Source: a virus
Length of the DNA stretch: 64,000 nucleotides
Strand: one strand, 5' to 3'
Virus record (IMG/VR): IMGVR_UViG_3300027714_000011
Span: 1 to 64,000 of that record
Part shown: positions 1 to 64,000 of the stretch, piece by piece
Numbering within the stretch: the first letter of the stretch is position 1
Layout: every line of letters starts with the position of its first letter
Notes under the pieces: model-generated
Database searches by the model: none
Seen by the model: only the letters and a program-made list of their open reading frames with translations
What the model was told of the DNA's origin: nothing
Program-made: the position numbers and the translations under genes

Positions 1-2
1 AT

Positions 3-305
3 ATTGTTTTATTTGATCAATTAGAATCTAAAGATATTTTAAAAATAGTTCAAATTGAATTAAATAATTTCTCAGAAAGAATGCAGCTTGAAGGATATAC
101 ATTTAAATTCCTAAAACCAGCAAAAGATTTCTTAGTAATAGAAGGATATGATCAATCATATGGTGCGAGGCCAATTAAAAGAGCAATCCAAAAATATGTT
201 GAAGATATCGTTGCTGACGCAATCTTAGATCAAACTCTAGAAAAAGGAAAGGAATATTCTATTTCTAAAAACAAAAATGAAGATAAACTTTTTATTAAAT
301 TCTAG
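3..305 (+). CDS. Clp-family AAA+ ATPase (ClpB/ClpC type), C-terminal part
   Basis: The frame is open from the left edge of the window, so only about the last 100 residues are present. They match the small C-terminal subdomain of the second AAA+ module of ClpA/B/C proteins: a FDQL...DILKIV segment, then GYDQSYGARPIKRAIQKYVE, which is the sensor-2 region with the conserved GARP-[IL]-[KR]-R arginine. The family unfolds or disaggregates proteins using ATP. Whether this one pairs with a protease depends on a P-loop (IGF/L) motif that lies outside the window. A phage ClpP gene sits 1.2 kb downstream on the same strand, which makes a Clp protease pair possible (inference). The family call is firm; the ClpB versus ClpC choice is open. 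Confidence 0.88.
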   Translation: MVLFDQLESKDILKIVQIELNNFSERMQLEGYTFKFLKPAKDFLVIEGYDQSYGARPIKRAIQKYVEDIVADAILDQTLEKGKEYSISKNKNEDKLFIKF

Positions 306-320
306 TATAACTAGTATAAA
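306..320 (+). promoter_or_regulatory. Promoter-like motif TATAACTAGTATAAA
   Basis: A 15-base string that recurs exactly at 34254-34268. Both copies sit in short gaps 11-12 nt upstream of an ATG (332 and 34281). The TAGTATAA core is shared with the stronger repeated element at 28.7-30.7 kb. The promoter role is inferred from position and recurrence only. Confidence 0.4.
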
Positions 321-331
321 CAAAACAAAGC

Positions 332-1186
332 ATGTCAGATTTTTCAAAAGTATTTAAAGAATTATTAACAAAGATTGATACGCATGGAGATGTATCAAAA
401 CCAAGAGATCTTCAAGTTAAAGAACTTCTTTTAAATAGCATAGATATTGATCCAACAAAGCCAATTGCTAATTTTGAATCTAGATCTTTCAATTGGAAAT
501 ACTTCGCTGGTGAAATGGCATGGTATTTACACAGAGATACTGATGTAGATTATATAGGTCAATATTCAGGAATGTGGTCAACACTTACGAATCCTGGTAC
601 AAATGAAATTAATTCAAATTATGGTGCACTAGTTTTTAACTCAGAACAAATAGGCTGGGTAATAGATTCGCTATTAAAAGATGAGAATAGTAGACAAGCT
701 ATTATGTTCTTTAATCAACCTAAATTTCAATTTGAAGGCAATAAAGATTTTGTCTGCACAATGTATTCAAACTTCTTTATTAGAAACAATAAATTGAATA
801 TGAAAATTCAAATGAGATCTAATGATATATTTTATGGTCTAACATTTGATGCACCATTCTTTTCATTCTTGATGCAATCAGTATTCTTAATGCTAAAGAA
901 GCACGACAAATACAAAGATTTAGAATTAGGCACATATCATCATTTTGCAGATAATATTCATTTCTATGAGAGACACTTTGAATTAGCAAAGAAAATTAAA
1001 TCTGAAGATGATGCACTAGAATCTAATATCAATACGTTAATATTAAAAAAACCATTCATAGATTATGATGGTGAAGAAGTTTATATGACAGACGAAGGTA
1101 TTGAATTTGTAACTAGAATGGATCAAACACAAGGATCTAAAGAAGTCAATTATAAAAATATACTTAAAGATTATTTTACAATTTAA
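332..1186 (+). CDS. Thymidylate synthase-family enzyme, probable dCMP hydroxymethylase
   Basis: A 284-residue protein of the thymidylate synthase/dCMP hydroxymethylase fold. Visible landmarks are the catalytic-type Glu61 (GEMAWYL), Cys142 in the VCT motif as nucleophile, the nucleotide-binding RSNDIFYGL segment (162-170), and the late H-F-Y motif (210-212) that contacts deoxyribose. The residue that is Asn in thymidylate synthase (E. coli N177, in the PFN motif) is Asp173 here (TFD). In T4 gene 42 protein the same Asn-to-Asp change goes with dCMP rather than dUMP as substrate. The product would therefore be 5-hydroxymethyl-dCMP or 5-methyl-dCMP for modified phage DNA. Substrate is inferred from one residue; the family is secure. 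A dCMP deaminase is encoded at 38.7 kb. Confidence 0.85.
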   Translation: MSDFSKVFKELLTKIDTHGDVSKPRDLQVKELLLNSIDIDPTKPIANFESRSFNWKYFAGEMAWYLHRDTDVDYIGQYSGMWSTLTNPGTNEINSNYGALVFNSEQIGWVIDSLLKDENSRQAIMFFNQPKFQFEGNKDFVCTMYSNFFIRNNKLNMKIQMRSNDIFYGLTFDAPFFSFLMQSVFLMLKKHDKYKDLELGTYHHFADNIHFYERHFELAKKIKSEDDALESNINTLILKKPFIDYDGEEVYMTDEGIEFVTRMDQTQGSKEVNYKNILKDYFTI

Positions 1187-1187
1187 A

Positions 1188-1496
1188 ATGGAAAAACCAC
1201 CGAAAATACATATTGATCCAACAATTATTTTAGTAGAAGACTTTGAAAAATTATTAATATCAAAATACGATATATTTTATAGACGAATTGTCGAGTACAT
1301 ACTTAACATAGTCGAGAAAAAGGAAGAGCATAAATTATTAGCTATTTTAGTTGATGATGAAGGAAGAGAATACGAAATGGAATTACCAAAAACAGGTTTC
1401 AACAAATCTTTAAAAAAAGCAATGGAATATTTTACGCTTATTGAAGAATACGAAACATGTGACTTAATTAAACAAATACAAAAACAAATAGCATAA
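1188..1496 (+). CDS. Small helical protein of the phage E-Y-E-x-C family
   Basis: A 102-residue protein of unknown function. It starts one base after the preceding stop and ends directly against the ClpP start (TAA then ATG). The last third, YFTLIEEYETCDLIKQIQK, is shared in pattern with three other proteins of this window (24270, 25844 and 26398), all of which end in an aromatic residue, E-[DEF]-[YF]-E-[KT]-C and a charged helix. The pattern recalls the UVR motif of UvrB/UvrC and McsA (FExAAxLRDxI), with Cys in place of the first Ala. That resemblance is an inference from eye alignment. Confidence 0.7.
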   Translation: MEKPPKIHIDPTIILVEDFEKLLISKYDIFYRRIVEYILNIVEKKEEHKLLAILVDDEGREYEMELPKTGFNKSLKKAMEYFTLIEEYETCDLIKQIQKQIA

Positions 1497-2183
1497 ATGA
1501 ATTACTACCCAAAAGATAAAGAATTTCAAAGATACGCTCAATCAGAGTTTAATGTTAATGGAAGCAACATAGATGCATACGCTAAAATAGCTGATAAGCA
1601 AATGTCAATGACACCTTATATTCTAGAAGAGCGTGAGATGAGAGTAACTCAAATGGATATATTTTCAAGATTAATGGCCGATAGATTATTATGGGTAGCA
1701 GGTCCAGTAAATGATGCAATGAGTACTGTTGTACAAGCACAATTAATGTTCTTATCTAGTAATAGCCCTGACGATATCACAATGCACATTGATTCTCCAG
1801 GTGGTTCAGTTAAATCTGGATTATCTATGGTTGATGTGATGGAATATATACCATGTGATATACGCACAGTAAACACAGGTATGGCCGCTTCAATGGGTTC
1901 AGTATTATTAGGAGCAGGAACTAAAGGTAAGAGGGCGTCACTGAGACATTCTACTACTATGTTGCACCAATCTTCTGGTGGTTTTAGTGGAAATATCCAA
2001 GATGCTGAAGTAGATTGGGCAGAATGGCAAAAAGTAAATTCAGAACTTTTTAATTTACTAGGTTCATATTGTGGAAAGAAACCTGAGCAAGTAATGAAAG
2101 ATGCTACTAGAGATTTTTGGCTTAATGCAGAAGAAGCTAAAAACTACGGCATCATAGATGAAATTATAAAAGCAAAAAAATAA
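1497..2183 (+). CDS. clpP: ClpP-like serine peptidase
   Basis: A 228-residue protein with the ClpP fold signature. The nucleophile is Ser132 in GMAASMGS, the His is His157 in MLHQ, and the acid is Asp206 in TRDFWLNAEEA. The spacings Ser-His 25 and His-Asp 49 are the same as in E. coli ClpP (S98, H123, D172). The oxyanion-hole glycines lie in HIDSPGGSV (98-105). The N-terminus is about 35 residues longer than mature bacterial ClpP. The family forms heptameric-ring chambers fed by a Clp ATPase, or in phages can act as a head-maturation protease. Here it is far from visible capsid genes and close to a Clp ATPase gene, so a role in turnover of host or phage protein is at least as likely (inference). 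Confidence 0.93.
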   Translation: MNYYPKDKEFQRYAQSEFNVNGSNIDAYAKIADKQMSMTPYILEEREMRVTQMDIFSRLMADRLLWVAGPVNDAMSTVVQAQLMFLSSNSPDDITMHIDSPGGSVKSGLSMVDVMEYIPCDIRTVNTGMAASMGSVLLGAGTKGKRASLRHSTTMLHQSSGGFSGNIQDAEVDWAEWQKVNSELFNLLGSYCGKKPEQVMKDATRDFWLNAEEAKNYGIIDEIIKAKK

Positions 2184-2197
2184 AGAATATATAAGTC

Positions 2198-2524
2198 ATG
2201 GCAAGTAGACAAAAAACAAGAGACATATTTATTCAGTTGATTAATTTACAACTAGAACCACACGGTAAAACGTATAACGATGTTGTTAATGAATCTGACT
2301 GGTACATGAAATATAGTACTACTAGAGAAAAAGAAGAGGCTTTTATACAAACTGCAATTGGAATTTTAAGAACTAAATTGAGAATGACTAAATCTGTTGC
2401 TGAAAAAGAAATCAATTGGTTTATTTTACAATGGGGATTAACCACTGTCAACGCTACAGATACAATTGATTCAAAAACTCTAGTAAAAAGTAAACCAAAT
2501 AATAATGTAACTGCTAGCAAGTAA
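2198..2524 (+). CDS. Hypothetical protein, 108 aa
   Basis: Not recognised. The protein has a predicted helical middle (EKEEAFIQTAIGILRTKLR) and a polar, Ser/Thr/Asn-rich tail. A variant of the late promoter-like motif (GAATATATAA, 2185-2194) abuts its start, and a strong terminator follows at 2551, so it is probably the last gene of the Clp/dCMP transcript. Confidence 0.6.
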   Translation: MASRQKTRDIFIQLINLQLEPHGKTYNDVVNESDWYMKYSTTREKEEAFIQTAIGILRTKLRMTKSVAEKEINWFILQWGLTTVNATDTIDSKTLVKSKPNNNVTASK

Positions 2525-2550
2525 TATTAAAATATTATAATATAAAAAAA

Positions 2551-2584
2551 GGGGTATTATCTTTAAGATAGTACCCTTTTTTAG
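2551..2584 (+). terminator. Rho-independent terminator
   Basis: An 11-base stem (2552-2562 with 2566-2576, one G-T pair), a tight loop and a run of T residues. It sits 27 nt after the stop of the preceding gene. Confidence 0.85.
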
Positions 2585-2616
2585 TTTATGTTAATTAGTA
2601 CACTGATAAATAGAAT

Positions 2617-3327
2617 ATGAATAACAATACTAACATACCAACATGGATTTCCGACGGTCCACCAGATATTGAATATTGTACATATAAATTAAAGGGCACT
2701 ATTTTAGATATAAAAAAGAAGCTAGCCTCAGGTAATTTATTAGGAGCGTTGCTTGATGTAGATAATAATTTAGATTATTTGTACATGTACGATGCTATTA
2801 AGGTTACTCATAATCCAAATCCAATAAACAATACAATGACAGGTTTTGATTTACCAGGATTAGAGTTATTCTTTACTGAAGACGAAATAATAGAGACTGA
2901 TCCTGTATTAGATTTTATTTTAGATGATGCATTAGATGGTTTCGAAGAATTGCATTCAATATGTAGAGAACGATGGAGATTGATTGAAGATGGAATTAAA
3001 TGTAATTATGTACCGACGAAGCCTTATTTTTTAAATGATGGATTTGTGTTTATTAAAACACCAGACAATAAGATGCATGTTTATCATTTTGTTAAACCTA
3101 ATAAATATTTTACAAGTGATTGGAGAAAGTTTAGTATGACTCATATGTATGACGAACAATGGACAAGCGAAGCTTATTTTTCTAGAATAGAAGAGATTAT
3201 GTCTAAAAAAGATGATAAGATTATAATTAGAATAGATTGTAAAACCGAAACTATTTTAAAAGATAACGCAATTGGAGTAATTAATCAAATGATTTTTTCT
3301 ATGTTAAATAGAGACTACTCCTTTTAA
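2617..3327 (+). CDS. Hypothetical protein, 236 aa
   Basis: Not recognised. An acidic protein with no signal peptide or membrane segment. It lies between a terminator and the first fibre gene, which has its own promoter-like motif. Tyr, Trp and Asp residues are frequent in the middle (HMYDEQWTSEAYFSR). The position suggests an accessory to the fibre block, but nothing in the sequence shows a function. Confidence 0.6.
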   Translation: MNNNTNIPTWISDGPPDIEYCTYKLKGTILDIKKKLASGNLLGALLDVDNNLDYLYMYDAIKVTHNPNPINNTMTGFDLPGLELFFTEDEIIETDPVLDFILDDALDGFEELHSICRERWRLIEDGIKCNYVPTKPYFLNDGFVFIKTPDNKMHVYHFVKPNKYFTSDWRKFSMTHMYDEQWTSEAYFSRIEEIMSKKDDKIIIRIDCKTETILKDNAIGVINQMIFSMLNRDYSF

Positions 3328-3331
3328 CACA

Positions 3332-3340
3332 GATATATAA
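3332..3340 (+). promoter_or_regulatory. Late promoter-like motif GATATATAA
   Basis: One of at least nine exact copies of GATATATAA in gaps before genes of this window. Here it is 26 nt before the ATG of the first collagen-like fibre gene. It resembles the short -10-only late promoters of T4-type phages (TATAAATA). Confidence 0.55.
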
Positions 3341-3365
3341 ACAAAGAAAAAAACAATTTATCAAC

Positions 3366-6300
3366 ATGCCAACTGTTTCAAATCAAAACATAATCATAGT
3401 ATTGCCAGAATTGGCACGTATTATTAGAGGACAAGCAAACAGTATAGATTTGGTGTTACACCAAGACTATATTGGAAACCAATTAAATATTGGTCTTGCA
3501 ACTGAAGTAAAAATAGAACTATATGACGTTAATAACTCTTTAGTCCAAACTGTTTCAAAATCAGGAGCCAATCTTACATATGGATCTCCTAACTCAGAAT
3601 CACAGGGTAAGATTTCTCTAGCATTAACCGCAGATCAAACAGCTGCATTACCGTTTGGAGCTACTGAAGTATCAGGAGCTTTAAAAGCAAAGGTATATGT
3701 AACTCTAGGAATTAATTTAGTTCAATTACCTACACTTAAATTAGCAAACATATATGACGCTGGAGATATTATTGGTGATATAGTTGCTAGTAGATTTACT
3801 TTACCGGGTTCGGTTTATAAAGTAAAATCATTTACTATTGCAGATAAACCAAGTGGAGGTGAAATAATACTGAATGATACCAATCCTTCAGGCGTAACTA
3901 AAATTAGAATATCGGTTACAGATGATAAGGGATATAGAAATGCTTATCTTGAATCTATATTAGAAAATAGAATTGATGTTGATGGAGTATTAGTATCATT
4001 ATTCTTAACTAACGTACATAATAATAGTGAGTATTCTACTTTTGAAATTAAAAGCTGGAGCAGAGTTGATGTATTAAACTCAAATCCTGCATCTCCTTTA
4101 TTAGATGACGATAGTGATGCAATAGAATTAATAGTTGCAGCAGAAGGTAATTCAACTATTGGAACCGAGGTATATGACATATCTACAGGTGATCAGTTAG
4201 GTATCTTTACAGAATCTTACTCTTCACCGCATGGTATATCAATTACACCAAGCGGATTAGCTACAATAACAGACGTTAATAATCTTACATTTTCAGGTGG
4301 AGCAATAGTCAATCAATTAGGAAACGGCAACGTTGATGTTGTATTTCCTTCAGTTGTAGTAACTACTTCTGGAACTAGTGGATCTTCAGGAATTGATGGT
4401 CTTAACGGTGAAGCTGGAACATCTGGAATTGACGGTCTTAATGGAACATCTGGAATTGACGGAACATCTGGAATTGACGGTCTTAATGGAACATCTGGAA
4501 TTGACGGAACATCAGGAATTGATGGTCTTAATGGAACATCTGGAATTGATGGAACATCTGGAACCGATGGTGTAACTGGAGCTAAAGGTGATCAAGGTGA
4601 TGCTGGAGCTAAAGGTGACGTTGGAGCTACTGGAGTACAAGGTATTCAAGGCGTTAAAGGTGATGTTGGAAACGACGGAGCTAATGGAATTGATGGAGTA
4701 GCTGGAACTAATGGAACATCTGGAATTGACGGCATAAACGGAGTTAAAGGTGATCAAGGTGATACTGGAGCTAAAGGCGATACTGGAGTACAAGGTATTC
4801 AAGGTGATCAAGGTATTCAAGGATTATTCGGACATGATGGTATTGATGGAGTAGCTGGAGATCCTGGAAGTGATGGATTAGATGGTGTTGATGGTGCTAG
4901 CGGAACTTCTGGTACTAATGGAGAGAATGGTGCAGCTGGAGCTGACGGTGCTAACGGTGCCGATGGAACTTCTGGTATTAATGGAGTAGATGGAGCTAAA
5001 GGTGATCAAGGCGATACTGGAATACAAGGTGAAGTTGGAGCTAAAGGCGATCAAGGTGAAGTTGGAGCTAAAGGTGATGTTGGAAACGATGGAGCTAATG
5101 GAACATCTGGGATTGATGGTATACGCGGAGCTAAAGGCGATCAAGGTGATCAAGGTGATGCTGGAATACAAGGTATTCAAGGTGAAGTTGGAGCTAAAGG
5201 CGATCAAGGTGATAATGGAACATCAGGTATTAATGGAACATCAGGTATTAATGGAACATCAGGTATTAATGGTATTCAAGGTGATACTGGTCTTAAAGGT
5301 GATCAAGGCGATACTGGAATACAAGGTGTTCAAGGTGTCAAAGGTGATGCTGGAAACAATGGAACATCTGGTATCGATGGTATTCAAGGTATTCAAGGTG
5401 AAGTTGGAGCTAATGGAACATCAGGAATTGATGGTATAAACGGAGCTAAAGGTGATCAAGGCGATACTGGAATACAAGGTGTTCAAGGTGTTCAAGGTGT
5501 TCAAGGTGAAGTTGGAGCTAAAGGTGATCAAGGTGATCAAGGTGTTAAAGGTGATGCTGGAAACGATGGAGCTGATGGATCACAAGGTGTTAAAGGTGAT
5601 GCTGGAAACGATGGAGCTGATGGTAATAATGGAACATCAGGAATTGATGGAGCTAAGGGTGATCAAGGTGATGCTGGTCTTAAAGGAGATCAAGGTGATC
5701 AAGGAGCACAAGGTACTATTGGAATACAAGGCGTTCAAGGTGAAGTTGGAGCTAAGGGTGATCAAGGTGATCAAGGCGTTAAAGGTGATGCTGGTAATAA
5801 CGGAGCACAAGGTAACGATGGAACTAACGGTTCTTCAGGAATTAATGGAGCTGCTGGTAATAACGGAGCACAAGGTAACGATGGAACTAGTGGTTCTTCA
5901 GGAATTAATGGAGCTGCTGGTAATAACGGAGCACAAGGTAACGATGGAACTAGTGGTTCTTCAGGAATTAAAGGTGATCAAGGTAATACAGGTGATGCTG
6001 GAGCCGCAGCGACAGGATCATTAGTTTCTTATAGAATTAAAGTCAATATGTTATCTAACAGTGTTAATTCAACCACACCTATCGCAAACGTATGGTCACC
6101 AGGCGGAGTAGAAATATATAATTCAACCGATGGTTGGTCTGTATCTGGATGGAATATTGCTAGATCAAATAACAATTTAACACTTACTCACACGTTGGCT
6201 AAACCGATATTAATGGGAACAGCACAAGGTAGAAACGGTTCTAACTTATTTGTCTCACAGTTTATTGGTAAAAATGCATCTACTTTATCTATACAAAATG

Positions 6301-6407
6301 TCGATGGAAATGCATATGTAAAATTCAACGGTATAACAAGTATCAATACAGGTGCTGCAACAGGTGGAGCCACAGATGTGATCATAACATTTGTAGTAGA
6401 ATCATAA
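3366..6407 (+). CDS. Collagen-like fibre protein with G-X-Y repeats
   Basis: A 1013-residue protein in three parts. Residues 1 to about 335 are a globular anchor with beta-rich, Ig-like segments. Residues 336 to about 880 form an uninterrupted Gly-X-Y array of roughly 180 triplets of two kinds, GTSGIDGLNG and GAKGDQGDTGIQG. About 130 residues at the end form a globular tip (GSLVSYRIKVNML to VIITFVVES). G-X-Y arrays fold as collagen triple helices and are common in phage tail fibres and tips. Few prolines occur in the array, as in other phage collagens, where K/D/Q pairs replace hydroxyproline for stability. A 63-base unit (GNNGAQGNDGTSGSSGINGA plus A) is repeated nearly three times at 5790-5969. 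The protein is probably a host-contact fibre; the attachment site on the virion is unknown. Confidence 0.85.
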   Translation: MPTVSNQNIIIVLPELARIIRGQANSIDLVLHQDYIGNQLNIGLATEVKIELYDVNNSLVQTVSKSGANLTYGSPNSESQGKISLALTADQTAALPFGATEVSGALKAKVYVTLGINLVQLPTLKLANIYDAGDIIGDIVASRFTLPGSVYKVKSFTIADKPSGGEIILNDTNPSGVTKIRISVTDDKGYRNAYLESILENRIDVDGVLVSLFLTNVHNNSEYSTFEIKSWSRVDVLNSNPASPLLDDDSDAIELIVAAEGNSTIGTEVYDISTGDQLGIFTESYSSPHGISITPSGLATITDVNNLTFSGGAIVNQLGNGNVDVVFPSVVVTTSGTSGSSGIDGLNGEAGTSGIDGLNGTSGIDGTSGIDGLNGTSGIDGTSGIDGLNGTSGIDGTSGTDGVTGAKGDQGDAGAKGDVGATGVQGIQGVKGDVGNDGANGIDGVAGTNGTSGIDGINGVKGDQGDTGAKGDTGVQGIQGDQGIQGLFGHDGIDGVAGDPGSDGLDGVDGASGTSGTNGENGAAGADGANGADGTSGINGVDGAKGDQGDTGIQGEVGAKGDQGEVGAKGDVGNDGANGTSGIDGIRGAKGDQGDQGDAGIQGIQGEVGAKGDQGDNGTSGINGTSGINGTSGINGIQGDTGLKGDQGDTGIQGVQGVKGDAGNNGTSGIDGIQGIQGEVGANGTSGIDGINGAKGDQGDTGIQGVQGVQGVQGEVGAKGDQGDQGVKGDAGNDGADGSQGVKGDAGNDGADGNNGTSGIDGAKGDQGDAGLKGDQGDQGAQGTIGIQGVQGEVGAKGDQGDQGVKGDAGNNGAQGNDGTNGSSGINGAAGNNGAQGNDGTSGSSGINGAAGNNGAQGNDGTSGSSGIKGDQGNTGDAGAAATGSLVSYRIKVNMLSNSVNSTTPIANVWSPGGVEIYNSTDGWSVSGWNIARSNNNLTLTHTLAKPILMGTAQGRNGSNLFVSQFIGKNASTLSIQNVDGNAYVKFNGITSINTGAATGGATDVIITFVVES
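5790..5969 (+). repeat. 63-base tandem repeat inside the collagen-like gene
   Basis: Nearly three in-frame copies, starting at 5790, 5853 and 5916. The first differs by AAC for AGT in one codon. Each encodes 21 residues, that is seven G-X-Y triplets. The near identity points to recent expansion or slippage. Confidence 0.85.
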
Positions 6408-6432
6408 AAATCATAAAAAATAAATATACATA

Positions 6433-7269
6433 ATGGCTACTAATCAAACGGGCAACCCAACACAATTATTAATAACTAGAGTGATATCAGGTACCACTAT
6501 GGCGGTTGATACAATACAAGACGAAACAAGTCCATGGTACTTTTATCCACTTACGTTTCAAGTTGATTTAGGTGTACAAATTCAAACATTCTCTGACACT
6601 TCAGTTAATGGTGGATTTTATGATGCAAGTGCAGTTGAAGTAAATGACTGGCTAATCCAACCTTCAGGTAAAGCTTATAGAATATCTTCTGTTATGGAGA
6701 TATTAGATGGTGGAGCTACAGCAAGAGTTATTTTAGAAGATGTAGAAAGTTATATTCTATTAAATGATTCCACTATGTCAGGTGCAAATTATCCAGACGA
6801 AGAACAGGCTGGTCTATGTATTGAACTAGATAATGAAGGAATTCCTATTATTGCTGGAGTTTCTCAAGTTTCTGCTTCGCTCCCAGAATTAGGATATTGG
6901 ATTGATGACGCTGTTAGTAGATTTGAAGCTAATTCTATTTCAGGTTCTAGTGAAAGTGGAATTTTAACAGGACTAGATAAAAATAAAACATCATTAGTAA
7001 CTGTAAACGACGGTGACTCTACTGGAATTACAATCACATATACTCCATTTTCAGATGGAGATGTAACTGTTAAAATAAATGGTATGGAAGTTAATCTAGG
7101 AGATAAAACATTTGATTGCTACTTCTCAAATGACGGCGGTACAACCGCAAGACTAGTTACTGATATCGAAGCCGGAGATATTCTTTATTGGAATGGTTCA
7201 ATAGCAGGTTATCAATTAGACGCAACAGATGATATTGATATTTCTTACCAAAAAGGTAGTTTAGACTAA
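6433..7269 (+). CDS. Probable virion structural protein next to the fibre gene
   Basis: A 278-residue acidic, Gly/Thr/Ser-rich protein. The C-terminal part (about 185-278: ITYTPFSDGDVTVKINGMEV, then YWNGSIAGYQL) is a beta-rich domain of a type often found in tail-fibre and decoration proteins of marine phages. It follows the collagen-like gene by 25 nt and is closed by a strong terminator, so the two probably share one transcript and one structure. Family membership was not established. Confidence 0.6.
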   Translation: MATNQTGNPTQLLITRVISGTTMAVDTIQDETSPWYFYPLTFQVDLGVQIQTFSDTSVNGGFYDASAVEVNDWLIQPSGKAYRISSVMEILDGGATARVILEDVESYILLNDSTMSGANYPDEEQAGLCIELDNEGIPIIAGVSQVSASLPELGYWIDDAVSRFEANSISGSSESGILTGLDKNKTSLVTVNDGDSTGITITYTPFSDGDVTVKINGMEVNLGDKTFDCYFSNDGGTTARLVTDIEAGDILYWNGSIAGYQLDATDDIDISYQKGSLD

Positions 7270-7325
7270 CTTAAAATACACCATAATATTATATTATAAA
7301 GTAATCACAAATTAACTAATAATAA

Positions 7326-7358
7326 AACGCCATCTAGTCTTAACTAGCTGGCGTTTTT
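7326..7358 (+). terminator. Rho-independent terminator
   Basis: A 13-base stem (7326-7338 with 7343-7355, one mismatch), a CTTA loop and a T run. It ends the transcript of the first fibre gene and its partner. Confidence 0.9.
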
Positions 7359-7370
7359 AATATATAATAC
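7359..7370 (+). promoter_or_regulatory. Late promoter-like motif, variant
   Basis: AATATATAATAC directly after the terminator, 46 nt before the next start. It differs from GATATATAA at the first base. A terminator followed at once by this motif is also seen at 8466-8509, 10352-10391 and 34766-34809. Confidence 0.45.
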
Positions 7371-7415
7371 TGTAGGACAATCATGTCCTAGGCCTAAAAA
7401 TAACACATATAAAAC

Positions 7416-8444
7416 ATGGCACAATTAAAAGTAAAACAAATTTCTGATTTCGTAACTGCAGTAGCATCTGTACATAACGGAGCAATCGGAACTGATACCG
7501 TAACGGGTATCGCAAACGCAAAGTCTGAAGCAATTTCAACTGCAGTTTCTGCTGACGTTGTAGGTCTTAGCTCTGCTAAGTCATACGCTGATCAAGCTGA
7601 AGTTGATGCAATCAACTCTTCTGTTTCTCAAGCTGAAGCTAAAGACGCTTCAAGAGCATTAACAGCTGGATTGAACATTTCTACTGCAAAGTCTGAAGCT
7701 ATCGCTTCTGCTGAATCTAAAGATGAGGTAAGAGCAACAGCTGCTAACCTTTATGCTGATCAAGCTGAAGCTGATGCTAAAACTGAAGCTGGAAGATTAG
7801 ATGGAATCGTTCTTTCTTCTGCTAAGTCTCACTCTAACTTACAAAAAGATAGAATTGATGCATTATTATTGGATTCTGACGCTACGTTAGATACATTTGC
7901 TGAGATCAAGTCTTTCGTAGATGGATTAGATACTGGTGATGTAGCTGGATTATCTGCTGCAATTTCAACAGGTGATTCTACGGCAATTTCAACTGCATTT
8001 TCTGCTGACGTTGTAGTTCTTTCTTCTGCTAAGTCTTATGCTGACGTTGCTGAAGCTGATGCTAAAGCTGAAGCTGGAAGATTAGATGGAATCGTTCTTT
8101 CTTCTGCTAAGTCTTATGCTGACGTTGCTGAAGCTGATGCTAACGGTTATACTGACGATAGAGAAACAAGTATTTTATCTGTATTAAGAGGTGAATTAGA
8201 AGCTGTTGCTGGAACTGATAAGTTAGAGCAAATAGCTACTATTGCTGGTGAAGGTTTCACTACAGCTTTACAACTTAGTCAAGCTAACAACGATATCTTA
8301 GTATTCGTTAACGGTTTACAGATTCATGCTTCTATTGAAGGTAGAGAAGGTTTCGTATATGACGGAGCTAGATTTGACGTTATCAACTTAGGATATGCAT
8401 TAGAAGCTAATGATCACATCGTGGTTATTGGTATAAAAGCATAA
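7416..8444 (+). CDS. Helical repeat linker/fibre protein
   Basis: A 342-residue protein. The start MAQLKVKQISDF resembles the start of the second collagen-like fibre (MSQLKLKQILEF), which suggests a shared docking peptide. Residues 20-260 are Ala/Ser/Asp/Lys-rich helical repeats (SSAKSYADQAEADAK and GRLDGIVLSSAKSY, repeated several times), likely a long coiled-coil shaft. The last 60 residues form a beta-rich tip (DILVFVNGLQI to HIVVIGIKA). Ala/Asp-rich repeats of this kind occur in tail-fibre proteins of T4-type marine phages. The gene stands alone between two terminators and has its own promoter-like motif. Confidence 0.7.
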   Translation: MAQLKVKQISDFVTAVASVHNGAIGTDTVTGIANAKSEAISTAVSADVVGLSSAKSYADQAEVDAINSSVSQAEAKDASRALTAGLNISTAKSEAIASAESKDEVRATAANLYADQAEADAKTEAGRLDGIVLSSAKSHSNLQKDRIDALLLDSDATLDTFAEIKSFVDGLDTGDVAGLSAAISTGDSTAISTAFSADVVVLSSAKSYADVAEADAKAEAGRLDGIVLSSAKSYADVAEADANGYTDDRETSILSVLRGELEAVAGTDKLEQIATIAGEGFTTALQLSQANNDILVFVNGLQIHASIEGREGFVYDGARFDVINLGYALEANDHIVVIGIKA

Positions 8445-8465
8445 TCTTTTTGATTAATTTTATTA

Positions 8466-8494
8466 AAGGCTCGCCACATTGGCGAGCCTTTTTT
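8466..8494 (+). terminator. Rho-independent terminator
   Basis: A perfect 10-base stem (8466-8475 with 8481-8490), an ACATT loop and a T run. Confidence 0.93.
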
Positions 8495-8500
8495 ATTTAG

Positions 8501-8509
8501 GATATATAA
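8501..8509 (+). promoter_or_regulatory. Late promoter-like motif GATATATAA
   Basis: An exact copy of the recurrent motif, 22 nt before the start of the glycosyltransferase gene and just after a terminator. Confidence 0.55.
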
Positions 8510-8530
8510 AAAAACAAACTATTTTTAGAC

Positions 8531-9730
8531 ATGAACATAGGTATCACAGTACACATAGACAATGAAAATGAAAGCATATGGACTAATGGTATTAAATTAA
8601 ATGCACTGTATTTACTAAAGGCTTTAAAGACTATTGGTTATAACGCATATTTAATAAACGCAGGTAAACTGCAAGGATCATATGAGAATAAAGTTCCTTG
8701 GAATATAGAAGAGTTTCCAATCTATAATTATTCAGGAAAAGCAAAAGACACTGATCTTATGATTTGGTTAGGATCAACATATTCAGACGAAAACATTCTA
8801 GATTTTAAGAAAACTGGCCCTAATAAAAAAGTTGTCAAATATACATGTGGTAATAACTACATGAATGACACTGAAGCGGTTGTCTTTGGAAGTGAAATTA
8901 CAGCAGGTTACAATCAAGAGCTAGATGAAGTGTGGTATGTACCTCAACAAGAAGAACTAAACAGAGAATATTATAGAGTACTTCATAATTTACCAGCAAA
9001 CAAAGTGAAACCAGTACCGTTTATATGGGATCCTGTTTTTATAGATGCTACATGTGAATCTTATTATTCTAATGGCACAATAGAAAACAATATACCTATT
9101 CCAATCTATAGACCTGGAAAACCTAATGAAGAAAAGCAGCTAGCATGTTTTGAACCAAATATTGGCGTTATGAAATATCATATAAATAATCTTTTAATAG
9201 CAGAAGATTATCTAAATAAAGGCGGAGATTTTAAAAAATTAAATGTAGTATGTGGCGACAAATTATTGGGAAGCAAATACTATGCGTCTGTGATTAAACA
9301 CACTAAAATATTTAATGTAGATCCTATTAAATTATCATATTTACCTAGATTAAGAGCAGTTGATGCATTGGCTCAATTGGCAGATGTGGTTATTGCACAC
9401 CAACTCACAAACCCTCTTAATTATTCATATTTGGATGCATTGTATCTTCAGTTTCCATTAGTACATAATGCACCAATGATCAAAGATGCAGGCTATTATT
9501 ATCATGGCAATAATATAGGTTCAGGAGCTAGACAACTAAAACTAGCAATTGAAGAGCATGACAATAACATAGAAGAATATATCGAGCGTAGCGAAAATGT
9601 TTTAACTAGATATACTATATTCAATGAAGGTTTATTAGAAACATATAAACAACTAATAGAAACTACTATGGGAATTAAGGATCATAAATTAAGTGGAAAT
9701 TATGATTGGCAAACAAATCTTTATAAATAA
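8531..9730 (+). CDS. DUF2827-type glycosyltransferase
   Basis: A 399-residue protein. The start NIGITVHIDNENESIWTNGI followed by a helix (NALYLLKAL) is the opening of the DUF2827 family of GT-B-like glycosyltransferases. Later landmarks also fit: EPNIGVMKYHINNLLIAEDY in the middle, and HQLTNPLNYSYLDALYLQF with LVHNAPMIKDAGYYYHG near the end, which looks like the sugar-nucleotide side of GT-B folds. The family occurs in phages and bacteria and has little biochemistry behind it. The gene lies among fibre genes whose products are very rich in Ser, Thr and Asn, so glycosylation of these fibres is a reasonable inference. It ends on the base where the next gene begins. Confidence 0.72.
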   Translation: MNIGITVHIDNENESIWTNGIKLNALYLLKALKTIGYNAYLINAGKLQGSYENKVPWNIEEFPIYNYSGKAKDTDLMIWLGSTYSDENILDFKKTGPNKKVVKYTCGNNYMNDTEAVVFGSEITAGYNQELDEVWYVPQQEELNREYYRVLHNLPANKVKPVPFIWDPVFIDATCESYYSNGTIENNIPIPIYRPGKPNEEKQLACFEPNIGVMKYHINNLLIAEDYLNKGGDFKKLNVVCGDKLLGSKYYASVIKHTKIFNVDPIKLSYLPRLRAVDALAQLADVVIAHQLTNPLNYSYLDALYLQFPLVHNAPMIKDAGYYYHGNNIGSGARQLKLAIEEHDNNIEEYIERSENVLTRYTIFNEGLLETYKQLIETTMGIKDHKLSGNYDWQTNLYK

Positions 9731-10332
9731 TGAAGATTAACACTAATCGATTAATCTTTAAAAGACTTATCAGAGAGTATGAATTTTTAATAGAAGATTT
9801 AGCAGACATAGAGGTAGCTAATTTAGATATAAAAAATGAGTTTATGCAATCGTTAAATGAGATCGATGATGATGGTGTTTTAGAGAGCGATAACATGGAC
9901 ACTATGGCAGACGATTGGGCTAAAAATATAAAGGAAGTTGAAGAGTCAGAAAAGGAAACTAATAAACATCCAGATTTTAAAAAGTTATTTAGAAAAACAG
10001 TTGTTAAATGTCATCCTGATAAATTAGGTACTGATCTATTACAAGAAGAATTTGAAAAGCTTAAGACGATATATGAAGATATAGTTGAAGCTAATGAAAC
10101 TGAAGATTGGGCTAAATTAATTAGGTGCGCTATTAAGTTAGATATAGAATTACCTGAATCTGCATATGATCAAATCAAGTCTATAGAAGAAAGTATAAAT
10201 AAACTAAAAGAAAAACAAACTACTATTTTAAATTCTACGCCATGGATGTGGTATAAAACGGACGATGGAGATTCTAGGGCAGATATTCTAAAAAAACATT
10301 TAGAATTTATGTCATTATTGACACAAAAATAA
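9730..10332 (+). CDS. J-domain-like protein
   Basis: A 200-residue acidic protein. Residues about 79-125 (HPDFKKLFRKTVVKCHPDKL, then a helix) hold a J-domain core with the HPDK loop that stimulates Hsp70 ATPase. The N-terminal 75 residues are an acidic helix and the C-terminal 70 are predicted helical with no zinc finger or CbpA-type domain. J-domain proteins with this layout occur in T4-type marine phages, in virion or DNA regions. Its place inside the fibre block suggests a role in folding or assembly of the long fibres with host DnaK (inference). Confidence 0.7.
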   Translation: MKINTNRLIFKRLIREYEFLIEDLADIEVANLDIKNEFMQSLNEIDDDGVLESDNMDTMADDWAKNIKEVEESEKETNKHPDFKKLFRKTVVKCHPDKLGTDLLQEEFEKLKTIYEDIVEANETEDWAKLIRCAIKLDIELPESAYDQIKSIEESINKLKEKQTTILNSTPWMWYKTDDGDSRADILKKHLEFMSLLTQK

Positions 10333-10351
10333 TAATTATTTTTGAAAAAAG

Positions 10352-10380
10352 CCCAGGGAGAAACATCTCACTGGGTTTTT
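10352..10380 (+). terminator. Rho-independent terminator
   Basis: A 10-base stem with one mismatch (10352-10361 with 10366-10375), a short loop and five T residues. Confidence 0.87.
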
Positions 10381-10382
10381 CA

Positions 10383-10391
10383 GATATATAA
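10383..10391 (+). promoter_or_regulatory. Late promoter-like motif GATATATAA
   Basis: An exact copy, 30 nt before the start of the second collagen-like gene and directly behind a terminator. A TAGTATAAA string follows it. Confidence 0.55.
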
Positions 10392-10420
10392 TAGTATAAA
10401 CTAAAAAGATTTTTAAATTC

Positions 10421-13390
10421 ATGTCTCAATTGAAACTAAAACAAATACTTGAATTCATATCAGATTCACCTGTTACTGGTGATGTACTGGCATATAATTC
10501 GGCGACTGGTAAATACGAAAACGGAGCTCTACCAAATACATTTGGTCTTCGATATAAATATAACACTGCAATTACAGGATCAGTTGCAAATGGTTTTTTC
10601 AGATTTGATGATCCATCATCTCCTACCAATGTAACAATAAGTGAAAGAGATTTATTAGGAAATAACGCAATTCCTTCGTTAGTTGCTATGACAGCGTCTA
10701 CAAATGACAGAAAATCTGTCGTTGTTTTTGCAAGCGCTAACGACGGAAATATATCTAAAACATTTTATGTTAAATCTGTTGCGGTTGGTACAAATGAAAG
10801 AGTATTTGAATTAGAGCCTATATCAAGTTCTAGTTGGGGATTAATGACAAATAATGATGAAACATTCATGTTTATTCAACCTATTGGTAACGTTGGTACA
10901 TCTGGTTCTTCTGGAACTAATGGAACTAATGGAACTAATGGTACATCTGGTTCTTCCGGAACAAACGGGACATCAGGAACTAACGGTACAAACGGAACAT
11001 CGGGAACGAATGGAACTAACGGAACATCGGGAACTAGTGGAACTAACGGATCTTCTGGAATTAATGGTACAAATGGGACATCAGGAATTAATGGTACAAA
11101 TGGGACATCAGGAACTAGTGGAACCAATGGAACGAATGGTTCTTCTGGAACTAATGGAAGTTCAGGAACTAATGGGACATCAGGAGCTAATGGATCAAGC
11201 GGATCATCAGGAACGAATGGAACTAACGGGACATCAGGAATAAATGGAGTAAGTTCTTCTATTGAATTAACAGAAGAAGCTGTTACAGGTCTAGAGGGAA
11301 CTCCAGTTAGTGTTGTAAATGTAGGTACAGAGAGTGCTGCTAAATTAGAGTTTACAATTCCAGTGGGTGCAACAGGTTTACGAGGATTACCTGGAACTCC
11401 AGGAACAAGCGGAAGTTCAGGAACGAATGGTTCTTCAGGAACTAATGGAACTAACGGTACATCAGGTTCTTCAGGAACTGATGGAACTTCAGGAACTGAT
11501 GGATCAAGTGGATCTTCAGGAACTAATGGAACTTCAGGAAATGATGGAACAAGTGGAAGCTCAGGTTCTTCAGGTTCTTCTGGAACTAACGGTACTTCTG
11601 GAACTGATGGAACTTCAGGTTCTTCAGGTTCTTCAGGAACAGACGGAACTAGTGGAACAAACGGAACATCAGGTTCTTCAGGAACTGATGGAAGTTCAGG
11701 TTCTTCAGGAACTAATGGAACTAGTGGAACAAACGGAACTAGTGGAACAAACGGAACATCAGGTTCTTCAGGAACTGATGGAACTAGTGGAACTAACGGT
11801 ACATCAGGAACTGATGGAAGTTCAGGTTCTTCAGGAACGAATGGAACAAGTGGAACTAGTGGAACTAACGGTACATCAGGAACTGATGGAAGTTCAGGTT
11901 CTTCAGGAACGAATGGAACTAACGGAACATCAGGTTCTTCAGGAACTGATGGAAGTTCAGGTTCTTCAGGAACTGATGGAACGAGTGGAACTAACGGTTC
12001 TTCAGGAACTGATGGAAGTTCAGGTTCTTCAGGAACTGATGGAACTAGTGGAACAAACGGAAGTTCAGGTTCTTCAGGAACGAATGGTTCTTCTGGAACT
12101 AACGGTACAAATGGTACATCAGGAACGAATGGTACATCAGGAACTAAAGGTGATCAAGGTAATCCAGGTTGGGGTGTTTCAATGCAAGGACAAGTAGCTA
12201 CATCATCAAATTTGCCAGCTACTGGTAATTCAGATGGTGATGCATATATAGTACAATCAGATGATTCACTTTGGGTATTTACACAAGCCGATGGTTGGAT
12301 TGGAGGTGGTTCTATTCAAGGACCACAAGGTAACGCTGGTACTTCAGGAACGAATGGAACTAACGGAACATCAGGTTCTTCAGGAACTAATGGAACTAGC
12401 GGAAGTTCAGGAACTGATGGAAGTTCAGGTTCTTCAGGAACAAATGGAACTAGTGGAACAAACGGAACTTCTGGTTCTTCAGGAACTGATGGAACTTCTG
12501 GTTCTTCAGGAACTGATGGAACTAGTGGAACAAACGGAACTAGTGGAAGTTCAGGTTCTTCAGGAACAAATGGAACTAGTGGAACAAATGGAACATCAGG
12601 TTCTTCAGGAACGAATGGAACTTCAGGTTCTTCAGGAACAAATGGAACTAGTGGAACAAACGGAAGTTCAGGTTCTTCAGGAACGAATGGTTCTTCTGGA
12701 ACGAATGGAACATCAGGAACAAACGGAACTTCTGGTTCTTCAGGTGTTAATGGTCTTGATGGTGTAGATGGTATCTCTGGAACTTCAGGTGTTAGTGGAA
12801 CTTCAGGTTCTTCAGGAACGAATGGAAGTTCAGGTTCTTCAGGAACGAATGGAACTAGTGGAACGAATGGAAGTTCAGGTTCTTCAGGAACGAATGGAAC
12901 TAGTGGAACGAATGGAAGTTCAGGTTCTTCAGGAACTAATGGAACTAATGGTTCTTCGGGTTCTTCTGGTCTTGACGGTGAAACAGGAACATCTAATACA
13001 TATGCAACTGCAATGAACCAATACACAAATACTGGTTCAGATGTACAGCACGCTGATTTATATTTGACAGGTCGTTTACAAAGAGAAATGATAGTAGCAA
13101 ATAACGGAGCAATTCCAGTACAAACAGGCGATGCCTTCATTATTAATGCAGACGGTGTAGTAACTATCAGTATGACTGGATTAAACACTTCATGTGCTGG
13201 TCAATCAGGAACTATTGTAATCGTCAACAGCGCAGGAGGATCAGATTTTAGCCAATTGCCAGCATATATGTTAACACCATCAGGTGCAGATATAGAATTT
13301 GTAACCGAGCCTTATGCTGTTTCAATTATATCATACCATATATTAAGTCAAACGCAAGTACTTTGTAACTATATAGGCCATTTTGCATAA
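10421..13390 (+). CDS. Second collagen-like fibre, Gly-Thr-Ser/Gly-Thr-Asn repeats
   Basis: A 989-residue protein. It opens with MSQLKLKQILEF and a tail-fibre-like LAYNSATGKYEN motif. Residues from about 157 on are G-X-Y arrays made almost only of GTSG, GSSG, GTNG and GTDG. Two globular inserts break the array: one at about 280-325 (beta, then GATGLRGLPGTPG) and one at about 585-635 that contains DGDAYIVQSDDSLWVFTQA and ends in IQGPQG, a small domain common in phage fibres before collagen segments. The last 130 residues form a beta-rich tip (LYLTGRLQREMIV to VLCNYIGHFA). The K/D/Q pairs that stabilise bacterial collagens are nearly absent, so this Ser/Thr/Asn-only array may be stabilised otherwise, for example by glycans (inference). 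Confidence 0.85.
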   Translation: MSQLKLKQILEFISDSPVTGDVLAYNSATGKYENGALPNTFGLRYKYNTAITGSVANGFFRFDDPSSPTNVTISERDLLGNNAIPSLVAMTASTNDRKSVVVFASANDGNISKTFYVKSVAVGTNERVFELEPISSSSWGLMTNNDETFMFIQPIGNVGTSGSSGTNGTNGTNGTSGSSGTNGTSGTNGTNGTSGTNGTNGTSGTSGTNGSSGINGTNGTSGINGTNGTSGTSGTNGTNGSSGTNGSSGTNGTSGANGSSGSSGTNGTNGTSGINGVSSSIELTEEAVTGLEGTPVSVVNVGTESAAKLEFTIPVGATGLRGLPGTPGTSGSSGTNGSSGTNGTNGTSGSSGTDGTSGTDGSSGSSGTNGTSGNDGTSGSSGSSGSSGTNGTSGTDGTSGSSGSSGTDGTSGTNGTSGSSGTDGSSGSSGTNGTSGTNGTSGTNGTSGSSGTDGTSGTNGTSGTDGSSGSSGTNGTSGTSGTNGTSGTDGSSGSSGTNGTNGTSGSSGTDGSSGSSGTDGTSGTNGSSGTDGSSGSSGTDGTSGTNGSSGSSGTNGSSGTNGTNGTSGTNGTSGTKGDQGNPGWGVSMQGQVATSSNLPATGNSDGDAYIVQSDDSLWVFTQADGWIGGGSIQGPQGNAGTSGTNGTNGTSGSSGTNGTSGSSGTDGSSGSSGTNGTSGTNGTSGSSGTDGTSGSSGTDGTSGTNGTSGSSGSSGTNGTSGTNGTSGSSGTNGTSGSSGTNGTSGTNGSSGSSGTNGSSGTNGTSGTNGTSGSSGVNGLDGVDGISGTSGVSGTSGSSGTNGSSGSSGTNGTSGTNGSSGSSGTNGTSGTNGSSGSSGTNGTNGSSGSSGLDGETGTSNTYATAMNQYTNTGSDVQHADLYLTGRLQREMIVANNGAIPVQTGDAFIINADGVVTISMTGLNTSCAGQSGTIVIVNSAGGSDFSQLPAYMLTPSGADIEFVTEPYAVSIISYHILSQTQVLCNYIGHFA

Positions 13391-13418
13391 ACATACACAA
13401 TATAATTAGATATAAGAT

Positions 13419-16400
13419 ATGAAGAATATAGGATTTTCGAAGATTGATTTCTGGAGTACTGGTAGCGGCGTGGGAACAAGTCACACCACAAACAAGAGTA
13501 CTACGACCACGTGGAGCACTAGTAAATCTACTACAGAACAACGAAGCACAACTAGGTCTACTAAAACAGCGTTCAATACTAGTCAATCTACTAGTACTGT
13601 ATGGACAACTACTTGGGCAACTTCAAAGAATACTTCTACTACATGGAATACATCTCATAGTACAACTACTACTTGGGCAACTTCACAAAGTACGACTACT
13701 ACATGGACAACTACATGGACAACTTCAAGAGGCACTGATAGATTAACAGATAAATCAACTACTACTACTTGGACAACTTCAAGGGGTACTGATAGATTAA
13801 CAGATAAATCAACTACAACTTTTTGGACAACTAAATGGAATACTAGTCAGTCAACGTCAACAGTATGGACTACGGTATGGCAAACTAGTTTAGGAACTGA
13901 GAAATCTACTACAACTACATACAATACTTCTTGGACTACATCATGGAATACTAGTCAATCAACAACTACAGTTTATACAAGTGCGTATAACACTTCTTGG
14001 TCTACTAATAGAGGAACATCTAGATCAACTGATCATTCCACGGTTACTGTGTATACGACTACGTGGTCAACATCCAGAGTAACGTCAACTGCATATACTA
14101 CTTATTTTAACACAACATGGTCAACTAGTCAATCTACTGAACATTCCACAGTTACAGTATATACGACTACTTGGTCAACTAGTAAAGGTACTAATAGAGG
14201 AACATCACATTCTACAACAACTACTTGGAATACAAGTAAAGGAACATCACATTCTACAGTTACAACATATACGACTACTTGGTCAACTAGTAAGGGTACT
14301 AGTAGATCAACTAACCACTCGACTACAACTACATTTAATACAAGCCAGTCGACGAGCAGAGCTACGACTACTGTATATACAACTACATGGCAAACTAGTC
14401 GCGGTACTTCTAGGGGTACAGCACATTCAACGACAACTAAATGGAATACTAGTCAGTCAACAAGCAAATCTACAACAACTGCGTATACTACTTACTATAA
14501 TACAACTAGAGGAACTAGTAGAGGAACTAGTAAAGCCACAACAACAACATGGCAAACTAGTAAGGGCACATCACATTCAACAGTGACTGTATATACAACA
14601 ACATGGCAAACTAATCACGGTACTTCTAGAGGCACGGCGCATTCAACAACAACTAAATGGAATACTAGTCAGTCAACAAGTAGAACTACTACAACGTCTT
14701 ATACTACTTATTATAACACAACTAGGGGAACTTCTAGGGGAACTAGCAAAGCTACTACAACTACATGGTCAACGAGTAGAGGTACATCACATTCAACTAC
14801 TACAGCGTATACAACTACGTTTAATACTAGTAGAGCAACAACTACTGCATGGACTACGTCATGGACTACTACTTTTGGAACTAGTAGAGGTACACAACAT
14901 GCAACAACAACTACGTGGACAACAACATGGTCAACGAGTAGAGCTACAACAACTTCATATACAACTACATTTAACACTAGTAGAGGAACTAATAGAGGAA
15001 CTAGTAAATCTACTACAACTACATGGCAAACCAGTAGAGGTACATCACATTCAACTCAGACAACATATAATACTAGTTGGAACACAACTAGGGCTACAAC
15101 AACGTCATATAATACATCGTGGACTACTACGTTTGCAACGACACATTCAACATCTAGAGCCACTACTACGACGTGGGCAACGAGTAGAGGTACATCGCAT
15201 TCAACTACTACAGCGTATACAACTACGTTTAATACTAGTAAAGCAACAACAACTACATGGACTACTTCATGGACAACCACTTATGGAACTAGTAGAGGTA
15301 CGCAACACGCAACAACAACTGCGTGGACAACAACATGGTCAACGAGTAAATCTACAACAACTGCTTATACTACTTATTATAATACAACTAGAGGAACTAG
15401 TAGAGGAACTAGTAAATCTACTACAACCACATGGGGAACTAGTAAAGGTACATCACATTCAACAGTCACAGTGTATAATACTAGTTGGAATACATCTAGA
15501 AACACGACGACTTCATGGACTACTTCATGGACAACTACGTTTGCAACGACCCATTCAACATCTAGAGCCACTACTACAACGTGGAACACCACTAGGGCTA
15601 CAACGACTTCGTGGACTACTTATTATAATACCAGTAGAGGAACTAATAGAGGAACTAGTAAATCTACTACTACGACATGGCAAACTAGTCACGGTACATC
15701 ACGTTCAACAACGACTACGTATAATACTAGTTGGAACACTAGTAAAGCAACAACGACTTCATGGACAACTTCATGGACAACTACGTTTGCAACGACCCAT
15801 TCGACATCTAAAGCCACTACTACGACGTGGCAAACTAGTCGCGGTACATCACGTTCAACAACAACTACGTATAATACTGCTTGGAATACATCTAAAAACA
15901 CGACCACTACATTTAATACAACAGTTTATACCGTATTCGCAACGAGTAGAGGTACATCAAAGTCAACGACTACCAAATATGGTACATCAAAGTCAACGAC
16001 TACCACATTTGGTACATCACATTCAACAACGACTGCATGGGTTGCTTCTAGAGGTACATCTAAGTCTACGACGACACAGTGGAGTACTGCTTGGAATACA
16101 TCTAAGTCTACAACGACTAGGTATAACACTAGTAAATCAACGACTACTGTATGGGCTACTTCTTGGGCGACGTCTAAGTCAACTACGACTACTTGGTTGA
16201 CATCTAGGTCTACGACCACTACGTTTAATACTAGTAAATCAACGACTACTACGTTTAACACTAGTAAATCAACGACTACATCATGGTCGTATAATGTTGG
16301 TACATCTAGAACGACACTTAAACATTATTCTAAAACAACACTTAAGACGTATAATAGATCAACATATATTGATCGAAGTACAGTATATAATACTAGTTGG

Positions 16401-17054
16401 ACACAATCCTCAGCAATCAACACGGCATGGAGTACTAGTTATTATATAAACACAAAATGGACAACAGGTAGAAGCACAGTATCAGAGGAAATAGAGTGTA
16501 TAGTAGAAGGCTCATTAGTGCATATTTCAACAACACAACAAGTTAAAGTTGAAACATTGCAACCAGGTGATCCTATTTTAACATTAGATGGAACGTTCAA
16601 TCTCGATGATGAGGATTTATTATTTGCATTAAAAGAAGACCAACTTTCCGATATAAAATCAAATGATGATTATATATCAGCAATCATGGTTTCTCAAGTT
16701 ACAGGCGTATGCGATATAAACAACGGTTTATTAAAAACAACACTCAATCACATTCATATTGTAAAAAGAACTGTTCCAGATTCAGAAATTAAAAAATGGA
16801 TTGCAATAGAAGGTTATCAACTAGTGGTTGGTGATATTTTATGGCACATCACTAATGGAGAAATTCCTATAACATCAGTAGCAGTAGACGAAACAAACAT
16901 ATATACTGTATATAAACTAGACGTTGAACCAAATGATGTCTTTTATGCTAACGGTATTTTAACGCATAACAGGAAATGTGATCCGGAGGAATATTGCAAC
17001 CGCCGCAATATATGTTACGATCGATCAAAATGTTTGGACGATGGACAGTTTTAA
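13419..17054 (+). CDS. Thr-rich repeat protein with C-terminal Hint domain
   Basis: A 1211-residue protein. Residues 1 to about 1020 are built from degenerate units of about ten residues of the form [ST]-T-T-T-[WYF]-x-T-S-[RK]-[AGS]. Close to half of the residues are Thr; Trp/Tyr/Phe and Lys/Arg/His recur at fixed places, proline is absent and acidic residues are rare. Residues 1027-1184 form a Hint domain: Cys1027 in CIVEGSLVHI (block A), VETLQPGDPILTLDG, the block B TxxH (TLNH), and YANGILTHN ending in His1183-Asn1184. The residue after Asn is Arg, so canonical splicing is not expected. The protein ends in 27 residues with four Cys spaced exactly six apart. The repeat part is probably an extended fibre. 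The Hint domain could cleave or attach it. Confidence 0.85.
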   Translation: MKNIGFSKIDFWSTGSGVGTSHTTNKSTTTTWSTSKSTTEQRSTTRSTKTAFNTSQSTSTVWTTTWATSKNTSTTWNTSHSTTTTWATSQSTTTTWTTTWTTSRGTDRLTDKSTTTTWTTSRGTDRLTDKSTTTFWTTKWNTSQSTSTVWTTVWQTSLGTEKSTTTTYNTSWTTSWNTSQSTTTVYTSAYNTSWSTNRGTSRSTDHSTVTVYTTTWSTSRVTSTAYTTYFNTTWSTSQSTEHSTVTVYTTTWSTSKGTNRGTSHSTTTTWNTSKGTSHSTVTTYTTTWSTSKGTSRSTNHSTTTTFNTSQSTSRATTTVYTTTWQTSRGTSRGTAHSTTTKWNTSQSTSKSTTTAYTTYYNTTRGTSRGTSKATTTTWQTSKGTSHSTVTVYTTTWQTNHGTSRGTAHSTTTKWNTSQSTSRTTTTSYTTYYNTTRGTSRGTSKATTTTWSTSRGTSHSTTTAYTTTFNTSRATTTAWTTSWTTTFGTSRGTQHATTTTWTTTWSTSRATTTSYTTTFNTSRGTNRGTSKSTTTTWQTSRGTSHSTQTTYNTSWNTTRATTTSYNTSWTTTFATTHSTSRATTTTWATSRGTSHSTTTAYTTTFNTSKATTTTWTTSWTTTYGTSRGTQHATTTAWTTTWSTSKSTTTAYTTYYNTTRGTSRGTSKSTTTTWGTSKGTSHSTVTVYNTSWNTSRNTTTSWTTSWTTTFATTHSTSRATTTTWNTTRATTTSWTTYYNTSRGTNRGTSKSTTTTWQTSHGTSRSTTTTYNTSWNTSKATTTSWTTSWTTTFATTHSTSKATTTTWQTSRGTSRSTTTTYNTAWNTSKNTTTTFNTTVYTVFATSRGTSKSTTTKYGTSKSTTTTFGTSHSTTTAWVASRGTSKSTTTQWSTAWNTSKSTTTRYNTSKSTTTVWATSWATSKSTTTTWLTSRSTTTTFNTSKSTTTTFNTSKSTTTSWSYNVGTSRTTLKHYSKTTLKTYNRSTYIDRSTVYNTSWTQSSAINTAWSTSYYINTKWTTGRSTVSEEIECIVEGSLVHISTTQQVKVETLQPGDPILTLDGTFNLDDEDLLFALKEDQLSDIKSNDDYISAIMVSQVTGVCDINNGLLKTTLNHIHIVKRTVPDSEIKKWIAIEGYQLVVGDILWHITNGEIPITSVAVDETNIYTVYKLDVEPNDVFYANGILTHNRKCDPEEYCNRRNICYDRSKCLDDGQF
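16497..16970 (+). other. Hint (hedgehog/intein) domain coding segment
   Basis: This segment encodes residues 1027-1184 of the first Thr-rich protein. It has the nucleophile Cys at the domain start, TxxH in the middle and a terminal His-Asn, the residues used for N-S acyl shift and Asn cyclisation. No homing endonuclease is inserted, as the domain is only about 158 residues. The next residue is Arg, as in bacterial intein-like (BIL) domains rather than true inteins. Confidence 0.87.
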
Positions 17055-17093
17055 ATAAAAGAAAAAGAAAAAGAAAAAGACTTAAATAATTAG

Positions 17094-20000
17094 ATGGCAT
17101 CATACACTACATATTGGAGCGCTTCGAGAAGTGAAATAAGATACAGGAATACCTATCAAAATACTGCGATAGATCAAACTTATAGTAGGTCTACTTCCCA
17201 TACTACAAGGGTCTATTACAACACGTCATGGACTGCTAACGCAACAACGTCATGGACTGCTAACGTGACCACCGAATGGGCCACTTCATATTCAGCATCT
17301 AAGTCTACAACGACTACGTTTAATACATCTAAGTCTACAACGACTACGTTTAATACATCTAAGTCTACAACGACTACGTTTAATACATCTAAGGCCACCA
17401 CTACAGCATGGACTGCAAGTAGAAATACTAGTAGAGCTACTACAACTACATATATTACATCTAAGGCAACCACTACGGCGTGGACTGCAAAACGTAATAC
17501 AACTAGAGCAACGACGACTTCATGGACTACTTCTTGGAATACTTCTAAGGCTACAACGACTTCGTACAGCACATCTAGAAACACAACGACTTCGTATAAT
17601 ACAACGCATTCAACTACTACATCATATAGCACTTATTGGAATACAGCTAGAAATACAACTAGGAGTACTAGTAAAAGTACCTCAACTACATGGTCAACTA
17701 GTCAAAGCACATCGCATTCAACGACTACGTCGTATACGACTTATTATAATACTAGTAAATCAACGACTACGACATATAACACAACATATAACACAACTAG
17801 GGGAACTAATAGAGGAACTAGTAAAACTACCACAACGACATGGTCAACTAGCCAATCTACTAAGCGTTCAACGACTACATCATATACGACTTATTATAAT
17901 ACTAGTAGAGCAACAACTACTGCATGGACTACGTCATGGACAACTACCTTTCAAACTAACAAAGGTACATCGCGTTCAACAACGACTACGTTTAACACTA
18001 GTAGATCAACGACTACGACATATAACACAACATATAACACAACTAGAGGTACATCTAGGGGAACTAGTAAATCTACAGGGACTACTTGGTCAACTAGCCA
18101 ATCTACTAAGCATTCAACGACTACTTCGTATACGACTTATTATAATACTAGTAGAGCAACAACTACTTCATGGACTACTTCATGGGTAACTACTTTTGGA
18201 ACTAGTAGAGGTACATCACATTCGACAACAACTACGTTTAATACTAACCAATCAACTAGTAAATCTACAACTACGAAGTATACTACGTATTACAATACGA
18301 GTAGAGGTACATCTAGAGGAACTAGTAAATCTACAACAACCACGTGGGCAACAAGTAGAGGTACATCACATTCAACGACTACGTCTTATACAACTACGTT
18401 TAATACTAGTAAATCAACGACTACGACGTTTAATACAACATATAACACGGCTAGAGGTACATCTAGGGGAACTAGTAAATCTACCACAACTACATGGTCA
18501 ACTAGTCAAAGTACTAAGCATTCAACGACTACTTCGTATACGACTTATTATAACACTAGTAAAGCAACGACGACTTCATGGACTACATCATGGACAACTA
18601 CTTTTGGAACTAGTAGAGGTACATCGCACTCGACAACGACTACGTTTAATACTAACCAATCAACTAGTAAATCTACAACTACGAAGTATACTACGTATTA
18701 CAATACGAGTAGAGGTACATCTAGAGGAACTAGTAAATCTACCACAACTACATGGGCAACTAGTAGAGGTACATCACATTCAACGACTACATCTTATACA
18801 ACTACGTTTAATACTAACCAATCAACAACGACTGCATGGACTACTTCATGGGTAACTACTTTTGGAACTAGTAGAGGTACATCACATTCGACAACAACTA
18901 CGTTTAATACTTCATGGCAAACAAGTAGAGCTACAACAACATCTTATACTACTTCATGGACTACATATTACAATACAAGTAGAAGTACAGAACATTCAAC
19001 TACTACATCGTATACGACTAAGTTTAACACTAGTAACTCAACGACGACTTCATGGACTACTTCATGGGTAACTACTTTTGGAACTAGTAGAGGTACATCG
19101 CATGCAACGACTACTGTATGGACTACTTCATGGCAAACGAGTAGAGCTACAACAACAGCTTATACTACTTCATGGACTACATATTACAATACAAGTAGAA
19201 GTACAGAACATTCGACAACAACCGTATTCAATACAACATGGTCAACAAGTAAAGCTACAACAACAGCTTATACTACTTCATGGACTACGACATTTAATAC
19301 TAATCAAAGTACAAAACATTCAACTACTACGTCTTATACAACTACGTTTAATACTAGTAAATCAACGACTACGTCATATACTACTTCGTGGACCACGACG
19401 TTTAATACGAATAAATCTACTAGTCATTCAACGACTACTGTGTATACAACTAGTTGGAATACATCTAGGGGAACAAGTAGAGGTACGGAGCATTCAACAA
19501 CAACCACATTTAACACTAATCAGTCTACTGAACATAGTACAACTACAACATACTCGACATCGTGGACGACTTCATGGAACACTAGTCAATCCACTAGTCA
19601 TTCAACGACACATAGTACAACTACTATTTGGGGTACTTCTTTAGGAACAAGTAGATCTACTAATCACTCAACGACAACAACATGGACAACATATTGGAAT
19701 ACTAGTCGAGTTGAGTCGCGTAACACTACGACTACGTGGGTGACACAAGATCAAACAAGTCAGTCAACTGTAACTGAGTGGACAACTTCATGGACAACTT
19801 CATGGAACACAAGTCAATCTACGGTAACTACGTGGACAACTTCATGGACAACTTCATGGAAAACAAGTCAATCTACTAATAAAAGTACAATGACTACGTG
19901 GAACACAACTAAGTCTACTGCGACAGTGTATACAACATCTAGAGTTACTTCTACAACGTGGAATACAAGTCAGTCAACTAATAAAAATACGACAACAACA

Positions 20001-20222
20001 TGGTCGACTTTATATGATGTGACTACTACTTGGACCACGTCTTGGAACACCACTACTACATGGAATACAACTAAAGCTACCACTACCAATTGGACAACGA
20101 GTTATTCAACTGAATACGAAGCAAGAAGAACATGGTATGGAAAAGTCCACACAGGACATGAGATATTCCCTTACGCTACAGTACAACAGTGGAGAGTCAA
20201 TTCTTATTTAGGTCGACCATAG
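17094..20222 (+). CDS. Second Thr-rich repeat protein, without Hint domain
   Basis: A 1042-residue partner of the preceding gene, 39 nt downstream. A 45-residue N-terminal segment (MASYTTYWSASRSEIRYRNT and on) leads into the same type of ten-residue repeats, for example STTTTFNTSK in perfect tandem near residues 70-99. Segments such as YNTSRGTSRGTSKSTTTTWA recur many times. Proline is absent until the last 30 residues, and acidic residues are few, so the shaft is strongly basic. The C-terminus changes to ordinary sequence (EARRTWYGKVHTGHEIFPYA). No family is recognised. The alternating Thr/aromatic pattern would suit a beta-solenoid or stacked-strand fibre, and the Ser/Thr density would suit O-glycosylation. 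Both are inferences. Confidence 0.8.
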   Translation: MASYTTYWSASRSEIRYRNTYQNTAIDQTYSRSTSHTTRVYYNTSWTANATTSWTANVTTEWATSYSASKSTTTTFNTSKSTTTTFNTSKSTTTTFNTSKATTTAWTASRNTSRATTTTYITSKATTTAWTAKRNTTRATTTSWTTSWNTSKATTTSYSTSRNTTTSYNTTHSTTTSYSTYWNTARNTTRSTSKSTSTTWSTSQSTSHSTTTSYTTYYNTSKSTTTTYNTTYNTTRGTNRGTSKTTTTTWSTSQSTKRSTTTSYTTYYNTSRATTTAWTTSWTTTFQTNKGTSRSTTTTFNTSRSTTTTYNTTYNTTRGTSRGTSKSTGTTWSTSQSTKHSTTTSYTTYYNTSRATTTSWTTSWVTTFGTSRGTSHSTTTTFNTNQSTSKSTTTKYTTYYNTSRGTSRGTSKSTTTTWATSRGTSHSTTTSYTTTFNTSKSTTTTFNTTYNTARGTSRGTSKSTTTTWSTSQSTKHSTTTSYTTYYNTSKATTTSWTTSWTTTFGTSRGTSHSTTTTFNTNQSTSKSTTTKYTTYYNTSRGTSRGTSKSTTTTWATSRGTSHSTTTSYTTTFNTNQSTTTAWTTSWVTTFGTSRGTSHSTTTTFNTSWQTSRATTTSYTTSWTTYYNTSRSTEHSTTTSYTTKFNTSNSTTTSWTTSWVTTFGTSRGTSHATTTVWTTSWQTSRATTTAYTTSWTTYYNTSRSTEHSTTTVFNTTWSTSKATTTAYTTSWTTTFNTNQSTKHSTTTSYTTTFNTSKSTTTSYTTSWTTTFNTNKSTSHSTTTVYTTSWNTSRGTSRGTEHSTTTTFNTNQSTEHSTTTTYSTSWTTSWNTSQSTSHSTTHSTTTIWGTSLGTSRSTNHSTTTTWTTYWNTSRVESRNTTTTWVTQDQTSQSTVTEWTTSWTTSWNTSQSTVTTWTTSWTTSWKTSQSTNKSTMTTWNTTKSTATVYTTSRVTSTTWNTSQSTNKNTTTTWSTLYDVTTTWTTSWNTTTTWNTTKATTTNWTTSYSTEYEARRTWYGKVHTGHEIFPYATVQQWRVNSYLGRP
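17301..17390 (+). repeat. Three exact 30-base tandem repeats
   Basis: Three identical 30-base copies (17301-17330, 17331-17360, 17361-17390) that each encode the ten-residue unit KSTTTTFNTS. Elsewhere in the gene the same peptide is written with other Thr codons (ACT, ACA, ACG, ACC), so these copies are recent and the peptide pattern is what is kept. Confidence 0.92.
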
Positions 20223-20296
20223 TCTGCTAAAATAATTTAGATAAATAATTAAACAAACTCTAATTTGTTTGTATAACTATTAAATTATTTTAACAT

Positions 20297-21208
20297 ATGG
20301 AAATGTTTAACAAAAAGGTTCTTAAGGAAAGAATAGGACCTCTTAAGAAAAACGATAAACTTAACGCACTCGAACAAGTAGAGAGATACGTACTTAGAAA
20401 ATGTAAAGAACTTGGATTAGAACATAGTTATGATGTAATAGCAGAAGAGATGCCATACTTTAAAACTATGGGATATACTGAATATGCTACGTGTTTTATG
20501 TTACAGCCCTTAAATTTAAAAATGAGAACTGCTCAGATCAATGATGCATATCACGATAACGTGGATAATGTATCAGATTGGGCTGGTTATTTTAGAGCAA
20601 ATGTTCAAGATAAGGTTGCTAATAAATATCAATCTCGTAAAGAGAATTTTAGTCAATGGCCTGCAAAACCAGTTTTAGTAGTTTTACCAGGATCTAATAA
20701 ACTTAAATCAAACTGTTGTTTAAATAAATTAATAAAGGTTGCTGAAGAAAACAAAGGTAACATTTATTTTAAACCGCATCCTATCACAACACATGCTGTA
20801 ATAGGCGAAATTAAAGATTTATTTGGTGAAGAATCTATTTTACCAAGAGACATTGATCTTTATCACTTCATGCAACAAGCCGAAACAGTATACACTACAC
20901 ATATTAGCGAAAGTGCATTATATTCTTTAGTGTTGGGAAAAACAGTAGAACCAATAGATGTTTGGAACAATGTACATCAAGGTTCATTTTATACTGTAAA
21001 TTCTGCACTATTTGATAATGCTAGCAATGTTGATGAATGGATAAATAGAGTTTTTTCTAGTCCTAAATCAGGTATTATTAATCCAGCATTGGATACGGAT
21101 TGGAAAGATAAAGTAGATAAGTACATGACATATATGTACGAAAAAAGAGAATTCTATAAAGGATGGTTTTTGGACCTTCCACCTAAAGTAAAACGTAACA
21201 AAGATTAA
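20297..21208 (+). CDS. Glycosyltransferase-like protein (GT-B, capsule-synthesis type)
   Basis: A 303-residue protein. The C-terminal half shows a GT-B-like donor domain: PVLVVLPGSNKLKSN (beta strand and loop), NIYFKPHPITTHAVI, a KPHP motif seen in capsule polysaccharide and CDP-glycerol-type transferases, then ISESALYSLVLGKTVEPIDV, the usual place of the acidic/Ser nucleotide-binding loop. The N-terminal half is helical and not recognised. The gene follows the Thr-rich genes and precedes a HAD phosphatase and an ATP-grasp protein, so the group may make or attach a modification to the fibres. Family call moderate, substrate unknown. Confidence 0.55.
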   Translation: MEMFNKKVLKERIGPLKKNDKLNALEQVERYVLRKCKELGLEHSYDVIAEEMPYFKTMGYTEYATCFMLQPLNLKMRTAQINDAYHDNVDNVSDWAGYFRANVQDKVANKYQSRKENFSQWPAKPVLVVLPGSNKLKSNCCLNKLIKVAEENKGNIYFKPHPITTHAVIGEIKDLFGEESILPRDIDLYHFMQQAETVYTTHISESALYSLVLGKTVEPIDVWNNVHQGSFYTVNSALFDNASNVDEWINRVFSSPKSGIINPALDTDWKDKVDKYMTYMYEKREFYKGWFLDLPPKVKRNKD

Positions 21209-21217
21209 ACCAAAAAA

Positions 21218-21646
21218 ATGCAAAGAAACATTAAATTTAATGAGAATGTCGGAGATGATGGACACTTGGTATCACCAGTATTAAAGAATGGTTGCAAAAA
21301 CTATCTAATCGATATTGATGGAACTATTACAGATGACGTACCAAATGAAGAGCCAGAGAGAATGGCAGTAGTTCAACCTTATAAAGATTCTGTAGAAACA
21401 CTTAACAGGTGGTATGACGAAGGTCATATTGTAACCTTCTTTACATCAAGAACTGAAGAAGTTAGAGATATCACAGAAACATGGTTAAATGAGCACGGTT
21501 ATAAGTATCATGGTTTATTAATGGGCAAACCTAGGGGTGGTAATTACCATTGGGTTGATAATCACATTGTCAAAGGAACTAGATATGAAGGTGTTTGGTC
21601 TGACCTAGTAAAAGAAGAAAGAATGATAGAAGTCTTTCCTTCATAG
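21218..21646 (+). CDS. HAD-superfamily phosphatase
   Basis: A 142-residue protein with HAD motif I LIDIDGTIT (Asp32 and Asp34), motif II in FFTSRTEE and a late WVDNH acidic region. It lacks a cap domain, so it probably acts on a small or polymeric phosphate ester such as a sugar phosphate. It lies 9 nt after the glycosyltransferase-like gene and 11 nt before the ATP-grasp gene, which suggests one operon. Confidence 0.78.
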   Translation: MQRNIKFNENVGDDGHLVSPVLKNGCKNYLIDIDGTITDDVPNEEPERMAVVQPYKDSVETLNRWYDEGHIVTFFTSRTEEVRDITETWLNEHGYKYHGLLMGKPRGGNYHWVDNHIVKGTRYEGVWSDLVKEERMIEVFPS

Positions 21647-21654
21647 ATATATAA
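21646..21654 (+). promoter_or_regulatory. GATATATAA motif against the start codon
   Basis: An exact copy that shares its G with the TAG stop of the HAD gene and lies 3 nt before the next ATG. The 22 bases from this stop through the first codons of the next gene are identical to 24579-24600. If it is a promoter, the transcript would be almost or fully leaderless. Confidence 0.45.
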
Positions 21655-21657
21655 TAC

Positions 21658-22623
21658 ATGAAGAAGATACGCACATTTAATGATTTTATCAACGAAGCTG
21701 AGGAAGCTCAAGATCTACATAAGATTTATTTAGCATTTGATCCAGATTTGGGACATCGTTTCTGGTCTTATAAAGATTTTGCTGGCGATAAGTTTTTTAT
21801 CAGATTAACACCTGAGACATATAAGGATATAGAAATAAATAAGGATTATCCAGTTCTTACTTATAATTCAGATACTGTGCAAATGTTAATTGATAAGGAT
21901 CTTATTAGTACTGATAATGTGTATAACCTTCCAGAATTTATTAAAAATTCAGGATCTAAGAAAGAATTTCATAAAATAGTTGATGGTGATGATAACATCC
22001 CTAAAACTACAAGTGATCAAGATGATGCAATTAAACTTTTAGGATTTCCAATTATTGCAAAACCAGCAGAAGGACATTCTGGAATTGGTATTGTTATTAT
22101 GAAAGATCAAAAGGAATGGGATGCTACAGACCACGATAAGTTGGATGTGTATTCTCAGTATGTAGATAAAAAATCAGAGCACAGATTCTTTACATTTAAA
22201 GGAGAACCTTTCTTTTGGCAAGAAAGACAACCTACAAATGATAAGTCTAAGAATGGTGGTGGTAATCCAGACGAAAAAATGGGATTCAATTATATTAAAA
22301 GAAACTCTGATAAAACACCACAAAAATATAGAGATCTAATAAAGAGATTTGGTGCAATGTTCTCAGATTTACCTTATATATGTTTTGATATAATGGAAGA
22401 TCAAGATGGTAAATTATACATCATTGAAAGTAACAGTATGCCAGGTGTGCCGTTCGATGCAACTGTTGCAATATATAGAACTCTATTTAATGACTTTTAT
22501 AAAAGAGGCGTGGACGGAAAAACAGATTTAAAATTAAAAGAATATTCGGATTTTATGTGTAAGAAATCAATGACACTTGATGGTGGAGATAGATTTAAAT
22601 TAGGCACAGATCTAGAAGATTAA
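21658..22623 (+). CDS. ATP-grasp ligase with capsid-targeting-like N-terminus
   Basis: A 321-residue protein of the ATP-grasp superfamily (RimK/glutathione-synthetase-like). The ATP-binding strand is GFPIIAKPAEGHSGIG (129-144) with Lys135, and the metal-binding end is ICFDIMEDQDGKLYIIESNS with Glu257 and Asn259. Such enzymes join a carboxylate to an amine through an acyl phosphate, often on peptides. The N-terminus MKKIRTFNDFINEAEE matches the pattern of T4 capsid-targeting peptides (MKTYQEFIAEA) including an I-x-E/A cleavage site at 13/14. It may therefore be packaged in the head (inference). Substrate unknown. Confidence 0.75.
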   Translation: MKKIRTFNDFINEAEEAQDLHKIYLAFDPDLGHRFWSYKDFAGDKFFIRLTPETYKDIEINKDYPVLTYNSDTVQMLIDKDLISTDNVYNLPEFIKNSGSKKEFHKIVDGDDNIPKTTSDQDDAIKLLGFPIIAKPAEGHSGIGIVIMKDQKEWDATDHDKLDVYSQYVDKKSEHRFFTFKGEPFFWQERQPTNDKSKNGGGNPDEKMGFNYIKRNSDKTPQKYRDLIKRFGAMFSDLPYICFDIMEDQDGKLYIIESNSMPGVPFDATVAIYRTLFNDFYKRGVDGKTDLKLKEYSDFMCKKSMTLDGGDRFKLGTDLED

Positions 22624-22656
22624 TAAAAAGATAAATAGAATTTAAAAAATAAAGTT

Positions 22657-22899
22657 ATGTCAGAGCCAAATATGAATTGTATGATCGTTAACGTGTGGAT
22701 TCACCACATGCAAATAGACGAATTGTTTGATTTTCTAAACGAGAGAATTAACAGTGCACCTTATTATTGGTTGAATGAAGCATCTGTGCCAACTTCAATT
22801 ACTGGAGGATATGTCATGATCTCATTGCCTTATAATTCTTATTCTCATTTATCTTCTAACAGAAACTGGGACGAAGCTCCTGGTTGGATAAAACAATAA
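22657..22899 (+). CDS. Hypothetical protein, 80 aa
   Basis: Not recognised. A small soluble protein with His, Trp and Tyr residues (VWIHHMQIDELFDFLN and YYWLNEASVPTSI). It begins 33 nt after the ATP-grasp gene with an A-rich leader. Confidence 0.6.
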   Translation: MSEPNMNCMIVNVWIHHMQIDELFDFLNERINSAPYYWLNEASVPTSITGGYVMISLPYNSYSHLSSNRNWDEAPGWIKQ

Positions 22900-22901
22900 A
22901 T

Positions 22902-23012
22902 ATGAAAAAACAGACAGAAATGAAAGCGTTCCTTTTAAATTATAAAGGAACTAAGTACAAAGCAGATACGTTAATAGGTATCGTTTGGAAGTTTATTACT
23001 AAGCGTAAATAA
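22902..23012 (+). CDS. Small basic peptide, 36 aa
   Basis: A short frame starting two bases after the previous stop: MKKQTEMKAFLLNYKGTKYK, then ADTLIGIVWKFITKRK. It is strongly basic with a hydrophobic helix (LIGIVWKFI), so it could be membrane-active or nucleic-acid binding. It is supported by tight spacing and by the terminator that follows at 23040; no homologue is recognised. Confidence 0.5.
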   Translation: MKKQTEMKAFLLNYKGTKYKADTLIGIVWKFITKRK

Positions 23013-23039
23013 ACAAAATTAAAAATTTAAGTATAAAGA

Positions 23040-23066
23040 ACGTCTAGATTATTCTAGGCGTTTTTT
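23040..23066 (+). terminator. Rho-independent terminator
   Basis: A 9-base stem with one T-G pair (23040-23048 with 23053-23061), a TTAT loop and six T residues. It is placed 20 nt before the exonuclease start. Confidence 0.88.
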
Positions 23067-23085
23067 AGGATTTAAACAATAATAT

Positions 23086-23820
23086 ATGTATACGTTAAGC
23101 GAACTTCAACAGATGATCTTTATCGACATCGAAACCAGTACTCAAAAACAAACGTTCCAGGAGGTCATAGATGATAACCCTGCTCTTGAAGAGTACTGGA
23201 ATATAAAGACTACACAACTTTTAGAAAATCAACCAGAAACACTCAAGGGCTTTACTGATCCGCATAAAATGTGGTCTCGCATGGCAGGACTTTATCCAGA
23301 ATGGGGTAAAATAGTTTGTATTTCTGTTGGTCAATTAAAGTTTGATGAAACAGGATTTCCTAATGATTTTAAAGCTATGTCATTCAGTGGAACCGATGAA
23401 GCTCAGATTCTTAAAGACTTCTCACAAACTGCTGCAAAAATCATGCAGAAATATCCAAAAATGAATTGGGTTGGTCACAATATAAAAGGATTTGATCTGC
23501 CTTATATTATTAAAAGATCATTAATCAATGCAGTACAAGTACCTTCGGCATTTCACTTACATAAACAAAAACCATGGGAAAACTGTCTCTTAGACACTCA
23601 AGATGTTTGGAAATTCGGTGGATGGAATTCTGCTAAATTAGGTTTGATTTCAGAATTATTAGGTATACCTTCTCCTAAAGATGCAATGTCAGGACCAGAA
23701 GTTAATGAATACTATTGGAATGATAGATTAGAAGAAATAAAAACATATTGCGAAAAGGATATTCAAGCTACCGCTAACATCATGCTTAAAATGTCAGGCA
23801 TGGATATAATCGTAAAGTAA
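23086..23820 (+). CDS. DnaQ-like 3'-5' exonuclease (PolB-exonuclease related)
   Basis: A 244-residue protein with the three DEDD exonuclease motifs: ExoI IFIDIETS (Asp14, Glu16), ExoII NWVGHNIKGFDLPYI and ExoIII YCEKDIQATAN, a Tyr-x3-Asp form. The order and spacing match the family of predicted exonucleases related to the proofreading domain of B-type polymerases. It carries no polymerase domain. It may trim or repair DNA in phage replication or recombination. It starts 20 nt after a terminator with no clear promoter motif. Confidence 0.85.
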   Translation: MYTLSELQQMIFIDIETSTQKQTFQEVIDDNPALEEYWNIKTTQLLENQPETLKGFTDPHKMWSRMAGLYPEWGKIVCISVGQLKFDETGFPNDFKAMSFSGTDEAQILKDFSQTAAKIMQKYPKMNWVGHNIKGFDLPYIIKRSLINAVQVPSAFHLHKQKPWENCLLDTQDVWKFGGWNSAKLGLISELLGIPSPKDAMSGPEVNEYYWNDRLEEIKTYCEKDIQATANIMLKMSGMDIIVK

Positions 23821-24017
23821 AACATAGAAAGCAATTCAACACATTTCGACATATCAATAGAGGTAGACAGTATGTGCAGATGGTATGCAACGAATATTTT
23901 TATTAGAGAATAATTGTTCGTAACTTTTAAAAATAAACAGCAAATGTCTTTCCCCTTTCAATATAAAGTTGTATATTAGTGGTATAATTAAAACAGAACC
24001 CTTTAACAGAATACGAT
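23821..24017 (+). other. Non-coding interval with regulatory repeats
   Basis: The longest gene-free gap of the window, 197 bases. It holds an 18-base string (23911-23928) that recurs at 29906-29923, the TATATTAG...TATAAT element at 23968-23988, and the first copy of a 22-base direct repeat at 23998-24019. No tRNA or reading frame of note is present. Confidence 0.7.
23968..23988 (+). promoter_or_regulatory. TATATTAGTGGTATAAT promoter-like element (copy 1)
   Basis: The downstream half of the five-copy element, with one base changed (GTGG for GTAG). The upstream TTATG box found 14 nt before the other four copies is missing here. The gene start follows 30 nt later. Confidence 0.6.
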
Positions 24018-24019
24018 AT
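23998..24019 (+). repeat. 22-base direct repeat, copy 1
   Basis: Begins ACCCTTTAACAGAATACGAT and overlaps the first two bases of the start codon of the 82-aa gene. It is identical to 24241-24262. The two copies are 243 bases apart, exactly 81 codons. Confidence 0.9.
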
Positions 24020-24266
24020 GGCAAAACAAACACCATTAGAATTTGCAAGAGAATTAGTAGAAAAACACCATGATGTATATCAACTTGAAAGTCTAGCTGT
24101 AGAGCATGCGTTATTAACAGTAGATGAAAAGTTTAAAAGTATTAAAGATTCTTTTGGTGGAAATACTAAAACTAGCATTAAGCTAATGAAGCTATCAAAA
24201 GCATATAAAGAATTATTAGAAGTTAAACAAATACTACATAACCCTTTAACAGAATACGATATATAA
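24018..24266 (+). CDS. Hypothetical protein, 82 aa, framed by a direct repeat
   Basis: Not recognised. A helical, basic-acidic protein (MAKQTPLEFARELVEKHHDV and on). Its last codons (NPLTEYDI) are written by the second copy of the 22-base repeat that also covers its own start. This could be the trace of a tandem gene duplication followed by loss of one copy. Confidence 0.65.
   Translation: MAKQTPLEFARELVEKHHDVYQLESLAVEHALLTVDEKFKSIKDSFGGNTKTSIKLMKLSKAYKELLEVKQILHNPLTEYDI
24241..24262 (+). repeat. 22-base direct repeat, copy 2
   Basis: Identical to 23998-24019. This copy codes for the C-terminus of the 82-aa protein. Confidence 0.9.
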
Positions 24267-24269
24267 AAC

Positions 24270-24581
24270 ATGAGCGATTTTAACGACGAAGACTTCAACA
24301 TGGACGACTTCATGAATGAAAGCAATAGCGATTTCGAAATGAAATTGGAAGAATACAGAGATAACATGATGTCTATTGCAATAAATGCAAACTATGATAA
24401 CATTAAAAAGAATGGAATCAATGAGTGGCACCTAAGACACTTGCATGAGGTAGAGCTTATAGATTTGGACAGAACATTCAAAATGATGATTGATTATTTT
24501 GAAGAACATGAAGATTATGAAAAGTGTGCATTTGTCTTAGAGCATCAAAAAAAGATAAGTTCTATTATTAAAGACATGTAG
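24270..24581 (+). CDS. Small helical protein of the phage E-Y-E-x-C family
   Basis: A 103-residue acidic protein. It starts with MSDFNDEDFNMDDFMNESN and ends in MIDYFEEHEDYEKCAFVLEH, the shared C-terminal pattern of this window's paralogue set (1188, 25844, 26398). The start lies three bases after the previous stop. Function unknown. Confidence 0.7.
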   Translation: MSDFNDEDFNMDDFMNESNSDFEMKLEEYRDNMMSIAINANYDNIKKNGINEWHLRHLHEVELIDLDRTFKMMIDYFEEHEDYEKCAFVLEHQKKISSIIKDM

Positions 24582-24589
24582 ATATATAA
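24581..24589 (+). promoter_or_regulatory. GATATATAA motif against the start codon
   Basis: An exact copy, 3 nt before the next ATG, in the same context as 21646: TAG stop, motif, TAC, then ATG and AAG AA. Confidence 0.45.
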
Positions 24590-24592
24590 TAC

Positions 24593-24853
24593 ATGAAGAA
24601 ACATATAAAATTATTTGAAGAGTTTAGAGCAGATCTTAAAGATGAAGATCCTCTATTAACTAAAGTAAGACACTTCGGTGGTTCTATTAAAAGTTTAGAT
24701 GATTGGTTACGTAATAAGATTGGTGAAACTAATCCTTATAAAGATACTATAATGGTCAATGGACCTCACATGGGTGAAAAAGATAATTCTCTGCCTTATC
24801 AGGATTTTCAAAATGGTAAGTCAGACTTAGTAAAGAATAAATATGGAAGATAA
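24593..24853 (+). CDS. Small protein with capsid-targeting-like N-terminus, 86 aa
   Basis: Not recognised beyond its first residues, MKKHIKLFEEFRADLKDED, which fit the MK-x-h-K-x-F-x-x-F signature shared by several proteins here. The rest is polar and probably loosely folded (PLLTKVRHFGGSIKSLDDWL). It may be a small internal head protein (inference). Confidence 0.6.
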   Translation: MKKHIKLFEEFRADLKDEDPLLTKVRHFGGSIKSLDDWLRNKIGETNPYKDTIMVNGPHMGEKDNSLPYQDFQNGKSDLVKNKYGR

Positions 24854-25064
24854 ATTAGCAAAAGAACTTATTGTTCAATTAAAAAGGATTGCAGACGCAT
24901 TAGAAAGTTCTAATAAAACATTAGAGACTTCTGAGAAACGATCGGTTATTCTAGAAAAACTACAAGAGAAAAACTTAAGAGCTGACTTAAGAGAAAAACT
25001 TAATATTGAAGAACCTACAACTAGACCATCCCCTAGATTAGAAAAAAATGATGGATCCGTATAA
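24843..25064 (+). CDS. Hypothetical coiled-coil protein, 73 aa
   Basis: A charged helical protein (LAKELIVQLKRIADALESSN, then KRSVILEKLQEKN) that ends in a Pro/Arg-rich tail. It overlaps the preceding gene by 11 bases and the J-domain gene by 17, in different frames, which suggests translational coupling. Function unknown. Confidence 0.6.
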   Translation: MEDKLAKELIVQLKRIADALESSNKTLETSEKRSVILEKLQEKNLRADLREKLNIEEPTTRPSPRLEKNDGSV

Positions 25065-25854
25065 TATATTAGGAGTAGATAAATCATCTTCACAAGACGA
25101 TATTAAAAAAGCGTATAGATCATTAGCTAAGAAGCATCATCCTGATAAAAACAATGGAGATGATGTTAAATTCAAAGAAATTGCTGATGCTTATGAAAGG
25201 ATAGGGGATCCTTCATCTAGAAAGGATTATGATCAGGCTTCCAATTTTCAAAACTTTAATGGATTCGATGGGCGAGTTAATATGTCCGATGTATTCGATC
25301 AGGTTTTTGGCAATGCATTTGGTTCTAATAAACAATCAACTAAAGGTGATAATCTCAGATTAGATTTACACTTAAGTTTTGATGAAGCATATTCAGGGAC
25401 TAGTAAACAATTCGCAGTAAACGGAAAAGATTTAAAGGTAGATTTTAAACCTGGTTTAAAAACAGGAATGAAACTTAGAATCAGTGGAAAGGGACAACCT
25501 CATCAATACAATAGTACCTTACCAAATGGAGATCTCATAGTCCACATACATGTTATGTTTAGACCAGAATGGATACTACAAGGTGATGATATATGGTTAG
25601 AATTAAATTTACCATGGTATGATATAACGATTGGTACTAAAATAGCAGTTGACACACCAGAGGGTAAGATATACATCAATGTTCCTAAGAATAGTTATCC
25701 TGGAAAAACACTAAGAATTAGGGATAGAGGCTATCCTATATATGGCACAGAAAATAAAGGTGCACTTTTATGTAAATTAAACGCAACATATTCTGACTTA
25801 AATGAGGAACAATTAGAATATATAAAGAAAGTAAAAGACGCTTATGATGGATGA
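25048..25854 (+). CDS. DnaJ/CbpA-like co-chaperone
   Basis: A 268-residue protein. Residues 3-65 are a full J domain (DPYNILGVDKSSSQDDIKKA, with HHPDK and a DYDQ end). A short Gly/Phe/Asn linker (FQNFNGFDGRVNMSD) follows, then two beta-barrel substrate-binding domains typical of CbpA-type J proteins (from LRLDLHLSFDEAYSG; later PWYDITIGTKIAVDTPEGK). The Cys-rich zinc module of DnaJ is absent. The protein would recruit host DnaK to chosen clients. Two ATG codons stand at the start; the second (25051) gives the usual MDPYNILG form. It is the second J-domain gene in the window. Confidence 0.9.
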   Translation: MMDPYNILGVDKSSSQDDIKKAYRSLAKKHHPDKNNGDDVKFKEIADAYERIGDPSSRKDYDQASNFQNFNGFDGRVNMSDVFDQVFGNAFGSNKQSTKGDNLRLDLHLSFDEAYSGTSKQFAVNGKDLKVDFKPGLKTGMKLRISGKGQPHQYNSTLPNGDLIVHIHVMFRPEWILQGDDIWLELNLPWYDITIGTKIAVDTPEGKIYINVPKNSYPGKTLRIRDRGYPIYGTENKGALLCKLNATYSDLNEEQLEYIKKVKDAYDG

Positions 25855-26110
25855 TAGTTTATTTAGTGGCAAGAATCAGAATTGGTTCAGAGTATTTGAC
25901 AATTTAATTGTTAATGATGAAGACGCGTTTTATAATATGCTCTACATGGCCATAACTAAACATCCTTCATATGTTATAATGTCAGACCTAGAGATTGATC
26001 GCAAAGAGACTATTTTAGGTGTAATGTTAAAACACTTTGAAAACAAAGAAGAATTTGAAAAATGTGCTAGCATTTACAATATAAAAAAACAAATTAAAAC
26101 AATATGCTGA
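25844..26110 (+). CDS. Small helical protein of the phage E-Y-E-x-C family
   Basis: An 88-residue member of the paralogue set. The C-terminus, MLKHFENKEEFEKCASIYNI, has Phe in place of Tyr before EKC. It overlaps the J-domain gene by 11 bases. Function unknown. Confidence 0.7.
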   Translation: MMDDSLFSGKNQNWFRVFDNLIVNDEDAFYNMLYMAITKHPSYVIMSDLEIDRKETILGVMLKHFENKEEFEKCASIYNIKKQIKTIC

Positions 26111-26286
26111 TTATAGAGGTAAATAAAGATAACATAGAAAAAGCTCTAAAACAATACAAGAGAAAGGTTATTAATACCAAACAATTAAAAAAACTAAGGG
26201 ATCAGCAGAATTTTACCAAACCATCTGCCAGAAAAAGATTGAAACTCCAAAAGGCTAAATATCTACAGTCTAGATTTCAATCATAA
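26104..26286 (+). CDS. Small basic protein, 60 aa (bS21-like composition)
   Basis: A 60-residue, highly basic helical protein (IEVNKDNIEKALKQYKRKVI, then KQLKKLRDQQNFTKPSARKR). The order of a short beta strand, N-x-E-[KE]-A-L-[KR]-x-[YF]-K-[RK]-K and then a basic arm with a P-S-x-[KR]-[RK] stretch closely follows ribosomal protein bS21, which many phages encode. In bS21 this stretch reads KPSxRRR. I judge a bS21 homologue likely. In Bacteroidota bS21 is linked to how the ribosome handles the anti-Shine-Dalgarno region. It overlaps the previous gene by 7 bases. Confidence 0.65.
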   Translation: MLIIEVNKDNIEKALKQYKRKVINTKQLKKLRDQQNFTKPSARKRLKLQKAKYLQSRFQS

Positions 26287-26397
26287 TAATATATTAATAA
26301 ATTATCCTAATAAGAAAAAAACAAATAGGACAATTTATACATTAATATATACAATGTAGAATATACATTCTACCAAAAAAGACAGGTAATTCAAAAG
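26287..26397 (+). other. 111-base gap with a small hairpin
   Basis: An AT-rich gap with a perfect 7-base hairpin (26356-26362 with 26367-26373, ATAC loop). It is followed by A residues, not T, so it is not a terminator on this strand. It stands 24 nt before the next start and could affect translation. No promoter motif of the two repeated types was seen here. Confidence 0.45.
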
Positions 26398-26658
26398 ATG
26401 GCAGGCTTTATTTCAAATTCAGATAAGGATAGTTTAATGAGAGCTAGTTATTATCAAATAACTAGAAACTTCACCAAGACAGTGAACAGATTCATCGCGT
26501 TTAAAGATTCTGACAGAATAGTTGAAATACCACACGGTATCAAACAACGTAGTAAATTTATAGATTTAATGATCAAGTATTTTGAATCTCTAGAAGAGTA
26601 TGAGAAGTGCACTAAATTATTAAAACTAAAAGAACTTGTCATAATGGCAGGGGATTAA
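26398..26658 (+). CDS. Small helical protein of the phage E-Y-E-x-C family
   Basis: An 86-residue member of the paralogue set that ends MIKYFESLEEYEKCTKLLKL. The N-terminal part is basic (SYYQITRNFTKTVNRFIAF). It precedes phoH by 20 nt. Function unknown. Confidence 0.7.
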   Translation: MAGFISNSDKDSLMRASYYQITRNFTKTVNRFIAFKDSDRIVEIPHGIKQRSKFIDLMIKYFESLEEYEKCTKLLKLKELVIMAGD

Positions 26659-26678
26659 TTATAAAAATAATATTTTAA

Positions 26679-27386
26679 ATGAGTAGAGGAACTGAAAAGC
26701 AAACGAGACAGAGCAAAGGCGGAACAATTGATTCCGGTTTAAAACGAGTTACACTTAGACAATCCCAACACAAATATGTAAAAACAATAGAAGAAAACGA
26801 TATCACATTTTGTTACGGACCAGCAGGAACATCAAAAACATTTACAGCATGTTTCGTAGCACTTAAATTATTACAAGAAAAGAAGATTAAAGAAATTATC
26901 CTTTGTAAGCCCATTCAAGAGGCAGGTGAAAAGTTAGGATTTTTACCAGGTACTAAAGAAGAAAAGATGGATCCTTACATGAATTCGTATGTGTCAAACA
27001 TTACGAAAATCGTAGGAGGACAACAAGCAAAATATTTATTTGATAGTAAAACTATTAGATTTGAACCACTTGCATATATGAGAGGCGACACTTTCGATGA
27101 TGCACTTATGGTTTTAGATGAGGCACAGAACGCCACGTTTAAACAACTGATGTTATTTGTTACTCGTATGGGTAAAAGCAGTAGAGTAGTTGTAACAGGA
27201 GATGTTAGTCAACATGATATCGCTAGACAACATGTTGGTCTTCCTGGTTTTATAGAAATCATGAAAGGCGTAAAAGGAATAGGCGTCCACGTATTTGATA
27301 ACAAAGATATTGTTAGAGCTAAGATTTTACAGGAAGTTGTACAGAGGTATGATGATTGGAAATCTAAAAACGAAAGTAAATTTTAG
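26679..27386 (+). CDS. phoH: PhoH-like ATPase
   Basis: A 235-residue protein. The Walker A motif is GPAGTSKT (47-54), where Ser replaces the usual Gly, and Walker B is VLDEAQN (145-151), followed by TGDVSQHD, the PhoH sensor segment. The PhoH family is an SF1-like ATPase linked to RNA metabolism and phosphate stress and is very common in marine phages. The length is typical of the core ATPase domain without an added PIN domain. It stands between small unknown genes and RNase HII, an RNA-related neighbourhood. Confidence 0.93.
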   Translation: MSRGTEKQTRQSKGGTIDSGLKRVTLRQSQHKYVKTIEENDITFCYGPAGTSKTFTACFVALKLLQEKKIKEIILCKPIQEAGEKLGFLPGTKEEKMDPYMNSYVSNITKIVGGQQAKYLFDSKTIRFEPLAYMRGDTFDDALMVLDEAQNATFKQLMLFVTRMGKSSRVVVTGDVSQHDIARQHVGLPGFIEIMKGVKGIGVHVFDNKDIVRAKILQEVVQRYDDWKSKNESKF

Positions 27387-27428
27387 AAACTATTTTACAG
27401 ATTCACATATAAATACTAAACACATTAT

Positions 27429-28061
27429 ATGGATCAATATAAAATACTATTAAAACACAGTCACACTGGTGAGCAATCTATTATAGAGATTGGATTAGAC
27501 GAAGCAGGCCGAGGAGCACTTGCAGGTCCAGTTACTGTCGCAGCATGTATTATGCCATTTGGATTTCAACATGAAATCATTAAAGACTCCAAACTATTAA
27601 GTGAACCACAACGAGTAGATGCAAGGCGCATGGTATTAGAGAACGCGTTGGCGTGGTCTGTAGTACACATTCCAGTCGAAGAGATAGAATCTACTAATAT
27701 TTTAAAAGCTACGCTGAATGGCATGAGGGTGTGCTTGGACAACGTTAAAAAAGATCATGATTTTGATTTTATTTTAGTAGACGGAGATCAATTTCATGGT
27801 TACGATGGAATTCCTTTTGAAACAGTAGTCGGAGGAGACAACATATACACCAATATTGCAGCAGCTTCTATTCTAGCCAAAACAGAAAGAGATCTTCTTA
27901 TGAAAGGATTGAGTAGTGATTTTCCAGAATACGGATGGGGTTCTAATAAAGGATATGGCACTAAACAACATAGAGACGCCATCGTAAGCGAAGGAGCAAC
28001 TGATCATCATAGAAATTCATTCATTAGTCACATGTTGACTACAACCAATACTTTATTTTGA
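27429..28061 (+). CDS. rnhB: Ribonuclease HII
   Basis: A 210-residue RNase HII. Motif I is GLDEAGRGALAGPV with catalytic Asp24-Glu25 and the GRG loop. The third acid is Asp118 in VDGD and the fourth is probably Asp137 in GGD. The signature AAASILAKTERD (144-155) follows. It cleaves RNA in RNA-DNA hybrids and single ribonucleotides in DNA. T4-type phages usually use a 5'-nuclease-type RNase H to remove primers, so a type 2 enzyme here may replace it. The length is close to the bacterial form. Confidence 0.93.
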   Translation: MDQYKILLKHSHTGEQSIIEIGLDEAGRGALAGPVTVAACIMPFGFQHEIIKDSKLLSEPQRVDARRMVLENALAWSVVHIPVEEIESTNILKATLNGMRVCLDNVKKDHDFDFILVDGDQFHGYDGIPFETVVGGDNIYTNIAAASILAKTERDLLMKGLSSDFPEYGWGSNKGYGTKQHRDAIVSEGATDHHRNSFISHMLTTTNTLF

Positions 28062-28078
28062 GATCACTTTTAACAGGA

Positions 28079-28402
28079 ATGCTATTATTCTTTGCTGGAC
28101 AAACCATGATTTGGTTTCAAACTAATGGCCAATTTATATCTCCATGGGCTAAGAAAAACACTATTATAATTTCAGTACTCGGAGGAACTATAATTAGTTA
28201 TATGTTTATTAAGGCTACTGCGTATATTGCGGGATATTATGACGGGGCACTCTGGCCTGGAAGATTCATAGGGTTTTCTTTGGGAATTACATCTTTTGCA
28301 TTTCTAACATGGTATTTTATGGGAGAGGGTATAAACAGTAAAACTATGGTTTCGTTAGGTCTGGCAGTTTTATTAATATGTGTACAATTATTTTGGAAAT
28401 GA
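28079..28402 (+). CDS. Small membrane protein
   Basis: A hydrophobic protein of about 107 residues with three or four predicted membrane segments (MLLFFAGQTMIWF, TIIISVLGGTIISYMFI, FIGFSLGITSFAFLTWYF, MVSLGLAVLLICVQLFW). The ATG at 28079 is chosen. The frame also allows a TTG start at 28058 that would overlap the RNase HII stop. Function unknown. Confidence 0.6.
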   Translation: MLLFFAGQTMIWFQTNGQFISPWAKKNTIIISVLGGTIISYMFIKATAYIAGYYDGALWPGRFIGFSLGITSFAFLTWYFMGEGINSKTMVSLGLAVLLICVQLFWK

Positions 28403-28653
28403 AAAAATCAAAATTACCTTGGATAGAAAAAGATAAACCGACAAATGTTGTTGTTTATAGAAAGCAAAAAACTAGCAGCACTTATTACATGATAATAACG
28501 AACGTACATGTTGACGTCATCAATAACCTAAGAGCAACTAAACCAATCATCGATCATAAGTATGAAATTGTTGAATTAGGTGTAGGTTTTGCTTTTATTG
28601 AAGAGTGGTCTAATAAGTATAAAATTAAAAATCCTAAAATAATAACAAAATAA
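28399..28653 (+). CDS. Hypothetical protein, 84 aa
   Basis: Not recognised. A basic beta-rich protein (PTNVVVYRKQKTSSTYYMII and on). The start at 28399 gives an ATGA overlap with the stop of the membrane protein; an in-frame ATG at 28378 is less likely. A repeated promoter-like element follows. Confidence 0.55.
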   Translation: MKKSKLPWIEKDKPTNVVVYRKQKTSSTYYMIITNVHVDVINNLRATKPIIDHKYEIVELGVGFAFIEEWSNKYKIKNPKIITK

Positions 28654-28669
28654 AGGCACATATATTTTT

Positions 28670-28705
28670 TTATGTCAATTATTTGTGGTATATTAGTAGT
28701 ATAAT
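28670..28705 (+). promoter_or_regulatory. Bipartite promoter-like element (copy 2)
   Basis: TTATG at the end of a T run, 14 nt, then TATATTAGTAGTATAAT. Four copies share the 14-nt gap exactly. The ATG of the next gene follows 9 nt after the element. Confidence 0.7.
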
Positions 28706-28714
28706 AACAAACAC

Positions 28715-28939
28715 ATGATAAGAAATAAACTACACAAACATCAGGATAATCCAATCGTTATAGATTTGACAGGGCCAGAAGGCAATGCATTTATGTTGAT
28801 GTCATATGCAAAATCGTTTAGTAAAGATCTTGGAAAGAATTATGAAGATTTGCAAAAACAAATGACTAGCGGCGATTATGAAAATTTAATTAAAGTATTC
28901 GATGATGCATTCGGGGACTTTGTAATACTAGAAAGATAA
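28715..28939 (+). CDS. Conserved small phage protein, 74 aa
   Basis: A protein of the type I-D-L-T-G-P-[ED]-G-N-A-F that I have seen in many T4-type phages, with a later MTSGDYENLIKVFDDAFGDF segment. No function is known. It has its own promoter-like element and lies 2 nt ahead of the next gene. Confidence 0.7.
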   Translation: MIRNKLHKHQDNPIVIDLTGPEGNAFMLMSYAKSFSKDLGKNYEDLQKQMTSGDYENLIKVFDDAFGDFVILER

Positions 28940-28941
28940 CA

Positions 28942-29160
28942 ATGGAAAATAGATCAATTAAAATTATAGGAACATGGTTCGGTGCAGTACTAGCACTAGT
29001 ATTCATAGGAGTGTTCATGGCTTTACCAACAATGTGGCTGTGGAATAGTTGTTTAGTGCCATCATTAGACGGTGTACGTGTAATAGATTTTTGGCAAGCT
29101 TTAGGAATTAATATATTGTCAAGTATTCTATTTAAAACATCCAATGTTAAACAAAAATAA
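28942..29160 (+). CDS. Small membrane protein, 72 aa
   Basis: One clear membrane helix near the N-terminus (WFGAVLALVFIGVFMALPTM) and a second hydrophobic stretch near the end. Function unknown. It is cotranscribed with the preceding gene. Confidence 0.6.
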   Translation: MENRSIKIIGTWFGAVLALVFIGVFMALPTMWLWNSCLVPSLDGVRVIDFWQALGINILSSILFKTSNVKQK

Positions 29161-29176
29161 ATCACACCAGATTTTT

Positions 29177-29212
29177 TTATGTCAAATAAAAGTGGTATAT
29201 TAGTAGTATAAT
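29177..29212 (+). promoter_or_regulatory. Bipartite promoter-like element (copy 3)
   Basis: TTATG, 14 nt, TATATTAGTAGTATAAT. The deoxyribonucleotidase gene starts 11 nt after it. Confidence 0.7.
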
Positions 29213-29223
29213 AAAAACGTAAT

Positions 29224-29676
29224 ATGGAAAAGAAAATAATGTATTTGGATATGGACGGTGTTTTAGTTGACATCTTTAAAGCATGTGCAGATAAGTACGG
29301 AAAAGATTCAGTATCTAGAATTGGTGATTTACTAGATGAAGATCCTGAATTATTTTATGAAGCAGAACCAATTCCTGGTGCTATTGAAGCTTTTAACAAA
29401 TTAGTGGATGTATACGATGTATATTTATTGACTAGCGCACCATGGGAAAGTTTGGGTTCTGTCAAGGCTAAAAGATTATGGGTTAGAAAATACTTAGGTG
29501 CACCTGCATATAAAAGAATTATCACTAGCCACCATAAAAATTTAATGATTGGAGATTACTTAATTGATGATAGAACGGCTAACGGCGCCGGAGAATTCAA
29601 AGGAGAGTTGATCCAATTTGGTACAGAAAAATACTTAAATTGGGATATTGTACTTGATTACTTAAAAATTAAATAA
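29224..29676 (+). CDS. 5'(3')-deoxyribonucleotidase (HAD family)
   Basis: A 150-residue protein. Motif I is LDMDGVLVD (Asp9, Asp11). LLTSAPWE holds motif II (Thr/Ser), and LMIGDYLIDDRTANGAGEF covers motif III/IV with the acidic pair. The order matches the NT5C deoxyribonucleotidases, which remove the 5'-phosphate from dNMPs. With the dCMP deaminase and the TS-family enzyme it would help shape the nucleotide pool (inference). Confidence 0.85.
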   Translation: MEKKIMYLDMDGVLVDIFKACADKYGKDSVSRIGDLLDEDPELFYEAEPIPGAIEAFNKLVDVYDVYLLTSAPWESLGSVKAKRLWVRKYLGAPAYKRIITSHHKNLMIGDYLIDDRTANGAGEFKGELIQFGTEKYLNWDIVLDYLKIK

Positions 29677-29677
29677 T

Positions 29678-29908
29678 ATGGATTTTAAAGAAAACACAGA
29701 CGCATTATTCGACATACATAGAAAAACTAAAAGAGTTATAAGTTCATGTGTAATACCATCTCAATTAGAATCTGCTAGAAATTATGTAGAAAACTTTAGA
29801 AGGTGGATGTCATGTATTGTGTGTGAAGATAAAACACAAGAGGTTCTATTAAAAGGAATAATAGATGACGTTGAATTGGAGTTAAGACTCAAATATCTAA
29901 ATATTTAA
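29678..29908 (+). CDS. Hypothetical protein, 76 aa
   Basis: Not recognised. A helical protein with three Cys (SSCVIPSQLESARNYVENFR, then MSCIVCEDK). It follows the nucleotidase by one base. Confidence 0.55.
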   Translation: MDFKENTDALFDIHRKTKRVISSCVIPSQLESARNYVENFRRWMSCIVCEDKTQEVLLKGIIDDVELELRLKYLNI

Positions 29909-29936
29909 TTGTTCGTAACTTTTTAGAAAATAATTA

Positions 29937-29966
29937 AGCCCACATTTTTTTATGTGGGTTTTTTTT
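29937..29966 (+). terminator. Rho-independent terminator joined to a promoter-like element
   Basis: A 9-base stem (29937-29945 with 29952-29960, one G-T pair), a T loop and a run of eight T residues. Its 3' arm contains the TTATG box of the next promoter-like element, so both functions overlap. Confidence 0.8.
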
Positions 29967-29985
29967 GTTATATTAGTAGTATAAT
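29950..29985 (+). promoter_or_regulatory. Bipartite promoter-like element (copy 4)
   Basis: TTATG, 14 nt, TATATTAGTAGTATAAT. An 18-base string at 29906-29923 upstream is shared with the region before copy 1, at nearly the same distance (59 against 57 nt). Confidence 0.7.
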
Positions 29986-30001
29986 AAAAACAGTTAAAGA
30001 T

Positions 30002-30400
30002 ATGAAACAATTTAATGCAAATGAAGTAAAGTGCAACGGAACAGGTGGTTCAGGCTATCAAGCCGTTCTTAAACACAAAGACGAAATTCAAGGAATCTGT
30101 CAAGAAGTTAGAGATCTTATAGGTATTGAAAAACTATGGGAACTAGCAACAACAGAACCTAATGTTGATTATCATCAAGGAACTAGATTTAATTCTGTAG
30201 AAGATAATACATATCGACTTATTAGTGGAATTGCAAATCATATCTCAGAATATATTCATACCAGTGAACTAATCGAGATGCACGTAGGATCTATTCTATC
30301 GATGTTAACAATTGAAGATAAAGTAACACTTGTTGCCGATGCTTGTAGAGATTGTGCAAGCGCAGATCACTGGTATACATTCGAAAAAGATTGGGGATAA
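30002..30400 (+). CDS. Hypothetical protein, 132 aa
   Basis: Not recognised. The frame is open from 29954, but that start would lie inside the promoter-like element, so the ATG at 30002 is chosen (MKQFNANEVKCNGTGGSGYQ). The protein is mixed helical with an EIQGICQEVRDLIGIEKLWE stretch and two Cys near the end. Confidence 0.6.
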   Translation: MKQFNANEVKCNGTGGSGYQAVLKHKDEIQGICQEVRDLIGIEKLWELATTEPNVDYHQGTRFNSVEDNTYRLISGIANHISEYIHTSELIEMHVGSILSMLTIEDKVTLVADACRDCASADHWYTFEKDWG

Positions 30401-30401
30401 G

Positions 30402-30614
30402 ATGACTATTGAAGAAAGATACGATCGCATAGATTCTACATCATATGTAGTGTTTCCAGATAATAAGACAATATACGCTATTGAAAATATCGAAGTATTT
30501 GAAAACACCATTCTCGTAGAAACAGATACTGGTTGGTTATTCAATGACATGGATGTGTTTACCGTTGAAGAAATGGTCGATGTTGAAAATAAATTAGAAG
30601 AATTAATGAAATAA
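30402..30614 (+). CDS. Hypothetical protein, 70 aa
   Basis: The start at ATG 30402, one base after the previous stop, is preferred to an in-frame ATG at 30330 inside the previous gene. The protein is acidic (MTIEERYDRIDSTSYVVFPD and on) with predicted beta strands. Function unknown. Confidence 0.6.
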   Translation: MTIEERYDRIDSTSYVVFPDNKTIYAIENIEVFENTILVETDTGWLFNDMDVFTVEEMVDVENKLEELMK

Positions 30615-30630
30615 ACGCATAAATATTTTT

Positions 30631-30666
30631 TTATGTTAAATAAAAGTTGTATATTAGTAGTATAAT
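30631..30666 (+). promoter_or_regulatory. Bipartite promoter-like element (copy 5)
   Basis: TTATG, 14 nt, TATATTAGTAGTATAAT. The T run before it follows a weak CATAAA/TTTATG hairpin. Confidence 0.7.
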
Positions 30667-30681
30667 TAAAAACTTAAAGTC

Positions 30682-30816
30682 ATGTATAAAATTAAAACAA
30701 AATGGATCAAATTTATGTTTAAGTATGCTAAAACAACATTAGATTTGAATGGTACATACATAAAAGAAGAATGGAATAAAGCTGGGTTTAAAGACTCAAT
30801 AATTGAAAAAGTATAA
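30682..30816 (+). CDS. Small basic protein, 44 aa
   Basis: A short frame placed 15 nt after a promoter-like element: MYKIKTKWIKFMFKYAKTTL, then an amphipathic remainder with WNKAGF. It is supported by position; no homologue is recognised. Confidence 0.55.
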   Translation: MYKIKTKWIKFMFKYAKTTLDLNGTYIKEEWNKAGFKDSIIEKV

Positions 30817-30852
30817 TTAAAGAATTACAAGAAAACTTTGAACTATAAGACT

Positions 30853-31059
30853 ATGAAAATTACAAAACAATCACAACTGTCGGGTAAAACAAATACCATG
30901 GAATTAGATATAACTAATGAACAATTAGTGAAATATGATAATGGTGAACTAATACAGAACGTATTTCCAAATATGAATGCAGATGAAAGAGAGTTTCTAA
31001 AATCGGGTATTACGTCTAAAGAATGGTCAGATGTTTTCGGTAATGGAGAAGATGAATAA
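30853..31059 (+). CDS. Conserved small phage protein, 68 aa
   Basis: The ATG at 30853 is chosen over a TTG at 30838. The second half, IQNVFPNMNADEREFLKSGI followed by T-S-K-E-W, matches a small protein that is frequent in T4-type phages (D-R-E-F-L-x-S-G-[IV]-x3-E-W). Function unknown. Confidence 0.65.
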   Translation: MKITKQSQLSGKTNTMELDITNEQLVKYDNGELIQNVFPNMNADEREFLKSGITSKEWSDVFGNGEDE

Positions 31060-31074
31060 TTTAAAAAAATAAAA

Positions 31075-31539
31075 ATGAGTAAAAAATCAGTAATTTTTGA
31101 TCTAGATGGAACTCTAGCAATAATTGATAAAAGACGAGTATTGGCAACTAAGCCGGATGGTAAAATTAACTGGGACATTTTCTTTGATCCTAAAAACATT
31201 AGCTTAGATGTACCAAATCACTCAGTAATTAAAATGGCCCAATTGTTAAAAGCAGATGGACATAGAATTGTTATTTTTAGTGGTAGAAGTAAAGCGACTA
31301 AAGATACTACTAGAGATTGGTTAGATAAATTTGATGTGCCATTTGATGTACTTAAAATGAGGCCAACTGGTAACGAATTTGGATTTATGCCAGATGACAA
31401 GTTAAAACAAGGATGGTTAGACGATTTGTTCCCTGATAAAGCAGATATCTTATGCGTATTTGATGACAGAGATAAAGTCGTTAAGATGTGGAGAGATAAT
31501 GGATTGACTTGTATGCAAGTTGCACCGGGTAATTTTTAA
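31075..31539 (+). CDS. PNK-type 3'-phosphatase (HAD family), without kinase domain
   Basis: A 154-residue protein. Motif I is FDLDGTLA (Asp9, Asp11), motif II is IFSGRSK, and the end is CVFDDRDKVVKMWRDNGLTC followed by MQVAPGNF. That end lines up with the phosphatase domain of T4 polynucleotide kinase ([20 protein letters not shown], ending in ASGDF). Only the phosphatase is present; the P-loop kinase half of T4 Pnk is missing. It would remove 3'-phosphates from DNA or RNA ends in repair. Confidence 0.82.
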   Translation: MSKKSVIFDLDGTLAIIDKRRVLATKPDGKINWDIFFDPKNISLDVPNHSVIKMAQLLKADGHRIVIFSGRSKATKDTTRDWLDKFDVPFDVLKMRPTGNEFGFMPDDKLKQGWLDDLFPDKADILCVFDDRDKVVKMWRDNGLTCMQVAPGNF

Positions 31540-31549
31540 AATATAAATT

Positions 31550-31969
31550 ATGAAACACTTAAAAATAATAAAAGCAATTAATAAAGCTGAATTTAATCTA
31601 GAGGAACTAGAACAAATCAGTTTAGCAATAGCTAACATAAATCATCAAGAGAGCGCAGAACTAGAAGTTACATCGTATGATGGTAGAACTTATGAAACAG
31701 ATGATTATGCATTCGAAGCTACTCGTATTTTACAAGAAGATGGTACACCGTATGATGATCAGTGCTCGATTGAAGTCACTGATAAACGTACTAAACCATG
31801 GAAAGAAGAATACTTAGATAATGCACATTGGATGATTGGCGTTTTAGAAAATGATAGCGAATCAATGGTTGAAGCAAATACTATGTTTAATAAACATGGC
31901 ATTGCAGAATTTAGGGCTGTTGTCAGAGACCTTATTAACGTGGAATGGTTACCACAACAAAAAACATAA
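31550..31969 (+). CDS. Hypothetical protein, 139 aa
   Basis: Not recognised. An acidic protein that begins MKHLKIIKAINKAEFNLEEL, a start that is only partly like the capsid-targeting pattern. It has no membrane segment. Confidence 0.6.
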   Translation: MKHLKIIKAINKAEFNLEELEQISLAIANINHQESAELEVTSYDGRTYETDDYAFEATRILQEDGTPYDDQCSIEVTDKRTKPWKEEYLDNAHWMIGVLENDSESMVEANTMFNKHGIAEFRAVVRDLINVEWLPQQKT

Positions 31970-31972
31970 ATT

Positions 31973-32341
31973 ATGATAGGCGGAGTACAAAAAAAAATAT
32001 TAGTCGACATGAATGACGACGGTAATCTTGCAATCAACGCAGATTTTGCAGAACTTTTTTATAAAGAACAAGAGAAGAACTGGAAATTAGTCAGAGAACG
32101 CGACAACCTTACTAAATATTCCAGAGCCATAATTTGGATAAATTGGAATGAAGACAATACGTTTAAATCTCAACAAGAAAATATAGAGGTTGGCTTTAGT
32201 TTACTCATGAGCCCGTTTGACCAGTCTTTTACTTGGCAAACAACTGTTGTAACAGAAATTATTGAAAACAGAGAACGCTATATTAAATTCAAAACTGGAA
32301 ATAGTATTTACGAATTATTTAAAGTAGAAGATGAGCAGTAG
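31973..32341 (+). CDS. Hypothetical protein, 122 aa
   Basis: Not recognised. A beta-rich protein with Trp in the middle (AIIWINWNEDNTFKSQQENI). It starts three bases after the previous stop and overlaps the next gene by 11 bases. Confidence 0.6.
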   Translation: MIGGVQKKILVDMNDDGNLAINADFAELFYKEQEKNWKLVRERDNLTKYSRAIIWINWNEDNTFKSQQENIEVGFSLLMSPFDQSFTWQTTVVTEIIENRERYIKFKTGNSIYELFKVEDEQ

Positions 32342-32933
32342 ACAATTTACATGGTGGCGTAGATTTGGCGGAGTAATGAAATTACCAAAGTCATATCTAT
32401 ATAATGGAGCTTCTGAATTATTACAGCGTATAGAGTTTGGTGAATATGAATTTAATCATTTAGGTAGAGAGATTTATTTAGAAGATAAAATATATGAAGC
32501 TAAATCCGATATCATTAAAAAGGAAAGTCCGTGGTTGAAGGGCGAAACTTTAGATGAGGCACTTGAATATGATCGCAAACAAACTAATAAACGTAAAGCT
32601 GTAATGATGAAAAAACACTTAGAGTTAGAACAGACATTATTGTGGAAGTTAGCAGAAGATCTTGCAAATGAATTCAAATTATCTAAAGAAAACGTGATAG
32701 AAATTATGGAAACATTTGATGGCACAACACGTGAACTTTATTTTAAATGCATGAGTATATCTATTAAAAAAGATATTGAACCATCTAAGATGCAGAGATT
32801 TTTTAAAGAGCAACCTAGACATATTTTAAAACCAAAGGAACGTAAATACTCTAAAATGTGGGCAGAATTAATTAAAGAACACAAATGGCAGAGATATTTA
32901 AACTGGGAAACAATTACAAAACCTAACATATAA
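32331..32933 (+). CDS. Hypothetical basic helical protein, 200 aa
   Basis: Not recognised. It is rich in Lys, Glu and Trp, with helices such as MMKKHLELEQTLLWKLAEDL. It may bind nucleic acid or protein. It shares an 11-base overlap with the previous gene. Confidence 0.6.
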   Translation: MSSRQFTWWRRFGGVMKLPKSYLYNGASELLQRIEFGEYEFNHLGREIYLEDKIYEAKSDIIKKESPWLKGETLDEALEYDRKQTNKRKAVMMKKHLELEQTLLWKLAEDLANEFKLSKENVIEIMETFDGTTRELYFKCMSISIKKDIEPSKMQRFFKEQPRHILKPKERKYSKMWAELIKEHKWQRYLNWETITKPNI

Positions 32934-32938
32934 CACAT

Positions 32939-33139
32939 ATGAATTTATTCGATACGATTTTATATTATATTTTGATAGGCGTTTGTTTTAACGCGCTGTA
33001 TGATTTTATAATTTCTAAACTAGAAAATGAATCATTGCGATTAAATATGAGAGAGCGAATAGTGGTTACATTAATTTGGCCAGTGTATATTACATTACTA
33101 ATATTTAATTCTATTAAAAACCAAAACAAAGATGAGTAA
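32939..33139 (+). CDS. Small membrane protein, 66 aa
   Basis: Two hydrophobic segments (ILYYILIGVCFNALYDFII and IVVTLIWPVYITLLIF) separated by a charged loop, so it is probably a two-pass inner-membrane protein. Function unknown. Confidence 0.62.
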   Translation: MNLFDTILYYILIGVCFNALYDFIISKLENESLRLNMRERIVVTLIWPVYITLLIFNSIKNQNKDE

Positions 33140-33323
33140 AGAAGATAATAGTTACATAGTATTTGCAGAAGATTCAACTGCAATGATGCAAGAATCATTA
33201 ATACAACAGAGTAATCCATTAACAAAGGAACGTGCTATTGAGTTTGCAGAAAGAATTAAAGATAGAGATAACCTATTCTGTGTTACCATTCTTAAAAGAG
33301 TTACTAAAGAAGAATTAAACTAA
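33132..33323 (+). CDS. Hypothetical protein, 63 aa
   Basis: Not recognised. It overlaps the end of the membrane protein by 8 bases and precedes uvsE by 12. A mixed alpha-beta pattern (SYIVFAEDSTAMMQESLIQQ). Confidence 0.55.
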   Translation: MSKEDNSYIVFAEDSTAMMQESLIQQSNPLTKERAIEFAERIKDRDNLFCVTILKRVTKEELN

Positions 33324-33335
33324 ACCAAAACAAAG

Positions 33336-34253
33336 ATGAGTAATTACGGATATTGTTGTATTAACACAACTTTGCAGAAATCAGATAAAGTTACTACTAA
33401 TCGTAGTATGATTAAACGAACCTTTGCAGATAAAGGCATAGAGTACGCATCAGAACTTGCACTACTCAATGCAAAAGACTTAGTTAAGATTATTAATTGG
33501 AATAATCGTAATGGCATCAAGCTGTTCCGTATCAGTTCTGACATGTTTCCATGGATGAGCGAGTATGAATTGTCTGATCTTCCAGATTATAATAAGATAG
33601 CAAACATTCTTAAGGGCGCTGGTAAAATAGCAATGGATAACGGTCAACGTTTAACATTTCACCCTGGACCATTCGACGTTTTAGCATCGCTTACACAACG
33701 AGTAGTTGATAAATGTATCATTGATCTCAACAAACATGGTGAAATTATGGATTTACTTGGTTTACCAAGAGATCACTCTGCACCAATCAATATACATGTC
33801 AATACTACACAAGGTGGTAAAGACGAAGCAATGCAAAGATTTGTAGATAACTTTTATTTATTAGATGACAGCGTAAGTAAACGTCTTGTTGTAGAAAATG
33901 ACGATAAGGAAAGTCAATACACTACTGAAGATCTACATACAGGTATATATGATAAAATAGGTATACCTATCACATTTGATTATCATCACCATTGGTGTCA
34001 TCCTGGAGAATTAACACAGGAAGAAGCACTTAAACTGGCATCTACGACATGGCCTAATGGTATCAAACAACTAGTACATTTTTCTTCATGTCAACAAATC
34101 CATGAAAATTCTGAACAAACTAACAAGAGAGCACATTCAGATTACATATATGAATTCATAGAAGACTACGGATTAAATTTGGATATTGAATTAGAAGCTA
34201 AAGCAAAAGAATTAGCCCTTCAAAAATACGTGAAACAATATAAAATATATTAA
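33336..34253 (+). CDS. uvsE: UV damage endonuclease UvsE (UVDE)
   Basis: A 305-residue TIM-barrel protein with UVDE landmarks: the N-terminal GYCCINTTL strand, NGIKLFRISSDMFPW, GQRLTFHPGPFDVL, the metal-binding VVENDDKESQYTTEDLH, and FDYHHHWCHPGE with ligand histidines. The enzyme nicks DNA on the 5' side of UV photoproducts, as an alternative to photolyase or T4 DenV. The length is typical. It would help a phage of sunlit water. Confidence 0.93.
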   Translation: MSNYGYCCINTTLQKSDKVTTNRSMIKRTFADKGIEYASELALLNAKDLVKIINWNNRNGIKLFRISSDMFPWMSEYELSDLPDYNKIANILKGAGKIAMDNGQRLTFHPGPFDVLASLTQRVVDKCIIDLNKHGEIMDLLGLPRDHSAPINIHVNTTQGGKDEAMQRFVDNFYLLDDSVSKRLVVENDDKESQYTTEDLHTGIYDKIGIPITFDYHHHWCHPGELTQEEALKLASTTWPNGIKQLVHFSSCQQIHENSEQTNKRAHSDYIYEFIEDYGLNLDIELEAKAKELALQKYVKQYKIY

Positions 34254-34268
34254 TATAACTAGTATAAA
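34254..34268 (+). promoter_or_regulatory. Promoter-like motif TATAACTAGTATAAA (second copy)
   Basis: Identical to 306-320. It follows the uvsE stop directly and ends 12 nt before the next ATG. Confidence 0.4.
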
Positions 34269-34280
34269 ATAAAAATATTT

Positions 34281-34493
34281 ATGAAAGGAATTTTAAACAG
34301 AATTAAAAAGTTTAGGAATATTCTTAATCAAAGACAACTTGGTATACAGAGTACACTCTTTTTAGTCTTTGCAATAACATCGTTCTTTTTGGACAATTCA
34401 AATAATTTTTGGATGTTTATTATATGTTCGATCTTATTTTCAGGACTACAAAGAATAGTTGACGAATTAGAAAGTAATAATAAAAAAAAGTAA
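34281..34493 (+). CDS. Small membrane protein, 70 aa
   Basis: A basic N-terminal segment is followed by two hydrophobic helices (TLFLVFAITSFFL and FWMFIICSILFSGL) and a charged tail. Function unknown. Confidence 0.6.
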   Translation: MKGILNRIKKFRNILNQRQLGIQSTLFLVFAITSFFLDNSNNFWMFIICSILFSGLQRIVDELESNNKKK

Positions 34494-34496
34494 ATT

Positions 34497-34742
34497 ATGA
34501 GTTTAAAAGTAGACGCGCTTAGAGCAAAGTACGTAGCGATGAGATTAGAAGCTGTCGCAACATTAGAAATTTATTCTAAAAATGCAGTAGGAATTGGTGA
34601 ACACCCTCAGGTAATTGAAGAGATGGACAAATTAGTTAGAGTTGTCGCAGATGTCACTGGATATCTAGAAGCACTAGATGCTATATTTGTTACAACAGAT
34701 GATGGAGCAATTGTAGGTGAAACAGGACCACTTAACGAGTAA
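34497..34742 (+). CDS. Hypothetical helical protein, 81 aa
   Basis: Not recognised. Helix-rich (KVDALRAKYVAMRLEAVATL), ending in an acidic tail. It is the last gene before a strong terminator. Confidence 0.58.
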   Translation: MSLKVDALRAKYVAMRLEAVATLEIYSKNAVGIGEHPQVIEEMDKLVRVVADVTGYLEALDAIFVTTDDGAIVGETGPLNE

Positions 34743-34765
34743 CATTCTTAACCAACTTAACCACT

Positions 34766-34798
34766 AAAATGGGATGAAGAAATTCATCCCATTTTTTT
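34766..34798 (+). terminator. Rho-independent terminator
   Basis: A perfect 13-base stem (34766-34778 with 34783-34795), a GAAA tetraloop and seven T residues. It closes the early-type block. Confidence 0.95.
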
Positions 34799-34800
34799 AT

Positions 34801-34809
34801 GATATATAA
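34801..34809 (+). promoter_or_regulatory. GATATATAA motif near the start codon
   Basis: An exact copy two bases after a terminator and 5 nt before the ATG of the metallopeptidase-like gene. It starts the run of genes with the capsid-targeting-like peptide. Confidence 0.55.
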
Positions 34810-34814
34810 TTCAT

Positions 34815-35513
34815 ATGAAACATTTAAAAACATTTGGTGACTTTCTAGTTGAAGGAAGATCAGCATACGATGGATTAGCATCTAAACTTACTAAAGCAAT
34901 ATTTAACAAATGGGTTAAATCTTATAAAGGCGGGAACGATGCTATTAATTACGCAGATCAAATAGAAGAAAGAGGCTTAGAATTTGATATTGAAGCTACT
35001 ATTCATATTGATAAAAAGTTTAAGGGATTTGAAGTTATTGATTCAACTGGGGCAGATGGTAGAGACGATGACGATGACGGTGATTTTCAAACACCATTTA
35101 TTAATATAGATTTTGGAATAAATCCAGAGTGGATTCCTGGTGAATGGTCAGAAGTTTATTTTCATTTAGCAGATGTTGTCCGCCATGAAATGGAACACAT
35201 TACACAAGACGGTATCGATCACGGTAATTATAGAAAGGGCAAACCTAATGAGGATGATAGTGAATTAAGAGCTTATATAAAAATGGGACTTTTACCAAAA
35301 TCACAATATCTTATGTTACCTAAAGAAGTAGATGCTAATTTACAGGGACTTAGGTTTGAAGCTAAGAAAAGAAAGAAATCAATGATCGACACTGTTAACA
35401 AATATCTGGACACTCAAGAACAAGGCGGAACTATTAACGGTGAAGAACGAGAAATTGTGTTAGATTTATGGAGACGAAGAGCTGAAAAAATAGGAGGTAT
35501 ACCTAAATTTTAA
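34815..35513 (+). CDS. HExxH metallopeptidase-like protein with capsid-targeting-like N-terminus
   Basis: A 232-residue protein. The N-terminus MKHLKTFGDFLVEGR fits the T4 capsid-targeting pattern with an L-x-E/G cleavage site at 13/14. The zinc motif is His124-Glu-x-x-His128 in VVRHEMEHITQD, with Glu171 (PKEVDANLQG) as a likely third ligand, as in gluzincin-type peptidases. An acidic Asp loop (DGRDDDDDGD, 81-90) comes before it. It may be packaged and injected, or act in head maturation. The zinc motif is visible; peptidase activity and packaging are inferred. Confidence 0.68.
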   Translation: MKHLKTFGDFLVEGRSAYDGLASKLTKAIFNKWVKSYKGGNDAINYADQIEERGLEFDIEATIHIDKKFKGFEVIDSTGADGRDDDDDGDFQTPFINIDFGINPEWIPGEWSEVYFHLADVVRHEMEHITQDGIDHGNYRKGKPNEDDSELRAYIKMGLLPKSQYLMLPKEVDANLQGLRFEAKKRKKSMIDTVNKYLDTQEQGGTINGEEREIVLDLWRRRAEKIGGIPKF

Positions 35514-35514
35514 C

Positions 35515-35967
35515 ATGAAGCATATTAAATTATTTGAAGAATTTACGGCCAATCAAGTTACGTGTGATAATTGTGGATGGTCTTGGGAAATAGAAGACGG
35601 TGGAGATGATGTGTTCCTTTGTCATAAATGCGAACATGATAATGACAATGTGATCGGAGAAGAATATGTTTTACAAGATTTAGAAAAGGAATTAGGAATT
35701 TCTTTGGATTTATGGGACAATGGAGAGTATTTAACCTTGAGTAGAATAGTAATATCTAAAGAGCATCGAGGTTCTGGAATAGGAACAGATGCAATGGCAA
35801 GGATTATAGACTTTGCAGATAAATATAGTAAAGATATAAGATTAACTCCATCTAAGGATTTCGGTGCAACTTCGGTTGCAAGATTACAAAAGTTCTATAA
35901 AGGATTTGATTTCGTAAAAAATAAGGATTATAAATATAAGGACACTATGGTTCGATACGCCAAATAA
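35515..35967 (+). CDS. Zinc-ribbon GNAT acetyltransferase with capsid-targeting-like N-terminus
   Basis: A 150-residue protein. Residues 1-10 (MKHIKLFEEF) fit the shared start, but the I/L-x-E cleavage site is missing. Residues 17-39 form a zinc ribbon (CDNCGWSW ... FLCHKC) of a type found in phage virion-associated proteins. Residues 55-150 form a GNAT fold with the acetyl-CoA loop in VISKEHRGSGIGTDAMAR (R-G-x-G-I-G) and a typical ARLQKFYKGFDFV end. Substrate unknown. It starts one base after the previous stop. Confidence 0.75.
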   Translation: MKHIKLFEEFTANQVTCDNCGWSWEIEDGGDDVFLCHKCEHDNDNVIGEEYVLQDLEKELGISLDLWDNGEYLTLSRIVISKEHRGSGIGTDAMARIIDFADKYSKDIRLTPSKDFGATSVARLQKFYKGFDFVKNKDYKYKDTMVRYAK

Positions 35968-35969
35968 TT

Positions 35970-36647
35970 ATGAAATATATTAAAATATTCGAGGATTTTA
36001 TTAAAGAGTCCGTTTCAGAAGATTCATACAATGATTACCCTAGCGCTGCTAAAAAAAATGCACAATTGGCTATTGATTGGAAAGAAAAGTACGGCAGAGA
36101 CGAAGTTGAAGCTGGAACTGCAGTTGGCTGGGCAAGAGCACACCAATTAGCTAAAGGTGAAAACTTATCAGGTGATACTGTTAAAAGAATGGCATCATTC
36201 AATAGACATCGTAAAAATTCTACAATTGCTTCAGAATTCAAAGACACTCCATGGAAAGATAAAGGTTATGTGTCATGGTTAATTTGGGGTGGAGATGAAG
36301 GTGTTGATTGGGCATTAGAAAAATCAAAATCATTATCTGAATCATTATCAATGTTTGGTCAATTTTTAAATGAAAAGAAAAAGAGTAAACCCAAAACAGA
36401 TAAACAAAAGATAAAAGATCTTACTAAGAAACAGAAGAAGTTGTCTGATAAAAACAAGGACATAGTAGATAAAATTAATAAATTGGGTAAAGATGATGAA
36501 AAAGATCCTACTGATAAATTACAAAGTTTATTATTAAAATCTCAATTGCAACAAACGGCAGCAGACGGTATGAAAGCCGCAGTTCAAAAACAACAGATAA
36601 CATTAAAGTCTAAATTAAAAACAGTTAAAAAAAGAAGTAAAGTATAA
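35970..36647 (+). CDS. Virion-type protein with capsid-targeting-like N-terminus, 225 aa
   Basis: The start MKYIKIFEDFIKESVSED has an I-x-E/S site at 13/14. Residues 22-105 form a domain seen in phage head-associated proteins: NAQLAIDWKEKYG, then GTAVGWARAHQLAKGENLSG and MASFNRHRKN. A second F-x-x-F-L-N-E string lies near 132. The C-terminal 90 residues are a Lys-rich coiled coil (KQKIKDLTKKQKKLSDKNKD). The basic tail would suit contact with packaged DNA (inference). Function unknown. Confidence 0.65.
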   Translation: MKYIKIFEDFIKESVSEDSYNDYPSAAKKNAQLAIDWKEKYGRDEVEAGTAVGWARAHQLAKGENLSGDTVKRMASFNRHRKNSTIASEFKDTPWKDKGYVSWLIWGGDEGVDWALEKSKSLSESLSMFGQFLNEKKKSKPKTDKQKIKDLTKKQKKLSDKNKDIVDKINKLGKDDEKDPTDKLQSLLLKSQLQQTAADGMKAAVQKQQITLKSKLKTVKKRSKV

Positions 36648-36653
36648 ATCAAT

Positions 36654-37196
36654 ATGAAATTTATAAAAGCATTTGAAAACTGGAACGATAAGCGAAAAGG
36701 TCCACATCCGTATGACAGAGGTTTAACTAAGAAAGAGGAAGAAGAAAAGGAAGATCAAATGAAGGATCAGGCTAAAATGGACAATGATGATCCTGATGCA
36801 TATAAAGAAATGCCTGGAGATAAAGAAGCTAGGGAAAAAGGTGAAGTAAAAACATCTAAGCATGTAAAATCCTATCACGAATTATATGGAGATGAGACTG
36901 ATGAATCATTAAGCGAAAGTGAAGATGGACCAATCGATGACGACAAAGTTGAGACCGCACTTAAAAAGAAAGAGAAAGAAACAGGTGTACCTTTAAAATT
37001 CTTAAGAACTATAATGAGAAGAGGTATGGCCGCTTGGAAAACTGGACACAGGCCGGGCACTGGAGTTCACCAATGGGGTTACGCGAGAGTTAATTCTTTT
37101 TTGACAAAACAAGAAGGTACATGGGGCGGAGCTGATAAAGATATTGCTAAAGAAGTCAGAGACGGTGGTCATGATTCAGATCTAAAGAGTTCATAA
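36654..37196 (+). CDS. Virion-type protein with capsid-targeting-like N-terminus, 180 aa
   Basis: Starts MKFIKAFENWNDKRKG, a looser version of the shared peptide. The N-terminal half is charged and probably disordered. The C-terminal half is a compact domain (GVPLKFLRTIMRRGMAAWKT, then GHRPGTGVHQWGYARVNSFL) that occurs in other phage proteins beside the G-W-x-R-A domain of the preceding gene. Function unknown. Confidence 0.62.
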   Translation: MKFIKAFENWNDKRKGPHPYDRGLTKKEEEEKEDQMKDQAKMDNDDPDAYKEMPGDKEAREKGEVKTSKHVKSYHELYGDETDESLSESEDGPIDDDKVETALKKKEKETGVPLKFLRTIMRRGMAAWKTGHRPGTGVHQWGYARVNSFLTKQEGTWGGADKDIAKEVRDGGHDSDLKSS

Positions 37197-37220
37197 TAAA
37201 CAGCCAAATTATTTTACAGA

Positions 37221-38096
37221 ATGGAATTAAAAAAGACGGCTTTTTATAAAGCTACACTGGAGTGGAGTGAAAAATTTAGAAAACTTTTACGATCCAGGCC
37301 ATATAATTTTTGGCGAAGATATATGTTTGACGTGAATAGACATGTAGATAAAATCTATATGTTACATCTGCCGCATCATATTAATAGAATGGTGAATATT
37401 GAAAAAAATCTATCTTTAATAAGAACACCAACTGGAACTCTCTTAGATCATGTGACATTGTGGGCAGGTTTTTATAAGAAAACAAAATGGGATCATAAAC
37501 TACATGAACCAGAATATTCATTAGAATATGCATGGAAATTACAACCCTCTCCCGAATTAGAAGAAAATCTAGGTAGATTACTATCTAAACATGAACGAGA
37601 AACCTTTAAAATAACATGTTCTTTGCCAGAAAGTAATATTGCTCTTGGACATTTAAGTATTCTACAAGATATTGTTGATAACAATCACGGACATGCACTG
37701 ATATTGGAAGACGATATTAGAATCTGTGATGGTTTTTCTTTCCTAATAACACGTGCAATGAATGAGTTACCAGAAGATTGGGATATTTTGTATGTATCAT
37801 ACCAACCTGTTATGTATGATTTTAAAAGTGAACCATATTCTGAGGATCTAGTTAAAATACAAAGAGGCGTTTGGTGGATGTCAGGTGTATTTGTTAGTCA
37901 ACGCGCTGCTAAAAAACTATTAAGCAATTTACCAGTCATTGGGCCTATAGATGTATGGATTAATTATCATTTTGATGATCTGAATGTATTTGGCACAAAG
38001 TATAATTATATTAGTCAAAACAAAACAATAGATTCTAATAATGAACACTCTTATCCTGTTGCTTTAAAAAATATGAAAATAAACAAGGATATATAA
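37221..38096 (+). CDS. Glycosyltransferase family 25 protein
   Basis: A 291-residue protein with the GT25 layout: VDKIYMLHLPHHINRMVNIE (42-61), the N-terminal strand and basic residues for the nucleotide sugar; SNIALGHLSILQDIVDNN, the G-x-x-x-S-H-x-like helix; HALILEDDIRI with the LEDD metal motif at 162-165; and a late WWMSGVFVSQRAAKKLL. GT25 enzymes include LPS galactosyltransferases and collagen hydroxylysine galactosyltransferases. The link with collagen is notable because this phage encodes two collagen-like fibres. Substrate is unknown. Confidence 0.82.
   Translation: MELKKTAFYKATLEWSEKFRKLLRSRPYNFWRRYMFDVNRHVDKIYMLHLPHHINRMVNIEKNLSLIRTPTGTLLDHVTLWAGFYKKTKWDHKLHEPEYSLEYAWKLQPSPELEENLGRLLSKHERETFKITCSLPESNIALGHLSILQDIVDNNHGHALILEDDIRICDGFSFLITRAMNELPEDWDILYVSYQPVMYDFKSEPYSEDLVKIQRGVWWMSGVFVSQRAAKKLLSNLPVIGPIDVWINYHFDDLNVFGTKYNYISQNKTIDSNNEHSYPVALKNMKINKDI
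38088..38096 (+). promoter_or_regulatory. Late promoter-like motif GATATATAA
   Basis: An exact copy that overlaps the stop of the GT25 gene, 27 nt before the acidic-repeat gene. Confidence 0.5.
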
Positions 38097-38123
38097 TAAA
38101 AGATTATAAAAAAATAAATTATC

Positions 38124-38645
38124 ATGGATAAGAAAATATTATCATTTGAAGAGTATGCAGCTAATAAGAAATTAGACACAACTGATGACGTAGAATTAAC
38201 AGAAGTTGAAGAGACTGAAGACGAAGAAGTTGAAGAGACTGAAGACGAAGAAGTTGAAGAGACTGAAGACGAAGAAGTTGAAGAGACTGAAGACGAAGAA
38301 GTTGAAGAGACTGAAGATGAGGATTCTGACGAAGATGAGGATTCTGACGAAGATGAGAACGTAATAGAATCATGTTCTGAACAACTAAAGAAATGTTATG
38401 AGTCTGCTATCAAAGAAGCATGTACTTATGAAGGTGATGATTATCCTGATCATACATTGGAATCTTATTTAAAAGAAAATGCAACCTTAGTAGCTTCATT
38501 AGCGGCTGAAATGCTAGAACAAGCACATGCAGAACTTGAAAAAGATGATCTTACCGTTGAAACATATGAGAGTTTATTAAATTCCATGAAAGATTCTTAC
38601 AATAAGAAAATAGAAGAATTAAAAGAAACTTGGAGTTCTAAGTAA
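38124..38645 (+). CDS. Acidic repeat protein, candidate internal head/scaffold protein
   Basis: A 173-residue, extremely acidic protein. MDKKILSFEEYAANKK resembles the shared targeting start. Residues 28-67 are five copies of VEETEDEE (the last one altered), then DSDEDEDSDEDE. The rest is helical (ESYLKENATLVASLAAEMLE). T4 has small acidic core proteins (gp67, gp68) that help build the prohead, so a core role is possible. That is an inference from composition and start. Confidence 0.6.
   Translation: MDKKILSFEEYAANKKLDTTDDVELTEVEETEDEEVEETEDEEVEETEDEEVEETEDEEVEETEDEDSDEDEDSDEDENVIESCSEQLKKCYESAIKEACTYEGDDYPDHTLESYLKENATLVASLAAEMLEQAHAELEKDDLTVETYESLLNSMKDSYNKKIEELKETWSSK
38205..38324 (+). 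repeat. 24-base tandem repeat, five copies
   Basis: Unit GTTGAAGAGACTGAAGACGA plus AGAA. Four copies are exact and the fifth is altered. It encodes VEETEDEE repeats in frame and is a likely site of copy-number change. Confidence 0.92.
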
Positions 38646-38677
38646 TGTAATTTGAGTATCATCGAATTAAACTTTTT

Positions 38678-38710
38678 AAAAGGTTCATGTATAATACATG
38701 GACCTTTTTT
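38678..38710 (+). terminator. Rho-independent terminator
   Basis: A stem of about 14 bases (38678-38691 with 38695-38708, one T-G pair), a TAA loop and six T residues. It covers an ATG at 38698 that would otherwise be taken as the start of the deaminase gene. Confidence 0.85.
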
Positions 38711-38724
38711 ATTTAAGAGATATT

Positions 38725-39231
38725 ATGCCTAGAATACCAGTAGATTTAATTTATATGCAAATGGCTTATCAAATAGCCAAACTATCATACGCCAAAAGAC
38801 GTCGAGTGGGATGTGTTATCGTCAAAGATACGCAGATTATATCTACGGGCTATAATGGAACTCCATATAATTTCGACAATGATTGTGAAGAAATACAAAC
38901 CAGATATGTTGACAATCCAGACCATATGTTAATACTAACAGAAAAGGGATATGATTGTGACAGAGGCTGCTGTTCTAAAGAAGTAACTAAACGTGAAGTA
39001 TTACACGCAGAATCCAATGCATTGGCAAAAATCAGTAAGTCTACACTTTCATCTGAAGGTGCAGATCTTTATACTACTACGTGTCCATGTTTTGATTGTG
39101 CAAAGTTAATCATTCAATCAGGTATCAAGAGAGTTTATTTCTCTGAAGATTATAGAGATATGAGTGGTGTTGAATTATTAAAAAGTGCAGGAATCGAAGT
39201 AAAAGAAGTTATATGTTGGAACGCGGAATAG
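38725..39231 (+). CDS. dCMP deaminase
   Basis: A 168-residue zinc deaminase. The active site is LHAESNAL (His94, Glu96 from the chosen start) and CPCFDCAKLI (Cys122, Cys125), the H-[AC]-E and P-C-x-x-C zinc motifs. STGYNGTPYNFDND is the substrate loop and an extra C-D-x-G-C-C cluster resembles T4 dCMP deaminase. It converts dCMP to dUMP. The ATG at 38725 is preferred because the upstream ATG (38698) lies inside a terminator hairpin. This enzyme would compete with the dCMP-specific enzyme at 332 for substrate unless regulated. Confidence 0.9.
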   Translation: MPRIPVDLIYMQMAYQIAKLSYAKRRRVGCVIVKDTQIISTGYNGTPYNFDNDCEEIQTRYVDNPDHMLILTEKGYDCDRGCCSKEVTKREVLHAESNALAKISKSTLSSEGADLYTTTCPCFDCAKLIIQSGIKRVYFSEDYRDMSGVELLKSAGIEVKEVICWNAE

Positions 39232-40943
39232 ATGAAATTATAGATAGTGCACTGAACGGCAATTCGTTTGGTGAAGATTTTAAATTCCGAAAGGGACAAC
39301 GAGAAATTATTACAAAGATATGTGAAACTTATTTAGAGGATCCTAAATCAACCTTAGTAATTGATGCACCAACAGGCGCCGGTAAATCACTGATTGCTAT
39401 GTGGTCTGCTCATATACTAAAAGAATTAGGTAATAAGGGCTACATGGTAACTAGTGACCTGAGTCTTCAGGATCAATATGAGTCTGACTTCTATAAATAT
39501 GGTTTGAGATGGCCATCAATTAAAGGTGTAGATAATTATGAATGTTCTGTTAATGGTTTACCTTTTTCTCTTGGAGATTGTAAACTTAAAGGTATGGGAT
39601 ATGAACAAGCTGAACAATTAGATTGTTATAGTACATGTGATTATTTACAAAACAGAAAAAGAGCAATCAATTACCCTATTTCATTATTGAATTATTCGTT
39701 TTGGTTAATTCAAAGAAATTATGTCGATGCTAAAATGAGACAAGACGATCGTACTGTTCCATTTGAACAGAGAAACTTTGTTTTCTTTGATGAAGCACAT
39801 AGAATAGATGACATAGTACAGAGTCATTTTAGTCCTCGAATAGATCCAACCGTAGTTGATAAAATGGTAACTTTAAATAGATTCGCCAGTAAACAAGGGT
39901 TTCAAGAAGCTACGTATACTAAAAATAAAATACAACATCTTGTAAATCAAATGATGGTTGGAGGAAAGGCAGATGTTTTTTCTGCCATGGTAGAATTTGA
40001 AAGAATTTTGCATGGTTTTGGTAAAGTTAGGCAAGCTGCAAACAAAATAGCAAAAAAAAGATATGGAAGTGCAGGTGTTCCAAAAGATTGGCAAACTTCA
40101 TTTGGACATTTCGATAGGCTCAAGGATATACATTGTAAATTTGAAGATTATTTACGTTTAATAAAAGAGGTCGGTGTTGATAAAATGGTATTGGATCAAA
40201 ACGAATATGAAGCTAAATTCATGTGTGTCGAAGAAAGTCTAATGATCAATAAGTATTTACATGAAAAGGCAGACTTTAAAGTTTTTATGAGTGCAACAAT
40301 AGGTGATCCAAAGGCTTTTGTTAAAATAATGGGAATTAAGAATGCTAAGTTCATTAGAATGGAGAACGCGTTCAATTATGACAAATCTCCTATAGTATTT
40401 GTTAATAGACATAAGCTTTCTTTCAGAGAAAGAGAAAAGAGCTTACCTAAAGTTGTAGAAATATTAGATCAGATTATAAGTAAACATAAAGGGCAGCGCG
40501 GAGTTATACACACTGGATCTTATGCATTTACTAATTTTATAAAACAAAACTCAAAACATACGTTTAGGCTCATGGATTATGAAAACTCCAAAGAGAAATC
40601 TGTAATGTTAGATTTGTTTAAAAAGAAAGAAGCTGCTGTATTGATGGGACCGTCGTTATTAGAAGGTTTAGATTTAAAGGATGATATAAGTAGATTTCAA
40701 ATATTCTTTAAAGTTCCATACCCATCATTAGGTGATCCTTTAATTAAAGCTAAAATGCAAACGTCAAATGAATGGTATGATTGGAAAACGGGAATCAGTA
40801 TTATGCAAGGTGTTGGAAGATCTGTAAGAAGTGAAAATGATTGGGCAGTGACATATGTGTTAGATGCGTGTTTCAGGAGTTTGATATATAAACCAGGATT
40901 CTTCCCTCCAAGTTTCACAGAGAGGGTCAAGACTATAAAATAA
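39213..40943 (+). CDS. XPD/DinG-type superfamily 2 DNA helicase
   Basis: A 576-residue helicase. Walker A is DAPTGAGKS (51-59) and motif II is DEAH (193-196). Between them are four Cys (111, 123, 138, 142) in the position of the 4Fe-4S cluster of XPD and DinG. Later motifs are KVFMSATIGDP (III), MGPSLLEGLDLKDD (V) and IMQGVGRSVRSENDW (VI, with the Q-x-x-G-R-x-x-R arginines). The family unwinds DNA 5' to 3' and acts in repair or at R-loops. It overlaps the deaminase gene by 19 bases. T4 has no such enzyme among its known helicases (41, Dda, UvsW), so the function in this phage is open. Confidence 0.9.
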   Translation: MLERGIDEIIDSALNGNSFGEDFKFRKGQREIITKICETYLEDPKSTLVIDAPTGAGKSLIAMWSAHILKELGNKGYMVTSDLSLQDQYESDFYKYGLRWPSIKGVDNYECSVNGLPFSLGDCKLKGMGYEQAEQLDCYSTCDYLQNRKRAINYPISLLNYSFWLIQRNYVDAKMRQDDRTVPFEQRNFVFFDEAHRIDDIVQSHFSPRIDPTVVDKMVTLNRFASKQGFQEATYTKNKIQHLVNQMMVGGKADVFSAMVEFERILHGFGKVRQAANKIAKKRYGSAGVPKDWQTSFGHFDRLKDIHCKFEDYLRLIKEVGVDKMVLDQNEYEAKFMCVEESLMINKYLHEKADFKVFMSATIGDPKAFVKIMGIKNAKFIRMENAFNYDKSPIVFVNRHKLSFREREKSLPKVVEILDQIISKHKGQRGVIHTGSYAFTNFIKQNSKHTFRLMDYENSKEKSVMLDLFKKKEAAVLMGPSLLEGLDLKDDISRFQIFFKVPYPSLGDPLIKAKMQTSNEWYDWKTGISIMQGVGRSVRSENDWAVTYVLDACFRSLIYKPGFFPPSFTERVKTIK

Positions 40944-40954
40944 AATCTATTATT

Positions 40955-41815
40955 ATGAAAAAACTACTTGCAATTATCTCATTAATTATGTTAGCTAGTT
41001 GTGGTACAATTAGATTAGGATTTAATTCACAACCTATTCCAGTATCTAATGTTAATGTACAACATCCTGTTAAAACATACACTACAAATTTTCAAACATT
41101 TAAGAATTTAAACCCTGAAGATCTTGGATTACATAGCACTGGTAATTGGGTACATTGTAGAACTCATGGTTTTCATGATTTAAACGATTGGACTGACTTT
41201 AGTTATTCACCTCGCTTTTGCAGACCTAGTCAAGGATTTACGCAAGCTGCTCAGTGGAATTGGAATTGGGGAGGAGCAAATCACTGGAACAATAGTTGGA
41301 TGTGGAACCCTAGATATAGATTTGATTATTTTGGAAATAATTGGTCACCGTGGATGGGCAATGCTCACTATGGATATTATGGAAATTACGGGTATTATGG
41401 ATATAACAACTGGAACTATGTACCTTATCGCTGGAGAAGATCTAACATGAACGGAAGAAGATCAAATTCATTTAGAACTGGAACATCAATAAGATCAACA
41501 CGACCTGTTAGGGTTATTAGAAGCACTAACACAGTTGTACCTTCAAATACTAGACCAAGAACTATTAGAAGTAGCGAAACAAGAGTTATTAAACCAAGAA
41601 GAACTCAAACAATAATTCCACCAGTTAGAACAAACACTAGACCCGTTAGAACTAATACAAGACCAGTTAGAACAAACACTAGACCTGTTAGAACTAATAC
41701 AATACCAGTTATTAGAAACAATAATACGCGACCTACATATAACAATAACACAAGATCTAATAATACTAGATCAACTGCGACTACTAGAAGATCTAATACT
41801 AAGAAAGATAACTAA
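40955..41815 (+). CDS. Phage-encoded lipoprotein with Arg-Thr-Asn repeats
   Basis: A 286-residue protein with a lipoprotein signal peptide: MKKLLAIISLIMLASCGTIR, lipobox L-A-S-C with Cys16. After it come an aromatic region rich in Trp, Asn and Tyr (WNWNWGGANHWNNSWMWNP and YYGNYGYYGYNNWNY) and a basic C-terminal tail with PVRTNTR in tandem. It would be anchored to the outer or inner membrane of the infected cell. Phage lipoproteins often block superinfection by masking receptors (T5 Llp is an example). That role is inferred; it could also serve lysis. Confidence 0.8.
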   Translation: MKKLLAIISLIMLASCGTIRLGFNSQPIPVSNVNVQHPVKTYTTNFQTFKNLNPEDLGLHSTGNWVHCRTHGFHDLNDWTDFSYSPRFCRPSQGFTQAAQWNWNWGGANHWNNSWMWNPRYRFDYFGNNWSPWMGNAHYGYYGNYGYYGYNNWNYVPYRWRRSNMNGRRSNSFRTGTSIRSTRPVRVIRSTNTVVPSNTRPRTIRSSETRVIKPRRTQTIIPPVRTNTRPVRTNTRPVRTNTRPVRTNTIPVIRNNNTRPTYNNNTRSNNTRSTATTRRSNTKKDN

Positions 41816-41825
41816 AATAAATTAA

Positions 41826-42056
41826 ATGGGATTTAACAAATTATGGCTTCCGGAAATAGAACGCCTAGAATTACAACTAAAAGAAATTGGAGAAATAGAA
41901 TTTGGTAAACATTGGTTGAGGCGATTTCAAAAATCTGATGCTACTATAGGATCTAATGAGTCACATGCTTTTATTAAACCTTTTACAGATTTAGCGTATA
42001 AAGAAAGCAAACTAATATTTGTAAACGATGAATTGGCTACAGATATTAAAAAATAA
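41826..42056 (+). CDS. Hypothetical protein, 76 aa
   Basis: Not recognised. A small charged protein (GFNKLWLPEIERLELQLKEI), 10 nt after the lipoprotein gene. Confidence 0.55.
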   Translation: MGFNKLWLPEIERLELQLKEIGEIEFGKHWLRRFQKSDATIGSNESHAFIKPFTDLAYKESKLIFVNDELATDIKK

Positions 42057-42060
42057 AATA

Positions 42061-42669
42061 ATGGGGAAACAACAAAATAGTAATTTTTATGTTTGGGTTA
42101 AATCCGAACGAGTTGGACAAATAGTAGAGGTTTCTGAAAATCAAACAGATTCTATGTTTTTGCAATTTACAGATGGAACTCAATGTAATTCACAATTACT
42201 AAGCGAGTTTTTACTTCCGGCTCCAAATGAAGATGCAGCTATACAAATAGCCAAAGATTTCGGAGGTATTACTACATTCAATACTGAAAATGCAACACCA
42301 GTGAGACCTCGTAGAGATGTTGAAACAGTAGACGCTACTCCAGTTAGACCACGTAGAGATCCAGAACCATCTGCTGAAATTAATGTAATGCAAGAGATGC
42401 TCAAAAAGATGAGCACTAAGAATAAAGCGGCTATGCCAGTTGAGATTAATATTCCTTCCAAAGAAATATATGCATTACTTAAAGATCAAATGGATATAAC
42501 CAAAAAGGATTTAAATAATCAGATTTCGGCTCTTGTAGAAGATCAGATAGATAATTTAAGAGAACAACTAAAAGAACAAATAGAATCATTTATTAATAAT
42601 TATTATAATGGAAGAACAAGCAACACAAAAGGTAGAAAGTCAGACTCAACAGAATCAGGAAATTCCTAA
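42061..42669 (+). CDS. SH3-like and coiled-coil protein, 202 aa
   Basis: The start at 42061 is preferred to an in-frame ATG at 42028 inside the previous gene. The N-terminus (FYVWVKSERVGQIVEVSENQ) looks like a small beta barrel with an F-x-D-G-[TS] turn. A linker carries a doubled ATPVRPRRD motif, and the C-terminal 90 residues are a coiled coil (KKDLNNQISALVEDQIDNLR). It may be a virion or assembly protein. Function unknown. Confidence 0.6.
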   Translation: MGKQQNSNFYVWVKSERVGQIVEVSENQTDSMFLQFTDGTQCNSQLLSEFLLPAPNEDAAIQIAKDFGGITTFNTENATPVRPRRDVETVDATPVRPRRDPEPSAEINVMQEMLKKMSTKNKAAMPVEINIPSKEIYALLKDQMDITKKDLNNQISALVEDQIDNLREQLKEQIESFINNYYNGRTSNTKGRKSDSTESGNS

Positions 42670-43030
42670 TCGCAGAGAACGTAGACTTAGATTAAAACAA
42701 CAAGGCATATTAAAATACCTTAGTAAGAAGAACTTCTTAGATCCTATTAGAGCCAATTTTCGTGCAGAAAATATTAAGAATGGTTTTAAGATTCAGGAAA
42801 TTAGACGCAAGAAAATTGAAGCTGAACAAGAGGCTCTATTTGAAGCTAAGTTAGAAAGTATGAAAGAAACTTGGTATGATATAGGTTATAACTCAGAAGA
42901 AATGGGGTGGTTGGAAGAAGTTGCGGCGATCCACTTTGCAAAAGTTAAAGAAACTTATCGCGAAGACAAGAAAGAGGCAAAAGAATTAATCAAGAAAGCT
43001 AAAGCATCTTTAGCTGCTAGAACTATTTAA
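42608..43030 (+). CDS. Basic coiled-coil protein, 140 aa
   Basis: Not recognised. Rich in Lys, Arg and Glu (RRERRLRLKQQGILKYLSKK and KAKASLAARTI). Its start overlaps the preceding gene by 62 bases in another frame, longer than usual. No good later start exists before the conserved-looking NRRERR segment. Confidence 0.6.
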   Translation: MEEQATQKVESQTQQNQEIPNRRERRLRLKQQGILKYLSKKNFLDPIRANFRAENIKNGFKIQEIRRKKIEAEQEALFEAKLESMKETWYDIGYNSEEMGWLEEVAAIHFAKVKETYREDKKEAKELIKKAKASLAARTI

Positions 43031-43033
43031 TAT

Positions 43034-43354
43034 ATGTTAAGCATCGGTATAGAGCCAGCAGACAATGGCGTAATTAAAACATTAGTAGACGATAATGTAA
43101 ACGGAGGTGGAGAAGAATTCGAATCTAGACATGTCTATGAATTTACCGGACCAATGATGAGATCTAATCAAGTTAAATTTATAAAGGATTTAGTATTTGA
43201 TTTAGGCATGGATGTAGGAACAGAACTAGATCCAGATTTTTTACAGATATATGTCGGTTGGGGTAAACAGTACACTGGATCTGACAGTGAAATTAAAAAT
43301 AAAATCCAAATTTTAGAAAAGGAAATCAAAAGACTTGGATCACTAATAAAATAA
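43034..43354 (+). CDS. Hypothetical protein, 106 aa
   Basis: Not recognised. A mixed alpha-beta, acidic protein with a C-terminal Lys/Glu helix (KNKIQILEKEIKRLGSLI). Its last base is the first base of the next gene. Confidence 0.58.
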   Translation: MLSIGIEPADNGVIKTLVDDNVNGGGEEFESRHVYEFTGPMMRSNQVKFIKDLVFDLGMDVGTELDPDFLQIYVGWGKQYTGSDSEIKNKIQILEKEIKRLGSLIK

Positions 43355-43755
43355 TGGAATTAAAAGTAGAAGGAGTTTGGTGTAAAACAAGAACTGAGTT
43401 TGATAAATTATCGAAGAATGGTAATTATGATTTATCTCTGTCTTATTATGATATCTTTAATCGTTTAATTAAGAGCGACCCTGATAACATGGAACCATCC
43501 AACATTATTATTTCTATTTACATTAGAAAAACAATTCAAAAAGTATTAAGGGATCTTGAAGAAAAAGAAGACATCAAGATCCTTTATATGTTTAAATCCC
43601 TGAGCACAGAAACAGTTACTGGATTCAGAGAATTTATTAATACATTGGTTGATGAAGATTGTGAATTAGATCTATTGGTAGTTAACAGGTGTGACTTCCC
43701 TAAAACCGGCGTGTTGAGTAAATTTGACAATGTTAGGTTTTTAGACAATGATTAA
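43354..43755 (+). CDS. Hypothetical protein, 133 aa
   Basis: Not recognised. Helical first half (YYDIFNRLIKSDPDNMEPSN) and beta-rich second half. One-base overlap upstream and eight-base overlap downstream indicate translational coupling within this group. Confidence 0.58.
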   Translation: MELKVEGVWCKTRTEFDKLSKNGNYDLSLSYYDIFNRLIKSDPDNMEPSNIIISIYIRKTIQKVLRDLEEKEDIKILYMFKSLSTETVTGFREFINTLVDEDCELDLLVVNRCDFPKTGVLSKFDNVRFLDND

Positions 43756-44347
43756 ACACAAAATCTTTACTAAGGGTGATCAGATACATGCCCTTATTTC
43801 TACTACACAACAACCCAATCTTTTAATTCCAGTTAGGGCAACTATATACGATGTCAAATTCGATGACATCAATCCACAATATCAAATTAGAATTAAAAAG
43901 TTTTATGATCCTGTTTATTTTTTAAAAAAGAATTTATTCGGTGGTAGGTTTATTAAAAACTTTGAAGGAAAAGATACTAGAATTAATTTAAAGAGGGCAC
44001 TTTATCCAACAGTAGATGACATTGAAAATAATATATTTAATGGAGCTAAATGGAAACAATATCTAATATTAGTGGATTCTGTTTTTTGTACTCGCACTAG
44101 AGCTGAACAAGAATTACTATTTAACAATATCCAAACATTTCATATAGAAATGAAACTTAAGGAATTATATGAACTGGTTAATAGATCAGTTTATCGTAAT
44201 GGACAATTCTATTGGCATACTAAAGGTGAATATATAAAATCTCTACAAAAATTCTTAGGAGATAAGTATCCAAATGATTCAAAATGGTCTGATAGTTTAC
44301 TCTATAGACCTGATACTGATGAAATGGACAACGTAGAGTGGAATTAA
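43748..44347 (+). CDS. Hypothetical protein, 199 aa
   Basis: Not recognised. A basic alpha-beta protein with a beta-barrel-like start (LLIPVRATIYDVKFDDINPQ). It is the last gene before the baseplate block and may be a small tail or assembly factor. No family was identified. Confidence 0.58.
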   Translation: MIKHKIFTKGDQIHALISTTQQPNLLIPVRATIYDVKFDDINPQYQIRIKKFYDPVYFLKKNLFGGRFIKNFEGKDTRINLKRALYPTVDDIENNIFNGAKWKQYLILVDSVFCTRTRAEQELLFNNIQTFHIEMKLKELYELVNRSVYRNGQFYWHTKGEYIKSLQKFLGDKYPNDSKWSDSLLYRPDTDEMDNVEWN

Positions 44348-44371
44348 TATATTATCCTACCACATTACGTA

Positions 44372-44382
44372 GATATATATAA
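44372..44382 (+). promoter_or_regulatory. Late promoter-like motif, variant GATATATATAA
   Basis: Differs from GATATATAA by one extra TA. It lies 18 nt before the first gene of the baseplate block. Confidence 0.5.
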
Positions 44383-44400
44383 AAAACAAACTGCGTACAC

Positions 44401-46242
44401 ATGCCAGGAATTCAAGACGATGCAAATTTTATTTTTAAGAAGGTTTTAAATATAGCCGATGAAACTAGTGGAGTTGACGTTACTCATTATTTTTATGACG
44501 ACGTTAAACAAGGAAAAGAAATTTCAACTACTCAGAAAAAAACAGGGGCATTAGATTCTGCTCCTAAGGAACCAACAGATACGGCAGGTACTGGGAAAAC
44601 TACACTAAATACAGAAAATCTTTTTGGAGAAGCTACTGCAGGCGAGTCTATGTACCCTAACAAAGGTGTAGATTCTAGATCATATACAATAGGAGCAGTA
44701 ACCAGCGGATCGGAGGGAACTAAAATTGAAAACAAAGGAGATACTGTAAATTTAGGTAAAGCTCCTAGATCATTATTCAATAACTGGGCTTTACATAAAT
44801 ATAGAAATAGACACGGTCAAACTTACGGAGATGATTCAAGTGAGACTACTGGAGCACACTATAATAAACCAGTAATGTCTGGTAATGATGTTAATAAAAT
44901 TCTAAACCCTACTGCTAGAAATATTGTAGAATATGCTACAAAAACAGGTGGAGAATGTTTTTCTTATAGCTATAGTGATTTTATTCAGATGGAACACTAT
45001 GGTCAAATATCTAATGATTATTTAATTACTCTTAGGAGATTTGCATACCCTATTGGAGATGATTTATTTTCACCTAAAATAAAAGGAGCTTCGGAGGTGA
45101 TGGTAGATGCATCTGCGCCTGATTTGGCTAGAGCGGTAACATGGTTGTCGCCAGCGCTGGGTAATGATTTAAAGGAAATCTTAAAATTTAAAACTGGTTT
45201 TAAATGGACTGAAGCTAAATCGGAGATACAAGATGCGCAATCACAATCAAAAGATACTGGTTCAGTGGGTGCTGCTATCGCAAAAAGTCCTACTGGTTCC
45301 GCTATCGAATCCGGGTTAAATGGGTATACATCTGTTCAAGCTAAAAAACTTAGAAACGTAGGTAACGTAGATCATGCAAAATCTACATATCCCAATAAGG
45401 TTTTTGGGCCGCTCAATATAATAGATCAAGTATTAGCTAGAGATAAGGGTTTAAAATTTGAACAAGAATTTAAATTATCCTTTCATTACGATCTTAAATC
45501 ATATCCAGGTACCAGTCCTAAGGTTGCATTTATGGACACGATGGCAAACATATTGTCATTGACTTATAATAATGCACCGTTTTGGGGAGGAGCAACTAGA
45601 TTTAGTGGTTCTGGAAAAACAGGTAAACCTTTTGGTGATGCTAAATTGTTAGCAAAGGGTGATTATGCAGGTTATATAGGCTCTATCGCTGATACGTTGG
45701 CAGGAATGGGAGGTAATTTTATGGACCAACTTAAGAAAACTGCAAGTAATATTGGTAGTGGTGCCGGACTTAATAAAATATTAGGAGATTCTTCTATTCT
45801 TGAAAATATAGTTGGTGGTGGATTAATGAAATTATTGGGAGGACCAAGTGGTGGTGATGTTATTAAAGCATTTTTAACTGGTGATCCTACTGGCCAACAT
45901 CATTTAACTGTAGGTAATCCAATGAATCCTATTATGGTTTGCGGAAACTTAGCATTACAAGATACAGAATTTGAATTTCAAGGACCTTTGAGTTTTGAAG
46001 GATTTCCAACTAAATTAAAAGTAGTTATAAGTTTAAAACCGGGTAGACCTAGAGATAAAACAGATATTGAATCTATGTTTAACGCTGGTAGAGGTAGAAT
46101 ATATTTACAACCAGAATGGGGTGAAGGTGAAGGTATAGATATAGATGCTATGTTTAACGTTGACGCATATGGTGGAAAAGCAGGAAAAAACATTACTAAT
46201 GTACCTTACATGAGTAGAGTATCTGATATGTCTGTAGGATAA
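44401..46242 (+). CDS. Baseplate/tail structural protein, 613 aa
   Basis: A 613-residue protein, first of the baseplate block. The N-terminal 130 residues are polar. The C-terminal part contains GQHHLTVGNPMNPIMVCGNL and GPLSFEGFPTKLKVVISLKP, followed by a RPRDKTDIESMF stretch; this arrangement resembles tail-tube-cap and baseplate proteins of T4-type marine phages (my recollection of the family, not an alignment). The middle is Gly/Ser-rich. The product probably sits in the baseplate hub or tube start. Confidence 0.6.
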   Translation: MPGIQDDANFIFKKVLNIADETSGVDVTHYFYDDVKQGKEISTTQKKTGALDSAPKEPTDTAGTGKTTLNTENLFGEATAGESMYPNKGVDSRSYTIGAVTSGSEGTKIENKGDTVNLGKAPRSLFNNWALHKYRNRHGQTYGDDSSETTGAHYNKPVMSGNDVNKILNPTARNIVEYATKTGGECFSYSYSDFIQMEHYGQISNDYLITLRRFAYPIGDDLFSPKIKGASEVMVDASAPDLARAVTWLSPALGNDLKEILKFKTGFKWTEAKSEIQDAQSQSKDTGSVGAAIAKSPTGSAIESGLNGYTSVQAKKLRNVGNVDHAKSTYPNKVFGPLNIIDQVLARDKGLKFEQEFKLSFHYDLKSYPGTSPKVAFMDTMANILSLTYNNAPFWGGATRFSGSGKTGKPFGDAKLLAKGDYAGYIGSIADTLAGMGGNFMDQLKKTASNIGSGAGLNKILGDSSILENIVGGGLMKLLGGPSGGDVIKAFLTGDPTGQHHLTVGNPMNPIMVCGNLALQDTEFEFQGPLSFEGFPTKLKVVISLKPGRPRDKTDIESMFNAGRGRIYLQPEWGEGEGIDIDAMFNVDAYGGKAGKNITNVPYMSRVSDMSVG

Positions 46243-46256
46243 AATTATTAAAGATA

Positions 46257-47093
46257 ATGGAATTTAAAATATTTAAGAATAAAAACTTAAGCAAAGATAA
46301 GGACAAATTATATTTGGCTCAACCTACTATGCTTTTTAAAAGCTTGGATCCAAGCGAATACTATATGATTGCTAAGCATACGGTGAAAGATGATGATATA
46401 GTTAGACCAGATAGGATTGCTGTAGAGCACTACGGGTCTACTGAAGGTTTAGATATTATTTTAAAATTTAATGGTGTTCAGGATCCGTTTTCTATTAACA
46501 TAGGCGATACTCTTTGGATTCCAATAGATTCTATTCCTTATTTTAGATTAGATTCACCACAAATGTATGAGGAAAATCCAATTAAGAATCAGTTTATTCA
46601 AACAAAAAGATTGAGTAAAACAGATCAAAGAAGATTAGCGGCTCTTAAGAAAAAATATAACAAAGAAACTTTATTGCCACCTAATGTAATACCAGTTGGC
46701 AGAAAGAATTATGAATTTGACGGAACTAACGTTAGATTGGGTATGGGACCACAGACTGATGCTGTAGTTAATTCTATTTTAAAAGATATCGATAATTCAA
46801 GTTTTGATACAGACTCTAGTGATGACACAGAGGTTAGTCTAGTAATAGACACTTCAGATAATTCACAAACAAAGGATAGTGGAGCTGGTAGTGGAGCTGG
46901 AAAATCATATGAAGATAGCTTAAATGACAATAACGGTAAAGTTGATAGAGATAAGAACGGAACTGGTAGTGAAACCGGAGGAGGAAAAACAGACACTGCT
47001 GATGATTTAGGTGGAGACGAACCTGATGGAACTGCCCCTGGAAATAAAGATGACAACCCAACCAATAATCCAGATGCACCATGTGCTAAATAA
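46257..47093 (+). CDS. gp53-like baseplate protein with LysM-like domain
   Basis: A 278-residue protein. Residues 35-100 (VKDDDIVRPDRIAVEHYGST, GLDIILKFNGVQDPFSINIG, DTLWIP) look like a LysM-type fold, as in T4 gp53, the wedge protein with a LysM-like part. The C-terminal third is low-complexity Asp/Gly/Ser/Asn (DSGAGSGAGKSYEDSLNDNN), which ends in PDAPCAK. It lies between the first baseplate gene and the hub gene. Family assignment moderate. Confidence 0.55.
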   Translation: MEFKIFKNKNLSKDKDKLYLAQPTMLFKSLDPSEYYMIAKHTVKDDDIVRPDRIAVEHYGSTEGLDIILKFNGVQDPFSINIGDTLWIPIDSIPYFRLDSPQMYEENPIKNQFIQTKRLSKTDQRRLAALKKKYNKETLLPPNVIPVGRKNYEFDGTNVRLGMGPQTDAVVNSILKDIDNSSFDTDSSDDTEVSLVIDTSDNSQTKDSGAGSGAGKSYEDSLNDNNGKVDRDKNGTGSETGGGKTDTADDLGGDEPDGTAPGNKDDNPTNNPDAPCAK

Positions 47094-47098
47094 TAAAT

Positions 47099-48700
47099 AT
47101 GGAACTATCTAATAACATATTAGCAGTAGTAGAACCTGAAATCAGGCCAACTGAAATAAAAATTGACGCTTTAGCCGAAGAAGAAGGGCAAGAGGCCGAA
47201 ATGAAACAAACTTCTGTAATAGCTACGTTGCAGCCAATGGTCTTAATTAATGGATATCAGTTTCAACCAGGTGACATAGAGTTTTTTGAATTAAACTTAA
47301 CTCAAGTTTTACCAACATGTAGACTTTCTTTAAAGGACAGCGCCGGTAAATTTGCTGTAGGTAGTTATCCTAGAGATGGTGACTTTTTTACTATCTTAAT
47401 TAATTCAAAAAACCAAGAAACATTCAAGTCAATTCACATGGACTTTGATATCAGTGAATGTAGTGCGCCTAAAGAAGGTAATATTGCATCTGCACAATTT
47501 GACATTGCTGGTTTTTGTAAAATACCTAGAATATACGCAGAGAGTTGTATAAGTCTAGATAGTGCTGGATCATTAGATCACATGGAAGAAATTGCAAGGG
47601 ATTTAACACTTGGATTGGCTACAAACATAGATGCAACTGACGATTCACAATCTAGAATTATGGCTTATACTCCATACATTGATTTTATAAAATCAATTGT
47701 TAAAGAAAGTTATATTGGAGAAGAATCTTTTCAAAAATGGTGGATAGACAGTTACTATTACATGAACTATGTTGATGTGAACGCTTTATTTAATTCACCT
47801 AATCCACCAATTGAAGAATTTGCTGAATCATTAGCATCAGCTGCTGAGTCAATGACTCCTGATTCAGATTCAGATAAAAAAGCAGAAACAGGTAATGATA
47901 TTGAGGTACCATTGTTATTAACTAATCATATCGCTTTTATGGGAAACAGCTCCTTTATTGAGGCTAGCGAAATTATTAATAATTCAAATACTATCAGTGC
48001 CACTGCAGGTTATGCAAGAGAAGTTACTATATATGATAATAATGGTGACGAGAAAAAACAAGAGTTTAGAATTGAGCCTCTGGGTGGAAATGATCTAAAG
48101 GAATTAGAGGAGCCAATGAGAGGTAACAGGAACGATACCCGACACTTGGATCAGATTAAATATAAATATATTGGAAGACAAGAGGCTGGTGAGGATGGCT
48201 TAGGGAATGTACATCCTAACGCAGCGTTTTCTCAGTTACATAATGTTCAAAATGAATTAGAAACTCAAAAGATGAAATTAATGGTAACTTTGAATTCATT
48301 TAATCCTTCATTATATAAGTATCAAAAGATTCCTGTATTGATGTACATTGTAGATAAGAAAGCTATTGAGCAAAACGAAAGAATAAAGGGTGATAAGAAA
48401 GAATTAGGTATGGATAAAGATGAGCCATTTGCATTAGCAGAAGATTCAGAAGATATCCAAGAAGCTGGTACTAGAAGCCCGAGCCAAGCATTAGATTCCT
48501 TTTTATCTGGATATTACTTAATAGAAGATATTGTGTATAGAACTGAAGATGGAGAAACTAAACAAACAGTAACTTTACTGAGAAGAGAATGGCCAACAAG
48601 AACTGAGAATTTAATAAATCCACCAGGTCTTGAAGATGCAACTGACGAAGAAAAAGCAGATAATGTGGCTGAAAATAGTCCTCCACCAGATAAGGTTTGA
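47099..48700 (+). CDS. Baseplate hub protein (gp27/gpD-like)
   Basis: A 533-residue protein. After a polar start, residues 45-140 form a beta-rich domain (PMVLINGYQFQPGDIEFFEL and LPTCRLSLKDSAG). IYAESCISLDSAGSLDHMEE with a helix follows, and FQKWWIDSYYYMNYVDVNAL lies near residue 215. The order of tube-like beta domains around a helical hinge is that of hub proteins such as T4 gp27 and phage-lambda-type tail hubs. The gene neighbours the spike gene, as expected for a hub. Confidence 0.6.
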   Translation: MELSNNILAVVEPEIRPTEIKIDALAEEEGQEAEMKQTSVIATLQPMVLINGYQFQPGDIEFFELNLTQVLPTCRLSLKDSAGKFAVGSYPRDGDFFTILINSKNQETFKSIHMDFDISECSAPKEGNIASAQFDIAGFCKIPRIYAESCISLDSAGSLDHMEEIARDLTLGLATNIDATDDSQSRIMAYTPYIDFIKSIVKESYIGEESFQKWWIDSYYYMNYVDVNALFNSPNPPIEEFAESLASAAESMTPDSDSDKKAETGNDIEVPLLLTNHIAFMGNSSFIEASEIINNSNTISATAGYAREVTIYDNNGDEKKQEFRIEPLGGNDLKELEEPMRGNRNDTRHLDQIKYKYIGRQEAGEDGLGNVHPNAAFSQLHNVQNELETQKMKLMVTLNSFNPSLYKYQKIPVLMYIVDKKAIEQNERIKGDKKELGMDKDEPFALAEDSEDIQEAGTRSPSQALDSFLSGYYLIEDIVYRTEDGETKQTVTLLRREWPTRTENLINPPGLEDATDEEKADNVAENSPPPDKV

Positions 48701-48705
48701 AAATA

Positions 48706-48715
48706 GAATATATAA
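48706..48715 (+). promoter_or_regulatory. GAATATATAA motif against the start codon
   Basis: A one-base-longer variant (extra A after G). The following TAC-ATG is the same as at 21646 and 24581. Confidence 0.4.
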
Positions 48716-48718
48716 TAC

Positions 48719-50140
48719 ATGAGTGAATTTAAGCATATTAATGAATTTAGAAAAGCTACTTTATCAAGAAAGATCAGCGAAGATCCGACTTATTTGAGTT
48801 TCTTTTTTATGTTTGATTATGTAGACAGAGAACATAGTCCTTTGTTATCAGGTCCTGCAGAAGAATATTTGAAAAACTTCGTGGATACGCCTATGGACGG
48901 CACAACTAACTATGCATCAAAACTAGCTTCATTTATAAAGGTTCTCAAGAAGATCAACAAAGAAATGCCATGGTTTTGGCAAAAGATAACAGGATTAGAA
49001 GCTACTCAAACCTTTGGTACTATGGAAGAGCCATGGAGGGGTGCAGAAAAACCAAAGATAAGTATCGAGTGTTTAGAAGAAAATATAGAATTAACTGCAT
49101 TGGGTTTAATGACACTCTATAAGAGTGCTGTTTATGATTATAATAGATTCATAGAAGTCTTACCAAAAAATCTAAGACATTTTAGAGTTTGGACGGTATT
49201 GTCTGAGGTTAGAACATTTCAACAAAATAAAGAAGCTAGGAACACAAATTCACGAGGAAAACAGATGTATGAAACTGAAGCAGATGAGCCTATTAGTATT
49301 ATACCCAGAGCTGGCTCAGAAACTTCAACTACTCCGGCATATGGTAAGTTTGATGATACGTTAACCGGAAACTACACAGCAGAAGCAAAACCACACTTGA
49401 TGATAGAATTAGGCCAATGTGAATGGCAACAGGATGAAATTGCGAGTATGTTTGCAGACTTTTCTAAAACACCAGAATTAAAGAAACCTAAAATTAGTTT
49501 TACGTATCAGACATGTCTGACTACTAGACAGAGATTTGGACCTAACATTGCAGTATTAGATGGTGGTTTATTAACACCGCGAACATCAGGTGACGATCTG
49601 TATCCTAATAATCCATTTGACCCATTGGCAATTGCACAAAATGCAATTAGCGATAAATTAAATGGCATTGCCGGTGGTTTAGTAAATAGATTTAATAATT
49701 TAAAAGATAGTTTACCAGGTCAGGGTAATAATCCAATGGGTAGAGTTTATCCTGATGGATTAACAGGTGCTGCTAAAATATTGGCAAATACTGCAATGGA
49801 CAGATTAAAAGGTTTGTTATTAGGAAACATACACGGTGGTATAGGTTTATCAGATATTAATGCAGCGCTAGAAGCTGGTAGTATTAATGCTATTGCAAAT
49901 TTAGCGGGTCAAGTTTTTAATCAACCTTCAAATAATTCAAATAGTGGCAAACCTGGTATTTCACCACAAACTATATATGAACCGGGAGTTGATAGTAGTC
50001 CAGACGATTATATAAACGAAAAGGTATATGATCCAATTGCAGATTTACCTGATAGTTATAATATTACACCTGGTAGAATTTATGAACCAGGAGTTGATAG
50101 TAGTTCAGATGATAATTTAAACGATAATGTACACTCATAA
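48719..50140 (+). CDS. Tail-tube initiator/baseplate protein (gp48/gp54-like)
   Basis: A 473-residue protein. Residues 40-180 carry a pattern seen in tube-cap proteins of T4-type phages: PAEEYLKNFVDTPMDGTTNY, MPWFWQKITGLEA, ISIECLEENIELTALGLMTL, YKSAVYDYNRFIEVLPKNLR and HFRVWTVLSEVRTF. The conserved parts lie in the gp19-like tube fold. The C-terminal third is Gly/Asn-rich, with a doubled YEPGVDSS motif near the end. The last base overlaps the start of the spike gene (ATAATG). Confidence 0.6.
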   Translation: MSEFKHINEFRKATLSRKISEDPTYLSFFFMFDYVDREHSPLLSGPAEEYLKNFVDTPMDGTTNYASKLASFIKVLKKINKEMPWFWQKITGLEATQTFGTMEEPWRGAEKPKISIECLEENIELTALGLMTLYKSAVYDYNRFIEVLPKNLRHFRVWTVLSEVRTFQQNKEARNTNSRGKQMYETEADEPISIIPRAGSETSTTPAYGKFDDTLTGNYTAEAKPHLMIELGQCEWQQDEIASMFADFSKTPELKKPKISFTYQTCLTTRQRFGPNIAVLDGGLLTPRTSGDDLYPNNPFDPLAIAQNAISDKLNGIAGGLVNRFNNLKDSLPGQGNNPMGRVYPDGLTGAAKILANTAMDRLKGLLLGNIHGGIGLSDINAALEAGSINAIANLAGQVFNQPSNNSNSGKPGISPQTIYEPGVDSSPDDYINEKVYDPIADLPDSYNITPGRIYEPGVDSSSDDNLNDNVHS

Positions 50141-50853
50141 TGGCTGATGAACTTTTTCAAGATAATTTAAGAGACACTCACTGGTTAGGAGAAGTTGTAA
50201 TAAACGAAGATCCTTTACTTAATGGAAGATGTCGCGTGAAGGTTTATGGTAAATTCGATAAATTGACAGATGACGCTATTCCATGGGCAACTCCTATGAA
50301 TAGAGATCAAGTTGGTGCACATGCAGTTCCTAGAGTTGGCGATATAGTTGCAGTTAGATTTGATAACGGAAATATTTACCACCCAGAATATTGGTTCCAG
50401 ATAGATCAAAACACTGATTTAAAATCAGATATCTTGGAAGCAAGTGATGCACCGCAAGATGTCATAAGTTTAGTATACGACGCTGAAAGAAATGTTAGAA
50501 TATATCATTCGCCTGAAGATGGCTTAGTTATCACCAGAGGTAGCGGTGCTAAAGAAAGACCAATGATACAAATAGACGAAGATGGATACATCAAGATAAG
50601 CACAGATGCGAAAATGTTCTTAGACTGTGGTGATATATTCGTTTCAAATGAAGGTGAACCAGGAGCAGATGAGACAGAACCTGCAGTAAGAGGTCAATCT
50701 TTACAAGATTGGCTACAGATGTGGTTAGATGACTATAACGCGCATATTCACCCAACGGGCGTTGGACCTAGTGGTCCTCCAATGCCACCAACTCCAGTTG
50801 TTGTTGGTAAATTATCAAGTACTCATATTAACTATCAACAAAAGAACAAATAA
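50140..50853 (+). CDS. Baseplate spike protein, gp5/gpV-like OB-fold type
   Basis: A 237-residue protein. Residues 14-92 form the OB fold of gp5/gpV spikes: WLGEVVINEDPLLNGRCRVK, DAIPWATPMNR and PRVGDIVAVRFDNG. A beta-prism-like middle follows, then HIHPTGVGPSGPPMPP, the His/Pro-rich end typical of spike proteins. The lysozyme domain of T4 gp5 is not present, so peptidoglycan digestion must come from another protein. The spike would sit under the hub and puncture the outer membrane. Confidence 0.82.
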   Translation: MADELFQDNLRDTHWLGEVVINEDPLLNGRCRVKVYGKFDKLTDDAIPWATPMNRDQVGAHAVPRVGDIVAVRFDNGNIYHPEYWFQIDQNTDLKSDILEASDAPQDVISLVYDAERNVRIYHSPEDGLVITRGSGAKERPMIQIDEDGYIKISTDAKMFLDCGDIFVSNEGEPGADETEPAVRGQSLQDWLQMWLDDYNAHIHPTGVGPSGPPMPPTPVVVGKLSSTHINYQQKNK

Positions 50854-50855
50854 TT

Positions 50856-52685
50856 ATGCCTGCACTGTGGCCAACGTTCATACCGAATCTTGCATCTGAT
50901 ATTGCCGGTCAGGAATTTACAAAACCAGGCGGAGCACTTGTTTCATATGAATTACCTAAAGTCGGAACAGATCAAGTTCCTATTTTTCCTCCATCTGCAG
51001 ATTTAATAAAATCCATTAAGCCAGGTAATCCATTAAATGCATCATTAACAACAGATCCTACTGCTATGATAAATGCTATTAATTTAGCGCCGTTAAGCGG
51101 AAGATATGATTTTGGTGTTCGTGTAGCAGAAAGATATTTGGAAGCTGTTAAAGGTCTAGCGATGACGCCATTTGGTGCTACACATACAAATAATCCAGCA
51201 GCAGAATTTATTTTAAAACAGGGTTATGGTTTAGTATTTGAAAGAATATTAAAGGAAGGTGATATTCCTTTATTAGATCAAAAAGATGAAGATGGCAACA
51301 TAATAGAGATGGGTAAAGAATCACATCCAGACTATGCTGATTTTTGTCCAGATCCAGTTGAAGAACCAGATCCTATAGAAGAACAAAAGAAACTAGATAA
51401 AAAATTTAATAAGTTTCTTATAGAGTTTAAAGACGATCCAATAACTGACTTACATAAATTTAAATTTTTTGAATTTCACTGTTTAACTGGTGATGAATCT
51501 GAAAGTGATTTAATTAAACTAATCACTAACAGAATGATTCAACAGTTCGAGAAGATAACTAATGACGATAAAAAATGGGCTTACATTTTATGGGCAATAA
51601 GTTTAGGAAAGGACTATTATTCTGACTTGGGGCCAATTGAGCGACTACTGGGTGGTAATTATTTTACTAATATATTTCCATATGTCAATGTCAGTAGTCG
51701 TGCAAGAACAGACATTACTAATGCTGGTTACAATTATCAAACAATGACTGATGGAGTAAGTGCTTTGTTTCAATCTATTATTGAAGCATCATATCCTATA
51801 TTTGATGACCAAAACGGATTGGAAAAAAGAGTAAGAAACGGACTAGTTAATCCACTTCAAAGACCATGGTTGGATGATGGAACAACCGAGTGTCCTTTAA
51901 ATGAATATAAAATACAAGTTTCTTTTAATAGAGAACATAAACTACCAGATTATCCTAGTAAAAGGCCAAAGATATTAACAGACTCTATCGTGTCTCTTTT
52001 TTCATATGATAACAGGACGCTTACGCAAAAAACATTTAGTAACTACAGAAATCTTTCATTTGGGAATAAAATAACTTGGTGGAAAAAAGATGATAATTAT
52101 ACAGATACTTATTATGTGGAAAATGAATATGAGGCGAAATGGTCAAAAATACCAAATGCTATTAATTCTGCAAGAACGCCTGAAAATATAATTGCTATCA
52201 ATCCATCTACATGTGGTACCGTTTTTAAATTTCAAAGACAACAAGTAATAGATGCCATAAAAACAGCAGAAGAGTGTGATGCAGCAGAAGTTGGTGCAGA
52301 TATTGATTTTAGTTGGCCAGGCGGTGATCCATATGAAGAAATGGCAGAAATAACTATTGCATATTGGTATGCATGTCTTGTTAAACCTTTTGCACCATCT
52401 CCATCGGCGCTACCTGCATTAATTCCACCACCACTTACTGGTATTTACATTCCAATTTATTATGGTGGGAAAAAGAGATTGGCTGGAAATTTAAGAAAGG
52501 CATGGAATACTGGTAAGACATTTTCAATTATTCCTATTACTATGCCACCTGCAATTGCAGTTTCTACTGCGGTCGCGGCAGCGTATATGTTGCACTTATT
52601 AGAATTTAAATTATTGTACTTGGGTGGAATACCAACACCAGCAGGCCCAGTTCCTATGGTTGGTTTTGTACCTGTAGTATTCTAA
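50856..52685 (+). CDS. Large structural protein, baseplate block, 609 aa
   Basis: A 609-residue protein whose start (LWPTFIPNLASDIAGQEF) and end are hydrophobic. The end has a Pro/Gly-rich region and a hydrophobic helix (MPPAIAVSTAVAAAYMLHLL). Repeated LPALIPPPLTG-like Pro strings resemble proteins that follow the spike gene in marine T4-type phages. Its role is unknown; it may be a tape-like or tip-bound protein. Confidence 0.55.
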   Translation: MPALWPTFIPNLASDIAGQEFTKPGGALVSYELPKVGTDQVPIFPPSADLIKSIKPGNPLNASLTTDPTAMINAINLAPLSGRYDFGVRVAERYLEAVKGLAMTPFGATHTNNPAAEFILKQGYGLVFERILKEGDIPLLDQKDEDGNIIEMGKESHPDYADFCPDPVEEPDPIEEQKKLDKKFNKFLIEFKDDPITDLHKFKFFEFHCLTGDESESDLIKLITNRMIQQFEKITNDDKKWAYILWAISLGKDYYSDLGPIERLLGGNYFTNIFPYVNVSSRARTDITNAGYNYQTMTDGVSALFQSIIEASYPIFDDQNGLEKRVRNGLVNPLQRPWLDDGTTECPLNEYKIQVSFNREHKLPDYPSKRPKILTDSIVSLFSYDNRTLTQKTFSNYRNLSFGNKITWWKKDDNYTDTYYVENEYEAKWSKIPNAINSARTPENIIAINPSTCGTVFKFQRQQVIDAIKTAEECDAAEVGADIDFSWPGGDPYEEMAEITIAYWYACLVKPFAPSPSALPALIPPPLTGIYIPIYYGGKKRLAGNLRKAWNTGKTFSIIPITMPPAIAVSTAVAAAYMLHLLEFKLLYLGGIPTPAGPVPMVGFVPVVF

Positions 52686-52695
52686 AATAAAACAG

Positions 52696-52704
52696 GATAT
52701 ATAA
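52696..52704 (+). promoter_or_regulatory. Late promoter-like motif GATATATAA
   Basis: An exact copy, 27 nt before the start of the S1-like gene. Confidence 0.55.
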
Positions 52705-52731
52705 TATGTTACACTTTTAATATAAAAATAA

Positions 52732-54015
52732 ATGAACAACGAAAAAAACAAGAGGATCAGAATCGGTGAGAACACGCCGAAGGAGACCAAAGTTGAAGAA
52801 CTAGATGTAAAAGTCGAAAACTTAAAAGAAGATGAAGTTGTAGAAAACTTCTATAACGAAGAGGGGGAATTCATGTGGGATGAATTCGAAGCTACTTGCC
52901 CATCTAGAACTCGAAAACCAAATCCACATATCAAAACTCAAAATGGAGATAAAGTATATTCTCGAGAAGTATACGCTCAAGAGATGTATGATATGCTTAC
53001 TGCACATGATGATAGTATTGGGCAACTAATCACTATTATTAATCCTGGAGAAATTCACGAGGGTAAGGTATATGCTATCAATTCTGAGTTTATCAGTGTA
53101 GATATTGGATATAGAGAATTAATTTATGTTAAATATGACAAAGAACCAGCTGACGTACAGTCTCTTAAACCTGGAGATGAAACTGCGGTTCTTATTACAC
53201 AACCTAGTAAAAATTCGCACGTCTTAGGTTCTATTAGTGGTGGAGTAAAACACAAAGTGTTTATGGATCTTAGAGAAGCTGTAGAAACTGGAGGAACTGC
53301 ATGGGTAGGAAATGTCACACATATGATTGAAAATGGTGGATACATGGTGAACGTTCAAGGAATTGATTGTTTTATGCCAGGTTCATTAGCAGGTATTAAT
53401 AAACTACATGACTTTAGTTCTATTATTGGAACTGAAATGTATGTCGTTCCGGTGAGTTTCTCTCCAGACAGAGGTACATTAGTAGTTTCTCATAGAAAAT
53501 ATCTACAAGCACTGATACCTGGCGAAATAGACACACTAAAAGAAACACAAGGAGAAACACTAACTGGAAATGTTACTGGAACTGCTAAATATGGAGTATT
53601 TGTTGAGTTTAATAAATGTTTAACTGGAATGATTCATAATAATGATTTAGACGAGGAGACATTAGTTAAATTTAAAGCTAGAGAAATTAAGCCAGGTGAT
53701 GAAATTTCATTTATGGTTAAAGATATAATCAGCAATTCAAAAATTACACTGACTCAGAAAGCAAACATAACTATCAACCCATGGACAGATATTATAAGTA
53801 GATATCAAATACCAAGTGTTGTCGAGGCTGTTGTTAGAACTAAAAAGGATTACGGCTTATTCGTTACAATCGAAGAAGGTGTGACTGGATTACTACATGT
53901 CAGTGAAGTCGGAGAGGATGTAATGAGCGTATTTAAATCAGGGGATCCAATCACGGTACAGATCAATAGGATTGATGTTGACTCGATGAAAGTCTTTTTG
54001 AAAATGCCTCAATAA
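52732..54015 (+). CDS. Ribosomal protein S1-like RNA-binding protein, four S1 domains
   Basis: A 427-residue protein. An acidic N-terminal region of about 95 residues precedes four S1/OB repeats: about 100-165 (GEIHEGKVYAINSEFISVDI), 180-260 (GTAWVGNVTHMIENGGYMVN), 275-345 (GETLTGNVTGTAKYGVFVEF) and 360-427 (VVEAVVRTKKDYGLFVTIEE, GVTGLLHVSEVG). E. coli S1 has six. S1 binds mRNA and brings it to the 30S subunit. The host group uses little Shine-Dalgarno pairing, so a phage S1 could steer ribosomes to A-rich phage leaders (inference). Its place in the late block, with its own promoter-like motif, is unusual. Confidence 0.85.
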   Translation: MNNEKNKRIRIGENTPKETKVEELDVKVENLKEDEVVENFYNEEGEFMWDEFEATCPSRTRKPNPHIKTQNGDKVYSREVYAQEMYDMLTAHDDSIGQLITIINPGEIHEGKVYAINSEFISVDIGYRELIYVKYDKEPADVQSLKPGDETAVLITQPSKNSHVLGSISGGVKHKVFMDLREAVETGGTAWVGNVTHMIENGGYMVNVQGIDCFMPGSLAGINKLHDFSSIIGTEMYVVPVSFSPDRGTLVVSHRKYLQALIPGEIDTLKETQGETLTGNVTGTAKYGVFVEFNKCLTGMIHNNDLDEETLVKFKAREIKPGDEISFMVKDIISNSKITLTQKANITINPWTDIISRYQIPSVVEAVVRTKKDYGLFVTIEEGVTGLLHVSEVGEDVMSVFKSGDPITVQINRIDVDSMKVFLKMPQ

Positions 54016-54033
54016 CTATTGCAACGAGAGTGT

Positions 54034-54042
54034 GATATATAA
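54034..54042 (+). promoter_or_regulatory. Late promoter-like motif GATATATAA
   Basis: An exact copy, 26 nt before the amidoligase-like gene. Confidence 0.55.
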
Positions 54043-54068
54043 TCAAACGATAATATCATAATCTTAAT

Positions 54069-55379
54069 ATGCAAAAATTAAATATAGATTCTTCGAGAGA
54101 ATCAATTTTGAACGCGGCGCTCATGGGTGTTGAATTCGAATTCTATTCTAATCTCGGTCTAGAAGAAACCAAAAAATCTTTGGCGACTCTTCTAGACCGA
54201 AAGATTAGGTTAGAGGACAAAGCGCATTCAGATTTTGAACCATCAGCTGAAGAGTTTAAAATAGAACCTGATATGTCAGGTGGTAAAGGTCTAGTAGAAC
54301 TAGTTACTGGTCCTATTCCATATAGGAATGCTAGAATCATGGTCATTAAGGTGTTGAAGTGGATATCTGAAAATGGCTATTCTAATGATAGAGCATCAAT
54401 TCACATTAATTTAAGTTTTGATAAAAAACACCTAGAAGATAAAGATCTTATTTCAAAGATGAACGTTCTTAAGTTTATCTTGGATTTTGATGAAGCTCAA
54501 ATTTACAAGCTTTTTCCTGATAGAGAAAAATCAGCTTATGCAAAAAGTGTAAAGTGGGTAATGCCAAAATGGGAAGCATTTCATTTTGATGCAAATCAAA
54601 TAGCCTCAAATAATTTTAAATTTGCAGATACTAAGTACTATGGAATTAACTTTTCTAAAAAAGAAAAGAATTATTTAGAGTTTAGGTATTTGGGTGGTAC
54701 TGATTACGAAAAGAAAACAGATAAAATTTTATATTTAACAGAGAATTTCCTAATGCAAATGTGGAGTTCATGTAGTGATCCAAGGTTTACTTCTAGTAAT
54801 AAGATAGAACTACAGAGAATTCTTAATAAGAACAAGCCTGTTTCAGATATGCTTAAAGATTATACTAGCATAGCTAAAAATTGGCCAGATATAAAAATAC
54901 TAGCGGATTTACAAGATAACCCAACTATTATAAAAGTACACTGGGACAGATTTAAGAATAGAGTGATGGAGCTTATAGTGAACGGTTCAATGGAATCTGG
55001 AACTATAAATTATGATTCTGATTACGGTGCAGTACAGGTTAAAGATGGTAAATTTCATACGGTTTATTTATTGGAAGATTTTGAGTTTATTGATTGTGAG
55101 CTTGCTGGTAATTTAACTAATTGTAGTTTTTATAACTGTAACATCAAAGGCTCCGCTGTCACGTGGGGTAGTTTATATCAGGGTACAACAGTTAAGGAAT
55201 CTAAAGTAGAATCTTCATATACACACGGTAGTTGCGTATTGACTAATTGTTATGTTGCGGGTAGAGATACAATGTTTAAAGGCAAAATGATAGGCGGAAT
55301 ATTTAGAGAAGGTTTTATGAGCGATCATGCTAGATTTGAAGACACCGAAATCGTAGTAAGTAAAAAAATAAAAGAATAA
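54069..55379 (+). CDS. Amidoligase-like protein with a C-terminal beta-helix
   Basis: A 436-residue protein. The N-terminal 230 residues hold the marks of the glutamine-synthetase-like amidoligase family: MGVEFEFY (Glu22, Glu24) at the start, GLVELVTGPIPY, ASIHINLSFD and YLEFRYLGG. These are the metal- and ATP-binding acids in that fold. The last 120 residues form a right-handed beta-helix-like or pentapeptide-like pattern (FIDCELAGNLTNCSFYNCNI). Amidoligases form amide or peptide bonds on small molecules or proteins. Because the gene lies in the tail block, the target may be a virion or host surface protein. The family call is moderate and the substrate unknown. Confidence 0.55.
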   Translation: MQKLNIDSSRESILNAALMGVEFEFYSNLGLEETKKSLATLLDRKIRLEDKAHSDFEPSAEEFKIEPDMSGGKGLVELVTGPIPYRNARIMVIKVLKWISENGYSNDRASIHINLSFDKKHLEDKDLISKMNVLKFILDFDEAQIYKLFPDREKSAYAKSVKWVMPKWEAFHFDANQIASNNFKFADTKYYGINFSKKEKNYLEFRYLGGTDYEKKTDKILYLTENFLMQMWSSCSDPRFTSSNKIELQRILNKNKPVSDMLKDYTSIAKNWPDIKILADLQDNPTIIKVHWDRFKNRVMELIVNGSMESGTINYDSDYGAVQVKDGKFHTVYLLEDFEFIDCELAGNLTNCSFYNCNIKGSAVTWGSLYQGTTVKESKVESSYTHGSCVLTNCYVAGRDTMFKGKMIGGIFREGFMSDHARFEDTEIVVSKKIKE

Positions 55380-55380
55380 A

Positions 55381-56223
55381 ATGAGTGAAATTAGAAGCGG
55401 GTCTAACAGTGAATTGACATCAGGAAGATATTTCGATCCAAATTGTTTAAATACATTTTTAGATGAAATAGGGGATGATATTACTGGAGCTTGCATGGTT
55501 CCTATTAACTTACCACAAAAAGAAATAATTAATATTATTAAACGTGCTAAGAAATGGTTCTATAAGAAATACGAGTATTCTGTAAAAGAAAACTTATATC
55601 ACATTCCAAATTCTGTATTTAGTACAGAGCATTTCAAAAAACACAGAGCTCTTACTTTGCCTGGCCCTAGTTTAGATGGCGGTGGAGGTGTATTCTCTGT
55701 TTATGGATTATATGACATATCTTCAGGATGGAATGGCAGTGGAGGCGGAATGGATGTAAGATTTCAAGACGGTTCAGATTTCTCTATGGAAAGAATGTTA
55801 TTTAGAGGTATGTATGAAGGCTCAGGGATGGCCGAGGCTGCAGAAGAATTACAATATTATGTATTGAATGCTTCTATGGCAGATTTATCTAGACAGATCC
55901 TAGAGAACCCTATATCATATCACTACTCTAGTTTGACTGGAGAATTAAAATTTATGGGTGATACTCCAAAAGGAGATGTTATTTTAGAGATATACGAAAC
56001 TATACCAGATTGTGCACTATATTCAGATGAAATATTCTTTAGATACGTAAGCGCAAAAATAAAACAATCTATTGGTGCTAAATTAGCTATCTTTAAATTT
56101 GCATTACCAGGAAACGTTGATTTTGATTATGATGCCATTAAATCTATGGGTGATGATGAGCTATCTGAAATAAATGAAGAGATCAAGGGTGATGAAGGTG
56201 TGGATTGGATGATGCATTCGTAA
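55381..56223 (+). CDS. Virion structural protein, neck/baseplate type, 280 aa
   Basis: A 280-residue protein. Residues 45-70 hold a KEIINIIKRAKKWFYKKYEY helix. A Gly-rich loop and later a strand-rich region (ISYHYSSLTGELKFMG, GDVILEIYETIPDC) follow, and the end is acidic. Proteins of this kind stand next to gp25 in other marine T4-type phages. The role is not known to me. It begins one base after the amidoligase stop. Confidence 0.58.
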   Translation: MSEIRSGSNSELTSGRYFDPNCLNTFLDEIGDDITGACMVPINLPQKEIINIIKRAKKWFYKKYEYSVKENLYHIPNSVFSTEHFKKHRALTLPGPSLDGGGGVFSVYGLYDISSGWNGSGGGMDVRFQDGSDFSMERMLFRGMYEGSGMAEAAEELQYYVLNASMADLSRQILENPISYHYSSLTGELKFMGDTPKGDVILEIYETIPDCALYSDEIFFRYVSAKIKQSIGAKLAIFKFALPGNVDFDYDAIKSMGDDELSEINEEIKGDEGVDWMMHS

Positions 56224-56245
56224 ATAAAAGAAGATAAATAAACAA

Positions 56246-56602
56246 ATGGAATTATATATAAAATATCTCAGTGATCCTAACTATGATCCAACACAGGTGC
56301 AAACCAATGGGGAAATAGAGATGTTAATCACGCAGATTCAGACAACTTTGTTTACAAATACTGGTGAGGTTATGGGGTCTGAGAACTTTGGGTGTAATTT
56401 AGAAGATCTTATATATGAATTTGGTTCAAGTGCACATAATATACGTCAAAGAATAATCGATCAGTTAAATCAATATTGTCCACTTGCGGATAAATATAAT
56501 TTGGATGTGAATGTAGATTTTATGAAGGGTGAAGTGAGAGACATCGCATTTATAGATATAATGATAGATAGTAGATATGCTATAAAAATAAGCATGCAAT
56601 AA
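56246..56602 (+). CDS. 25: Baseplate wedge protein gp25 (GPW/gp25 family)
   Basis: A 118-residue protein of the gp25 family. MLITQIQTTLFTNTGEVMGS with the ENFGCNLEDLIYEFG stretch is the family core (the EFG/FG-[CS]-[DN]-L part). It is a short wedge protein that helps start sheath polymerisation in contractile tails. The length is close to the family norm. It precedes the gp6-like gene, as in many myoviruses. Confidence 0.88.
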   Translation: MELYIKYLSDPNYDPTQVQTNGEIEMLITQIQTTLFTNTGEVMGSENFGCNLEDLIYEFGSSAHNIRQRIIDQLNQYCPLADKYNLDVNVDFMKGEVRDIAFIDIMIDSRYAIKISMQ

Positions 56603-56618
56603 AAAGTATACACAAATA

Positions 56619-58448
56619 ATGGCAGAATTAAAATTTTTAAGTAAAATTAAAACTAGTGCGGAGGCTATTAGATCCGATGCTAGAACTTATATTTCTAGGG
56701 TCTATGGTAGAGCAAACACACTGTTTACATCTGCATCTCCGTTTGCACAGATAGTTAATGTTTTAGCTGAAATGATGGATCTTATAATGTTCTACATAGA
56801 AGATTCTGTTGTAGAGCAGAATATTTATACAGCACAGCAACCGGAATCTATATATGGTATGTCAAGATTAACAGGCCACGATGCTACTAGAGGTTTTGCA
56901 TCTACTGGTGAGATTGAATTTAGGTGGAAACCAGGTGCAGATATGGTTAAAATAGCGGGTTCTACATTGAATATTGATGGTAGAGCTAAACTTAAATTTG
57001 ACATTAATGGATTAACATATACTTTGTTAAATTCTGTCGATGCATTTAAATTAGAAAAAAGTAATTTTAATTCATTTAAATCTGCAATAATTCAAGGTGA
57101 ATTTGAATCTCAAACTTTAACATCGTCGGGTGAGAAATTACAATCATTTAACGTTAATACAAGCGGGCTTACTGATCACAGTAAAGTCAGCATCAGTGTT
57201 AATGGAGAACTATGGACAAAACACCAATCTTTATATGATTTAGGTGCTAATGAAAAAGCATATTTAATTAAAACAGGAATTAGCGGTGGTTTAGATATTT
57301 ATTTTGGAAACGAAAGTTTTGGAATGGTGCCACCTGAAGGTGCTACTATTGTTGTTGAGTATGTCAAACATGTTGGAATGTTAGGAAACTTAGATGACTC
57401 TCCTGATTTAACTATTAAATGGGATGCAAAAGGTAAAGATTCTGTTGGAGTAGAACATGATCTAAATGAATTTTTAGATGTTACAATTTCGTCATCGCCT
57501 AAAATGGGAGGTGATAGAGAAAATACTCAGTTTACTAAGATAATGACGCCAATGGCCAGTAAATCATTCGTCTTAGCAACTCCAGATAATTATGAATATT
57601 TCTTATCTAGATACAATATGTTTTCATATATAGATGCATATAATACAACAAATGATCAGTATTTAGATGATGATAATGTAATTTATATTTTTGCTGTTCC
57701 AGATATTAATAAGAAACTAGCTAAAAACCAAGATTATTTTAATATTCCACAAGAAGAAATGTTTTTTGATCAAGGCGAATATGATGCAATGCATAAAGTA
57801 ATAGAGGACAGTGGACAACAAATGGTAACTACTGAAGTTGTTTTCGTGAAACCTCAAATTAGGAAATATAGCATGGATATTAATATTAGATATTTTGAAG
57901 GTTATACTAAAGAAGAAATTTACAATTCTGTTAGAGGTAAAGTTTCTGAATATTTATTAAATATTACTAGAAGAGATAAGTTGCCTAAATCGGATATCAT
58001 CTATATATTAGAAGAGATACAAGGCATTGATGCTGTGAATATTAAGTTTATTTCGGAAACTGAAGAAACTGCTAGAAGACTTGGTTACTATGAATCTGTT
58101 AATGTTAGTGTAGTTCCACAGGAACCAGTAACACTAGAAACAGTTGGGAATGGAAAGCAAAAATACGTTTTCTTTAAGAAGATTGAAGATGTTAAAGTTG
58201 TGAAAATCGATGAAACATCTAGTATCCCCGAAGATATTAAAGGATTAGATCAATGGGGTGACATTATAATGGAGAAAGAAGAAGTTGCAGTATTTAGAGG
58301 TGGATGGGAAGATAGAGATGGAGATGTTATAGAGGACGACGTATTAATAAATACAGAAGCTGCTATTAGTATAAACTTTGAAGCACAACCGGTTCCTAAA
58401 ACTATTTACACTAGAGTACAGGCCGGAAATAGAAGAGCACTTAAATAA
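56619..58448 (+). CDS. 6: Baseplate wedge protein gp6/J-like
   Basis: A 609-residue protein. The N-terminal helices (SPFAQIVNVLAEMMDLIMFY, IEDSVVEQNIYTAQ) and the later RKYSMDINIRYFEGYTKEEI, VRGKVSEYLLNITRRDKLPK and SDIIYILEEIQGIDAVNIKF are the pattern of the gp6/J wedge fold. It follows gp25. It forms the ring of the baseplate that opens on contraction. The length is near T4 gp6 (660). Confidence 0.82.
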   Translation: MAELKFLSKIKTSAEAIRSDARTYISRVYGRANTLFTSASPFAQIVNVLAEMMDLIMFYIEDSVVEQNIYTAQQPESIYGMSRLTGHDATRGFASTGEIEFRWKPGADMVKIAGSTLNIDGRAKLKFDINGLTYTLLNSVDAFKLEKSNFNSFKSAIIQGEFESQTLTSSGEKLQSFNVNTSGLTDHSKVSISVNGELWTKHQSLYDLGANEKAYLIKTGISGGLDIYFGNESFGMVPPEGATIVVEYVKHVGMLGNLDDSPDLTIKWDAKGKDSVGVEHDLNEFLDVTISSSPKMGGDRENTQFTKIMTPMASKSFVLATPDNYEYFLSRYNMFSYIDAYNTTNDQYLDDDNVIYIFAVPDINKKLAKNQDYFNIPQEEMFFDQGEYDAMHKVIEDSGQQMVTTEVVFVKPQIRKYSMDINIRYFEGYTKEEIYNSVRGKVSEYLLNITRRDKLPKSDIIYILEEIQGIDAVNIKFISETEETARRLGYYESVNVSVVPQEPVTLETVGNGKQKYVFFKKIEDVKVVKIDETSSIPEDIKGLDQWGDIIMEKEEVAVFRGGWEDRDGDVIEDDVLINTEAAISINFEAQPVPKTIYTRVQAGNRRALK

Positions 58449-58729
58449 TGGGATTATTCACAAACTTACTTGGCTATAAAGTAGCAAAGCGATATGATTT
58501 TTCAAAAACTAGGAAAGACGAAAGGCTTAATTCTGGTTTTAATTATCAGGATTTGGAACCAGGTGGATTTTTAGGAAGATCATTGTCTGGTCATATTCAG
58601 AGAAATCAAACAATACAACATTTCTTAATATTTCTTGATGACGCAATCAGAAATTTACTGAAAGGTGTAAGACATCTTAAAAATTATAAAAATTATACCG
58701 TCAAAGAAGACGATAAACAAACTAGATAA
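58448..58729 (+). CDS. Small baseplate-block protein, 93 aa
   Basis: Not recognised. A basic protein (NLLGYKVAKRYDFSKTRKDE and FLIFLDDAIRNLLKGVRHLK). It overlaps its neighbours by one base on each side, which points to coupling with the gp6-like and the 914-aa genes. Confidence 0.6.
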   Translation: MGLFTNLLGYKVAKRYDFSKTRKDERLNSGFNYQDLEPGGFLGRSLSGHIQRNQTIQHFLIFLDDAIRNLLKGVRHLKNYKNYTVKEDDKQTR

Positions 58730-61473
58730 TGTACGATAATTTAAGATTTTTTAGAGGGTTAGAATACGATTTAAATTTCGAGAAAGATGTTCTTGATGTT
58801 TGGAAAGGTACTGTGCATTTACCTGAAGTTTCTGAAGGGCTTTATGAAACTGTTAATCTTTTTATATTAGAGGAATCAATTTTTAAAGGAGATCCTAATA
58901 TAAACTTTCCAATAGCGGAAGGCTCAGGTAATGAGAGTTTCGTATTTGAGTGGGAAGAGAATAACAGCAGAAACAGTAAATCTATTATATTATATGACAT
59001 AGATCACACTGGAAATATACCTACTATCAAAGAAGTAAAATCGCGTTCAGTTGATTTATTAAATATTACACATGTTGATTCTGTAATTGACGGAGTTAAA
59101 CACGTAAACATACAAGATAATACTGCTATACAACTTAACATAACTCTTAATTCTAAAATACCGGGTTCACACGCTAGAGATTTAAATTTATACCATGTAG
59201 CAGACAGTGTTAAAACATTAGTTGCCACTATAGAAATATATGGAGAGGTAGTTGCAGAAGACGAAAGACTTAAGTTTTTATTACAGAATTTCGGCGCTAC
59301 TTTATCTGAATCTGATTTTATGTTATTTAAAGATCATGATATTAGTGAAATGTCACCTGATCATATTCTATTAAATAGAAAAAGAAAAGAACTTCTCTTA
59401 GAGTTACATAACATTAAACCATTTATTGGAACGTATAAAGCCATATTGAATGCAATAGATTTCTTTGGTTACGATAAACTTACCCTAAAAGAATACTGGT
59501 TAAACATTGATAACAGTGTTAAGAATTTTGGTAAATTATTTGCAATTCCAGTTCCACATTCTTCAGTTAGAGGTGAAAACACTAGAAAGAAACTAGCATT
59601 TAAACTACCTTCTAGTACTATGAAGAAAACTAGTAAGTTTAGTTTAGTATACAGATTGAATGAACCTAATGGAACGTTTGATCAATGGGATATACCTAAT
59701 GTAACTGAATCGTTTGATTATACACCGGAAGAAGTTTTAATTAAATTATATGGATTAAAGGCTAAGTTACAAAAAGAGTACCTGCCATTACAATCCAGAA
59801 TTATAGATATTACCGCTGAAGGCGATTATTTTACACAAAGAAACATAAATATATGGAACGTTCAAAATGGCATAGACTTTTTTAGTGAAGGTCATACTAT
59901 TAAATTTGGGACTGTTCCTAATGATAGACAGCTTTACATTGAAGATCTTTCAATGGTACTAAAGTCTATGATGGATCAAAATGACGATGCTAGTAATTAC
60001 ACAACATTCTTAAATTTAGGAATAGGTAATGAAGACACATTGACTACTATACAAAGAACTGAACTAAAATCTATTTTTAATAAATTTTATGAAACGTATC
60101 ATGATAGGGAATTACATTCATATAATCAGAATATTCCAATTGGTTGCCCAGTTTTATTAGACGGTACGGAGTCATTTGACGATATATGGGACGAGGCTAA
60201 ATTTACATGGGAAGACGCACATGATCCTAACTCTAATCTTTTGATTACATGGAACGATTGGTGGAAAGTATGGGTTTATGAAATAGAATGGGTAGTTACT
60301 AACAAAGATGGGAGCTATGATCAGACATACAGAGGTGCGATTGATGACTACTTGATATTACCACTGATATTACCATACGAAGGCTTATATGACGTAGAGA
60401 TGAGAACATATGATCTATTTGGACACAGGTCACACTATAGGACAAAGGATATTATTGACGTTAAATTAAAACAATTAGAATTATACGGCATGTATAAGTG
60501 GTTGGGTGATTTATCATGGTCAAGTAAAAAACTTTCATGGGACAAATCAGGTGGATATTGGGATTCTCCTCAGGATAATAAAACTGAAATAGATGATGCT
60601 ATAGCAACTCTATACCTAACAATGGACAGGGCAAATTATATTCATTTTGAAGAAGATCAAGGTATTAGATTTTCTACGGTTAGAAGATACTTAGATATTT
60701 ATTCTGAAACTGCATATAGCGAAACTACTGGACCATATGTTTGGGATGAATCAACATTTAAATGGACTGACAGTGAGCATTTAGCATGGGATTATATGAG
60801 AGTAGGGCCAGATTTGGCATCTAGTTTTAAAATAAATGACATTGAGCAATATGATACATTGGTTATAACTTATAAAGATCCTATTACGAAAGTTATTTCT
60901 ATAGGTGAACATAAAATTCTCAATATGACGCCAACAACCATTAATGATATCAATGGTTGGACTCAAATAATGGATGAGTTAAACTCAAGTTTAGATCCTA
61001 TTATTAGTAAATTTAATTTTAATGCTGTATTTGAAGATTCAGATGACAATGACATTAGCGATATATTTAAATTCATATTAGCAGTTGGCTGGGAATATTC
61101 AAAAACATATGATTTTGAAGAGGTAACTATTACAAAGATTAATCCAGCGTCTAATTCTAATATTAGTGGAGAAGTACATGTACAACATTTTAACCCAACA
61201 TGGGATGATACTGTGATATTTAGTGATTATGCAGAAGTAGAAAGATCAACACACGTTACAATTTCTACAGATATTTCTAAGTTCCCTGGTAGTAAAAATG
61301 CCAAATGGACCATCACTAATATAACTAACCCAAAAATCACTGATATATACTATAATAATATGTGGCTTACGTACATTTTTAAAGAACCTGGATACTATTC
61401 AATTCAATTAGAAGCGGAAGACACTAATGGCAATAAAAACCTTGTAAAAAGGAACATGTTAAAAGTAAAATAA
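58729..61473 (+). CDS. Large baseplate wedge-type protein, 914 aa (gp7-position)
   Basis: A 914-residue protein after the gp6-like gene, the position of T4 gp7 (1032 aa). Residues about 220-330 hold KPFIGTYKAILNAIDFFGYD and LKEYWLNIDNSVKNF, common in the large wedge proteins of marine T4-type phages. The second half has Ig/PKD-like strands (YDVEMRTYDLFGHRSHYR; the end GYYSIQLEAEDTNGNKN). Domains of this kind decorate baseplates. Homology to gp7 is inferred from position and size. Confidence 0.6.
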   Translation: MYDNLRFFRGLEYDLNFEKDVLDVWKGTVHLPEVSEGLYETVNLFILEESIFKGDPNINFPIAEGSGNESFVFEWEENNSRNSKSIILYDIDHTGNIPTIKEVKSRSVDLLNITHVDSVIDGVKHVNIQDNTAIQLNITLNSKIPGSHARDLNLYHVADSVKTLVATIEIYGEVVAEDERLKFLLQNFGATLSESDFMLFKDHDISEMSPDHILLNRKRKELLLELHNIKPFIGTYKAILNAIDFFGYDKLTLKEYWLNIDNSVKNFGKLFAIPVPHSSVRGENTRKKLAFKLPSSTMKKTSKFSLVYRLNEPNGTFDQWDIPNVTESFDYTPEEVLIKLYGLKAKLQKEYLPLQSRIIDITAEGDYFTQRNINIWNVQNGIDFFSEGHTIKFGTVPNDRQLYIEDLSMVLKSMMDQNDDASNYTTFLNLGIGNEDTLTTIQRTELKSIFNKFYETYHDRELHSYNQNIPIGCPVLLDGTESFDDIWDEAKFTWEDAHDPNSNLLITWNDWWKVWVYEIEWVVTNKDGSYDQTYRGAIDDYLILPLILPYEGLYDVEMRTYDLFGHRSHYRTKDIIDVKLKQLELYGMYKWLGDLSWSSKKLSWDKSGGYWDSPQDNKTEIDDAIATLYLTMDRANYIHFEEDQGIRFSTVRRYLDIYSETAYSETTGPYVWDESTFKWTDSEHLAWDYMRVGPDLASSFKINDIEQYDTLVITYKDPITKVISIGEHKILNMTPTTINDINGWTQIMDELNSSLDPIISKFNFNAVFEDSDDNDISDIFKFILAVGWEYSKTYDFEEVTITKINPASNSNISGEVHVQHFNPTWDDTVIFSDYAEVERSTHVTISTDISKFPGSKNAKWTITNITNPKITDIYYNNMWLTYIFKEPGYYSIQLEAEDTNGNKNLVKRNMLKVK

Positions 61474-61486
61474 TAAAACAAATAAA

Positions 61487-62053
61487 ATGGCAAACATTAC
61501 TGAAATTTTAGGAACTGACTCAGTTTCTTCATCGAGACCAATCATTAATAGTAACTTTGAGTTATTAAATGATGAACTGGCATCGGTTACTGCATTACTA
61601 AACCCAACAACACTGACATTGAGTGGAATTGCTAGCATTACTACTGCTTCTTTAGTAGTTGCGGTCGCTGGCACAAACTTATTCTTAGTAAATAGTTTAG
61701 GAGCAACAATGAACACGCCTGCTACATTTAGCGGTTCTTTAACAATTGGAGAATCATTATTGAAAAGCGGAGTTTTAGGTTCGGCTGCAGTACCAACAAC
61801 ACAAGTTACACCAACTTCTGTCACCGCTACTACATATTTTGTAAATGCAAATTTCACTCTACCTGAAGCAACTGATGGACAAGAGGTTACTGTTATCAAT
61901 GTCGACGGGGATGCTAAATCAATATTAGCTGCAGTCAACGTAACACTTGCAGATACTTCTGTAGCGTTAAATGGTACAGGTTCTACAGTGACACTGAGAT
62001 GTTTTAACAACACATGGTATGTTATATCGTCTCACAAAGTAACAATAGTATAA
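61487..62053 (+). CDS. Fibre or tail structural protein, 188 aa
   Basis: A 188-residue beta-rich Thr/Ala/Val-rich protein. MANITEILGTDSVSSSRPII followed by NSNFELLNDEL is a start seen in tail-fibre and short structural proteins of phages. The C-terminal part (TDGQEVTVINVDGDAKSILA, then an NNTWYVISS end) is typical of fibre tips. Function inferred from position and type. Confidence 0.65.
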   Translation: MANITEILGTDSVSSSRPIINSNFELLNDELASVTALLNPTTLTLSGIASITTASLVVAVAGTNLFLVNSLGATMNTPATFSGSLTIGESLLKSGVLGSAAVPTTQVTPTSVTATTYFVNANFTLPEATDGQEVTVINVDGDAKSILAAVNVTLADTSVALNGTGSTVTLRCFNNTWYVISSHKVTIV

Positions 62054-62072
62054 AAATAAACTTAAAGAATAG

Positions 62073-64000
62073 ATGGCAACTCCTCTAGTTAGAATACCGC
62101 AGCCAATGGGCGGCACAATGTATGCTTTCGCATCTTCAGCGAGAGATATGACTAGGGCCTTTAACAGTTCAGATTTAAATTTTGAGTTTAGTAAATATGC
62201 TTTATTAGATCTTCCAGATTTTACTGATTCAGTTAACGGCTCTAACACAATAGATTTCGAAACAACTCTTAAGCAACCCTCGGGACAATCATATGTCGCT
62301 GGAATGCCTAATGTTGATTTCGCTCAAACATTTCAGAATTATGCCCTAAACCTAGAAGAGCTTCTATTAAAGGACGATGACTATGATCCAATTATTTTAC
62401 AGTCGGATGCTGAAAAGATATTTTTTAAATGGATGTCTTCATTAGGTGCTGTAGATTTTATAGCTGCAGATTCTAATCAAACACTTGTTGGTAATTATAC
62501 TGAAAAGGTTAACGGTACTTTAGCGAGTGAGAATTATGATAGAATTGTAAAGTACTTAGGAACTATTGATGTAGAAAATGATGTGGCATACCAAGGTAAT
62601 GCATACCATGAAGTTTATATTAATGTACCAACTTCTGTTGGATACACACCTACTATTTTATTTAAACCAACAAACTATAATACAACAGCAACCAAATTAT
62701 ATGCTTCTGATTATATAGAGGGCAGAGAGGGTCAAACACACCCTGACCCGAACATTAATATTGATGCAGTTGTTGATGATTATACGGTAAGCAGTGGAGC
62801 ATTTTACGATATACAAACTAATGCAACAAACAGTGTTGGAATTCAATTTGATTCTAGCGCATATGAAGAAATTAATAATAGCACTGATGTTAAATCTCTT
62901 TTAGATTTTGCTAAAAAAGGTCAAAAGTTTAGTTTTAACGCAGTTCTTGTTTACTATGATATTTATAGTGAATCAGTCTCTGCAAACAGAGCGACTAACT
63001 TATACGGTATCTTGATATTAGATGATATTCAAGATGCATATGGTCCAGGTTCTAAAATTAATGAACAATCAAAGTTTAAGCCAAATGAAGTAACAGGTTT
63101 AAATGGTAATGCATTCTCGTTAAAATTAAATTTAAAATTTAATTCATCACTTGATAATGTAGGTGTAGAAACATCAATTAATGATTTTACTACATTTTCT
63201 ATGGATTTATTCATGGACACTACTACTGCATTAGAAAACGCAACAGAATTATTATTACAAGCAAATAATAGATACTCTAAAATTGTAGATAGATTAGATG
63301 CCATAGAAACTCTAACATCTTCTAGTGACAATACTGCAAACATTTTAAATAGATTATTTGCTTTAGAAGAAGATTTTCAAAACGCATCTGTTCAGTTGGC
63401 CGATTCTAACTCTTTATTAGAGTTAATTACAAAGGCGCATAATAAGATCAATAATTTAATTGATGGAACCATTCCTGTAGAATTACAATATAACACAGAT
63501 GTTTTATTTGCAGGTAAAGGTACAGAAGTTGACAAATCTATTCCTAATAAAATAAAAATTAACAGTACGGTAGACGGATATAAGTTAAACACACCATATC
63601 TTTGGAATATGGCTGCAAAAGCAATTGCGACGCAGTTATCTACTGATGTGCAGTTTGATTCAGGTGTCGCTGGAAACGGATCATCTAAATTCGCAGTTTG
63701 GACTAGACTTGAAATATTCACAAATAGATTAAGTCTTAAAGGATTAATCTCTTCTGATCCTGAAAGTAATCTTAATATATACATTGACGACAGTTTAGTT
63801 GCTTGGAAAAGTGGACAGACTTTTAAAATTACATTTGATCCAATCAATATGTCTGGCAATAATATTAAAATATGGACAGGAGCAACAACAGGCTTTAATC
63901 AATTAATAGCAGATATTGATTCAACACAATTAATAACAAATAAACCATATATTGAAGTAGTGTGTATTGATTCCACTAACTATCAATTTGAAGCAGATAT
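62073..64000 (+). CDS. Virion structural protein, N-terminal part
   Basis: An open frame from ATG 62073 to the right edge, at least 642 residues, with no stop. It starts MATPLVRIPQPMGGTMYAFA. Beta-rich, Asn/Thr/Ser-rich blocks follow, with a helical middle around residues 390-440 (SKIVDRLDAIETLTSSSDNT; LNRLFALEEDFQNA), likely a trimeric coiled coil. It is probably a baseplate or fibre-attachment protein. The start follows the previous stop by 19 nt and has an A-rich leader. Confidence 0.7.
   Translation, partial: MATPLVRIPQPMGGTMYAFASSARDMTRAFNSSDLNFEFSKYALLDLPDFTDSVNGSNTIDFETTLKQPSGQSYVAGMPNVDFAQTFQNYALNLEELLLKDDDYDPIILQSDAEKIFFKWMSSLGAVDFIAADSNQTLVGNYTEKVNGTLASENYDRIVKYLGTIDVENDVAYQGNAYHEVYINVPTSVGYTPTILFKPTNYNTTATKLYASDYIEGREGQTHPDPNINIDAVVDDYTVSSGAFYDIQTNATNSVGIQFDSSAYEEINNSTDVKSLLDFAKKGQKFSFNAVLVYYDIYSESVSANRATNLYGILILDDIQDAYGPGSKINEQSKFKPNEVTGLNGNAFSLKLNLKFNSSLDNVGVETSINDFTTFSMDLFMDTTTALENATELLLQANNRYSKIVDRLDAIETLTSSSDNTANILNRLFALEEDFQNASVQLADSNSLLELITKAHNKINNLIDGTIPVELQYNTDVLFAGKGTEVDKSIPNKIKINSTVDGYKLNTPYLWNMAAKAIATQLSTDVQFDSGVAGNGSSKFAVWTRLEIFTNRLSLKGLISSDPESNLNIYIDDSLVAWKSGQTFKITFDPINMSGNNIKIWTGATTGFNQLIADIDSTQLITNKPYIEVVCIDSTNYQFEAD

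Follow-up and report, generated by a model that had tools for sequence, protein, structure and literature searches.

Hint domains, bacterial intein-like domains (BILs) and tail proteins annotated with an "intein domain" are already known. In hedgehog, the Hog domain (1at0) is a C-terminal Hint whose substrate is the chain that precedes it; hedgehog has no terminal His-Asn (HN). A-type BILs, such as the Clostridium thermocellum BIL (2lwy), sit inside variable bacterial secreted proteins. They have no nucleophile at position +1 and cleave, and ligation without a nucleophilic side chain is also possible (PMC7664689, PMC5874633); among BILs, cleaved products predominate (PMC7664689). The BIL2 domain of Tetrahymena BUBL1 (6y75, 6tmm) lies between ubiquitin-like domains in a ciliate and has been reported to join its upstream part to the epsilon-amine of a Lys via an isopeptide bond, and also to accept other substrates for conjugation (PMC8616854). 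In phage NCTB (LT598654), BN7874_132 and BN7874_136 are proteins of the tail-fibre cluster with a C-terminal Hint and tails of 7–8 residues, as in the class described below; they have Ala at +1 and no Thr-rich shaft, and are known by annotation alone, the tail genes being labelled "putative phage tail protein, contains intein domain" and "large intein domain protein". Between these Hint-bearing tail genes lies BN7874_135 (L356, 11698–12159), a free-standing Hint that has no N-terminal Cys and ends in HNKVD.

Here, we analyzed a window of 64,000 nucleotides, the whole stretch of DNA under study. The record from which it was taken is a 78,553-bp virus contig encoding baseplate wedge and hub proteins, and is therefore assigned to a contractile-tailed phage. 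One gene in the window encodes a Thr-rich protein that is probably a fibre of this uncultured phage and that ends in a Hint domain. Its features, all on the plus strand, are as follows:

13419–17054, plus strand: Thr-rich protein of 1,211 amino acids with a C-terminal Hint domain (open reading frame; arrangement shared with related loci L002, L003, L005, L010/L087 and L030/L357)
13479–16418, plus strand: Thr-rich shaft, residues 21–1000 (41% Thr, Cys-free)
16497–16970, plus strand: Hint domain, Cys1027–Asn1184 (profile, AF2 model and Foldseek)
16497–16499, plus strand: Cys1027 of block A, predicted nucleophile of the N–S acyl shift (invariant in the Hint alignment of the Thr-rich family)
16740–16751, plus strand: block B, T1108-x-x-H1111 (aligned with the Hint profile)
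16965–16970, plus strand: block G, His1183-Asn1184 (in profile register; also in L363)
16971–17051, plus strand: 27-residue tail RKCDPEEYCNRRNICYDRSKCLDDGQF, pattern CX5CX5CX5C (Cys pattern also in L002, L003 and L005)
16974–16976, plus strand: Lys1186, position +2 (the sole tail residue conserved in 7/7 family sequences)

The shaft repeats Thr in a four-residue step and spaces its aromatic residues at 4/10/14/18; its AF2 model was uninformative (pLDDT 36). All six Cys residues of the protein (1027, 1098, 1187, 1193, 1199 and 1205) fall at or after the start of the Hint domain. The gene is flanked by further repeat proteins:

3366–6407: a further collagen-like protein (Pfam search)
10421–13390, plus strand: collagen-like (GTSGTNG) protein directly upstream of the Hint gene (Pfam Collagen, 1e-87)
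17094–20222, plus strand: Thr-rich paralogue without a Hint, directly downstream as in Thr-rich relatives (the window protein ends in QWRxNxYxG)

This composition, the neighbouring genes and the analogy with phage NCTB, whose Hint proteins stand among tail-fibre genes, suggest that the Thr-rich proteins are tail fibres located in the virion.

Every catalytic residue named in the earlier note was found as claimed: Cys1027 in block A (within ECIVEG), the TxxH of block B (T1108-L-N-H1111) and the terminal His1183-Asn1184, followed by Arg at +1 and a tail of 27 residues in all (GILT-H1183-N1184-R1185-K1186 plus 25 residues). Searched as a single sequence, the domain gave weak Pfam matches below the cut-off (Intein_splicing, E = 0.0065; Hint_2, E = 0.016), nothing significant with phmmer against the PDB and only sub-threshold matches in PHROGs. 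Against a profile of 67 other Hint domains, built without any member of the Thr-rich family, it scored 96 bits and every catalytic residue fell into register, whereas none of 1,000 shuffled versions scored above 9.7 bits. AF2 returned a Hint-like model (mean pLDDT 85.9, mostly >90 within the domain), whose Foldseek matches at E < 0.001 were exclusively Hint, intein, BIL and hedgehog structures. On the strength of the score relative to shuffled sequence, the model confidence and these structural matches, residues 1027–1184 are a real and complete Hint domain, and the Hint fold that the earlier note had proposed, with Cys, TxxH and HN in register, was borne out.

The nearest solved structures are BILs. 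Foldseek ranked BIL2 (6y75, E = 2e-8; also 6tmm) and the C. thermocellum BIL (2lwy, E = 4e-7) first, with inteins and hedgehog after them; in a profile comparison, too, BIL2 (E = 7e-31) and 2lwy (E = 1e-24) outranked every intein. The window Hint shares with the A-type BIL the fold, Cys1, TxxH, the terminal His-Asn and a +1 residue other than Cys, Ser or Thr (here Arg1185), whereas it lies at the end of a phage fibre-like protein rather than inside a variable region of a bacterial secreted one. Because of the phage gene and the C-terminal position, we call it BIL-like and not a classical A-type BIL. Its relatives also differ from known A-type BILs in their often very short tails and in Lys at +1 or +2. 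The Tetrahymena BIL2, its best match by both profile and fold, has no sequence tie to fibres. Hedgehog is a weaker match (E = 1e-4), and its sterol-recognition region is absent from the window, where 27 residues follow a Hint that ends in HN. PT-HINT (PF07591) is a related Hint matched by 60/73 relatives; the search of the window's own genome gave no PF07591 match to it, and no toxin domain lies downstream. The HN motif also sets the domain apart from B-type BILs, which have no intein C-terminal motif.

Could the domain be an ordinary mobile intein or a remnant of one? It belongs to the same superfamily, and its block G motif is common to inteins of phage terminase, helicase and polymerase genes. 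However, class 1 inteins have Cys, Ser or Thr at +1 and interrupt a conserved host protein of which intein-free alleles exist, whereas here +1 is Arg, the Hint is C-terminal and interrupts no conserved protein, there is no homing endonuclease, and all six related loci retain the domain, none of them showing an empty allele. We consider such an origin hardly credible, and canonical splicing was rejected on the non-nucleophilic +1 residue. The view of the earlier note, that the protein would be cleaved or transferred rather than spliced, is thus the better fit as to chemistry, with the activity itself predicted from the residues.

Our favoured explanation, which we regard as likely, is that the Hint is a C-terminal, A-type-BIL-like autoprocessing module of a phage virion fibre, removed from the shaft in maturation. 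After the shaft has folded, Cys1027 would take over the Glu1026–Cys1027 bond as a thioester through an N–S acyl shift, with T1108 and H1111 helping; Asn1184 would cyclise with the help of His1183 and so cut the Hint from the tail. Together these steps would rid the Thr-rich shaft, which lacks Cys, of its Hint. The shaft's activated end would next be hydrolysed or, about as likely, be captured by an amine of its own tail, either the side chain of Lys1186 or the freed alpha-amine, in which case the Cys-rich tail would stay on the shaft. Hydrolysis is rated level with capture because Arg replaces Lys in some relatives. A role as autoprocessing module is favoured by L092 and L103, in which the Hint precedes an S74-like SDRRLKKNI motif (a reading of the sequence by eye only), as two putative self-processing modules in a row at a fibre maturation position. 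Against it, the −1 residue of the window is an acidic Glu where relatives commonly have Gly, and this difference may slow the N–S shift.

A gene of this kind occurs in six related loci. L002–L005 were found by a search with the Thr-rich repeats, and L010 (= L087), L030 (= L357) and L363 by later searches; L363 is fibre-like and not Thr-rich, and L365 was left out for its broken frame. Directly after the Hint-bearing gene, each Thr-rich locus has another Thr-rich gene that lacks a Hint; the gene before it, where the contig extends that far, has a shared motif at its C-terminus. No Hint-free allele was found among the related loci, and the Hint is C-terminal in all of them. A search of IMG/VR for a Hint-only peptide, tblastn of INPHARED using either Hint or shaft as query, and a profile scan of genome contigs all came back without matches. 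Hints of the Thr-rich family are 45–53% identical to that of the window, and Cys1, TxxH and HN are invariant despite this divergence. Pairwise rates for the Hint part among L002, L003 and L005 (dN 0.11–0.14 versus dS 0.46–0.52; dN/dS about 0.2–0.3) indicate that it is under purifying selection. These observations bear on the idea that the Hint is inactive and retained for its structure, as a knob or as a tip that binds a receptor. The acidic −1 residue would suit that idea, but invariant Cys1, TxxH and HN at about 45–53% identity, and the retention of Cys1 and TxxH across dozens of families, argue against it, and we think it decidedly improbable.

The window has the Cys-rich tail that the earlier note mentioned, but the arrangement does not depend on it, as the tail of L087 is only FKISP. 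Four members have the four-Cys tail; it is altered in L030 and absent from L087 and L363. What persists is a feature that the earlier note had missed, namely Lys at +2 in 7/7 sequences (the window, L002, L003, L005, L087, L030 and L363), where +1 is R, K, K, N, F, R and L, respectively. L363 was recovered by a search that required neither HN nor Lys. Seven of seven would arise by chance at 2e-8 if sites were independent and Lys made up 8% of residues, a figure to be read with the relatedness of the sequences in mind. The conserved Lys points to a possible acceptor in cis.

A wider survey placed this Lys in context. The IMG/VR scan used the motif [FY]ANGILTHN, which requires HN, so that HN conservation in the survey holds by construction. 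Its hits fell into two classes: ordinary inteins, which have Cys, Ser or Thr at +1 and are followed by long exteins, and domains with a different residue at +1, whose tails are mostly short, often of 1–8 residues and down to HNK directly followed by the stop. Targeted IMG/VR scans gave full counts for one motif of 106 stretches with HN-K, 19 with HN-[A,D,E,G,V] and five with HN-[L,P,H,Q,R]. An unbiased motif scan of cellular genomes found at +1 Cys 45 times, Lys 34, Thr 14, Ser 13, Arg 5, Val 2, Phe 1 and Ala 1. After greedy clustering of the unbiased sets at 50% identity, 10/11 viral non-splicing clusters had Lys at +1 or +2 (six at +1, four at +2, one other), and the 19 cellular ones had Lys at +1 in 15, Arg in one and other residues in three; for comparison, Lys occupies ~3% of positions flanking splicing inteins. 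In 74 non-splicing clusters drawn at 60% identity with the targeted scans included, Cys1 was kept in 70/74, the block-B Thr in 66/74 and the block-B His in 74/74, although the searches asked for none of these three residues. A profile also led to toxin-type HINT loci with long downstream domains, which showed Q, Q, C, A, G and G at +1 (n = 6, a small sample); for this reason Lys is taken as a mark of the terminal Hint class and not of all Hints. The recurrence of this arrangement in many other phages and some bacteria suggests, as far as sequence can tell, that these viruses self-process their surface fibres. In eight loci (L139, L140, L161, L012, L019, L035, L041 and L184), two or three Hints stand in tandem within one open reading frame. 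The idea that Asn cleavage exposes an N-terminal Lys as an N-degron was rejected, as many tails are a single residue.

One account of the Lys is isopeptide splicing: Lys at +1 or +2 would attack the thioester of the shaft with its side-chain amine and Asn would cyclise, leaving the shaft bound to its own tail by an isopeptide bond and the Hint discarded. The enrichment of Lys in the surveys, its invariance at +2 in the focal family while +1 and the remaining tail vary, and its absence as a general Hint trait (within the small toxin-type sample) all speak for this chemistry, as does the isopeptide bond to a Lys epsilon-amine reported for the nearest solved relative, Tetrahymena BIL2 (PMC8616854). 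On the other hand, L250, L302, L330, L334 and L304 have Arg in place of Lys and no Lys at +2, and L233 has DR, which, in these relatives at least, points to charge and not to nucleophilicity; charge may be enough. A product with one extra Lys has no obvious use, tails of a single Lys being odd cargo were ligation the point, and the excess of Lys over Arg is inflated by the high Lys content of AT-rich genomes. We hold isopeptide splicing to be possible but on the whole doubtful.

Other fibres shed intramolecular chaperones of the S74 type. By analogy, the Hint could be a self-removing cap for folding or registration, with thioester hydrolysis and Asn cyclisation freeing both Hint and tail. The C-terminal position, tails down to one residue and the S74-like SDRRLKKNI after the Hint in L092 and L103 suit such a cap, and BIL products are mostly cleaved (PMC7664689). 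Cleavage alone would, however, leave the conserved Lys at +1 or +2 unexplained, together with the four-Cys tail of four members, and we give this account a sizeable minority share of our belief.

A third outcome for the thioester is transfer to another chain in a hedgehog-like manner, for instance to the Hint-less paralogue, to the virion or to the host envelope. That paralogue lies directly downstream in the Thr-rich loci, hedgehog-type reactions need no C-extein, and BIL2 is reported to conjugate to other substrates (PMC8616854). Yet no domain comparable to the sterol-recognition region follows the Hint, and HN is retained here, in contrast to hedgehog; external transfer is unlikely in our view. 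The paralogue at 17094–20222 could in any case be a partner or an acceptor of the Hint-bearing protein.

Returning to the autoprocessing module as the favoured reading, the earlier note had called a self-processing fibre of this type undescribed. The open-access papers searched contained no description of a class of C-terminal Hints that end phage fibres and carry Lys at +1 or +2, but the "intein domain" annotation of the NCTB tail proteins already exists, and priority for the class is uncertain. We propose tentatively, and think it rather improbable as a whole, that a widespread class of C-terminal Hints on phage fibres and in some bacteria uses Lys at +1 or +2 as acyl acceptor, leaving the fibre end isopeptide-joined to its tail or a neighbour. 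If the domains are active, Hint-based maturation would give phage fibres another way to process themselves in addition to S74-type chaperones, the genes would not be selfish inteins, and the predicted virion proteins would be shorter than their open reading frames. The Lys signature would predict isopeptide or amine-capture chemistry across a large natural set of small Hints, which might be useful as ligation tools.

The same phage encodes a second Hint at the end of a BACON-domain protein (G000:C1:77400–78551; L355:17400–18551), cut by the end of the record. Near the fibre genes lies a DUF2827 gene (8531–9730), and in a relative, L006, glycosyltransferases of the GT4 and GT25 families (13706–14725 and 14728–16053) stand beside Thr-rich and collagen-like shafts; glycosylation of the shafts is possible. 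The record starts with a C-terminal fragment of a Clp ATPase (1–300, by eye, frame 3), followed by thymidylate synthase (332–1186) and a ClpP-like protease (1497–2183).

Follow-up and report, generated by a model that had tools for sequence, protein, structure and literature searches.

A phage-encoded bS21 without a Shine-Dalgarno sequence in a probable virus of flavobacteria-like Bacteroidota and its possible role in ribosome retuning

Introduction

Ribosomal proteins are common in phages, and their use is unproven. Phage-encoded bS21 is already known from Bacteroidetes phages (Mizuno 2019; Chen 2022). The only viral bS21 tested so far, that of the Pelagibacter phage HTVC008M, enters E. coli ribosomes, which then show about 5% activity (PMC6375957). 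Phage bS21 is expressed late, and its packaging into the virion has been suggested as possible (Chen 2022, PMC9723584). In F. johnsoniae, the gene for bS21, rpsU, is autoregulated: ribosomes free of bS21 expose the anti-Shine-Dalgarno (ASD) and translate rpsU via an extended Shine-Dalgarno (SD) sequence, and in Bacteroidota rpsU a pairing stronger than -13 kcal/mol is typical (PMC9976891). Tyr54 of F. johnsoniae bS21 is reported to stack on A1534 of the 16S tail and to matter (PMC9976891). McNutt et al. suggested that, owing to this autoregulation, a host might replenish its bS21 once infected.

The following sections concentrate on a bS21 gene in a stretch of 64,000 nucleotides, denoted here as the window, which corresponds to positions 1 to 64,000 of the virus record IMGVR_UViG_3300027714_000011. 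On balance, we consider it slightly more probable than not that the phage protein replaces host bS21 in ribosomes during infection. The literature search was of partial coverage; within it, the DnaJ-PhoH gene context, the missing SD control, the start overlap, and the pairing with an S1-like gene were not found described.

Identity of the bS21 gene

An initial annotation, made from the sequence alone, had pointed to a very basic, bS21-like ORF of 60 residues. Position, length, and Lys/Arg richness are borne out; the ORF starts with ATG, encodes the protein MLIIEVNKDNIEKALKQYKRKVINTKQLKKLRDQQNFTKPSARKRLKLQKAKYLQSRFQS, and the strand opposite to it is interrupted by stops.

26104..26286, + strand: bS21 gene, 60 aa (Pfam, TIGR00030, PDB 7jil, AF2)

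The profile search by which the annotation proposed to check its assignment agrees with bS21 throughout, with matches to Pfam PF01165 (2.3e-11, 43.6 bits against a cut-off of 27), to NCBIfam TIGR00030 (39.8 bits against 28.95), and to a PHROG named 'ribosomal protein S21'. Among solved structures, the top two chains in a PDB sequence search are both bS21, with 7jil_z as the best (3.6e-10, residues 1-56); 7JIL is the F. johnsoniae ribosome (Chen 2022, PMC9723584). The AlphaFold2 model (pLDDT 90.5) shows two basic helices (residues 11-34 and 40-59) with a short coil between them. A Foldseek comparison of this model with the PDB gave weak matches as the sole result, to mitoribosomal S21-type chains (E about 1). 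No second bS21 match is present in the whole virus record of 78,553 bases. On these sequence criteria, the ORF is certainly a true phage-encoded bS21; a chance ORF or spurious basic peptide is ruled out by the profile matches, purifying selection, and synteny.

The record also contains tail matches, including a baseplate-wedge and a baseplate-hub protein, which point to a contractile-tailed phage. Two proteins of roughly 1000 aa with collagen-like or GTSG/GSSG repeats (3366-6407 and 10421-13390) are probably fibers. A very long Thr/Ser/Trp repeat protein is encoded at 13419-17054; the segment at its end (EGSLVHIS...DVFYANGILTHN) may be intein/Hint-like, with a Pfam Intein_splicing match of 0.0065 that stays below the cut-off.

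Gene neighborhood

The bS21 gene is part of a same-strand run that comprises DnaJ, an 88 aa ORF, bS21, an 86 aa ORF, PhoH, and RNase HII:

25048..25854, + strand: DnaJ-like co-chaperone, conserved upstream neighbor (Pfam DnaJ 1.4e-21, DnaJ_C 8.4e-30; synteny)
25844..26110, + strand: 88 aa ORF, stop codon inside bS21 codons 2-3 (7 nt overlap)
26079..26103, + strand: bS21 translation initiation region without SD, at the same time coding sequence of the upstream ORF (duplex dG with the 16S tail +1.6 kcal/mol)
26287..26397, + strand: intergenic stretch containing hairpins as well as an AT-rich, promoter-like motif that is conserved (no Rfam match)
26398..26658, + strand: 86 aa ORF, conserved downstream neighbor (61-98% identical in syntenic phages)
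26679..27386, + strand: PhoH-like ATPase (Pfam 3.4e-65)
27429..28061, + strand: RNase HII (Pfam 3.4e-32)

A scan of viral contigs revealed relatives of the phage bS21 at 66 viral loci (45-81% identity). The order DnaJ-bS21-86aa-PhoH-RNase HII is common to one broad group (loci L002-L029, L031, L050, L052, L058-L065, and L316-L319, as far as each locus extends), in which some neighbors go down to 36-50% identity. The gene block is conserved over several divergent phage lineages, and bS21 has long been part of it. At locus L045, bS21 lies opposite to genes for a gp23 capsid, an S77 protease, a T4-type portal, and a terminase, the context described by Chen 2022; since the window shows the DnaJ-PhoH block instead, it represents a second, distinct bS21 context.

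Three small ORFs near bS21 (24270-24581, 25844-26110, and 26398-26658) have a C-terminal FE-x-x-E-[DE]-[YF]-EKC motif in common and may be paralogues. In an alignment, the 86 aa ORF weakly resembles both the 88 aa ORF and the 103 aa ORF, and none of the three has a profile match below E 0.05. The intergenic stretch downstream of bS21 (26287-26397) harbors two hairpins, the arm sequences of which vary among relatives while pairing is seemingly kept (covariation judged by eye). A conserved motif resembling TTAATATATACAA precedes the 86 aa ORF by about 45 nt. The stretch may serve the 86aa-PhoH-RNase HII unit as a promoter and provide it with a 5' hairpin. As a genome-wide promoter motif, TTAATATATACAA was rejected, because its 9 matches in the window, against 13.6 expected, show no enrichment. 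An Rfam search near bS21 gave neither a leader nor any other match.

Selection and residue conservation

Comparison of the window bS21 with its relatives yielded pN values of 0.10-0.19 and pS values of 0.70-1.04, with synonymous changes near saturation; the phage bS21 is under strong purifying selection. Residues were compared between 30 distinct phage and 86 host bS21 copies (F. johnsoniae numbering). Every one of the 86 host copies has Tyr at position 54, as do 29 of the 30 phage copies; the remaining one carries His. The initial annotation had noted that bS21 of Bacteroidota takes part in sequestering the ASD; the residue corresponding to the ASD-stacking tyrosine, Y53 in the phage protein, is indeed kept. 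The conserved basic residues are retained as well, and the C-terminal contact helix is present in nearly all phage copies. The N-terminal helix differs: position 14 is K in 30/30 phage copies versus R in 85/86 host copies, position 18 is Q in 30/30 versus R in 86/86, and Q28 occurs in 29/30 phage copies. At two further positions, 13 (E13) and 27 (a basic residue), the phage copies agree with a second class of host bS21. The pattern fits that described by Chen 2022 (PMC9723584), with a conserved binding region and a divergent N-terminal helix.

These residues bear on two other explanations. Small basic proteins can be reused, and virion packaging is among the suggestions of Chen 2022 (PMC9723584), but a non-ribosomal RNA-binding role or carriage in the virion appears highly improbable given the retained Tyr54 contact and basic residues; the literature consulted documents no such role for a phage bS21. 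Alternatively, the phage gene could top up a limiting, exchangeable bS21 late in infection and leave ribosome selectivity unchanged. Conservation of Tyr54 and other C-terminal residues would agree with this, as would the conservation of the block together with chaperone and RNA-metabolism genes; the explanation is nevertheless rather unlikely, as the N-terminal helix is diagnostically unlike all sampled host copies (Q18 and K14). Replacement of host bS21 by a divergent phage version is preferred over both.

Translation initiation and coupling

SD strength was calculated as the duplex dG of the 25-base leader with the 16S tail, which we take to be UCACCUCCUUUCU. For the window bS21 leader it amounts to +1.6 kcal/mol, whereas an extended SD lies below -13 kcal/mol. 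Among 25 distinct phage bS21 leaders, 23 are weaker than -5 kcal/mol and none is below -13 kcal/mol, a value that is not passed by any of the 71 window genes either (0/71). Flavobacteriaceae bS21 leaders are bimodal: all 66 canonical rpsU leaders range from -16.8 to -22.1 kcal/mol, 21 leaders of second bS21 genes are weaker than -5 kcal/mol, and none falls between the two modes. As leaders without SD are the norm for the genes of this phage, the relevant point is the absence of host control and not an SD removed by selection; SD-less leaders are the default in the host group as well as in the phage, so the absence of an SD is not necessarily adaptive. A phage gene that lacks an rpsU-type SD is expected to be expressed when ribosomes are replete with bS21. 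The only fairly strong SD-like leader among the window starts examined (-11.6 kcal/mol) belongs to a gene start at 35490-35515, where the match falls in the coding end of the preceding gene.

The stop of the upstream 88 aa ORF overlaps the bS21 start (ATGCTGA). This overlap is conserved: among 14 lineage leaders it measures 7 nt in ten and 10 nt in two, the exceptions being L031, where the ORFs abut (0), and L006, where the upstream ORF ends 6 nt before bS21. Translational coupling of the two genes is probable, and ribosomes that finish the 88 aa ORF and reinitiate are the likely source of bS21.

The S1-like protein

The initial annotation had paired bS21 with an S1-like protein as a second protein at the mRNA platform of the 30S subunit, and this protein proved to be real:

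52732..54015, + strand: S1-like protein, 427 aa, candidate 30S-platform partner (Pfam S1 4.5e-20; PDB bS1; co-occurrence)

Its residues 104-423 align with residues 16-341 of bS1 (PDB bS1, 1.3e-39), a range that corresponds to S1 domains 1 to 4. The S1-like gene was found in 26 of 37 bS21-bearing contigs and lies on the same strand as bS21, 17-33 kb downstream, in all 18 contigs measured. Lineage contigs without it (L004, L005, L009, L012) end too early. It is absent from L045 and L048, long Chen-type contigs with more than 60 kb downstream, and also from L067. Since the pairing is kept in every measured lineage contig that extends far enough and is missing in other bS21 phages, it is a lineage feature and not a general one. 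Viewed in reverse, bS21 occurs in 4 of 25 S1-like contigs, and these four are the only ones extending about 26 kb or more upstream (contig ranges, read by eye); the idea that the S1-like gene is more widespread than bS21 was rejected, the low count reflecting mostly contig truncation.

The lineage-wide pairing suggests that the target is the platform of the 30S subunit where mRNA is bound, and we infer that bS21 and the S1-like protein may act jointly in a translation takeover. That the genome also encodes an S1-like protein whose domains bind the ribosome would likewise suit a phage bS21 that mainly shuts down host translation, with phage mRNAs being served otherwise, e.g. by the S1-like protein. 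The low activity of E. coli ribosomes carrying a viral bS21 (PMC6375957) keeps this explanation alive, since substitution may inhibit and not redirect the ribosome, but that test was cross-species, and almost every phage copy preserves Tyr54 and the contact helix at the C-terminus. Shutdown is judged unlikely, and replacement with retained function remains the preferred reading.

Origin and host

Among species-representative genomes, the top cellular relatives all belong to Bacteroidota and nearly all to marine Flavobacteriaceae (up to 57% identity). Judged solely by these relatives, the host is likely of Flavobacteriia type, and the virus is probably a marine-type one of flavobacteria-like Bacteroidota. 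Phage bS21 copies, a sample drawn by similarity to the query, form one group in the tree (SH-aLRT 96), which puts the SD-less host paralogue between phage and canonical copies. Descent of the phage copies from this paralogue was not adopted, as the support for grouping the two is 86, short of significance, in a tree whose root is not fixed.

The paralogue is a second bS21 gene present in many Flavobacteriaceae, mostly with an HRN[IV]KVMQNLR stretch (L148-L165, L196-L221); it lacks an SD in every case examined and accompanies a single canonical rpsU, whose SD is very strong. At least two bS21 genes are found in about four in ten of the 149 sampled Flavobacteriaceae genomes. In Hanstruepera, the canonical rpsU adjoins genes for an integrase-type recombinase and an S30AE (HPF-type) protein, and the second bS21 gene is located elsewhere.

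Proposed mechanism

In the mechanism proposed here, phage bS21 would take the place of host bS21, which is bound loosely, on the 30S platform of a Bacteroidota host. Tyr53 would keep the 16S 3' tail sequestered, and ribosomes would stay tuned to SD-less mRNAs, which include nearly all phage mRNAs, so that phage messages would be favored. The phage-specific N-terminal helix (K14, Q18, Q28) may add mRNA selectivity. Lacking an extended SD and probably coupled to the upstream ORF, phage bS21 could be produced while host ribosomes are full. Once ribosomes are filled with phage bS21, host rpsU might be switched down via its own loop, a step that is less certain than the replacement of host bS21.

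A more far-reaching version is tentative and rather doubtful: bS21 and the four-domain S1-like protein would form a two-protein set for ribosome retuning, in which the coupled bS21 gene exploits rpsU autoregulation and converts the ribosome pool to the phage type. If true, host bS21 synthesis would be off while phage bS21 synthesis goes on. The features described above suggest that the loop considered by McNutt et al. could be turned round, with the phage using rpsU autoregulation to its own advantage. Flavobacterial rpsU offers a clean read-out, since the signal of an rpsU'-gfp fusion in F. johnsoniae depends on bS21 occupancy; combined with a phage bS21 gene outside rpsU control, this makes the takeover hypothesis directly testable.

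Comparison with known systems

The phage protein shares its length, two-helix architecture, Tyr54, and the KPS and K-A-x-Y motifs with F. johnsoniae bS21 (7jil, rpsU). It differs in having K14/Q18/Q28 in place of R/R/T, in an N-terminal loop that is shorter by one residue, and in the absence of an extended SD from its gene. The second bS21 of Flavobacteriaceae resembles the phage copies in the lack of an SD and in E13 and K27; unlike these, it is cellular, keeps R14 and R18, and belongs to a separate tree group. The bS21 of Pelagibacter phage HTVC008M is phage-encoded as well and was shown to enter ribosomes, but it is of alphaproteobacterial type and host (Mizuno 2019, PMC6375957).

The huge phages of Bacteroidetes (Chen 2022, PMC9723584) are aquatic and likewise encode a bS21 with Tyr54. 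Their copies are located on the reverse strand among TerL/portal/protease/MCP, antisense to the structural genes. No reverse-strand bS21 between TerL/portal and protease/MCP is found in the window, where the gene shares its strand with the other members of the DnaJ-PhoH-RNase HII block and the S1-like gene follows downstream.
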